DNA of 33,256 bases, taken from the NCBI GenBank assembly GCA_015222805.1, contig JADFVZ010000023.1, forward strand, positions 1-33,256, read 5' to 3'. The position numbers were made by a program, and so were the translations under genes. This document shows, piece by piece, positions 1 through 33,256 of the stretch. Each line of letters opens with the position of its first letter. Position 1 is the stretch's first letter. Below the pieces are notes generated by a model. It was not told the DNA's origin and searched no databases. It was given only the letters and a program-made list of their open reading frames with translations. The DNA comes from Pseudomonadota bacterium (GTDB lineage: Bacteria > Pseudomonadota > Gammaproteobacteria > Xanthomonadales > SZUA-36).

Positions 1-2476
1 TGATTTTTTCCGAGGCTATCTGGATTATCCCGTGCCGCAGTTCTTTGGTCATCAGCAGTTTGGCATCATTGGTAACAGACTCCAGGACCTCATCGAAGGT
101 TAGTTTGCCATCCTCATCCCGGCGCAATACGCTGGCTTTAGTGAGGTTGTTGATGAACTGTCGGAACAAGGTCTTATCGTAGAACTCCGGCGCATCAAAT
201 TCATGCAGCATGGAAATTCGCTGTGCAGTCAGGGTGCAGAGTTTTTCCAGTTCGCCGCGTGTAAGCACTCCCGAACCATTCTTCACCAGTACCGCGATAG
301 TAATAAAGTAGCGCTGGAATGTCTGCAGCATGCCTCGACCCATCAGGTTAAGGCTAGCGGCGGTCTCGCTGCCACCGCTGGCACGTTTGAGCGTACGCCT
401 GCCGGCAATCAGGTTAAGGGATTTCAGTGCATCGATATTATTAAGCAGCGCTTTGTCGGCATCGGCCCGATCCCAGGGCAGGAACAGCTCGCTGCGCATA
501 TAAGGATAAAGTGAATGAAACAGGCTTTGCAGGCGCGAACGTGAAATTTCAGATTGCATCTGGAAGCAGCTGGCAATAAATGAAGGTAGTGCAAACAGGT
601 GGGAAACATTGTTGCGGAAATAAGTCAGCAGCACGCCGGCATTATCGCTCACAGCAATAATATCACCAAGAGTGTGTTCGCGTTTTTCGATTACCCCCAG
701 CTCAATACCATAGCCAATAATTTCAACCGGGCTTAAATCAGTAATCGTAACCCGGGATGATAGGGGCGCACCTTTCAGGGTGTTGAGGTAAAGTTCCAGC
801 AATTGCTCAAGCTGGTCTTCAGCCAGGGTATGTTTTGTGCTGGCAAGCAGGCAGATAGCCAGCAGGTTAATAGGATTTACATCAGCCGTACGGTTGATGT
901 TAGTCATGATAGTGTTTGCCAGTTCATCAACCATCGAACTCAGCCACCTGGGCTTTTCTTCCGGGTTTTGACTGCGCCAGTCCGGCGCGGCTTTTTCCAG
1001 CATATCATCAAGTAAAATGGGCTCGCCAAAATTAACGTGTGCCTGCCCATAGTTTTTCCGCAGGACTTTAAACAGGCCCAGGAAATCCTTGAGGGATTCG
1101 GATTTCTTTTCTTTGCCGCCGAGTTCTGAAATATAGGAATTACCTTCCACCAGCTGCTCATAGCCAATATATACCGGTTGGAAAATGATCGGTTTGGTTG
1201 GTACCCGCATATAGGCCCGAACGGTCATTTGCAGCATGCCAGCTTTTGGCGGCAACAGGCGTCCGGTACGTGAGCGTGTGCCTTCAATAAAGTATTCGAT
1301 GGAAACACCCTGGCTGAGAATGAGAGTGAGGTACTCATCAAAGACGGCAGCATAAAGGGGGTTGGAGCGAAAACTGCGGCGCATAAAGAAAGCCCCGCCA
1401 CGACGCAGGAACTGGCCTACACCGGGCATGTTCAGGTTCACTCCGGCAGCAATATGCGGAGGTACATGACCATGGTGATAGAGCAGGTAGGACATCATCA
1501 GGTAATCGATATGGCTGCGATGACAGGGTACATAAATAATTTCTTTGCCGGGTGCCATTTCTTCAAAGGCTTTAAAATGATTAAGCTCAACACCTTTATA
1601 CAGTTTGTTCCAGAACCAGGTGAGAATTAGCGAACCGATTTTAACCGCGGAATATGAATAGTTCGCAGCAATTTCACGGATGCTTTTTTCAGCCAGTCTA
1701 CGGGCTTTCTCGGGACTAATTTTATCTTTTTTGGCTTTAACTGCGATAGCCGCCTGAACCCGCTCACTATCGAGCACCTTATTTAGCAGGGTGCGTCGAT
1801 GGGATAAATCCGGGCCAATAGAGGCTTCACGGGTTTTTCTTATCTGTGTACGCGCCAGCCTGGAAATTTTGCGTACAGCCTTGCCTGCACTGGCTTTCTC
1901 ATCGACCATTTCACGTAATGAAAAGGGCTTGCCGTAATAAACAAAGGTATTACGCCCGTTAATCAGGGTGCTGAACAGGCGCCGTAAGCGACCAGCAATT
2001 TCCCAGCTTTCGCTGAACATAATCTTGGTTATGGACTCTTCTTTATCCGGGGCGCGACCGATTAATACAGTCACTGGTACCAGTTGGACTTCAAAATCCG
2101 GATGGTCCTGCGCGTATTGGGTCAGCATTTTCAGCATATCGGAGCTGCGGCGATTGGTATAACGGCGCAGTAACAGGCCTTTCAACCGGCGCAAGGATGC
2201 CCACGAACGGCTACCTACACGATCACCGTTCTCTAGTGGGAACAGGGGCCGCGATAGGCTGTGTTTTTCGCAGGCTTTATCCAGTATCAGCAAGGATGAG
2301 AGCGAATAGGTATCCATGATGTAACAGGTGGGCACATCGTCCTTCAGGCCGGTATCGGTAACTGGCTCCGGTAGAACTTTACTGCGCACCCAGATATGCA
2401 GGATCGCACGTAGCATCAATTGCCAGTAAAGGTGCAGGCGCTGCCAGATAGAAAGCTGTTTGGGAAATGTTTTCAA
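1..2476 (-). CDS. plsB: Glycerol-3-phosphate 1-O-acyltransferase PlsB, C-terminal end cut by window edge
   Basis: This inner-membrane enzyme acylates sn-glycerol-3-phosphate at position 1 with acyl-CoA or acyl-ACP, the first step of phospholipid synthesis. The frame is open from about 2476 to the window edge (825 codons; E. coli PlsB has 807), so only a few C-terminal residues are missing. The acyltransferase HX4D motif reads HRSHID at residues 319–324, within PCHRSHIDYL, and is followed by PPHIAAG, FFMRRSF and the block EGTRSRTGRLLPPKAGML, all typical of PlsB. I see no usable ATG. A stop codon lies at 2485–2483 and the first candidate is TTG at 2476. The next in-frame ATG is codon 21, but similarity to E. 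coli PlsB already begins near residue 11 (WQRL, then VRSK), which favours the TTG. Family certain; start less so. Confidence 0.93.
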   Translation of the reverse strand, partial: MKTFPKQLSIWQRLHLYWQLMLRAILHIWVRSKVLPEPVTDTGLKDDVPTCYIMDTYSLSSLLILDKACEKHSLSRPLFPLENGDRVGSRSWASLRRLKGLLLRRYTNRRSSDMLKMLTQYAQDHPDFEVQLVPVTVLIGRAPDKEESITKIMFSESWEIAGRLRRLFSTLINGRNTFVYYGKPFSLREMVDEKASAGKAVRKISRLARTQIRKTREASIGPDLSHRRTLLNKVLDSERVQAAIAVKAKKDKISPEKARRLAEKSIREIAANYSYSAVKIGSLILTWFWNKLYKGVELNHFKAFEEMAPGKEIIYVPCHRSHIDYLMMSYLLYHHGHVPPHIAAGVNLNMPGVGQFLRRGGAFFMRRSFRSNPLYAAVFDEYLTLILSQGVSIEYFIEGTRSRTGRLLPPKAGMLQMTVRAYMRVPTKPIIFQPVYIGYEQLVEGNSYISELGGKEKKSESLKDFLGLFKVLRKNYGQAHVNFGEPILLDDMLEKAAPDWRSQNPEEKPRWLSSMVDELANTIMTNINRTADVNPINLLAICLLASTKHTLAEDQLEQLLELYLNTLKGAPLSSRVTITDLSPVEIIGYGIELGVIEKREHTLGDIIAVSDNAGVLLTYFRNNVSHLFALPSFIASCFQMQSEISRSRLQSLFHSLYPYMRSELFLPWDRADADKALLNNIDALKSLNLIAGRRTLKRASGGSETAASLNLMGRGMLQTFQRYFITIAVLVKNGSGVLTRGELEKLCTLTAQRISMLHEFDAPEFYDKTLFRQFINNLTKASVLRRDEDGKLTFDEVLESVTNDAKLLMTKELRHGIIQIASEKI

Positions 2477-2505
2477 AGTTTTCTATTAATAGCTGCAGGA
2501 GGGGT

Positions 2506-2514
2506 ATTTTAGCA
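2506..2514 (-). promoter_or_regulatory. Candidate extended −10 promoter of plsB
   Basis: On the minus strand the bases read TGC TAAAAT, an extended −10 pattern about 30 nt before the proposed TTG start of plsB. No good −35 hexamer is visible at 17 nt, which is tolerated in extended −10 promoters. This is inference from a short motif only. Confidence 0.3.
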
Positions 2515-2611
2515 ATATTCCCGGTTTGGTGTTTAGTCTGTGTTATTTGGGTTCACTATAGGCTTGAGGATCAGCCTGGAGTATAAATAAACAATATTAT
2601 CGGGGGCGGCG

Positions 2612-2830
2612 TGAAGGGATCGCTCTCGCGCGTCCATGCGCTTCGCGATCTACCTACAGCCCGGGCGGGGTGATTGGGTCGGGAGGCGAGCGCATGGCGC
2701 TGAGATGAATCTGCAGGACGCCGGGCTGGACTGAGAACCAATAGCCTTGGCTATTGGTCGAGGGAAGCCCAAGTCCTGCGGAATCAGATCAAGCCAGGAG
2801 CCGTCACCCGGCCCGATCACCTCGCCAAAG
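2612..2830 (+). repeat. Large multi-stem inverted-repeat element (structured RNA or dispersed repeat)
   Basis: No gene fits here. The stretch folds into nested arms. The core ACCAATAGCC (2737–2746) pairs with GGCTATTGGT (2749–2758) across a 2-nt loop. GGGCT (2723–2727) pairs with AGCCC (2766–2770). CTGCAGGAC (2711–2719) pairs with GTCCTGCGG (2773–2781). The outer 17-nt arm 2667–2683 pairs with 2807–2823. A side arm pairs 2634–2646 with 2685–2697. The three differences in the outer arm, and one in the CTGCAGGAC arm, are G·U pairs only if the plus strand is the RNA; as minus-strand RNA they would be A·C mismatches. It could be a non-coding RNA, a dispersed intergenic repeat or a dead mobile element. 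I do not recognise a named family. Confidence 0.6.
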
Positions 2831-2831
2831 C

Positions 2832-2870
2832 AAAAAAAAACCGGGTCAGACCAATAGATGGTCTACCCGG
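2832..2870 (-). terminator. Rho-independent terminator closing the pur–uvrD–pyrF series
   Basis: On the minus strand a stem CCGGGTAGACCA pairs with TGGTCTGACCCGG (one internal mismatch, short loop) and is followed directly by nine Ts. It lies about 195 nt past the pyrF stop and is the only strong intrinsic terminator downstream of that gene series. It might also end a separate small RNA transcribed from the AT-rich gap. Confidence 0.8.
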
Positions 2871-3065
2871 GAAGCCGGCAGAGCCGGAGAGGAACGGTGC
2901 AATGAGGCGTTTTTTATGTAGTTATCGCCTCTGTATTTAACGGATACATTTTGCATTAGGTGCGCTTTATTATTATTGTTGCGCGTCAAAATAATAACTT
3001 AAAACACATACATAATGCAACACATTAATAAACATGCTGTAACTGCATGATATATATAGCATGTA
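2871..3065 (-). other. AT-rich gap between pyrF and its terminator
   Basis: No coding frame with good initiation is seen. On the minus strand the stretch starts AT-rich. It then carries GAGGCG (around 2935) pairing with CGCCTC (around 2912), and a small CCGGC/GCCGG hairpin just before the terminator. It is either a long 3' untranslated region of pyrF or the body of a small RNA; no convincing promoter was found. Confidence 0.35.
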
Positions 3066-3794
3066 TTAGATAAAACTAGAGGCAATATCAGCCTGGATAG
3101 CTTCTGCGGCGGCTTTCGGGTCGGCTGCAGCACGGATTGGGCGGCCAACAACGATGTAATCAGCACCATTTGCAAAGGCTTCGCGTACAGTAACCACGCG
3201 TTTTTGATCATCATCGTTGGCAATCGGTCGAATACCGGGGCAAACAGTGATCAGGGCGTTATCAACACTTTTTCTGAGTTCGTTGACTTCAAGTCCGGAG
3301 GAAACCACCCCCGCACAACCCAGTTCGAGTGCACGGCGGGCGCGTGAAAGCACCAGGGTCTGGGCATCTACCTTGAAACCGAGGTCATTGAGGTCGCCCT
3401 GGTCGAGGCTGGTGAGTGCGGTTACTGCCAGCACTTTCATATCACCGCTGGCATCGACTGCAGCTTTGAGCATGCCGTCATTGCCGTGCACGGTACAGAA
3501 ATCAATGCCGTGGCGGGACAGTTGGCGCACGGCTGAGGCGACTGTCGCCGGGACATCAAAGAACTTCAGGTCGGCAAAGATTTTTTTGCCCTGGCCTTTG
3601 AGTTCCTGCATTAATTCAAAATAGTGGCCGCTGAGGAAAAATTCCAGGCCGAGCTTGTAGAACTGCACACTGTCACCGAGGGTATTCACCAGTTTGCGAG
3701 CCGTGTCGATATCAGCCACATCGAGGGCGAACATCAGGCGTTCGTTGGCAGGGATGTCGCGGTTTTTGGTTATTGCGCTTACTTGATCAGTCAT
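3066..3794 (-). CDS. pyrF: Orotidine 5'-phosphate decarboxylase
   Basis: This cytosolic enzyme converts OMP to UMP, the last step of de novo pyrimidine synthesis. The catalytic Asp-x-Lys-x-x-Asp signature reads DLKFFD at residues 75–80 (K77 is the catalytic lysine), the phosphate-binding end reads VVGRPI, and TPGIRP appears as CPGIRP. Length is 242 aa, as in E. coli (245). An upstream in-frame ATG at 3800 would add two residues. I prefer 3794 because a GAG Shine–Dalgarno-like triplet lies 6 nt before it. The start overlaps the end of the upstream hydrolase gene by 8 nt, so translation is probably coupled. It is the last gene of the purH–purD–uvrD–hydrolase series and precedes the terminator at 2832–2870. 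Pyrimidine and purine genes are usually separate, so this linkage is somewhat unusual. Confidence 0.95.
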   Translation of the reverse strand: MTDQVSAITKNRDIPANERLMFALDVADIDTARKLVNTLGDSVQFYKLGLEFFLSGHYFELMQELKGQGKKIFADLKFFDVPATVASAVRQLSRHGIDFCTVHGNDGMLKAAVDASGDMKVLAVTALTSLDQGDLNDLGFKVDAQTLVLSRARRALELGCAGVVSSGLEVNELRKSVDNALITVCPGIRPIANDDDQKRVVTVREAFANGADYIVVGRPIRAAADPKAAAEAIQADIASSFI

Positions 3795-4719
3795 TTTCAT
3801 CTCGCTTCAGGTGGTTGGCAATATGGCTGCGAACTACTTCTGCCGTTTGTTGCGGATGCTGCATATGTAAATGGTGGTGGCCTTTGATGCAGACTATTTT
3901 TTCAGCATGGGCAGCTTGTATGCGTTTTTCCATAACCTTCTTATCCACGAAATCCGGTAGCGGATCACCGTGTAGGAATAATAGCGGAACCTGGATATCA
4001 GCCATCATTTCGAGGATCTGAGTTTCACTATAGCGATTCGGACTGATATGCATCAGCCGAGGATCCGTTGACCAGCGCCAGCCTTTGTTGCCTTCTTCAT
4101 CTACAGCTTCTTCAAGGCTGCGTTCCACCAGGATACGCGCCAGTTCATTTTCCATGCCACCGCTTTTGGCGCGCACCAAGGTCGCCTGGTCAATGCTTTC
4201 AAAGACTCGCAATTGCTTGTCTTCCAGCTTGTTCAGTGAGTCCAGGGCCTTGCGCAGGCGCTGGCTGTTTTCGCCGGTGGTATCGGCCAGCGGGCCCAGG
4301 CCTTCGATAATACTCATAGAAAGCAGGGTTTCCGGCATCGCCGCAGCCCACAGGCCGGATACGACACCACCCAGTGAATGCCCCAGCAGATGGAAGCTTT
4401 TCCAGTGGTCATTGCCGGTAGATAAATGTTTAACCAATAAAGCCACGTCTTCGAGGTAATCCACCAGATGATACCAGAGCTTGCCCGCACGCCAGTCTGA
4501 ATGGCCGTGGCCGGGAAAGTCGATGGCAATAATTTCACAGTCGGGCAGGTATTCCGCCATCGGCTTGAAAGTGGCTGCATTATCCAGCCAGCCGTGCAGC
4601 GCCAGTACCCTGGGTGTTTCAGTAGTTATTACTTCAGGCTGCCAGTGCAATCCGGCGAGTACTCCGTTGCGTGTTTCCAGGCAAAATTCTTTTACCGGCC
4701 GGCTTATCTTTATGTCCAT
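3787..4719 (-). CDS. Alpha/beta-fold hydrolase (serine hydrolase-like, MhpC/SERHL type)
   Basis: A cytosolic alpha/beta hydrolase of 310 aa with no signal peptide; its substrate cannot be told from sequence. The oxyanion region LHGWLDN (residues 41–47) and the strand DFPGHGHSD are followed by the nucleophile elbow GHSLGG (113–118, Ser115). A later LFLHGDPLPDF holds the likely acid, and KGHHHLHMQHP supplies the catalytic His. The layout resembles eukaryotic serine hydrolase-like proteins (SERHL) and bacterial esterases. The ATG at 4719 overlaps the uvrD stop as TAATG, which argues for this start; a longer frame to 4758 would run into uvrD. Its end overlaps pyrF. Its place between a DNA repair helicase and a nucleotide gene looks like operon hitch-hiking and gives no clear role. 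Confidence 0.88.
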   Translation of the reverse strand: MDIKISRPVKEFCLETRNGVLAGLHWQPEVITTETPRVLALHGWLDNAATFKPMAEYLPDCEIIAIDFPGHGHSDWRAGKLWYHLVDYLEDVALLVKHLSTGNDHWKSFHLLGHSLGGVVSGLWAAAMPETLLSMSIIEGLGPLADTTGENSQRLRKALDSLNKLEDKQLRVFESIDQATLVRAKSGGMENELARILVERSLEEAVDEEGNKGWRWSTDPRLMHISPNRYSETQILEMMADIQVPLLFLHGDPLPDFVDKKVMEKRIQAAHAEKIVCIKGHHHLHMQHPQQTAEVVRSHIANHLKRDEND

Positions 4720-6908
4720 TAAACTTTTTCCAGGTTGGCATAGGCCAGCACCAGCCATTTGGCGCCGGCTGAGGTAAAGTTGACATGTACCCGGGCGTGT
4801 TCACCCGAGCCTTCAAAATTGATCACCATGCCCTCACCAAACTTTTTGTGCTGCACCAGGGTGCCCAGGCTGAAGGCAGCCGAGTCATCGACAAAAGCCG
4901 TTCTTTTGACCTGTTGTGCGAGCTGGGCCATACCGCCCGACATTCTTGAACTGGTATTCAACTGCGGGCGGATTTCTTCAATTAAATTACGCGGGATTTC
5001 GCGGATAAAGCGCGAAGGCCGGTTATAGGTGTCCTTACCGAACATGCGCCGGACTTCGGCCGAGCTGAGGATCAACTGCTGGCGTGCACGGGTCATGCCG
5101 ACATAGCAAAGCCGACGTTCTTCTTCAAGGTGCCCGGCTTCTTCGACTGAGCGCTGGTGCGGGAACAGACCTTCTTCCATACCCACTAAAAACACCAGTG
5201 GGAACTCCAGTCCTTTGGCAGAATGCAGGGTCATCAGCTGTACGCAATCTTCCCAGCGTTCACCCTGGGTTTCCCCGGCTTCCAGTGCCGCATGTGAGAG
5301 AAACGAAGCGATAGGTGTCAGTCCGGCTTCTTCATCTTCATAGGGCAGGCTGAAGGTATCTGCAGCACGTACCAGTTCCTGCAGGTTTTCCAGCCGGGTT
5401 TCACGTTTCTCGCTGGGATCGCGGTCATAATGACGTGCCAGTTCGGTGGCATCGAGGATCGCCTGCATCTGGTTGCCGAGGGTGTATTCGGCGGTTTGTT
5501 TGCGCAACTCAATAATCATATCCATAAAGTTGGCAACCATGCTGCGGGCGCGCGCAGCCAGCAGGTTCTCATCGACCATGCGTTTGGCGGTTTGCCACAG
5601 GGACAGGCCAGCCTGGCCGGCCTGTTGGCGCAGGATTTCAACTGTGCGTCCGCCGATGCCGCGAGTGGGTACATTGATCACCCGTTCCAGTGCGCTGTCA
5701 TCTTCCGGGTTGTGCACCAGGCGCATAAAGGCCAGCGCGTCTTTGATCTCTGCGCGTTCAAAGAATCTTTGACCGCCGTAAACGCGATAAGGAATATCGT
5801 ATTTCAGCAGTTCTTCTTCAAATAATCGTGACTGTGCATTGGAGCGGTAGAGGATGGCAATATCATTGGCCGCTTTGCCGTCATCCATCCAGCTTTTCAG
5901 ACGCTGGATGACAAAACGTGCTTCATCGATTTCATTGAAGGCCGAAAAGTACTGGATCGGTTCGCCATCGCTGTCTTCGGTCCAGAGCTTTTTACCCAGA
6001 CGACCCTGGTTGTTCATGATCACTGCATTTGCGGCATTCAGGATATTGCCGCTAGAGCGATAATTTTGTTCTAGTTTGATGGTGCGTGAGGTGGGAAAAT
6101 CACGCAGGAAATGCTGCACATTTTCAACCTTGGCTCCACGCCAGCCATAAATAGACTGGTCATCATCACCGACAACAAAGGCGCTGTTATCACGCCCGGC
6201 CAGTAGCCGAATCCAGGCATACTGAATGGTATTGGTATCCTGGAACTCATCTACAAGGATATGTTTAAAGCGACGCTGGTAGAGGTGCAGCAAGACTTCG
6301 TTATCACGAATCAGTTCGTGTGCACGCAGTAGCAATTCGGCAAAGTCGACCAGGCCGCTCTGGTTACAATGGTTGTCGTAAAGGCGGTATATGTCGGCCC
6401 ATTGAGCGGTTACCGGATTATCCCAGCCCTCGACATTATCCGGGCGCCGTCCTTCATCCTTGCGGGCGTTGATAAACCACTGCGCCTGACGTGCGGGCCA
6501 CTGGTTTTCATCCAGCCCGGAATCCTTTATTAAACGTCGCAACAGCCGGTACTGATCGTCTGAGTCGAGGATCTGGAAAGTCTGTGGCAGGCCGGCTTCC
6601 TGCCAGTGCATGCGCAGCAGGCGGTGGGCAATAGAATGGAAAGTGCCGACCCATAGTGAGCGCACATCAGTGTTTAGCAGTTCGCGGGTACGCTCACGCA
6701 TTTCCCCGGCGGCTTTGTTGGTAAAGGTCACTGCCAGCAGCGACATGGGCGACAGGCCTTCAACCTCGATCAGCCAGGCCATCCGATGCACCAGCACCCG
6801 GGTTTTGCCGGAGCCGGCGCCTGCCAGTACCAGCAGGTGTTTGTCGCTTGCGGTTACAGCTTCGCGCTGGGCGTCGTTGAGTTCATCAAGTATATGTGAG
6901 ACATCCAT
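4719..6908 (-). CDS. uvrD: DNA helicase II UvrD
   Basis: This SF1A 3'-to-5' helicase works in nucleotide excision repair and methyl-directed mismatch repair, and clears RecA or stalled RNA polymerase. Its 729 aa (E. coli 720) carry the full motif set: Walker A AGAGSGKT (29–36), TFTNKAA (Ia), DEFQDTN (II), DDQSIYGWRGA (III), QNYRSS (IV), TLHSAKGLEFPLVF (V) and CYVGMTRAR (VI). A C-terminal tudor-like end includes GTLVQHKKFGEG, the RNA-polymerase-binding domain of UvrD/PcrA. The opening MDVSHILDELNDAQREAV matches E. coli UvrD (MDVSYLLDSLNDKQREAV), so I start at 6908 rather than the in-frame 6932. Only 2 nt separate it from the purD stop. Identity as uvrD rather than rep rests on the N-terminus and the C-terminal domain. 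Confidence 0.96.
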   Translation of the reverse strand: MDVSHILDELNDAQREAVTASDKHLLVLAGAGSGKTRVLVHRMAWLIEVEGLSPMSLLAVTFTNKAAGEMRERTRELLNTDVRSLWVGTFHSIAHRLLRMHWQEAGLPQTFQILDSDDQYRLLRRLIKDSGLDENQWPARQAQWFINARKDEGRRPDNVEGWDNPVTAQWADIYRLYDNHCNQSGLVDFAELLLRAHELIRDNEVLLHLYQRRFKHILVDEFQDTNTIQYAWIRLLAGRDNSAFVVGDDDQSIYGWRGAKVENVQHFLRDFPTSRTIKLEQNYRSSGNILNAANAVIMNNQGRLGKKLWTEDSDGEPIQYFSAFNEIDEARFVIQRLKSWMDDGKAANDIAILYRSNAQSRLFEEELLKYDIPYRVYGGQRFFERAEIKDALAFMRLVHNPEDDSALERVINVPTRGIGGRTVEILRQQAGQAGLSLWQTAKRMVDENLLAARARSMVANFMDMIIELRKQTAEYTLGNQMQAILDATELARHYDRDPSEKRETRLENLQELVRAADTFSLPYEDEEAGLTPIASFLSHAALEAGETQGERWEDCVQLMTLHSAKGLEFPLVFLVGMEEGLFPHQRSVEEAGHLEEERRLCYVGMTRARQQLILSSAEVRRMFGKDTYNRPSRFIREIPRNLIEEIRPQLNTSSRMSGGMAQLAQQVKRTAFVDDSAAFSLGTLVQHKKFGEGMVINFEGSGEHARVHVNFTSAGAKWLVLAYANLEKV

Positions 6909-6910
6909 AC

Positions 6911-8218
6911 TTATTTTGTATCTGCCGCGCATTTTTCATTCTCGCGGGCGATGGCTCGATAGCCTATATCACCCCGGTAAAACCGCCCCGGCCAGGTGAC
7001 GTTTTCACAAACCGCATAGACCAGCTGCTGGGCTTCGGCCACGCTTTCACCGAGGGCGCTAATACACAGCACACGGCCACCGCTGGTAACGACTGTGTCT
7101 TCATCTAACTGTGTTCCGGCATGAAATATTTTGATGTTTTCAGGCAGTGACAGGTCCAGGCCATTAATCGGCAGGCCTTTTTTATAATTTTCAGGATAGC
7201 CTTCAGCTGCCAGTACCACACCCAAAGCCGGACGCGGATCCCAGAGCGCAGTAATCTCATCCAGGCGACCGTCAATGGCGGCTTCACACAGGCCGCTCAG
7301 GTCTGAAACCAGGCGCTGCATGATCGGCTGGGTTTCCGGATCACCGAAGCGTACATTAAATTCCAGTACTTTAAAGTTGTTGTCACTATCGATCATTAGC
7401 CCGGCATACAGGAAGCCGGTAAATGGATGGCCTTCGGCCGCCATGCCGTTGATAACCGGCTGGATAACTTCGTCCATTACCCGGTCATTCATGGTGCGAT
7501 CAACCACCGGGGCAGGCGAATATGCACCCATGCCGCCGGTATTGGCACCGGTATCGCCTTCGCCTACGGCTTTATGATCCTGAGATGTGGCCAATGCCAG
7601 TGCTTGTTTGCCGTCAGCCATGACAATAAAGCTGGCTTCTTCACCGGCCAGGAATTCCTCTACCACTACTCGATGCCCGGCTTCGCCGAAGGCATTACCG
7701 GCAAGCATATCGCGGATGGCGGTTTCAGCTTCAGCTTCTGTTTGTGCCACGATCACGCCTTTGCCTGCTGCCAGGCCGTCGGCCTTAACTACAATCGGCG
7801 CACCCTGCTGCTTAACGAAGTTGATAGCAGCATCTATATCGGTAAATGCGCCATAAGCTGCGGTAGGAATATTGTGTCGGGACATAAAGTCTTTGGCAAA
7901 AGATTTTGAGCCTTCCAGTTGGGCGCACCAGGCCGAGGGACCGAAGCAGTTGAGGCCCGCCTGCTGAAAGCGGTCAACAATACCCGCTACCAGCGGGGCT
8001 TCGGGTCCAACTACGGTTAGATCCACAGCCTCATCCCGGGCAAATTTCAATAGCCCTTCGATATTATCAGAGGAGATCGTAAGATTTTCACATTTATCTT
8101 CTATAGCGGTCCCTGCATTGCCAGGAGCGACCCAGACCTTATCTACCCGGCTGGACTGTGCCAGCCGCCAGGCAAGGGCATGTTCACGACCGCCGGAACC
8201 TATAACTAAAACTTTCAT
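6911..8218 (-). CDS. purD: Phosphoribosylamine–glycine ligase (GAR synthetase)
   Basis: This ATP-grasp enzyme joins glycine to phosphoribosylamine, giving GAR, the second step of de novo purine synthesis. Its 435 aa (E. coli 429) begin with the N-domain MKVLVIGSGGREHALAWRLA. The ATP-grasp signatures follow: KADGLAAGKGV, the signature TGANTGGMGAYSP, and the metal-binding block EFNVRFGDPETQP. The gene starts 2 nt after the purH stop and ends 2 nt before uvrD, so it is part of one transcript. A purH–purD pair downstream of fis is common in gammaproteobacteria such as Pseudomonas. The sequence shows nothing broken or unusual. Confidence 0.97.
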   Translation of the reverse strand: MKVLVIGSGGREHALAWRLAQSSRVDKVWVAPGNAGTAIEDKCENLTISSDNIEGLLKFARDEAVDLTVVGPEAPLVAGIVDRFQQAGLNCFGPSAWCAQLEGSKSFAKDFMSRHNIPTAAYGAFTDIDAAINFVKQQGAPIVVKADGLAAGKGVIVAQTEAEAETAIRDMLAGNAFGEAGHRVVVEEFLAGEEASFIVMADGKQALALATSQDHKAVGEGDTGANTGGMGAYSPAPVVDRTMNDRVMDEVIQPVINGMAAEGHPFTGFLYAGLMIDSDNNFKVLEFNVRFGDPETQPIMQRLVSDLSGLCEAAIDGRLDEITALWDPRPALGVVLAAEGYPENYKKGLPINGLDLSLPENIKIFHAGTQLDEDTVVTSGGRVLCISALGESVAEAQQLVYAVCENVTWPGRFYRGDIGYRAIARENEKCAADTK

Positions 8219-8220
8219 AA

Positions 8221-9786
8221 TCAGTGCCTGAAGTGGCGGATGCCGGTGAATACCATGGCGATATCGTGCTCATCAGCCGCAGTAATAATTTCTTCATCGC
8301 GGATCGAACCACCGGGATGGATGATGGCTTTGACACCGGCATCTGCGGCGCTATCGATACCATCGCGGAAGGGGAAGAAGGCATCGGAGGCCATCGCTAC
8401 ACCCAGCAGGGACAGTTTGGTATCGCTAGCCTTCCAGCGGGCTATGCGGGCGGAATCGATCCGGCTCATCTGGCCGGCGCCAACGCCCAGGGTACGCCCG
8501 TCACCGGCGTATACGATGGCATTTGACTTAACCATTTGCGCCACTTTCCAGGCGAAGAGTAAGTCGGCCCACTCAGCTTCGGTGGGTATGCGTTGGCTGA
8601 CCGTCTTACAGTCAGTGCGGGAAAGAATATGCAAATCCCGGTCCTGTACCAGCAAACCGCCGTTGACCTTTTTGATGTCCAGCGAGGCGGGACTGGTGGC
8701 AGGCCATTCGCCACTGACCAGCAGGCGAACATTTTTCTTGGCGGCAAATATTTCAGATACACCGTCTTCAATAGCTGGAGCAATCACGACTTCTACAAAC
8801 TGCTGGTTTAGGATTTGTTCAGCCGTCCCGGTATCCAGTGCCCGGTTAAACGCGATAATGCCGCCAAAGCTGGAGGTCGGATCGGTGGCAAAGGCGCGCT
8901 GGTAGGCTTCACCCAGGGTTTTAGCCTGGGCTACACCGCAAGGATTAGCGTGTTTAACAATCACACAGGCAGGCAGCTCGGAAAATAGTTTAATTGCCTC
9001 AAGGGCGGCATCGGCATCGGCGATGTTATTGAATGAAAGCGCCTTGCCCTGTACCTGTTTTGCCATGGCAATACTGCCGGCAATCGGGCTGGCCTCAGTA
9101 TAGAAAGCCGCCCGCTGATGCGGGTTTTCGCCGTAACGCATGGTTTGTTTCTGTTCGAACTGGGGGGTATAGAAACCCGGCAGGCCGGTTTCTTCACCTG
9201 TTTCATCATATGAGCTCAGATAGGCTGCGATTAGTCCATCATAACGGGCGGTGTGGGCAAAGGCCTTGGTGGCCAGGTGTCGGCGGCTTGCCAGGTCCAT
9301 ATCATCAGCCTGTAGCCTGATCAGCATTTCCGGGTAATCTGCCGGATCAACAATCAGGGTAACATCTGCATGGTTTTTGGCAGCAGCGCGCACCATCGCC
9401 GGCCCACCGATATCGATATTCTCGATGGCTTCTTCCGGGCTGCAACCAGGTCTGGCAATGGTTTCTTCAAAGGGGTAGAGGTTGACTGCAACAACATCGA
9501 TTGGACGTATGTTGTGATCTGCCATAACGGCTTCATCGGTACCGCGGCGGGCGAGGATGCCGCCGTGGATCAACGGCTGCAGGGTCTTGACGCGACCGCC
9601 CATGATTTCCGGAAAACCGGTGTAGGCAGATACATCGGTAACCGCAATATTCGATGCTTTCAGGCAGTTTGCACTACCGCCTGTAGAAAGAATTTCGTAA
9701 CCGGCCTCGACCAGTCCCCGGGCGAATACTTCGACCCCTGATTTATCGGAAACACTAATGAGTGCGAGAGGTTTATGTGCTGTCAT
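8221..9786 (-). CDS. purH: Bifunctional AICAR transformylase / IMP cyclohydrolase
   Basis: It catalyses the last two steps of IMP synthesis: formyl transfer from 10-formyl-THF to AICAR, then ring closure. Of its 521 aa, the N-terminal third is the MGS-like cyclohydrolase domain ([37 protein letters not shown]). The rest is the transformylase domain, with [25 protein letters not shown], the catalytic KHANPCG block and [12 protein letters not shown]. The ATG at 9786 has AGGACCAGG just upstream as a ribosome-binding site. A 118-nt gap to fis contains a TATAAT and a leader hairpin, so purH may have its own promoter as well as readthrough from fis. It heads the purH–purD–uvrD–hydrolase–pyrF series. 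Confidence 0.97.
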
Positions 9787-9803
9787 TGCCTGGTCCTGTT
9801 AGT

Positions 9804-9822
9804 CGCAGGCAGGCTGCCTGCG
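9804..9822 (-). other. Leader hairpin upstream of purH
   Basis: A perfect 9-bp stem with a 1-nt centre (CGCAGGCAG / CTGCCTGCG) lies between the purH start and the candidate −10 at 9843. In RNA the loop must open by a few bases. No T-run follows, so it is not a simple terminator. It may stabilise the leader or be a protein-binding palindrome. Confidence 0.4.
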
Positions 9823-9842
9823 AATGCTTGTTTCAGCTTGAA

Positions 9843-9848
9843 ATTATA
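9843..9848 (-). promoter_or_regulatory. Candidate −10 hexamer of a purH promoter
   Basis: The minus strand reads TATAAT, a perfect −10 hexamer about 57 nt before the purH ATG, but the −35 region (AGAAAT or TAGAAA at 17–18 nt) is weak. A 13-bp palindrome, TCACAT-T-ATGTGA, sits upstream at 9883–9895 and could bind an activator; I do not see a PurR-type box. Confidence 0.35.
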
Positions 9849-9904
9849 CCCTTTTCAGCCACGATATTTCTATTTCCAGGGTTCACATTATGTGACTTTT
9901 ATCC

Positions 9905-10159
9905 TCAGGCCTTGATCCCATGCTGGCGCATCTTGCTGCGCAGGGTATTACGGGTAATGCCAAGGATTCGTGCGGCATGGCTCTGGTTCCCGGCGGTCTT
10001 TTTCAGTACTTCTTCAATCAGCGGTGACTCTACCGTGGTAATAAATAACTGATGGAGGTTTTCTGGGTCGGTGTTATCCATATCACTAAGATAGTCACGG
10101 GCAACACGGCGTACAAATTCGCGTAAGGGCAGTTCTGTATTATCTGCTTTATCGACCAT
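9905..10159 (-). CDS. fis: DNA-binding protein Fis
   Basis: Fis is a nucleoid-associated protein that bends DNA and activates rRNA and tRNA promoters in fast growth. The 84-aa product ends in the characteristic helix-turn-helix GNQSHAARILGITRNTLR followed by SKMRQHGIKA, close to E. coli Fis (GNQTRAALMMGINRGTLR). The N-terminal dimer part reads ELPLREFVRRVARDYLS. The frame stays open upstream to 10285, but that extension overlaps the preceding gene and does not look like Fis. The ATG at 10159 is 1 nt after the upstream stop, and there is no Shine–Dalgarno sequence of its own, so translation is probably coupled. Fis is often co-transcribed with dusB; here the partner is a DUF3426 gene and dusB is absent. 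Confidence 0.93.
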   Translation of the reverse strand: MVDKADNTELPLREFVRRVARDYLSDMDNTDPENLHQLFITTVESPLIEEVLKKTAGNQSHAARILGITRNTLRSKMRQHGIKA

Positions 10160-10160
10160 G

Positions 10161-10979
10161 CTAGAGGAATCGAATTTCAAAGCCCTGGGCTTCAATTCCG
10201 GGGTCTGCAAATTCGATAACCAGCGGTAGTAAGGCATCGGGTGCCAGGCCATTTCCGGTACTGCTGCGGTCTGCAAGGTATTCATCTGGGGTTAGTTGCC
10301 TGCTGGCAAGCACTCGCTGGCTGGTATTCAGCAAACGCAGCTCAATCACAGGAAGCTCCTGCCGATAATCAGCACGGTTGACCATAGTTAAGCTTAAGAC
10401 CAACGCGCCTGGCTGGCTGGGGTGGGCGTGCATATCGCGGCTGAGAAGTTGGAACAGTTCCGGATTTTTCCGGGACTTTGTTTGCCGGATCTCAACCAGT
10501 CCGAGTCCTTCAGCTGTGGTTCGGATGGTGGGGTTTTCAAGTAATTGCTGGCGATAGTGCCAGCCAAAATTAGCCAGTGTCAGTGGAATAACCAATAGCA
10601 GTAAAGTGATCCACAGCCATTGATGGTTTTTTGCCGGTAACAGGTCCAGCTGATTGGGGTCCGGCTGCCAGTTTTCATTTTGCCCGCTACTTTCATCTTC
10701 CCCGGTGTCTTCATCATCCTGCGGGGTCGCGCCATGATAGCCGCTTGCCGGTGCAGGTTGCTGGCGCTGGTTGGTAAAACGGTGTGAAAGGTGAAACGGG
10801 GTATTCTGCTCGGCTGGTAAGGCCGGCATTTCATCCGGTTCCGGCCAATCATCGAACAGCTGGTTGAGGGTGTTGTATATTTTTCCACAGCGACCGCATT
10901 CTGCTTTACCCTGATCCTGGGCCAGCCAGCTGGCACGGAGTGGATAAATAGCATGGCAATCCGGACAGCGTGTATACAT
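10161..10979 (-). CDS. Zinc-ribbon (MJ0042-type) and DUF3426 membrane protein
   Basis: This is a conserved gammaproteobacterial protein of unknown role, 272 aa. It opens with an MJ0042-type zinc ribbon, MYTRCPDCHAIYPL, with ligands C5, C8, C28 and C31. Next comes an acidic, Pro/Gln-rich linker (about 45–118) and one membrane helix around residues 120–138 (WLWITLLLLVIPLTLANFGW). A C-terminal DUF3426 domain of about 130 residues ends in EAQGFEIRFL. In Pseudomonas a gene of this type lies between prmA and dusB–fis. Here it is directly coupled to fis (1 nt gap). I chose the ATG at 10979 because the zinc ribbon starts there; the frame is open to 11039. The topology suggests a cytosolic zinc ribbon and a periplasmic DUF3426 domain. 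Confidence 0.88.
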   Translation of the reverse strand: MYTRCPDCHAIYPLRASWLAQDQGKAECGRCGKIYNTLNQLFDDWPEPDEMPALPAEQNTPFHLSHRFTNQRQQPAPASGYHGATPQDDEDTGEDESSGQNENWQPDPNQLDLLPAKNHQWLWITLLLLVIPLTLANFGWHYRQQLLENPTIRTTAEGLGLVEIRQTKSRKNPELFQLLSRDMHAHPSQPGALVLSLTMVNRADYRQELPVIELRLLNTSQRVLASRQLTPDEYLADRSSTGNGLAPDALLPLVIEFADPGIEAQGFEIRFL

Positions 10980-11046
10980 GGTAGATAATTCGTTGTTTTT
11001 TAATTGTATGAAGGTTAACCCAGACAGGCGAATAGTCAAGTATTAA

Positions 11047-11212
11047 CTAGGAGTCTGTCGGGTTTAACATGATCTGCTGCGGAAAAGCCGAGTTTGGCCA
11101 GGTTCCCCGCTCTTTTTCGTTACATAGCGGTCTATTCGCCTTAAAAGATCGAAAAATCTGACTCAAATCTTCTTTCCCTCGCTACGATCGGTCAAAACCG
11201 ACAGGCTCCCAG
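11047..11212. mobile_element. MITE-like element, 166 bp, with imperfect terminal inverted repeats
   Basis: The left end CTAGGAGTCTGTCGGGTTT (11047–11065) and the complement of the right end, CTGGGAGCCTGTCGGTTTT, match at 16 of 19 positions. The inside holds no convincing coding frame. The size and the long terminal repeats fit a miniature inverted-repeat transposable element derived from an insertion sequence. No clear target-site duplication is visible: TTAA on the left, GTCC on the right. It lies between the convergently spaced ends of DUF4124 and the start region of the DUF3426 gene. The parent IS family cannot be named without a search. Confidence 0.6.
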
Positions 11213-11244
11213 GTCCGAGTTTTATAAAGAAAGAGAAGGCGGAA

Positions 11245-11883
11245 TTAGCGTCCGGCAGATGGGCCCTGATTCAATTCCCGATAGCGTGCCAGATCTTTGG
11301 CAAACTTGGTGCGTTCATTCGCCATGTCGTTTTGCAGGTTGGCAATTCGGTTTTGCTGTTCGATTACAGCGCCGCGCTGCTGTTGAATTTTTTTGCGTGC
11401 AGCTTCATTAATGGGTTCGTTACGCCGTTGCAGGTTGGCAGCACGCCTAACCTGGTTTCGCAGGCGCTCGCTCTCAGAATCAAGCGCTTTAGCGGCGAGT
11501 TCGATTTCTCCACCATAATTGTCAAGGATTTGTTCCAGGCGGGCGGCAATATCTGCTTCAGAACGGTAGGTGGCCAGCAACAGGCGGCCGAGCTTGCCTT
11601 GCTCGGTGATTTCAGCCACTTTTTCCTCAGCAGCTTTACTTTCTACCTGCTGTTGTGCACGTTGTTCTCGGGTCAGGGGTGCAGAGGTTTCACCGACAGT
11701 CAAACCCTTCTCATTGATTTGTTTATGTCCACGCAGTAATGGCGGTGTTGCGGTGTAGTGAATCGTGCCATCATCATCCGACCATTTGTATACAACTTTC
11801 CCTGCCTGCGCTGTTGAGACAGTTCCTGATAACAAAGCGACGAGAAGGAAAGGGGCAAGCTGCTGGGGAAATTTAGACACCAT
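11245..11883 (-). CDS. Secreted DUF4124 protein with coiled coil
   Basis: A probable periplasmic protein of 212 aa and unknown function. A signal peptide (LAPFLLVALLSGTVSTAQA, cut before GKVVYKW) leads into a DUF4124-type beta module, VYKWSDDDGTIHYTATPP (about residues 30–50). The remainder is highly charged alpha-helical sequence rich in Gln, Glu, Ala and Arg with heptad-like spacing, so it is probably coiled coil. I start at the ATG 11883, which overlaps the end of pyrE by 11 nt; a GTG three codons earlier (11892) is also possible. The overlap suggests co-transcription with pyrE. DUF4124 proteins are common in gammaproteobacteria and often sit next to unrelated housekeeping genes. Confidence 0.82.
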   Translation of the reverse strand: MVSKFPQQLAPFLLVALLSGTVSTAQAGKVVYKWSDDDGTIHYTATPPLLRGHKQINEKGLTVGETSAPLTREQRAQQQVESKAAEEKVAEITEQGKLGRLLLATYRSEADIAARLEQILDNYGGEIELAAKALDSESERLRNQVRRAANLQRRNEPINEAARKKIQQQRGAVIEQQNRIANLQNDMANERTKFAKDLARYRELNQGPSAGR

Positions 11884-12511
11884 AACGCTCACGATAATCT
11901 TTAATTGCTGCGATGTCTACTTTAAGACCGGCCGTTTCGAGCCAGGTGAGCAGGTCTGCCAGGCTGATTACCGGCACTACGGGAAAACCAAATTCAGCCG
12001 CTACTTCCTGTGCGGCTGATAATGCACCCTGTCCGCGTTCCTGCCGATCGAGGGCAATGGCAACCCCAGCAACTTCCGCGCCTGCTTCGCGAATCCAGCT
12101 CACAGACTCACGCACTGAGGTCCCGGCTGAGATAACATCATCCACAATAAGCACCCGTCCGGAGAGCGGTGCGCCTACAAGCTGGCCACCTTCACCATGG
12201 TCTTTGGCTTCCTTGCGATTATAAGCATAGGGCAGGCTTTGCTGGTATTTTTCATCCCAGGCCATGGCAATGCCGGTAGCCAACGGGATGCCTTTATAGG
12301 CAGGGCCGAAGAGCATGTTAAAATTTAGTTCGCTGGCTGCTATGCTGCTGGCGTAACTGTTGCTGAGTACACGCATGGCATGGCCGTCATCAAAACCGCC
12401 GGCATTAAAAAAATAAGGGCTGATACGGCCTGATTTCAGGGTGAATTGACCAAAGCGGAGGATTTTCCTGGCGACGGCCAATTCGATCAGTTTTGTCTGG
12501 TATTCATGCAT
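11873..12511 (-). CDS. pyrE: Orotate phosphoribosyltransferase
   Basis: It transfers ribose-5-phosphate from PRPP to orotate, giving OMP, the substrate of PyrF encoded 8 kb away. The 212 aa match E. coli (213) in length. The PRPP-binding motif is VLIVDDVISAGTS (residues 120–132) and the mobile catalytic loop is NRKEAKDHGEGG (98–109). The N-terminal LKSGRISPYFFNAGGF segment is also typical. The ATG at 12511 has GGAAC about 8 nt upstream. The gene is divergent from lemA, with a 153-nt shared upstream region that must hold both promoters. I see no clear terminator-type attenuator there, unlike the enterobacterial rph–pyrE arrangement. Confidence 0.96.
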   Translation of the reverse strand: MHEYQTKLIELAVARKILRFGQFTLKSGRISPYFFNAGGFDDGHAMRVLSNSYASSIAASELNFNMLFGPAYKGIPLATGIAMAWDEKYQQSLPYAYNRKEAKDHGEGGQLVGAPLSGRVLIVDDVISAGTSVRESVSWIREAGAEVAGVAIALDRQERGQGALSAAQEVAAEFGFPVVPVISLADLLTWLETAGLKVDIAAIKDYRERYGV

Positions 12512-12664
12512 GCGGATGTTCCGGTCAATTTATTAATGCAGGTATTTTATCAGGGCTGGGCGGCTGTGACTTCCTGCACTCGTAATGATTCTGGATTCTA
12601 GTGTATTATTTGAGGCTCTTAAACATCCTGTTTACAGGTATTCTTTTGAACGGAGGGGAATGAT

Positions 12665-13246
12665 ATGTGGATTTTTCTTGGCATTGTTGCCGCGATTGCT
12701 GTTTTTGCTATTTCTGTTTACAACGGTCTTGTGGCCAAGCGTAATCGTTATAAAAATGCGTTTGCACAAATTGATGTGCAATTAACCCGTCGGCATGACC
12801 TGATTCCAAACCTGGTTGAGACCGCCAAAGCTTATATGAGCCATGAAAAAGGCACATTGGAAGCCGTTATTAATGCGCGGAATACAGCAGTTAGTGGTTT
12901 GCAGGCGGCTAAGGCCGATCCTTCTGATCCCGAAGCGATGAAAAAACTGTCGCAAGCGGAGCAGGGATTGTCCGGTGCGCTGGGGCGTTTGTTTGCGCTC
13001 TCTGAGGCCTATCCTGACCTTAAAGCCAACCAGAATATGATGCAGTTATCTGAAGAGCTGACCAGCACAGAAAACAAAGTGTCATTTGCACGCCAGGCAT
13101 TTAACGATGCGGTGATGATTTACAACACCGCTCGCGAATCATTCCCGGCAAACCTGTTTGCGGTTACTTTTGGTTTCGGTCCGGCAGAACTGCTGGAAAT
13201 CGAAGACGAGAAAAAACGCGAAGTTCCAGAAGTTTCATTTAGTTAA
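12665..13246 (+). CDS. lemA: LemA family membrane-anchored protein
   Basis: A 193-aa LemA-family protein. It has one N-terminal membrane helix (WIFLGIVAAIAVFAISVYNGLV, residues 2–23) and a soluble all-helical domain. Family landmarks are RNRYKNAFAQIDVQLTRRHD, LIPNLVETAKAY and the late FNDAVMIYNTARESFP-N segment. A strong ribosome-binding site, GGAGG, sits about 9 nt before the ATG. Its role is not firmly known; in many bacteria it is encoded beside an HtpX-like M48 protease, as here (58 nt downstream). That pairing suggests a shared role in envelope quality control. The name refers to the family only and not to the unrelated Pseudomonas LemA/GacS sensor kinase. Confidence 0.93.
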   Translation: MWIFLGIVAAIAVFAISVYNGLVAKRNRYKNAFAQIDVQLTRRHDLIPNLVETAKAYMSHEKGTLEAVINARNTAVSGLQAAKADPSDPEAMKKLSQAEQGLSGALGRLFALSEAYPDLKANQNMMQLSEELTSTENKVSFARQAFNDAVMIYNTARESFPANLFAVTFGFGPAELLEIEDEKKREVPEVSFS

Positions 13247-13262
13247 TTCACTTTTCAGTTGC

Positions 13263-13286
13263 TGGCCGACACATTGGTGTCGGCCA
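13263..13286 (+). other. Intergenic hairpin between lemA and the M48 protease gene
   Basis: A perfect 10-bp stem, TGGCCGACAC / GTGTCGGCCA, closes a 4-nt loop 16 nt after the lemA stop. No T-run follows, so it is more likely an mRNA-processing or stability element that sets different levels for the two genes than a terminator. Confidence 0.5.
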
Positions 13287-13304
13287 TGCCTTTATGGATA
13301 ACAT

Positions 13305-15233
13305 ATGAATTTCTTTGAACACCAGGAAAAAGCCCACAAGCAGACCCGCTGGCTGGTGTTGTTGTTTGTATTGGCGCTGATTGCAGTAGTGGCGGCGATG
13401 GAACTCATTGTCCTGGTTTTCCTTGGACAGCCCACACTGGAAGGCAGCAAGAGTTTAATAGATCCTGCGTTTTTGAAAAGCAATGCGCCACTGGCGGGTG
13501 GTACTGCAGTACTGACGCTGGCGGTTATTGGATTTTCCACTATGTTCAGGATGGCATCCCTGCGTGCCGGAGGCGGCAAGGTTGCCGTTGAGCTTGGCGG
13601 TGTCCGGGTGGGGGCCGATCCACGTGATCCGTTGCGCCGCAGGCTGCGCAATGTGGTTGAAGAAGTGGCCCTGGCATCCGGCATGCCGGTGCCGGAAATC
13701 TATGTGATGGAAAAAGAGTCCGGCATCAATGCCTTTGCTGCCGGTTATACACCGGCAGATGCCGCAATTGCAGTTACCAGGGGCACCCTGGAGAAGCTCA
13801 GCCGGGATGAACTGCAGGGTGTTATATCGCATGAGTTCAGCCATATCCTAAATGGGGATATGCGCCTGAATATCCGTCTGATTGGTTTGCTGTTCGGCAT
13901 TATGATGCTATCGCTGATCGCCAGGCGGGTGCTTTTCAGTGCTCGTTACACCAGGATTTCCCGTAGCTCTAATAACAACAGCTCGGGTGGTGGGGCGATT
14001 ATGCTGATTGCCGTCGGGGTTTTGGTTGTAGGCTATATCGGCCTGTTTTTTGCCCGCTGGATTAAAGCCGCAGTTTCCCGCCAACGGGAATACCTCGCGG
14101 ATGCATCCGCGGTTCAGTTCACCCGCAACCCGGATGGGATTGCCGGTGCGCTTAAGCGCATAGCGATTGATGCCAATGGCTCATTGCTGGAAGTGGAAAG
14201 TGAAGAAGTCAGCCACATGCTTTTCGGTGAAGGTCGGCGCTCCAGTCTACTAGCGACCCATCCACCGCTGGTTGAGCGGATAAAACGTATCCAGCCACAG
14301 TTTAATCCTGAAGAATTGAAGACTATGGCAGGCAGTATTAAACGTAAGCAAAAGCAGGTTGCCGAAGATGAAGAACAGCTGAGAAATCGGGCGAAGAAAG
14401 GTAAGTCCAGGGGTGGTGCCGGGATGTTTGATGCCGGTAATATAATTGATAATATCGGCAACCCGGACAGCAACCAGCTGATTTATGCAGCGATGGTGGC
14501 CGCTTCCATGCCGTTAGAAGTCCAGTCGGCAGCACGTTCAGCTGAATGGGCGCCGGAAACCCTCTGCCTGCTGTTGCTGGATAAAAACCCAGAAATACGT
14601 GAGCGGCAAATGCTGCTGGTATCCCGCAGGCTGGGTGCCGACAGCGAACAGCAACTGCGCACCCTGCAGGAAGCCCTGCCAGAAATTTCCCCGGAGCAGC
14701 GTTTGCCACTGGCCGAAATGACATTCCCGGCATTAAAACGTCGCCCCGCTGAAGACCTGATGCGCCTGTTGGATACTATCAGGGCCCTGATTACTGCTGA
14801 CGGCAAGGTGGATGTATATGAATACGCCCTGGCGAAAATGCTGGAGGTTATGATCAACGATGCGCTATCTCCAGCTACTGCCAATACTTCAGGGCGTAAA
14901 TCAATTAAATCACTCCTGTCTGATGTGGACTCCCTGTTAATGGTGGTTGCCAGTCTTGGGCAGGCGAATTCGACGGCCGCCGAAAGGGCCTGGAAACTTG
15001 GGATGCAGGCTGCCGGCCTGGGTGTCGGAAGCTATCAGCCGGGTGACTGGCATGAAGTCCTGGATACCAGCCTGACGCGGCTGGACCGTTTGGCTCCAAA
15101 GCATAAAGAAATCCTGCTGCGGGCCTTACTTGCCACCATTACTTCAGATCATCAAGTAAATCTAATTGAAGCTGAGCTGTTACGAGCCATTTGTGCCAGC
15201 CTGCATGTACCGTTACCGATGATTGAGTTGTAA
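13305..15233 (+). CDS. M48 (HtpX-like) membrane metalloprotease with long C-terminal helical extension
   Basis: A 642-aa zinc protease, about twice the length of HtpX (293 aa in E. coli). Two N-terminal membrane helices (about 17–40 and 63–82) lead to the catalytic motif HEFSH (H176, E177, H180). A further hydrophobic pair (about 193–210 and 228–248) and the third zinc ligand, E262, in REYLADASAVQF follow. Beyond about residue 330 comes a basic linker (KRKQKQVAEDEEQLRNRAKK). The remaining 280-residue helical region contains ALITADGKVDVYEYAL and ATITSDHQVNLIEAELLRA, which resemble the paired metal-site helices of TerB-like domains. It follows lemA in the same direction. It probably degrades or clips membrane proteins; the extension may recognise substrates. 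It is not the classical stress gene htpX, so I give no symbol. Confidence 0.9.
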   Translation: MNFFEHQEKAHKQTRWLVLLFVLALIAVVAAMELIVLVFLGQPTLEGSKSLIDPAFLKSNAPLAGGTAVLTLAVIGFSTMFRMASLRAGGGKVAVELGGVRVGADPRDPLRRRLRNVVEEVALASGMPVPEIYVMEKESGINAFAAGYTPADAAIAVTRGTLEKLSRDELQGVISHEFSHILNGDMRLNIRLIGLLFGIMMLSLIARRVLFSARYTRISRSSNNNSSGGGAIMLIAVGVLVVGYIGLFFARWIKAAVSRQREYLADASAVQFTRNPDGIAGALKRIAIDANGSLLEVESEEVSHMLFGEGRRSSLLATHPPLVERIKRIQPQFNPEELKTMAGSIKRKQKQVAEDEEQLRNRAKKGKSRGGAGMFDAGNIIDNIGNPDSNQLIYAAMVAASMPLEVQSAARSAEWAPETLCLLLLDKNPEIRERQMLLVSRRLGADSEQQLRTLQEALPEISPEQRLPLAEMTFPALKRRPAEDLMRLLDTIRALITADGKVDVYEYALAKMLEVMINDALSPATANTSGRKSIKSLLSDVDSLLMVVASLGQANSTAAERAWKLGMQAAGLGVGSYQPGDWHEVLDTSLTRLDRLAPKHKEILLRALLATITSDHQVNLIEAELLRAICASLHVPLPMIEL

Positions 15234-15283
15234 TCTGTAAGAAGTTTCAAAAAAAGCATGTCGTCCTGGCCCTAAATATGTTT

Positions 15284-15363
15284 GTCATCCCGGCCCCCGA
15301 GCCGGGATCCCCTAACCAATAGTACGGTTCCCGATGAGGTCCCGGCTCGGGGGCCGGGATGAC
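15284..15363. repeat. Palindromic intergenic repeat (GC-rich, about 25-bp arms)
   Basis: The left arm 15284–15308 starts GTCATCCCGGCCCCCGAGCC. The right arm 15339–15363 is its reverse complement with one mismatch in 25. Each arm also contains its own CCCGGC/GCCGGG hairpin, a feature of REP/BIME-like dispersed repeats. It lies in the 182-nt gap between the convergent M48 and GMC genes. No T-run follows on either side, so it is not a standard terminator, but it may protect both 3' ends. Confidence 0.75.
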
Positions 15364-15415
15364 GATCTTCTGTTTATCAGAGCTACTTCTCTCCTGTCTG
15401 CAAGGGATGACAGGT

Positions 15416-17005
15416 TTAAGTTTGTATCAAATCCGCAGCTTTTTCCGCAATCATAATCGTCGGCGCATTGGTATTCCCGGCGACCAGTTCCGGCATAATG
15501 GATGCATCTATGACACGCAAACCGTCAATTCCGTGAACCCGCAGTTGCGGATCAACTACTGCCATAGAGTCCGTACCCATTTTGCAGGTGCCGACCGGGT
15601 GGTAGATGGATTCTGCCTTGCGGCGTACAAAGTCCATTAGTTCTGCATCGGATTCAAGGCCGGCTTCAGGGAAAATGGGTTCAGCGCGAATGGATTTGAA
15701 AACATCCGTGGCAAAAAGCTGGGTCCCCAGCCTGGCACAGGCGAGGATGATTTTTTCGTCATGCGGGTGGCTGAGGTAGTTAGGGCGTATAGAAGGCGCC
15801 TCGGCCGGGTTGGCAGATTTAATTTGCAGGTTGCCGCGGCTTTTGGGGGTTAACTGGCAGGCATGAATAGTCATGCCATGCCCGGGGAGGATATTACGTC
15901 CATGATCATCCAGTTGCGCAGGTACAAAATGGCTCTGGATATCAGGTCGGTCATCCTCGGCATGATCAGATAGCAGGAAGCCGCCCGCTTCGGCAATATT
16001 AGAGCTGGCGGGGCCGCCGCGGGAAAAGATATAGCGGATACCGGCGGTGAGTTCATTTAAATGGTCATAGGTGATTTTTTCCCGGGTCTTTACCAGGGTG
16101 CATATATCCAGGTGGTCTTGCAGGTTTTCGCCAACACCGGGTAGGTCGTGGTTGACTTCAACCCCGACTTCACGCAGTTGTGAACCGGCACCGATACCGG
16201 ATAATTGCAATAACTGTGGCGAATTTATCGCCCCACCGGAAAGCAGTATTTCGCCCGCATAGCAGGTTTCTGTCTTGCCTTTGCGAGTGTACTGGATGCC
16301 GACAGCGCGTTTGCCGTCGAGTAGGATTTTTCCAGCAAGCGCATGGGTTATCACGCTAAGGTTGGGGCGTTTGATCGCCGGGTTCAAATAAGCAACTGCC
16401 GTGCTGCAGCGACGGCCATTTTTCTGGGTTACCTGGTAGTAGGAAAAACCGCGCTGATGATCATTGTTGAAATCGCGGGTGCGGGTGTAGCCAAGTTCTT
16501 CGGCAGCCTCTAAATAAGTTTCAGACAGAGGATTGTGATAGCGTAAATCCCGAACTGAAAGTGGACCACCGACACCGTGGTAGACATCGGCACCGTGCTC
16601 CTGATCTTCGGCTTTGCGAAAATAGGGCAGGACAGAAGTGTAATCCCAGCCATTATTGCCGGCGATTGCCCAGTTGTCGTAATCCATGCTGTGACCACGG
16701 CAGTAACACATGGCGTTAATAGATGAGGATCCGCCAAGCACCTTGCCCCGCGGCCAGTACAGGCGGCGGTTATTCAGTGCAGCTTCCGGTTCAGTTTCAT
16801 AATTCCAGTTAATCGATTTAATATTAACCAGCTTAGCCAGTCCGGCAGGCATATGAATGAAGGGGTTCCAGTCTTTGCCGCCGGCTTCCAGCAGCAGTAC
16901 TTTGGTGGCCGGGTTTTCTGATAAACGGTTTGCCAGCACGCAACCGGCTGATCCGGCACCAACAATGATGTAGTCCCACTCCTGCTTGTTACTTGTAACG
17001 CTCAT
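15416..17005 (-). CDS. GMC-family FAD oxidoreductase (choline/alcohol dehydrogenase-like)
   Basis: A 529-aa flavoprotein of the glucose-methanol-choline family, which oxidises primary alcohols or choline-like substrates. The FAD site GAGSAG (16–21) sits in the Rossmann strand YIIVGAGSAGCVLANRL, followed by LLLEAGG, and the GMC signature 1 region reads WPRGKVLGGSSSINAM. Signature 2 is SGGAINSPQLLQLSGIG. The catalytic pair is H469 (in IYHPVGTCKMG) and N513 (in GNTNAP). Overall it resembles BetA and AlkJ. No betaine genes (betB, betI, betT) are adjacent, so choline is not supported and an alcohol substrate is as likely. An AGGAAA ribosome-binding site precedes the ATG. Confidence 0.92.
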   Translation of the reverse strand: MSVTSNKQEWDYIIVGAGSAGCVLANRLSENPATKVLLLEAGGKDWNPFIHMPAGLAKLVNIKSINWNYETEPEAALNNRRLYWPRGKVLGGSSSINAMCYCRGHSMDYDNWAIAGNNGWDYTSVLPYFRKAEDQEHGADVYHGVGGPLSVRDLRYHNPLSETYLEAAEELGYTRTRDFNNDHQRGFSYYQVTQKNGRRCSTAVAYLNPAIKRPNLSVITHALAGKILLDGKRAVGIQYTRKGKTETCYAGEILLSGGAINSPQLLQLSGIGAGSQLREVGVEVNHDLPGVGENLQDHLDICTLVKTREKITYDHLNELTAGIRYIFSRGGPASSNIAEAGGFLLSDHAEDDRPDIQSHFVPAQLDDHGRNILPGHGMTIHACQLTPKSRGNLQIKSANPAEAPSIRPNYLSHPHDEKIILACARLGTQLFATDVFKSIRAEPIFPEAGLESDAELMDFVRRKAESIYHPVGTCKMGTDSMAVVDPQLRVHGIDGLRVIDASIMPELVAGNTNAPTIMIAEKAADLIQT

Positions 17006-17042
17006 TTTCTGGGGGTTTCCTGCCTATAGTCAGGCTTACTTT

Positions 17043-17070
17043 CATATAGCCGAAATTGTACACTCGTCAA
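17043..17070 (-). promoter_or_regulatory. Candidate sigma-70 promoter of the GMC oxidoreductase gene
   Basis: On the minus strand, −35 TTGACG (5/6 consensus) is at 17070–17065 and −10 TATATG at 17048–17043, separated by 16 nt. This gives a leader of about 30 nt before the ATG at 17005. The gene can therefore be transcribed independently of the MOSC gene upstream. Confidence 0.5.
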
Positions 17071-17091
17071 AAGCTGATGCAAGTAGGAAAA

Positions 17092-17907
17092 TTACCCGAT
17101 CGTGAGCTTGTCACCAATTTGGATTTTGCCGCTGTTCAAGGCCACAAACTGCATCCCGAAGATAGGTCCCCGGCCTGCCTGGTTATGAATGTTAGTTAGG
17201 GTATTTAATGGTTCCCGTAGTGGGTCGCGTTCTCCGGTATCCGGATTCGAGGTGGTGAGAATGCAGCGCACGCAGGTTTTTGTTGCCTGCAGTTCCACCT
17301 CGCCAATCCGGATTAGCTGCCAGCTTTCTTCTTCCCAGGCCTGATTGCCGTTGACCACCAGGTTAGGTCGAAACCGATGCATGCTGATCGCGGTATCAAG
17401 ATGCTTGTTGAGTTCGGACAATGAGGCTTCATTAGCCAGCAGCACAGGCATGCCATCGGTAAAAGCAATTTGTCGTCCTCCGGCAGGTACCGGTGGTGGC
17501 GGGTAGCTGCCGGGCTTTAATAAACGGGCGCTGTCCGTTGCCGACCAGACCAGGCGGCAGGGCTTGCCAATAACCTGGCTGAACCAGTCGGCTGCAGATT
17601 CGCCTGCATCATGGACTTCAACTTCATCATGCCAAATTTTGGCAGGGTAACGTTTGGCAGTATCCTGAGGATGACGAACATAGATTCCGGGCAGCCCCGG
17701 ATAGGCAGCAATAAAACCTGCCGGGCCGGTTTCAACCGAGAGCTGGAGTAAATTCGGGTAACGCCGAGCGCTGATAAACCTATGCTGGTCATCAACCAGC
17801 ATCCAGTGGCGGTCATGGTCAAGCCCAAGGGGGGTGATCCGGGTCTCTGTTAGTTCTACCCGATGGCAGGATTTAACCGGATAAATATTAATGGCTGTTA
17901 GTTTCAT
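17092..17907 (-). CDS. MOSC-domain protein (YcbX/mARC-like)
   Basis: A 271-aa protein with a MOSC N-terminal beta-barrel domain (MKLTAINIYPVKSCHRVEL; GLDHDRHWMLVD) and a C-terminal MOSC domain. The conserved cysteine that binds the molybdenum cofactor in this family is C212 in KTCVRC; C215 follows. RFRPNLVV is also typical. Proteins of this layout (YcbX, eukaryotic mARC) are molybdo-enzymes that reduce N-hydroxylated compounds, using a ferredoxin or reductase partner. E. coli YcbX carries its own C-terminal ferredoxin domain; this protein lacks one and would need a separate electron donor. It is transcribed away from the RND operon. Substrate unknown. Confidence 0.88.
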   Translation of the reverse strand: MKLTAINIYPVKSCHRVELTETRITPLGLDHDRHWMLVDDQHRFISARRYPNLLQLSVETGPAGFIAAYPGLPGIYVRHPQDTAKRYPAKIWHDEVEVHDAGESAADWFSQVIGKPCRLVWSATDSARLLKPGSYPPPPVPAGGRQIAFTDGMPVLLANEASLSELNKHLDTAISMHRFRPNLVVNGNQAWEEESWQLIRIGEVELQATKTCVRCILTTSNPDTGERDPLREPLNTLTNIHNQAGRGPIFGMQFVALNSGKIQIGDKLTIG

Positions 17908-18038
17908 CAGCTCATTCTAGCTTATATTCCGCACTTTCTACCCTGAGCACCATCCGTGAGGCTAAATTCAGCGTAAAATGTCCGGATGTTGCGTCTAAAT
18001 ATACTAATTAAACTGAAACATATGCCGGGGTCCGGGCA

Positions 18039-21000
18039 ATGCTGCTGACCCGGGCATCACTGAGAAACCGGGTAGCTGTAGCCGTTGCCGGCATACTGAT
18101 TACCCTGTTTGGCATTATTTCCCTGTTTCGCCTGCCGGTGCAGTTGTCACCGGATATCGAGCGCCCGGTTATTTCAATTAATACTGGCTGGCGTGCAGCC
18201 GCGCCGCTTGAGATCGAGTCTGAAATTATCGAGCCGCAGGAAGATGTTTTGCGTGGACTGCCCGGTGTACGCCAAATGTCATCCAGTTCTGCACAGGGCG
18301 GCGGATCAATTACCCTTGAATTTGATATAGATACCGATATGGGGCGGGCACTGGTTGAGGTGATGAATGCGCTGAACCAGGTGCCCCGTTATCCGGTCGA
18401 TATCACCGAACCAATTATTAATGTCGGTGGTGGTGGTTTCCGCAATACGATCGCCTGGTTTGCAATCCGCGCTTTGCCGGATAACCCGCGCGAAATTGCC
18501 AGTTACCAGGACTTTGTGGATGACGTGGTTCTGCCACGACTGGAACGGGTGCCCGGAGTGGCAAGCAGCGGTGCATTTGGCGGCCGTTCGGATGAAGTAC
18601 GGATTTCATTTGACCCCTACAAAGCCGCCAGCCTGGGTATTGATATTACCCGTATCGGTTCACGTTTAGGTAGCAATAAAGATATTTCAGCCGGTACGGC
18701 TGATGTGGGCAGGCGTCGCTACACCATCCGTTTTGCTGGCCAGTATAACGTCGATGTGCTTGGTGACCTGGTGTTGGAATGGCGTGACAACCACCCCGTT
18801 CGATTACGGGATATTGCTACTGTTGCACGGGTGCTACAGGACCGCGATGGTGTCATTAGCCAAAACGGTGGACCATCCATTGCGATGAATGTCTCACCCG
18901 AAACTGGGGTCAATGTACTTGAAGTCATGGATGGGATAAAAGCGGCGGTAACCGAGCTGGAAGAGAACCTGCTGCAGCCTGCCGGTCTTTATATCACCCA
19001 GGTTTACGATGAAACCATCTATATCAATGCCTCGGTACGCATGGTGCGCAATAACCTGATTCTCGGGATGCTGCTGGCGGTTACTGTGTTGTGGTGGTTC
19101 CTGCGCCGCTTCCGGGCAACCCTGATAGTTGCCCTGGCGATTCCATTGTGCTTGTTTGCGGCTTTTATTGTTCTTGACCTGACGGGCAGGACACTGAATA
19201 TTATTTCCCTGGCCGGCATGGCATTTGCCACCGGCATGGTGCTGGATGCGGCCATTGTGGTGCTGGAAAATATTTTCAGGCAACGGGAACAGGGGCTTAG
19301 CGGTGATGAAGCCAGTGACCGTGGTACGAGCCAGGTATGGGGTGCTTTAGTCGCCTCAACTGCCACCACTGTAGCCATCTTTATGCCGGTAGTATTCCTG
19401 AAAGATGAAGCCGGTCAGCTGTTTGCCGATCTTGCAATCACCATATCAGTATCAGTTGTTGCTTCACTGATTGTAGCGGTCACAGTGCTACCCTCTGCAG
19501 CTGCCCGCTGGGTGCGCTCAGGTAATATTGAAGATAAGCACGGCCATTGGTGGCGTGCCATTACTGATAAAATCATGCTGGCCACAAACAGTAAAAAACG
19601 GCGCTGGTCCTGGGTTTTAGGCCTAACTATCCTACCGATATTGCTTGCGTTGATGTTAAAGCCGGCCGCCGATTATTTACCGGAAGGCAAACAGAATTTC
19701 GCTTTTGGTTTTATCGTTACCCCACCGGGTTTGAATGTGGATACGGCAGAAGCTGAATTAACTTCAGTAATCGATGCGCGTTTTTCACCCTACCTTAAGG
19801 GCAAATCCCCGGAGATCGGTAATTACTTCCTGGGTTTCTTCGGCAGCGGGGCTTTCTTCGGCCTGCAGGCCAAAGATCCACAGGATATGGATCGCATCAT
19901 TGAGATGGTAAATGGTGAGATTTTGCAGGGCTTCCCTGATACCTTCGGCTTCCTTGCCAGGGCACCGGTATTTCGCGGCTCACGCGGCGGCAGGACCATT
20001 GATGTCGACTTGCAGGGCGATGATTTTGAATCACTGATAGCAGCGGGCCAGGTTGGCTTTGCTGCGATCATGCAGGCAATTCCGGGGGCCAATGTGCGCC
20101 CCTTGCCTGGCCTGGAACTGGCTGAGCCTGAAATCCGCCTGATTCCGAATGACCGCCGGATTGCCGAAGTAGGCTGGAACCGTTCGCTTACAGCGACAGC
20201 GATACGGGCGCTGGGGTCAGGTGCATTCCTGGGTGAGTATTTCGACGGTACTCGCAGGCTGAATATCATCCTCAGGGCGGATGAATGGGATACCCCGGAG
20301 GAACTCGCTGCATTACCGCTGGCAACACCTTCCGGTGAAATACAAACTGTCGGTGAGTTGGCACAGGTGACCCGCACCGCCGGTCCAACCGAGATTCGCA
20401 GGATTGATCGCCGGCGCACCTTAACCCTACAGGTAACTCCACCCAAAGGCATGCCGCTAGAAGATGCGATTACTGCAATTAAGTCTAAAGTGGTACCCGA
20501 GATCGAACCTCTAATGCCGGCAGGCAGCCTGATTTCTTACCACGGTACAGCCGAAGCCCTGTCACAGGCATTAAAGAGCATGTCGGGCAGTTTCTTGCTG
20601 GCGATTATTATTTTATATTTACTTATCTCTGCATTGTTTAAGTCATTTCGGGATTCACTGCTGGTGGTTCTGACCATCCCGATGGCAACGGTTGGCGGGA
20701 TTATCAGCATACGTATTATGGACTTTATGTTGAAATCCAGTGGCGGACAGGCAATGGACTTGCTGACCATGATCGGTTTTGTCATCCTGCTAGGCCTGGT
20801 TGTAAATAACGCCATCCTACTGGTGTACCGTGCTCGTGATGCCGAGCGCGAGGGTATGTCGCGCAAAGATGCGGTTGAGTCCGCCGTCCGTCTTCGCCTG
20901 CGGCCGATTTTGATGAGCACCATGACCAGTATTTTTGGTATGCTGCCGCTAATGCTGATGCCGGGTTCGGGAACAGAATTGTATCGCGGCATGGCAGCGG

Positions 21001-21122
21001 TCATTGTCGGGGGTATGCTGGTATCGACGATGTTTACCCTGCTGCTCCTGCCCAGTCTGTTGCGGATGAACGAAGACCAGAGCGAAAATTCAAACAATAA
21101 TCAATCAGTAGAACCGGCCTAA
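18039..21122 (+). CDS. RND-family efflux pump, inner-membrane subunit
   Basis: A 1027-aa proton-driven efflux transporter of the AcrB/CzcA superfamily, which exports substrates from the periplasm or inner membrane through an outer-membrane channel. The N-terminal helix (NRVAVAVAGILITLFGIISL) is followed by the porter motif RLPVQLSPDIERP. The TM4 proton-relay segment reads GMVLDAAIVVLENIF; its single Asp is D403. This matches the single-Asp form of CusA, not the DD pair of AcrB. The TM10 segment GLVVNNAILLVYRARDAEREG has Asn where AcrB has Lys940. Substrate cannot be inferred. The ATG at 18039 fits the family's N-terminus. The adaptor gene follows after 3 nt, an inverted order compared with acrA–acrB. 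No TolC-like gene is nearby. Confidence 0.93.
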   Translation: MLLTRASLRNRVAVAVAGILITLFGIISLFRLPVQLSPDIERPVISINTGWRAAAPLEIESEIIEPQEDVLRGLPGVRQMSSSSAQGGGSITLEFDIDTDMGRALVEVMNALNQVPRYPVDITEPIINVGGGGFRNTIAWFAIRALPDNPREIASYQDFVDDVVLPRLERVPGVASSGAFGGRSDEVRISFDPYKAASLGIDITRIGSRLGSNKDISAGTADVGRRRYTIRFAGQYNVDVLGDLVLEWRDNHPVRLRDIATVARVLQDRDGVISQNGGPSIAMNVSPETGVNVLEVMDGIKAAVTELEENLLQPAGLYITQVYDETIYINASVRMVRNNLILGMLLAVTVLWWFLRRFRATLIVALAIPLCLFAAFIVLDLTGRTLNIISLAGMAFATGMVLDAAIVVLENIFRQREQGLSGDEASDRGTSQVWGALVASTATTVAIFMPVVFLKDEAGQLFADLAITISVSVVASLIVAVTVLPSAAARWVRSGNIEDKHGHWWRAITDKIMLATNSKKRRWSWVLGLTILPILLALMLKPAADYLPEGKQNFAFGFIVTPPGLNVDTAEAELTSVIDARFSPYLKGKSPEIGNYFLGFFGSGAFFGLQAKDPQDMDRIIEMVNGEILQGFPDTFGFLARAPVFRGSRGGRTIDVDLQGDDFESLIAAGQVGFAAIMQAIPGANVRPLPGLELAEPEIRLIPNDRRIAEVGWNRSLTATAIRALGSGAFLGEYFDGTRRLNIILRADEWDTPEELAALPLATPSGEIQTVGELAQVTRTAGPTEIRRIDRRRTLTLQVTPPKGMPLEDAITAIKSKVVPEIEPLMPAGSLISYHGTAEALSQALKSMSGSFLLAIIILYLLISALFKSFRDSLLVVLTIPMATVGGIISIRIMDFMLKSSGGQAMDLLTMIGFVILLGLVVNNAILLVYRARDAEREGMSRKDAVESAVRLRLRPILMSTMTSIFGMLPLMLMPGSGTELYRGMAAVIVGGMLVSTMFTLLLLPSLLRMNEDQSENSNNNQSVEPA

Positions 21123-21125
21123 AAA

Positions 21126-22286
21126 ATGAAATTAAAACAATTAATTCCCGCAGTGGTTAGTGCCTCTATTTTACTTCTTTGCAATGCTCCTGCCCTGGCG
21201 CAGGAACAGGAACAACAGCCACCCTCGCTGGTAAAGGTAAGTTCGGTAGAGTTCCGGTCGCTGGTAGCAACGGCGGTGATGCCGGGTACGGTGGTTTCAC
21301 GCGAAGATGCGCGGATATCTGCTGAAGTTAGCGGTCGCTTACTGATGGTTGTGGATATTGGGACCCGGGTAGAACAAGGTGAGGCAGTCGCGCAGATCGA
21401 TGATGTTCGCCTTCAGCTGCGGCAGAGAGAACTGCTGGCCCAGGTAGAGCGTGAAAAGGCCCGGTTGGCATTCCTTCGTGCCGAACAAGAGCGTTTAAGT
21501 AAACTGGCCAAAAAGAATCTTGCTTCATCCACCCAGTATGAGCAAGTCATCTCCGATCGGCTGGTGGCCGAAAGTGACCTGGTGGTGGCAAATGTCCGTC
21601 TTGAACAAGTCAGGGATGAGCTCGCCCGCAGTAGTGTCAACGCACCTTTTCCGGGTATTGTTGTGGCCCACCTGAGTAATGTGGGTGAACACCTGGCGGT
21701 TGGAACCGAAGTCCTGCGGCTGGTAAATGTCGACAATCTGGAAGTGGTTACCCGGGCACCCCTTGAGTACATGGAATTCAGCAACAAAGGTCATCAACTT
21801 GAAATCATCAGCGACGGACAGGTATTGCAGGCGCCTATTCGCACCCTCGTAGCAGTGGGTAGCGAGCGTACCCATGTGTATGAAATGCGCCTTGACCTGC
21901 CAGCCAATGCTTATCCGGTTGGAAAAGCCCTGCGGGTACGAATTCCTGTGGCTAGCCGGGCGGAGGTGCTTGCTGTACCGCGTGATGCGCTGGTATTGCG
22001 CAGCAAGGGCACGGCAGTATTTGTAATAGATGCTGACAGCAAAGCCCGTCAGGTGATGGTCGAGACAGGGATCAGCGAACAGGAGTGGATCGAAGTACGG
22101 GGTGATCTTGAGCCGGGGGATAAGGTTGTTGTCCGCGGCGCCGAGCGCCTCCGTCCTGAGCAAAAAGTGGCTATCCAGGAAGATGCTGCGGATGCAGTTG
22201 ATAGCTCAGCTTCATATACCGATTCCCTGGAATTTGATCTCATAACCGAGCCTGAAGATGAGCCTGATAGCTATGATTCCCAGTAA
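21126..22286 (+). CDS. RND efflux periplasmic adaptor (membrane fusion protein)
   Basis: A 386-aa adaptor linking the RND pump to an outer-membrane channel. A signal peptide (LIPAVVSASILLLCNAPALA) ends before QEQEQQ. No proper lipobox precedes the cysteine, so it is probably not a lipoprotein, unlike AcrA. The biotinyl-lipoyl halves (DARISAEVSGRLLMVVDIG and NAPFPGIVVAHLSNVG) flank a helical hairpin of about residues 95–165. The beta-barrel and membrane-proximal parts follow (VLAVPRDALVLRS; GDKVVVRGAERLRP). The C-terminus is an acidic tail (TEPEDEPDSYDSQ), not usual for the family. The gene lies 3 nt after the pump gene, and its stop overlaps the next start as TAATG. Confidence 0.92.
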   Translation: MKLKQLIPAVVSASILLLCNAPALAQEQEQQPPSLVKVSSVEFRSLVATAVMPGTVVSREDARISAEVSGRLLMVVDIGTRVEQGEAVAQIDDVRLQLRQRELLAQVEREKARLAFLRAEQERLSKLAKKNLASSTQYEQVISDRLVAESDLVVANVRLEQVRDELARSSVNAPFPGIVVAHLSNVGEHLAVGTEVLRLVNVDNLEVVTRAPLEYMEFSNKGHQLEIISDGQVLQAPIRTLVAVGSERTHVYEMRLDLPANAYPVGKALRVRIPVASRAEVLAVPRDALVLRSKGTAVFVIDADSKARQVMVETGISEQEWIEVRGDLEPGDKVVVRGAERLRPEQKVAIQEDAADAVDSSASYTDSLEFDLITEPEDEPDSYDSQ

Positions 22287-23572
22287 TGTCGGAAGCTGAA
22301 ATCCAGCAAGGGTCTTACCTTGGTCGCGTATTAAAAGTTGAAGCGGGGGAATGGCAACGCCTGGCCATTGCCTTTCTATATTTTTTCCTGCTGCTCACCG
22401 GTTATTTCCTGCTGCGCCCTATACGTGGTGCAATTGCCGCCGCGGATGCACATAATTTGCAGTGGCTGTACACAGCAACTTTTATCAGCATGGTGGTGCT
22501 GGTGCCGCTGTTCGGCTATCTGGTCAGTCATTTTAAGCGTCGTTATTTCCTCCCGGGTATATATCTTTTTTTCATTAGCAACCTGCTGGTTTTTGCCTGG
22601 CTGTTTAAGGACGGTATGCCCGATATCTGGGTGCAGCGTGGCTATTATGTCTGGTTGAGTGTATTTAACTTATTTGTAGTCTCCATTTTCTGGAGTTTTA
22701 TGGCCGATATTTTCCGTGCTGAACAGGCACGTCGATTATTCGGCACTATAGCTGCAGGCGGCAGCCTCGGTGCTGTATTCGGGCCCCTGTTTACCAGTAT
22801 AGTAGCGGATTCAATTGGTAATGGGGGTTTGATGTTAGCAGGTGCGGGCCTGCTGCTGTTTGCAACCATGGCTGCGGTCTGGCTGGGACGACATGCCGGA
22901 TCAAGGGGTCGCAGCGCACGTGCTGAATCCATCATCGGCGGCAGTATCTGGGAAGGTGCGGTCAAGGTTTTCAGTTCAAAATACCTGATCTTTATTTGCC
23001 TGTTAATGCTGGCGCATAACCTGACAGCTACTTTTCTCTATAACGGCCTGGCAGTACTGGTGTCCGAGGCGATCCCGGCTGAAGGCAGCGCGCGCACCAT
23101 ATTTTTCAGCGACCTCAACCTGATGGTAAACCTGATTGCATTTGTGCTGCAGTTTGTGCTGACATCAAGGATTATTGCCTGGCTGGGCATGCCGCGCACC
23201 ATGGTATTAATGCCGATGCTACTGGCAGCGGGAATGGTCGTGCTTGGCAGTTCCCTGACCCTGGTGCTGTTTGCATCAGTCCAGGTAGCACAGCGGTCGA
23301 TGAATTACGGCCTGATTGGCCCGATCAAGGAAATGTTGTTTACCGTGGTTGATCGCGCCACCAAATATAAATCCAAGAACTTTATCGATACCGTGGTCTA
23401 TCGCGGCAGCGATGTCACCGCCAGCTGGATTTTTAAAGGTTTAACCGTACTCGGATTAAGCCTCAGCCAGATTGCCTTCCTGTTCGTCCCATTAATGGCT
23501 GTGTGGATGGTCATCAGCTGGAATGTGGGCAAGATGTATACCCAGCTCGCTCGCGAACGCCAGCTTAAGTAG
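22286..23572 (+). CDS. MFS transporter resembling Npt1/Npt2 nucleotide (ATP/ADP translocase-like) carriers
   Basis: A 428-aa polytopic inner-membrane protein with about twelve helices and a short cytosolic N-terminus. The segment VVDRATKYKSKNFIDTVVYR resembles the conserved late loop of the Npt1/Npt2-like branch (ATP:ADP antiporters of obligate intracellular bacteria and plastids), which also has free-living members of unknown substrate. The N-terminal LLTGYFLLRPIRGAIA and the GSLGAVFGPLFTS segment of TM5 are also seen in such proteins. Its start overlaps the adaptor stop (TAATG), so it is co-translated with the RND pump, an unusual partner. It may feed substrate to the periplasm for the pump, or simply be co-regulated. 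Its TAG stop lies at the edge of a palindromic repeat. Confidence 0.82.
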   Translation: MSEAEIQQGSYLGRVLKVEAGEWQRLAIAFLYFFLLLTGYFLLRPIRGAIAAADAHNLQWLYTATFISMVVLVPLFGYLVSHFKRRYFLPGIYLFFISNLLVFAWLFKDGMPDIWVQRGYYVWLSVFNLFVVSIFWSFMADIFRAEQARRLFGTIAAGGSLGAVFGPLFTSIVADSIGNGGLMLAGAGLLLFATMAAVWLGRHAGSRGRSARAESIIGGSIWEGAVKVFSSKYLIFICLLMLAHNLTATFLYNGLAVLVSEAIPAEGSARTIFFSDLNLMVNLIAFVLQFVLTSRIIAWLGMPRTMVLMPMLLAAGMVVLGSSLTLVLFASVQVAQRSMNYGLIGPIKEMLFTVVDRATKYKSKNFIDTVVYRGSDVTASWIFKGLTVLGLSLSQIAFLFVPLMAVWMVISWNVGKMYTQLARERQLK

Positions 23573-23637
23573 GGTGGGCATAAATGCCCGCGCGCAAAGT
23601 ATCGGTTGTAGATGCGTGGGCATAAATGCCCACCCTA
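23570..23637. repeat. Inverted intergenic repeat overlapping the stop codon of the Npt-like gene
   Basis: The left arm TAGGGTGGGCATAAATGCCC (23570–23589) is answered by GGGCATAAATGCCCACCCTA (23618–23637), mirror images except for the 2-nt centre of each GGGCAT-AA-ATGCCC unit. The spacer is 28 nt. The first three bases of the left arm are the TAG stop of the upstream gene. The form is that of a short dispersed palindromic repeat, common between genes in gammaproteobacteria. It separates the convergent transporter and ABC ATPase genes. Confidence 0.75.
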
Positions 23638-23677
23638 CCCCGGTTCCGTAAGCTTGCGAATGCACCGGCGGCTGGGT

Positions 23678-24487
23678 TTACCCCGGCAGGAAACAGCGGC
23701 CCTGGTCCCAGAGCAATTGCTCAATCGGGTAGTTATACAGTTCGGATAATTGTTTGCTGCTGAGGACTTCATCCAGTGGCCCGGCGAGGTAGCGGCCATC
23801 ACCAAACAGCATTAACACATGCGAGCAGTAACGGGCTGCGAGGTTGAGGTCGTGGATGGCAACCAGTGCTGCGCACCTGCCTTTTTCAGCACTGCCTGTT
23901 TCAACCAGGCTTCGCAGTTTACGCATAATCTGGATTTGATGGCCGATATCGAGGTGGTTGCTGGGCTCATCCAGTAGCAGTAACGGGGTTTCCTGCACCA
24001 GCATGGTGGCGAATGCCAGGCGTCGGGCTTCGCCGCCGGAGAGGCTGCTGACATTGCGTTGCTCAAGTCCCTCTAAATCCATATCTTTCAGTGCCTGCCG
24101 GGCAATAGCAAAATCCCTGGCTGACTCCTGCTGCCAGGCCCCGAGATGGGGATGCCTGCCGGCCATGGCCATTTGCAGTACGGTGGCATCAAAGGAGTAG
24201 CTGGTGTGTTGCTGCAATAAGGCCATCTGTCGGGCGATTGTGCGTCGGGATAAAGATTCGGCCGGGTGAAAAAGGCCCTGGTCGGGCAGTTCAATAGTTC
24301 CTGACTGTAGCGGACGGACACCCGCCAGGGTGTGCAGTAAAGTGGATTTGCCACTGCCATTGCGCCCCAGCAGGGCCCAGGTTTCACCCCGCTGGATTTG
24401 CCAGTCGAGTGATTCCAGCAGCACCCGGCCGGGTATTTCAAGGCCAAGGCCGCGGGTACGCAGCATGCTTGTGCCTGCCTCATTCAT
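23678..24487 (-). CDS. ABC transporter ATP-binding protein, BtuD/FecE type
   Basis: A 269-aa ATPase energising import of cobalamin, haem or ferric siderophore together with the adjoining permease. It has Walker A GRNGSGKST (41–49), a Q-loop (LLQQHTSYSF), signature LSGGEARR, Walker B LLLLDEPSNHLD and switch His in AIHDLN. The ATG at 24487 overlaps the permease stop by 4 nt (ATGA), so the two are co-translated; an internal ATG at codon 8 (24466) is another possible start. The family is clear but the substrate is not. The linkage in this window to a B12-controlled btuB favours cobalamin, while bfd–bfr nearby would fit iron. No periplasmic binding protein gene is adjacent. I leave the symbol empty for that reason. 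Confidence 0.9.
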   Translation of the reverse strand: MNEAGTSMLRTRGLGLEIPGRVLLESLDWQIQRGETWALLGRNGSGKSTLLHTLAGVRPLQSGTIELPDQGLFHPAESLSRRTIARQMALLQQHTSYSFDATVLQMAMAGRHPHLGAWQQESARDFAIARQALKDMDLEGLEQRNVSSLSGGEARRLAFATMLVQETPLLLLDEPSNHLDIGHQIQIMRKLRSLVETGSAEKGRCAALVAIHDLNLAARYCSHVLMLFGDGRYLAGPLDEVLSSKQLSELYNYPIEQLLWDQGRCFLPG

Positions 24488-25464
24488 GTCTGCACCCTGG
24501 CACGATGCAGCAGGTAGAGAAACAGCGGCACACCGGTCAAGGCAGTGATCACACCTACCGGTAATTGCAGGGGTGCGGCGACCGTTCTTGCCAGTGTATC
24601 TGCAAGGATTAAAAAGCTGCCACCGGTGAGTGCACTGGCAGGTAATAAAAGGCGGTGATCACTGCTGATTAATAAACGCATGGCATGAGGAATGATCAGG
24701 CCGACAAAGCCGATACTGCCGGCGATTGATACCGCCATTGCAGTTAATAGTGAAGCCAGCAGGTAGATAAACCAGCCCAGCTGTTTAGTATTTTCACCCA
24801 GTGCCGCGGCGGTAACTTCACCCAGCGCGAGGATATTCAGGCTGCGCGAGCGTAGCATCAGCAGCAGTAACAGGATCGGAAAGGCTATCCACACGGCCAG
24901 CGGTACGGAGGCATTACTGAGGTCGCCCATCAGCCAGAAAAGCATGCCGCGCAGTGAGTTATCCGGCCCGAGTGCCAGTATCAGGCTGATTAAAGCGCCC
25001 CAGCCAGCCGCCAGCACCACACCGCTGAGCAGCATCCGGGTGCTGCTCCAGGGGCCGCTGCCGCGGGAAACGGCAAACACCAGCAAGATCGAGCTTAAGG
25101 CACCAATAAATGCAGCAACTGGAATGAATGTAGCGGCAACGCCCAACAGCATGGCACCAAGGGCGGCGAATGCCGCACCACCGGAAACACCCATAATGTA
25201 GGGATCTGCAAGCGGGTTTCTCAGCAGCACCTGCATCAGGCTGCCCGCCAGGGCCAGCATGGCACCGGTAACCAGGGCTGCCATTGCCCGCGGCAGGCGC
25301 AGCTTGAGAACCAGCTCCCGCCATTCATTTTCCCCGCCGCTGATGATCTGCCACAGGTCCTGCCAGCCAACTGCAACCGAGCCGGACTTCAGGGCAATCA
25401 GCAGGCTCAGCAAGCAGATAGCCAGTAGCGAGAGCATAGTGGCTTTTGGGTAATTGTGGCGCAT
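24484..25464 (-). CDS. FecCD/BtuC-family ABC transporter permease
   Basis: A 326-aa inner-membrane permease, the same length as E. coli BtuC, with about ten helices. Diagnostic segments are LRLPRAMAALVTGAMLALAG, QVLLRNPLADPYIMGVSGGA, the coupling-helix region GEVTAAALG and GFVGLIIPHAMRLL. It would move cobalamin, haem or a siderophore across the inner membrane with the downstream ATPase (4-nt overlap). No Shine–Dalgarno sequence stands before the ATG at 25464; an internal ATG at codon 10 is an alternative. The 120-nt region shared with rppH holds no cobalamin riboswitch and no clear Fur box, which leaves regulation and substrate open. A binding protein must be encoded elsewhere. Confidence 0.9.
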   Translation of the reverse strand: MRHNYPKATMLSLLAICLLSLLIALKSGSVAVGWQDLWQIISGGENEWRELVLKLRLPRAMAALVTGAMLALAGSLMQVLLRNPLADPYIMGVSGGAAFAALGAMLLGVAATFIPVAAFIGALSSILLVFAVSRGSGPWSSTRMLLSGVVLAAGWGALISLILALGPDNSLRGMLFWLMGDLSNASVPLAVWIAFPILLLLLMLRSRSLNILALGEVTAAALGENTKQLGWFIYLLASLLTAMAVSIAGSIGFVGLIIPHAMRLLISSDHRLLLPASALTGGSFLILADTLARTVAAPLQLPVGVITALTGVPLFLYLLHRARVQT

Positions 25465-25584
25465 GGATTTAGTCTTGTGTGCTCAAATTGGCGGGCCGGG
25501 GGCTCTCTTAATTAAAAGTAGTTTGCTAGTGATTGATAATATAGATTAGCATATAGGCATTGAAGAATTTATTAGAGATCAGGA

Positions 25585-26070
25585 ATGATTGATCCAGATG
25601 GTTATCGGCCTAATGTCGGTATTATAATTTATCGCGAGTCTGATGCGCGCCTGTTCTGGGGGCGTCGGGTGCGTAAGAACGGCTGGCAGTTTCCCCAGGG
25701 TGGAATGAATACCGATGAAACCCCGGAAGAAGCCATGTACCGTGAGCTGGAAGAAGAAACCGGACTGCAGCCCGAGCACATAGAGCTGGTTGCGGCGACG
25801 CCTGGCTGGCTGCGCTATAAGTTGCCGCAACGGTACTTACGCCGTCATTCCAAGCCTTTGTGTATCGGCCAGAAACAGGTCTGGTTCCTGCTCAAACTGG
25901 TTGTGGAAGAGCAAAACCTGCAACTGGACTGCCATGAGACCCCGGAGTTCGACAGTTTCCGCTGGGTGGATTACTGGTATCCCGCTGAGAATGTTATTTC
26001 ATTTAAACGGGATGTTTACCGGCGCGCACTGAAACATTTTGAGCCACATTTAGCGGGTATCGTTACTTAG
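25585..26070 (+). CDS. rppH: RNA pyrophosphohydrolase
   Basis: A Nudix enzyme that removes pyrophosphate from 5'-triphosphate ends of mRNA, starting RNase E-dependent decay. The 161-aa protein (E. coli 176) begins [20 protein letters not shown], almost the family signature. It carries the full Nudix box G-x5-E-x7-REUxEExGU (G39, E45, then REL at 53–55 and the metal ligands E56, E57, E58). WQFPQGG and the later [10 protein letters not shown] are also RppH-specific. In enterobacteria rppH often neighbours ptsP; here it is followed 2 nt later by a MarC-family gene. The missing 15 or so C-terminal residues are not part of the catalytic core. Confidence 0.95.
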
Positions 26071-26072
26071 GT

Positions 26073-26669
26073 ATGGAAATCACCACCGCAGCAACGCTGC
26101 TGTTCCTGACCATGGATCCACTGGGGAATATCCCTGTTTTTTTATCCGTCCTGGATAAAGTAGCACCCGAGCGGCGCACCCGGGTTGTGATCAGGGAGCT
26201 GTTACTTGCCTTGATTATATTATTGCTGTTTCTTTATTTTGGCAGCAATATCCTCAGTACTATGCATCTGAGCCAGGAGTCCATCCAGGTTGCCGGTGGT
26301 ATTATCCTGTTTTTGATTGCCCTGAAAATGGTCTTCCCGGTTGCCCGCTCAGCGCAGATTGAAGAAGAGATTAATGGTGAACCGCTGCTGGTGCCCCTGG
26401 CGATTCCCATGGTGGCCGGCCCCTCCGCAATCGCGACATTGCTGATTATCAGTAACGATGAACCTTCTCGGATGCTGGACTGGACACTTGCAGTGGTTAT
26501 TGCCTGGGCAGCATCATCAATGATTTTATTACCGGCCAATAAATTAAAGAAAGTCCTGGGCAGGCGCGGACTTATTGCTACAGAGCGCCTGATGGGAATG
26601 CTGCTGGTCGCTATTTCGGTGCAAATGCTGCTTGATGGCATTGCCGGGTTTATGCAACATAATGGATAA
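26073..26669 (+). CDS. yhgN: MarC/YhgN-family integral membrane protein
   Basis: A 198-aa inner-membrane protein of the MarC (UPF0056) family with about six helices, function unknown. It matches E. coli YhgN (197 aa) more than MarC: MDPLGNIPVFLSVL, then a VAGGIILFLIALKMVFP segment, PLAIPMVAGPSAIATLL and ERLMGMLLVAISVQMLLDGI. The start is 2 nt after the rppH stop, so the two are one transcript. The charged loop between helices 3 and 4 (ARSAQIEEEINGEP) is the only sizeable soluble part. Despite the name MarC, a role in multiple antibiotic resistance is not supported for the family. Confidence 0.88.
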   Translation: MEITTAATLLFLTMDPLGNIPVFLSVLDKVAPERRTRVVIRELLLALIILLLFLYFGSNILSTMHLSQESIQVAGGIILFLIALKMVFPVARSAQIEEEINGEPLLVPLAIPMVAGPSAIATLLIISNDEPSRMLDWTLAVVIAWAASSMILLPANKLKKVLGRRGLIATERLMGMLLVAISVQMLLDGIAGFMQHNG

Positions 26670-26676
26670 ATATTGA

Positions 26677-28140
26677 ATGATTAACAAACAACGATTAACA
26701 GCCCGTATTATCGGGTTTTTGTTTATTTCCATGAGTCTCACTGCCTCCTTAACTGTCAGTGCCGGTCAGCTCACCGAGCTGCAGCAACGGGCAATGGACA
26801 GTAACCTGGCCTGGCAGCTGGTTGAATCCCTTACCACCGAAGTGGGTGCACGCATGCCCGCTACCGCTAAAGACGCAGAAGGGGTGCAATGGATGGGGGA
26901 TAAATTTACCGAGCTGGGTTTTGATAAAGTCTGGACCGAGCCGGTAACTTTCCCGCGCTGGGTGCGGGGTACAGAAAGTGCACGAATGATCGCACCATTT
27001 ACCCAGCCACTGACGATAATCGGCCTTGGTGGCAGCCCGGCTACGGCCGGTGAAATTACGGCTGTAGTTGTTGAGTTTAAAACCTATAAGGATCTTGAAG
27101 CTGCGGCCGATGGTAGCCTGAAAGGAAAGATTGCCTATATCAGTAATCGCATGGAACGGCATAAAAACGGTGCGGGTTACGGCCCGGCGGTAACTGCCCG
27201 CTCAAGAGGTCCTTATATGGCGAATCAAAAAGGTGCGCTGGCCCTGTTGATTCGCTCTATCGGTACTGACACAGAACGCTCGCCGCATACGGGCGGTATC
27301 AGCAACTCCCAGCATAAAGAGCCGGAAAAAGGTATGCCGGTACCGGCGGCGGCTTTATCCAATCCGGATGCCGATCTCCTCAGTCATGCAATTGCCAGGG
27401 GCAAGCCTGTTAGCCTGGCGCTTGAAATCAGCTCCGGCTATAAGGGCGAATACACTTCCCACAATGTGATTGGCGAAATAACCGGCGCTACTGCAGTTGA
27501 TGAAATAGTTGTTGTTGGCGGACATCTGGATTCCTGGGATCCGGGAACCGGTGCCATTGATGATGCCGCCGGGATCGGCATCATGACCGCTGCTGCAAAG
27601 CTGGTAGCGGCCGGCCAAAGGCCTCTTCGCAGTATCTGGGTGGTCGCTTTTGCCAACGAAGAGCAAGGGCTTTATGGTGCCAAAGCATTTGCTGCAGCAC
27701 ATGCCGGGGAAATGGATCGTTTTGTACTCGGTGGCGAGTCTGATTTTGGTGCCGGTCGGGTCTATCGTATTCGTGCAAACGTCAGCAATGAAGCGCTTCC
27801 GGCGATTCACAAGCTGGCAAAAGAACTGAAACCCTTAGGCATCGAACTTGACCTTGAAAACAAAGCGGGTGGCAGTGCCGATGTAGGGCGTTTGAGGGCT
27901 GCCGGCGTAGCGGTGATCGACCTGAGCCAGGATGGCACCCGTTATTTTGACTGGCACCACACGGCAAACGATACCCTGGATAAGATTGACCCGCAGGAGC
28001 TGGCACAGAATGTAGCTGCCTGGGCGACGGTGATTAATGCGGCAGCCAACAGCGATACGCAGTTTGGGCCGATTATCGGTGATGAAAAAAACCAGATTGG
28101 TAATGTCGTCCTGGAAAACAACCCCAGCGGTAAGAAATAG
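26677..28140 (+). CDS. Exported M28-family zinc metallopeptidase with PA domain
   Basis: A 487-aa secreted or periplasmic co-catalytic zinc peptidase similar to carboxypeptidase Q/plasma glutamate carboxypeptidase. A signal peptide (ARIIGFLFISMSLTASLTVSA) precedes GQLTEL. A protease-associated insert (about 125–255) interrupts the fold. The five zinc ligands and the base are visible: H283 and D285 near GHLDSWD, bridging D295 (in GAIDDAAG), E328–E329 (NEEQG), D356 (GGESDFG) and H428 (HHTANDT). The gene starts 7 nt after yhgN in the same direction. Its likely job is breakdown of dipeptides or small peptides outside the cytoplasm. Confidence 0.92.
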   Translation: MINKQRLTARIIGFLFISMSLTASLTVSAGQLTELQQRAMDSNLAWQLVESLTTEVGARMPATAKDAEGVQWMGDKFTELGFDKVWTEPVTFPRWVRGTESARMIAPFTQPLTIIGLGGSPATAGEITAVVVEFKTYKDLEAAADGSLKGKIAYISNRMERHKNGAGYGPAVTARSRGPYMANQKGALALLIRSIGTDTERSPHTGGISNSQHKEPEKGMPVPAAALSNPDADLLSHAIARGKPVSLALEISSGYKGEYTSHNVIGEITGATAVDEIVVVGGHLDSWDPGTGAIDDAAGIGIMTAAAKLVAAGQRPLRSIWVVAFANEEQGLYGAKAFAAAHAGEMDRFVLGGESDFGAGRVYRIRANVSNEALPAIHKLAKELKPLGIELDLENKAGGSADVGRLRAAGVAVIDLSQDGTRYFDWHHTANDTLDKIDPQELAQNVAAWATVINAAANSDTQFGPIIGDEKNQIGNVVLENNPSGKK

Positions 28141-28159
28141 CCTTGTAGTCTCTCTTTAG

Positions 28160-28188
28160 TTGACAATGGTTCTCATTTGCATTTAAAT
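28160..28188 (+). promoter_or_regulatory. Promoter with overlapping Fur-box-like site upstream of bfd
   Basis: A perfect −35, TTGACA (28160–28165), is followed after 17 nt by TTAAAT (28183–28188) as −10. Overlapping it, TGACAATGGTTCTCA (28161–28175) fits the 7-1-7 Fur pattern TGATAAT-N-ATTATCA at 11 of 14 informative positions, or 13 of 19 against the classical 19-mer. Iron-replete Fur would block RNA polymerase here, so bfd would be induced by low iron, the pattern known for bfd in Pseudomonas and enterobacteria. Confidence 0.6.
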
Positions 28189-28218
28189 AAGGACTGTTAT
28201 CACGCTCAGGGATTCTGC

Positions 28219-28452
28219 ATGTATATCTGCATTTGCAATGCTGTAAACGAAAGCACGATTAAGGCTGCTATTGCCAAGGGTGCAACGACCCTGCGTGAAT
28301 TGTCCGCTGCTACCGGCGTTGCAACGACCTGCGGGAAGTGTGCGGGTGAAGCTATGCGAATCCTGCAACAAGCCGGCGAAACCACCCTGCAGTCACCTGC
28401 CACAGCTAATGAACAGTGTTTTTCTGTGCCTACATTGACCGTTGTAGCCTGA
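28219..28452 (+). CDS. bfd: Bacterioferritin-associated ferredoxin
   Basis: A small [2Fe-2S] protein of 77 aa that passes electrons to bacterioferritin so that stored iron is released as Fe2+. The BFD-like fold shows the four ligands C4 and C6 (MYICICNAVNE) and C38 and C41 (ATTCGKCAGEA). The ATG at 28219 has AGGGA about 8 nt upstream and gives a product of normal family size (E. coli 64 aa). The in-frame extension to 28177 overlaps the promoter. The last 25 residues, past the CAGEAMRIL helix, are a low-complexity tail longer than in E. coli. It is placed directly upstream of bfr and behind a Fur-box-like site. Confidence 0.94.
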   Translation: MYICICNAVNESTIKAAIAKGATTLRELSAATGVATTCGKCAGEAMRILQQAGETTLQSPATANEQCFSVPTLTVVA

Positions 28453-28479
28453 ATATCCATATTTTCGAATGCCGGGCGC

Positions 28480-28508
28480 TTACCGCAGGCGCAGATGATC
28501 GGTATAAT
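28480..28508 (+). promoter_or_regulatory. Candidate separate promoter of bfr
   Basis: A perfect −10, TATAAT (28503–28508), has a weak −35, TTACCG, 17 nt upstream, about 40 nt before the bfr ATG. A separate promoter would let bfr (needed when iron is plentiful) be expressed when the bfd promoter is repressed. This is inferred from sequence only. Confidence 0.45.
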
Positions 28509-28546
28509 GAGCATCCCTTATTCTGTCTGTTACCAAAGGATTCAAA

Positions 28547-29014
28547 ATGAAAGGCGACGCTAAAGTTATCGAGCACCTGAACCAGGCCCTGTTCAATGAG
28601 TTAATTGCCATTAACCAGTATTTCCTGCATTCGCGGATTTTCCAGGACTGGGGTCTTGTAGCGCTGGCAGAATATGAAAAGGCAGAATCCATCGATGAAA
28701 TGAAGCATGCGGATATGCTGATTGATCGCATCTTATTCCTGGAAGGCATGCCCAATATGCAGAACCTGGGCCGCCTGCGCATCGGTGAAACCACTAAAGA
28801 AATGCTGACCGGGGACCTGGCACTGGAAATGGATGCCATTCCTGACCTCAAGGCCGGTATTGTCTACTGCGAGTCTATCAATGATTTCGCCAGTCGCGAC
28901 CTGCTCCGCACAATTCTTGTTTCTGAAGAAGAGCACGTTGACTGGCTGGAAACACAGTTGGACTTGATCGAACGTGTTGGTGAGCAGAATTACCAGCAGT
29001 CGCAGATCAAATAA
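28547..29014 (+). CDS. bfr: Bacterioferritin
   Basis: A 155-aa haem-containing ferritin that forms 24-mer shells, oxidises Fe2+ and stores iron. All dinuclear ferroxidase ligands are at the canonical E. coli positions: E18, E51, H54, E94, E127 and H130. The haem-ligating methionine is M52 (SIDEMKHAD). The N-terminus [20 protein letters not shown] matches the family closely, and the C-terminus NYQQSQIK ends as expected. A good ribosome-binding site (AAAGGA) precedes the ATG. It lies between bfd, its electron donor for iron release, and sufT. Confidence 0.97.
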
Positions 29015-29035
29015 ACCGGACCACAGATTACTGCT

Positions 29036-29587
29036 ATGTATTCCCAATCTTCAGAACCGGTTCGTTTTGAACGTGATTGTGATGTTGTAATGATCCCCAG
29101 TGGGGATCATGTCGACATACCTGCGGGCACCCCGGGCTATATTACCCAGTCATTGGGTGGTTCCTTTACCGTGTTTGTGGATGGCAATTTATTCCGCATT
29201 GCCGGTGAAGATGCCGATGCCATCGGCAAACAGCCGGTGTTGCCGCCAACCCTGGCAGAAGATGCCAGTGATACCGATGTTGAGGCATTGATGTGGGCAC
29301 AGATGGAGACCTGTTACGATCCGGAAATCCCGGTGAACATCGTTGACCTGGGCCTGATCTATTCTGCAAAGCTGGAACGCAATTCGCCAGGCCACCGTAC
29401 CGCCCACATTCAGATGACCCTGACCGCCCCCGGTTGCGGCATGGGGGAAATCATTGTTGATGATGTGCGCTGTAAAGTGGCCATTATTCCCACTATCGAT
29501 AAAGTTGAGGTAGAGCTGGTTTTTGATCCCCCGTGGACTACCCAGATGATGTCGGAAGTAGCGCGGCTAGAAACCGGGATGATGTAA
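29036..29587 (+). CDS. sufT: Putative Fe-S cluster assembly protein SufT
   Basis: A 183-aa two-part protein: an N-terminal small beta domain (GDHVDIPAGTPGYITQSLGG, residues 23–42) and a C-terminal DUF59/MIP18-like domain (about 80–180). The latter has PEIPVNIVDLGLIYSAKLE, the conserved cysteine in TLTAPGCGMGEIIVDDVR, and FDPPWTTQMM near the end. This layout is that of SufT, an auxiliary factor for maturing Fe-S proteins. sufT is usually the last gene of a suf operon. Here no sufBCDS genes are seen, and it sits 22 nt after bfr instead, linking iron storage to Fe-S assembly. The Shine–Dalgarno sequence before the ATG is weak. Confidence 0.9.
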   Translation: MYSQSSEPVRFERDCDVVMIPSGDHVDIPAGTPGYITQSLGGSFTVFVDGNLFRIAGEDADAIGKQPVLPPTLAEDASDTDVEALMWAQMETCYDPEIPVNIVDLGLIYSAKLERNSPGHRTAHIQMTLTAPGCGMGEIIVDDVRCKVAIIPTIDKVEVELVFDPPWTTQMMSEVARLETGMM

Positions 29588-29600
29588 TGGTGTGTTCGCC

Positions 29601-29646
29601 AGAGTCAAATGCGCATCATTTCAAATGACTTAAAGCATTTGACTCT
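29601..29646. repeat. 12-bp perfect inverted repeat with inner palindrome between convergent genes
   Basis: AGAGTCAAATGC (29601–29612) and GCATTTGACTCT (29635–29646) are perfect mirror arms. The 22-nt middle contains a second palindrome, TCATTT-C-AAATGA. The stem lies between the convergent sufT and beta-helix genes and may stop transcription from both sides, but no T-run follows on either strand. It marks the left boundary of the AT-rich stretch. Confidence 0.55.
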
Positions 29647-29655
29647 AGCCTCGAA

Positions 29656-30936
29656 TTACAAAATAAAGTTATTAACACCAAAGTCTGTCACGCTTGCATT
29701 CTGACCTGGGCCGATAATACATTTAGATGTGGCGCCATTTAGGTAAATATTTTGGCTGTTTGCTGTTTGATTAAAATTCAAATTTTCAGTAACTGTCCAA
29801 TTGATATTGCCTTCAACTTTTATCCCATCAGCACGTCCCAATGAGTTACCCGACATCAAACCATTTTGTACACCATCACCCCGGGCACGGGTAAATAGTA
29901 TGTCCTGACTAGCAGGGTTACTAACATTGCTTAAGATGTTATCCGTAATTATTGCTGAGATTACTTTGGTGGCGGTATGGCTTTTAAGATATACCACCAA
30001 GCCCCATTGTGCGTCAGTAACATCAAATTTATTCTGATGAATCACCACCCGATTAAAATTGGGAGCTGTTGAACTGGCCTCAAGATAAATAAATCCGAAA
30101 TCAATACCGGGAGTTTTATCTACTACGAATGTAAACTCATTTGCATAAATAGTTGTTGATTGATAGGCGTTTCTCATGCGAATACCCAAACCCAACCGCA
30201 AGGTAAATTTATTGAAATTAATATCTACCTGAGCACCGCTCTTCATACCTAAAAAAATACCACGCTGGGCTATTATTTCACTTCGATTTAATTTGAATGT
30301 GCCAAGCAAATTATTGGTGCATCCATTCGCAAACTCATTTACTACGCTTATAGGATAACTAACCTTATCAGCTCCGCTTTCAATGAGTTTAACTCGGTCT
30401 ACGGTGGCAAAGATAACATCGTTACCACACACCGGCTCACTTCCAGGCCTGCCCGTAAAAGATAATAGTGACCATATAGTAGAGCTGTTCATACATGGGT
30501 CGTTTGCCTGAATTGTCATGAAGCGTACCCGAGGCTCACCTTTATGAAATGTTATGGCAGCAGAAAGACTATTCGTATCAGCAAGAGCTGCGCAATCTAT
30601 GGACTGATCTAGTACCTGAATAGTTGTTGTCGTAATACTTGTGCCATCAAAGGCACCCTTGAAATCATCTATGTCTAAACGGCTGATTTTATAACTATGT
30701 TTACCAAGCTTTACGGTGGGCACCCCGGCAGCAGTAGAGGCATCCAGGGCGCACTGAATATTTTCGGTATCATCCACCCCAGTGGGGTCAACATGAATAA
30801 TTAATGCTGCTGGGTCCAATTGTACAAATGTATCATTACAACCGATGCTATCAGCAAGTGTAGTGCTACAAATGAAAAGTAAAGTGATAGAAAGTAGGGC
30901 TTTGATTTTTGTGAACTTATATATGGTTGAATACAT
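29656..30936 (-). CDS. Secreted, probably beta-helical protein of unknown function
   Basis: I do not recognise the family. The 426-aa protein has a signal peptide (IKALLSITLLFICSTTLA, cut before DSIGC). The next part (HVDPTGVDDTENIQCALDAS) is the opening commonly seen in pectate-lyase-like right-handed beta-helix proteins. Short Asn- and Ile-rich strands follow, such as NRVVIHQNKFDVTDAQWGLV, IITDNILSN and GLMSGNSLGRADGIKVEGN, which look like solenoid coils. No polysaccharide-lyase catalytic residues can be assigned. Several Cys pairs (C34/C63, C113/C148 region) could form disulphides. The gene and its flanks are visibly more AT-rich than all neighbours and use AT-ending codons, which suggests horizontal gain. 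AAAGGA is 9 nt before the ATG at 30936, hence that start over 30942. Confidence 0.7.
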   Translation of the reverse strand: MYSTIYKFTKIKALLSITLLFICSTTLADSIGCNDTFVQLDPAALIIHVDPTGVDDTENIQCALDASTAAGVPTVKLGKHSYKISRLDIDDFKGAFDGTSITTTTIQVLDQSIDCAALADTNSLSAAITFHKGEPRVRFMTIQANDPCMNSSTIWSLLSFTGRPGSEPVCGNDVIFATVDRVKLIESGADKVSYPISVVNEFANGCTNNLLGTFKLNRSEIIAQRGIFLGMKSGAQVDINFNKFTLRLGLGIRMRNAYQSTTIYANEFTFVVDKTPGIDFGFIYLEASSTAPNFNRVVIHQNKFDVTDAQWGLVVYLKSHTATKVISAIITDNILSNVSNPASQDILFTRARGDGVQNGLMSGNSLGRADGIKVEGNINWTVTENLNFNQTANSQNIYLNGATSKCIIGPGQNASVTDFGVNNFIL

Positions 30937-31283
30937 AATCATGGTTCCTTTGGTGTTGTTTATTATTGGGAATAGACTAGATAGTTTTTGACCATATCAT
31001 ATATTTATGACTGGCGTGCATGCCTTGAAATCGTCGGTATACAGCTTAGAAATGAAGCTTTGGTTATTACCAAAGAATACTCAGATGTTTGGGATTAAGG
31101 TTAAGTGGATTTCAGGATATTCGCTTATATGTGTTCAGCTGGGTTGTCTCTGGCCACTAATTCTAACTAATGCATACTTATTATCCTCCTTTCGTATTTT
31201 GTATCCAGGCAAGCAAAGGGAATATTTTAAAATGGAATAAAGGGAAAAGTGACTGCTTTGGGCCAACACTCTTAATTTCATAC
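30937..31283. other. AT-rich intergenic region between the beta-helix gene and the btuB promoter
   Basis: This gap of about 350 bp has no gene I can support. A 77-codon plus-strand frame (31007–31240) lacks a ribosome-binding site and resembles no protein I know. The leftmost 70 nt should hold the promoter of the minus-strand beta-helix gene, but I cannot point to clear hexamers. Confidence 0.5.
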
Positions 31284-31292
31284 TGTTATAAT
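31284..31292 (+). promoter_or_regulatory. Extended −10 promoter for the riboswitch–btuB transcript
   Basis: TGT TATAAT forms an extended −10 element with a perfect −10 hexamer. It places the transcript start near 31299, immediately ahead of the riboswitch. There is no good −35, as is usual for this promoter class. Confidence 0.55.
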
Positions 31293-31299
31293 CCCCGTC

Positions 31300-31545
31300 C
31301 CGGCAGTGATGCTGTCGGAATTGTTTCAGGTGATGTCTGGGTAACAAAAGTTAGTCAGCATTGAAACGGGAAGCCGGTTAAAGTCCGGCACTGCCCCCGC
31401 AACGGTAAGCGGTTGAAGCGATACATATGGAATTTAGTTCATCAAGAATTCAATTTCCTGGCCACTGGATGTATTCCGGGAAGGCGTATCGCAGAAACAT
31501 TAATCGCAAGTCCGGAGACCGGCCTGATGATATTGAACGGCAAGT
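31300..31545 (+). ncRNA. Cobalamin riboswitch (B12 element)
   Basis: The leader of btuB carries the conserved core of the cobalamin riboswitch. It has GGGAAGCCGG, then TCCGGCACTGCCCCCGCAAC and GGTAAGCGG, then CCACTGG with CCGGGAAGGCG. The B12 box AAGTCCGGAGACCGGCC lies at about 31508–31524. TCAGG near 31325 can pair with CCTGA after the B12 box to close the aptamer. Adenosylcobalamin binding would shut off translation or transcription of the outer-membrane B12 receptor. The ends are approximate; the core is unmistakable. Confidence 0.93.
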
Positions 31546-31622
31546 CGCGGCGGGCGATTTTGGTCAGTTTATCTGTCCATATCCTCCTGTCACTTGCCAA
31601 TCGCGGGTGAGCGTAACGGAGG
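31539..31622 (+). promoter_or_regulatory. Likely riboswitch expression platform that masks the btuB ribosome-binding site
   Basis: CCTCC (31583–31587) can pair with the btuB Shine–Dalgarno sequence GGAGG (31618–31622). A competing stem uses GGCAAGT (31539–31545) with ACTTGCC (31592–31598), which would hold the CCTCC inside another hairpin and free the ribosome site. The two folds exclude each other, the expected behaviour of a translational on/off switch. No T-run terminator is seen. Pairing is visible; switching is inferred. Confidence 0.5.
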
Positions 31623-31628
31623 CATTCC

Positions 31629-33256
31629 ATGAAAACCACAATACCCAGAGTTTTACCGGCCATATTTCTGGCCGTTACTTTTTCTAATAACGTTTCAGCC
31701 CAGGCTGAAGAATCATTCAACAACACTACTTATTCTACTGAAACCATGCTGGTAACAGCATCCCGGGTTGAAGAAGAGTCGATCGATACCCTCGCCAGTG
31801 TCAGCATCATTGACCGCGCTGCGATCGAACTCTCGCAGGCCCCGGACCTGCTGGAGCTGCTGCGTTTGCAAACCGGCATTGATATTGTTCGCTCGGGTCC
31901 GGCCGGTGCACAGACCAGCCTGTTTTTACGCGGCACCAACTCCAACCACACCCTGGTTTTAATCAATGGGGTGCGGGTAAATTCAACCAATACCGGTTCA
32001 CTGGCGTGGGAAAACCTGCCGTTGGCGCAAATAGAACGAATCGAAATTGTACGCGGGCCGCGTGCCAGCTTTTACGGAGCTGATGCCATCGGCGGGGTGA
32101 TCCAGATCTTTACCCGTGAAGCCAATCGGCTCACAGGCCGGGCGACCTACGGTAGTTTTGGAACTAAAGAAGTCAGCGCCTCTGCCGGTTACCATCAGCA
32201 AAATAGCGCTTTAAGCATGACTGCAGACTGGCGCGAGAGTAACGGATTTTCGACGCAAAATGAAAATGGATTTGCTTATGACCCGGATAAAGACGGTTAC
32301 AACACCTGGAACCTCTCCCTGCGTGGGCGTTACGCAACTACAGAAAACAGTTCACTGAAATACAGCTTGCTGTATACCGATAATGAAAATGAATTTGACC
32401 AGGGCATATCGGATTCACAGCAGCGTGTTTTTGGCCTGGCATGGGAATTCTGCGGTAGTTGTAAACTGCAGCAGTCGCTTAACTTCGGTTACACCAAAGA
32501 TAATCTTGATACCCAAACCACTTACGGTACTTCTGCCCTGGTTAGCGACCACATTTCCACAGACTGGCAGGGTCAGCTTGATCTCGATGGTAAACAACTG
32601 ACCTTTGGTATTGATTATGACTCTGAAAGCGGCCGCAGCCGGGATAATTATAATGAAAGTCGGCACAACCTGGCAGCCTACTCAGGCCTGAGCCTGGAAA
32701 CCAGCCTGGGTGACGGACAGTTTGCCCTGCGTTTTGACGACAGCAGCGTTTATGGCAACAACCTCAGCGGCAGCGCTGCCTGGGGATTTGCTATGGGGGA
32801 TAGCCTGAAGTTGATCGCCAGCTATGGAACAGCATATCGTGCACCGACCATGGGTGAGTTATATTCTCCTGGATTTTTTGGTTTATTTGCCGGCAATCAG
32901 AACCTTGATGCTGAAACATCGGCTTCAACCGAACTGATGTTGCGCTGGAGTATTAACCAGCAGCAAAACCTGGACATAAGCTTCTTCAGTACCCGAATTG
33001 ATGACATGATCGCCTTTGCCGGTATAGATTTCCAGGCAATAAATATCGATAAAGCGGCGATTGACGGGCTGGAAGCAGAGTATTCCCTGCAGGCAGGTGC
33101 CTGGCAATTTACTGCTAATGGAACCCTGCAGGACACCGAAGATAAATCCACCGGTGCCGAGTTGTTACGACGGCCGAAGCAGAAATACAGCCTGGTCCTC
33201 GACCGCCGCTGGGAAAATGGAGCCTGGGTCGGCGCTGAAGTATTTTATAGCGGCAA
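31629..33256 (+). CDS. btuB: TonB-dependent vitamin B12 receptor BtuB, C-terminal part beyond window
   Basis: This outer-membrane beta-barrel imports cobalamin using energy from TonB-ExbBD. The first 542 codons are present; E. coli BtuB has 614 residues, so the last strands are probably missing. A signal peptide (LPAIFLAVTFSNNVSAQA) is followed by the Ton box TMLVTASRVEE. The plug domain follows, with TLASVSIIDRAAIELS, LFLRGTNSNHTLVLINGVRV, IERIEIVRGPRASFYGADA and IGGVIQIFTR. Barrel strands then alternate aromatic and polar residues, with YGTAYRAPTMGELY as the typical conserved block. The ATG at 31629 has GGAGG 6 nt upstream. The cobalamin riboswitch in its leader identifies the substrate. 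The partner ABC permease may be the one at 23.7–25.5 kb. Confidence 0.94.
   Translation, partial: MKTTIPRVLPAIFLAVTFSNNVSAQAEESFNNTTYSTETMLVTASRVEEESIDTLASVSIIDRAAIELSQAPDLLELLRLQTGIDIVRSGPAGAQTSLFLRGTNSNHTLVLINGVRVNSTNTGSLAWENLPLAQIERIEIVRGPRASFYGADAIGGVIQIFTREANRLTGRATYGSFGTKEVSASAGYHQQNSALSMTADWRESNGFSTQNENGFAYDPDKDGYNTWNLSLRGRYATTENSSLKYSLLYTDNENEFDQGISDSQQRVFGLAWEFCGSCKLQQSLNFGYTKDNLDTQTTYGTSALVSDHISTDWQGQLDLDGKQLTFGIDYDSESGRSRDNYNESRHNLAAYSGLSLETSLGDGQFALRFDDSSVYGNNLSGSAAWGFAMGDSLKLIASYGTAYRAPTMGELYSPGFFGLFAGNQNLDAETSASTELMLRWSINQQQNLDISFFSTRIDDMIAFAGIDFQAINIDKAAIDGLEAEYSLQAGAWQFTANGTLQDTEDKSTGAELLRRPKQKYSLVLDRRWENGAWVGAEVFYSG

What the first reader, a model, noticed from the sequence alone, without database searches (positions are those of the whole stretch)
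2612..2830. Multi-stem palindromic element whose wobble pairs point to a plus-strand RNA
Nested arms span about 160 nt around a 10-bp core with a 2-nt loop, plus a side arm at 2634–2697. In the 17-nt outer arm, all three departures from perfect pairing are G·U if the plus strand is RNA, but A·C if the minus strand is. One departure in the inner CTGCAGGAC arm behaves the same way. Selection for RNA pairing on one strand would leave such a trace, and simple decay of a DNA repeat would not favour a strand. It may be an undescribed structured RNA or a family of structured intergenic repeats.
Basis: partly seen in the sequence, partly recalled or inferred. Interest (0 to 1): 0.6.

Follow-up and report, generated by a model that had tools for sequence, protein, structure and literature searches.

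The report
Mobile repeat carrying a structured RNA
The hairpin is one copy of a small mobile DNA element, scattered through many gammaproteobacteria, whose middle part has been kept in evolution as a specific folded shape formed by one DNA strand only, which suggests that it carries an undescribed structured RNA.

Summary
In detail: fold z -7.8, outer-arm departures G·U on the plus strand. It is two repeats side by side: a REP-like repeat (2604-2661) and a long palindromic element (about 2662-2826) with a core at 2692-2800. A covariance model of the core hits 31 of 121 genomes (own and relatives) and 29 of 369 drawn from the class. In 35 diverse copies 28 of 33 pairs change on both sides (covariation 0.56; 0.20 shuffled; at most 0.10 slid). 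In 112 unique cores G·U outnumbers A·C 218 to 50; the plus strand folds better in 156 of 161. In 103 of 161 copies both ends resemble those of IS1380-family insertion sequences: IS1380-type MITEs with a strand-specific structured module. The window copy has other ends. It is missing from one sister species' plsB-pyrF gap and inverted beside another's pyrF terminator, so it does not serve those genes. By heuristic gene calls, the gene on the core's 3' side points towards it in 97 of 127 copies, against 106 of 202 other gaps. RNA rather than single-stranded DNA is likely, not shown.

The parts
2604..2661 (-). Module A: REP-like repeat; hairpin GATCGC 2618-2623 / GCGATC 2645-2650, preceded on the minus strand by GTAGGTA
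   Evidence: Copies in own genome at C51 (two strong), C15 and C1, more in G001 and G003; copies in L002, L004, L005, L027 stand against an A-tract plus hairpin
2662..2826 (+). Element B: whole palindromic element, the unit equivalent to the dispersed MITE of other genera (left boundary approximate)
   Evidence: Arms; with module A, an 86% identical copy in G001 and an 80% identical one in G003
2664..2688 (+). Left outer arm (pairs with 2802-2826); four G·U, one A·A departure
2802..2826 (+). Right outer arm
2692..2800 (+). Conserved structured core (model R1, 99.4 bits): helices H1 2695-2698/2793-2796, H2 2705-2712/2780-2787 (6 of 8 positions pair in this copy), H3 2714-2719/2773-2778, H4 2723-2727/2766-2770, H5 2737-2746/2749-2758
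   Evidence: Alignments and model (this copy is in the training set); pair counts over the family
2728..2736 (+). 5' side of the purine-rich internal loop between H4 and H5 (GGACTGAGA)
   Evidence: Conserved in 21 copies found without the letter pattern and, where part of it was fixed by the search pattern
2760..2765 (+). 3' side of the same loop (GAGGGA)
2832..2870 (-). Minus-strand intrinsic terminator by eye: hairpin 2841-2870, T-tract 2840-2832; the element's right end lies just beyond the T-tract
   Evidence: Hairpin predicted; conserved in the sister locus L027. The simple terminator scan did not list it (its stem has a bulge) and listed another at 3033-3049
3066..3800 (-). pyrF (orotidine 5'-phosphate decarboxylase)
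   Evidence: PF00215, 3.7e-48
2..2476 (-). plsB-like glycerol-3-phosphate acyltransferase (incomplete at the window edge)
   Evidence: PF19277 5e-100, PF01553 1e-27

Best explanation
The segment is a copy of a non-autonomous mobile element (a MITE) whose 108-nt core has been maintained as a specific rod with fixed internal loops, formed by the plus strand. Shown: dispersal, copy-number differences, presence/absence between sister species, compensatory changes, strand preference, and in most relatives ends like those of IS1380-family elements found in the same bacterial family. Inferred: an IS1380-family transposase moves most of the family; the window lineage has exchanged or lost those ends and sits with a REP-like repeat beside a terminator. 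Also inferred: the core works as an RNA for the element itself, not for the neighbouring genes. The polar placement (the gene on the core's 3' side usually points towards it, with no rule on the 5' side) is what one expects if a plus-strand transcript leaves the right end and insertions that would send it into a gene start are weeded out.
For: Fold z -7.8. Core hits in 31 of 121 genomes, own included, in 29 of 369 drawn from the class, and in 7 of 299 from the phylum, five of them in one family outside the class at 30-40 bits. 35 copies: 90.8% of cells paired, 28 of 33 pairs with two-sided change, covariation 0.560 against 0.199 (sd 0.012) shuffled and 0.07-0.10 slid, 0 of 500 shuffles. 54 copies not used to build the model: 87.9% Watson-Crick in register, 14-22% slid; G·U 97, A·C 18. 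112 unique 108-nt cores: 218 G·U, 50 A·C; 88 copies with more G·U, 7 with more A·C, 17 even; without H2 87 to 34. Plus strand more stable in 156 of 161, mean 11.6 kcal/mol. Outer arms 78 G·U, 30 A·C in the 86 copies whose arms passed the score cut. IS1380-type ends (at most 5 mismatches) at both ends in 103 of 161, one end in 41, neither in 17; the full-length IS L221 has ends TAGCCCGCATTTCTCAC / TAGCCCGGATTTCTCAC, L220 similar, and three transposases are IS1380 by NF033539. Right-hand gene points at the element 97 to 30, left-hand 55 to 69; other gaps of the same loci 106 of 202; clustered at 65% core identity 20 to 6. Sister-locus absence and inversion.
Against: No transcript was seen, and the sigma-70-type scan found no plus-strand site in 2450-3070. 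Single-stranded DNA would leave the same pairing trace. The helices were taken from a plus-strand RNAalifold, which favours G·U; a first machine-placed set of pairs gave 64 G·U to 73 A·C, and H1 alone shows no lean (9 to 10). The window copy lacks IS1380-type ends, and its own genome (86% complete) has no PF13701 gene. The core was not found in the six IS1380 loci searched. IS ends other than those of L221 and L220 match with 5 of 18 mismatches, and stray sites with 6 occur in the same loci. Four-base target duplications: 30 of 117 identical, 19.8 expected by shuffling, shuffles reach 31. In co-directional settings the host's read-through RNA would mostly be the minus strand (47 '--', 13 '++'). 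90 of 121 genomes and 340 of 369 gave no match, so the element is patchy.
Confidence: 0.66

Rival explanations
1. The folded form is single-stranded DNA of the plus strand, recognised by a recombinase or transposase during movement, as REP hairpins are by RAYT enzymes. No RNA function exists.
For: G·T pairs are tolerated in DNA hairpins (general knowledge); the element is mobile; the strand polarity of insertions fits a strand-specific mechanism; direct contact with a minus-strand terminator was seen at the right end in 5 of 81 and at the left in 0 of 81.
Against: Most copies have IS1380-type terminal repeats, which a DDE transposase would be expected to use as double-stranded DNA; none of the 12 Y1_Tnp loci examined carries the core.
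Confidence: 0.25
2. An ordinary palindromic MITE without structural selection: arms stay alike through repair by template switching between arms, and the wobble pattern is chance.
Against: Template switching would be expected to erase internal loops, yet fixed loops between H3/H4 and H4/H5 are conserved in copies found without the pattern, and G·U exceeds A·C over the family. Sliding and shuffling controls.
Confidence: 0.05
3. A cis-acting RNA for pyrF or plsB (leader, terminator or processing site).
For: Lies between the two genes and beside a terminator.
Against: The core is not found in the syntenic plsB-pyrF gap of G002 (L281) and is inverted beside the orthologous pyrF terminator of G001, where no plsB match lies on the left; the folded strand is antisense to both genes.
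Confidence: 0.02
4. A REP/REPIN-type array moved by a RAYT transposase.
For: Module A has a GTAG tag next to a hairpin and several copies.
Against: Applies at most to module A; element B does not have the short GTAG-tagged hairpin anatomy, and the RAYT-like locus L043 of the own genome carries neither module A nor the core. The second own-genome Y1_Tnp locus (C91) was not examined.
Confidence: 0.02

Closest known systems
MITEs such as ERIC, Correia, RUP, QMITE1/2 (review PMC10969869 and PMC5896051, found passages seen)
   Same: Short non-autonomous dispersed palindromic elements with terminal inverted repeats, mostly intergenic; QMITEs of Coxiella give rise to small RNAs (PMC5896051)
   Different: Ends are of IS1380 type in most copies; an internal module with fixed loops, two-sided covariation over many bacterial families, and a strand preference. 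The word IS1380 occurs in neither text
IS1380-family insertion sequences
   Same: Terminal repeats TAGCCCGxATxTTTCA-like in elements of related bacteria
   Different: No transposase gene in the short elements; the core was not found in the six IS1380 loci searched
GTAG-tagged REPs (PMC3733652, abstract and passages seen)
   Same: Module A: GTAG beside a short hairpin, downstream of genes
   Different: Element B is far longer and of different build; no RAYT association found here
Transposon-borne structured RNAs such as HEARO or bridge RNAs (recalled, not tested by call beyond Rfam)
   Same: A conserved structured RNA riding on a mobile element
   Different: No nuclease or transposase gene within the element; no Rfam match at the gathering score

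Membership tests
MITE | Terminal inverted repeats, no transposase gene, a few hundred bp at most (definition recalled) | tested here: met
   Outer arms in 86 copies that passed the score cut, out of 108 hits entered with duplicates; lengths mostly 160-300 bp (a few arms set by the aligner run to 477), 238-298 in 53 distinct long forms
MITE | Dispersed multicopy, presence/absence between relatives | tested here: met
   Up to 14 copies per genome; no core in the sister locus L281
IS1380-type MITE | Ends matching an IS1380-family IS | tested here: inconclusive
   Met for most of the family: 103 of 161 both ends, 41 one end, 17 neither (at most 5 mismatches, no shuffled control); IS ends, closest in L221. 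Not met by the window copy itself
IS1380-type MITE | Short target duplication (4-5 bp, recalled) | tested here: inconclusive
   4-bp identity 30 of 117, shuffled mean 19.8, maximum 31; CTAG is the commonest flank on both sides
IS1380-type MITE | Movement by an IS1380 transposase | not testable with these tools
   needs a transposition assay
Structured RNA family | Compensatory changes above shuffled and slid controls | tested here: met
Structured RNA family | Strand-specific wobble pairs | tested here: met
   against: and H1
Structured RNA family | Transcription of that strand | not testable with these tools
   no RNA data; no sigma-70-type site on the plus strand
Known Rfam family | Score above the gathering threshold | tested here: not met
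   Window and ten loci with model hits at gathering; window and L030 at relaxed threshold. Best at the element: RyfD 17.7 bits against 42 required
REP/REPIN with RAYT | Association with a RAYT gene | tested here: not met
   0 core hits in 12 Y1_Tnp loci; no module A at L043 or L048 (a weak 47-nt match at L047)

The most novel reading that the evidence does not exclude
A previously undescribed class of structured RNA is carried and spread by IS1380-type miniature elements in gammaproteobacteria; it is transcribed from the element towards its right end, and both its fold and the polarity of surviving insertions are under selection for the element's own propagation.
Probability: 0.35. Interest if true: 0.8.

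Novelty: new variant of a known kind. Interest (0 to 1): 0.58.

Why it matters
Bacterial MITEs are usually treated as relics held together by their ends. Here the inside is conserved across different frames: the same looped rod recurs within several different outer palindromes and in many bacterial families, with strand-specific wobble pairs. That makes a testable case that a small selfish element depends on a folded RNA (or a folded single strand), and the polarity next to genes gives a second, separate handle. The model also lets annotators recognise a repeat for which I found no name.

Tried and rejected
Rfam at gathering and relaxed thresholds: nothing credible at the element; RyfD 17.7 bits (threshold 42) and rsmX 14.6 (56) at 2649-2825. 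RAYT mobilisation: 12 Y1_Tnp loci without the core. Hammerhead, twister-sister, SRP RNA and glycine riboswitch were considered from recalled motifs only and dropped, because the relaxed Rfam scans of one window stretch and one relative showed no such hit. Cis-regulation of plsB/pyrF: rejected on sister loci. Plasmids: no match for two queries at E 1e-5.

Results against the reading. A strand-neutral pairing by a simple dynamic programme gave no lean: 64 G·U, 73 A·C in 54 copies, 13 copies leaning to G·U and 21 to A·C. It had placed pairs off register around the loops, so I replaced it by contiguous helices from the plus-strand RNAalifold. Within the 14 outer pairs, outside the search pattern, gave 45 to 12, and the apical hairpin 13 to 10. 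With the final helices H2 carries most of the excess (131 to 16 of 218 to 50) and H1 shows none (9 to 10). The gap control used an arbitrary locus strand and included the elements' own gaps; I replaced it.

Heuristic gene calls: 24 of 103 copies lay inside open frames of 90 codons or more; frames overlapping the core were dropped before counting, six of them longer than 900 nt.

Papers: PMC3733652 (abstract and passages), PMC3116915, PMC10969869, PMC4853749 and PMC5896051 (passages) were seen; all others as listings with the start of the abstract. None that I saw describes these ends or this repeat; the library lacks preprints and most subscription journals.

Rows dropped before counts: 11 of 89 hits (three cut off by a contig end, five second or partial weak hits, three opposite-strand shadows) and 5 of 66. 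The 169 pooled hits include copies reached by two routes; identical cores were counted once. Only 108-nt cores entered the wobble counts: 112 of the unique ones, out of 161.

Full report
What is there. The window is contig C109 of an incomplete genome of 2.9 Mb. Its same-genus relative G001 holds a contig of 58,277 bp that matches, in length and in hit coordinates, the record JAKITK010000014.1 titled Lysobacterales bacterium D96SM.bin.4, so the window probably comes from an uncultured member of that order. The feature lies between plsB and pyrF, both on the minus strand. It has two parts. Module A (2604-2661) is a short REP-like repeat with other copies in the same genome; the copies in L002, L004, L005 and L027 stand beside an A-tract followed by a hairpin, that is, downstream of what look like minus-strand terminators. 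Element B (about 2662-2826) is a long imperfect palindrome. Compared with uninterrupted module A copies, B stands in the place of the small hairpin CCTACATCCATGTAGG between module A and the A-tract (read).

Is it more than chance? Yes. The plus strand folds at -139 kcal/mol with z -7.8 and none of 200 shuffles as stable; the minus strand also folds, z -7.2. The outer arm's departures are four G·U and one A·A, no A·C.

The family. BLASTN split the segment: module A copies chiefly in the own genus, core copies across the bacterial family. Aligned copies gave a consensus rod. RNAalifold energy was -42.7 for the plus strand and -21.3 for the minus strand of the same 22 sequences. A covariance model (R1; the window copy is in its training set) hit 31 of 121 genomes, own included, with up to 14 copies; 29 of 369 drawn from the class; and 7 of 299 from the phylum, two of them already known and five from one family outside the class at 30-40 bits. 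These scans score a limited number of candidates per genome, so misses are possible. That pattern fixes letters in the inner core, so conservation there is by construction; helices H1, H2 and H5 were free.

Structure. With 35 sequences (the window and 34 representatives below 80% identity to each other) 90.8% of cells pair (71.7% shuffled), 28 of 33 pairs have two-sided changes, and the covariation score is 0.560 against 0.199 shuffled and at most 0.100 slid. Fixed internal loops separate the helices, notably GCN/AA between H3 and H4 and GGANYGA/GARNGA between H4 and H5; both are conserved in the 21 copies collected without the pattern.

Which strand? In 54 copies not used for the model G·U is 97 and A·C 18; in all 112 unique 108-nt cores 218 and 50; in 34 representatives 81 and 27, with 26 copies leaning to G·U, 5 to A·C and 3 even. 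By helix, over the 112: H1 9 to 10, H2 131 to 16, H3 30 to 15, H4 17 to 0, H5 31 to 9; so H2 carries most of it, and without H2 it is 87 to 34, or 39 to 17 in the representatives. The plus strand is more stable in 156 of 161 cores. The outer arms lean the same way more weakly, 78 to 30. The helices came from a plus-strand fold, which favours G·U; machine-placed Watson-Crick pairs showed no overall lean (64 to 73), but were off register near the loops. The trace is strong but not pure, and relatedness makes simple p values too small. Deamination on an exposed non-template strand should push the other way, because the plus strand is mostly the template strand of the gene on its right (inference).

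Ends and mobility. Most copies begin CTAGCCCGCATNTTNCACC and end with its inverse: both ends in 103 of 161, one end in 41, neither in 17. I recalled that IS1380 ends look like this and tested it. PF13701 genes occur in 10 of 61 genomes, none in the own genome. L221, a full-length IS1380 element of 1740 bp, ends in TAGCCCGCATTTCTCAC and TAGCCCGGATTTCTCAC; L220 (1685 bp) is similar; L222 and L229 (the latter with a broken transposase gene) match less well, 5 of 18 positions off. Three transposases, L220, L221 and L222, are IS1380 by NCBIfam. The core was not found in the six such loci searched. Among copies with a recognisable right end 113 are long and 15 short; distinct long forms are 238-298 bp, short ones about 160. 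Flanks are rich in CTAG; a four-base duplication is only suggestive. Some copies, the window's included, have other outer arms. At the same genes, G002 has no core between plsB and pyrF, while G001 has it inverted between two module A copies beside the pyrF terminator, with a different left neighbour.

Polarity. With heuristic gene calls (open frames of 130 codons or more within 700 nt), 163 copies gave 97 right-hand genes on the minus strand and 30 on the plus strand; left-hand genes were 55 plus and 69 minus. Other gaps of the same loci, oriented by the element, have 106 of 202 right-hand genes on the minus strand. The bias stays at every clustering level tried, down to 20 to 6 at 65% core identity, and at other thresholds. 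Direct contact with a terminator was found at the right end in 5 of 81 and at the left in 0 of 81, controls 0 of 159 on each strand; the script missed the window's own, so 5 is a low count. A gene start is therefore tolerated on the left but seldom on the right. A transcript leaving the right end would explain this; so would a polar insertion mechanism.

Verdict. The observation and the main point of the interpretation hold. The family is a MITE family of IS1380 type in most copies, with an inner module selected for a plus-strand fold. RNA is my preferred reading, single-stranded DNA the main rival. I found no Rfam match and no description in the open-access library searched.

Noticed in passing
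31311-31541 (+): Cobalamin riboswitch, RF00174, 102.4 bits.
   Followed up: no
L089, L090, L094, L095, L098 (G018, G008); L084-L086 (G040); L264-L269 (G241): Sister elements of about 245-320 bp with similar IS1380-type ends but a different, also asymmetric, structured core (GATCGC...CATAGC/GCTATG...GGATC in several); G241, a one-contig genome, had seven hits.
   Followed up: partly
L258-L263 (family f210, outside the class): Weaker relatives, most with a left end like CTAGCCCGGATATTTCACGAG, sharing the outermost helix and its loop (TGGCGCAGGACAG ... GAACAAGCCA).
   Followed up: partly
Right part of long-form copies, between core and right end: An ACAAACTGTA-like motif (up to 2 mismatches) in 63 of 113 long forms; 10 of 143 shuffled 110-nt flanks.
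   Followed up: partly
2604-2661 and L002, L004, L005, L027: Module A copies repeatedly stand immediately downstream of apparent intrinsic terminators, one beside a gene whose end reads like the GGM tail of groEL (the gene name is from recall).
   Followed up: partly
L043 (own genome C35), L044, L046: RAYT-like Y1 transposase genes flanked by inverted GGGGTCAG... repeats, apparently unrelated to this element.
   Followed up: no
L070, L073, L067: Copies of the core framed by another kind of end, TAGTGGNCTGNAA, in three different bacterial families.
   Followed up: no
L075:78-174 (-): t44 RNA, RF00127, 58.1 bits, near a diverged copy of the core.
   Followed up: no
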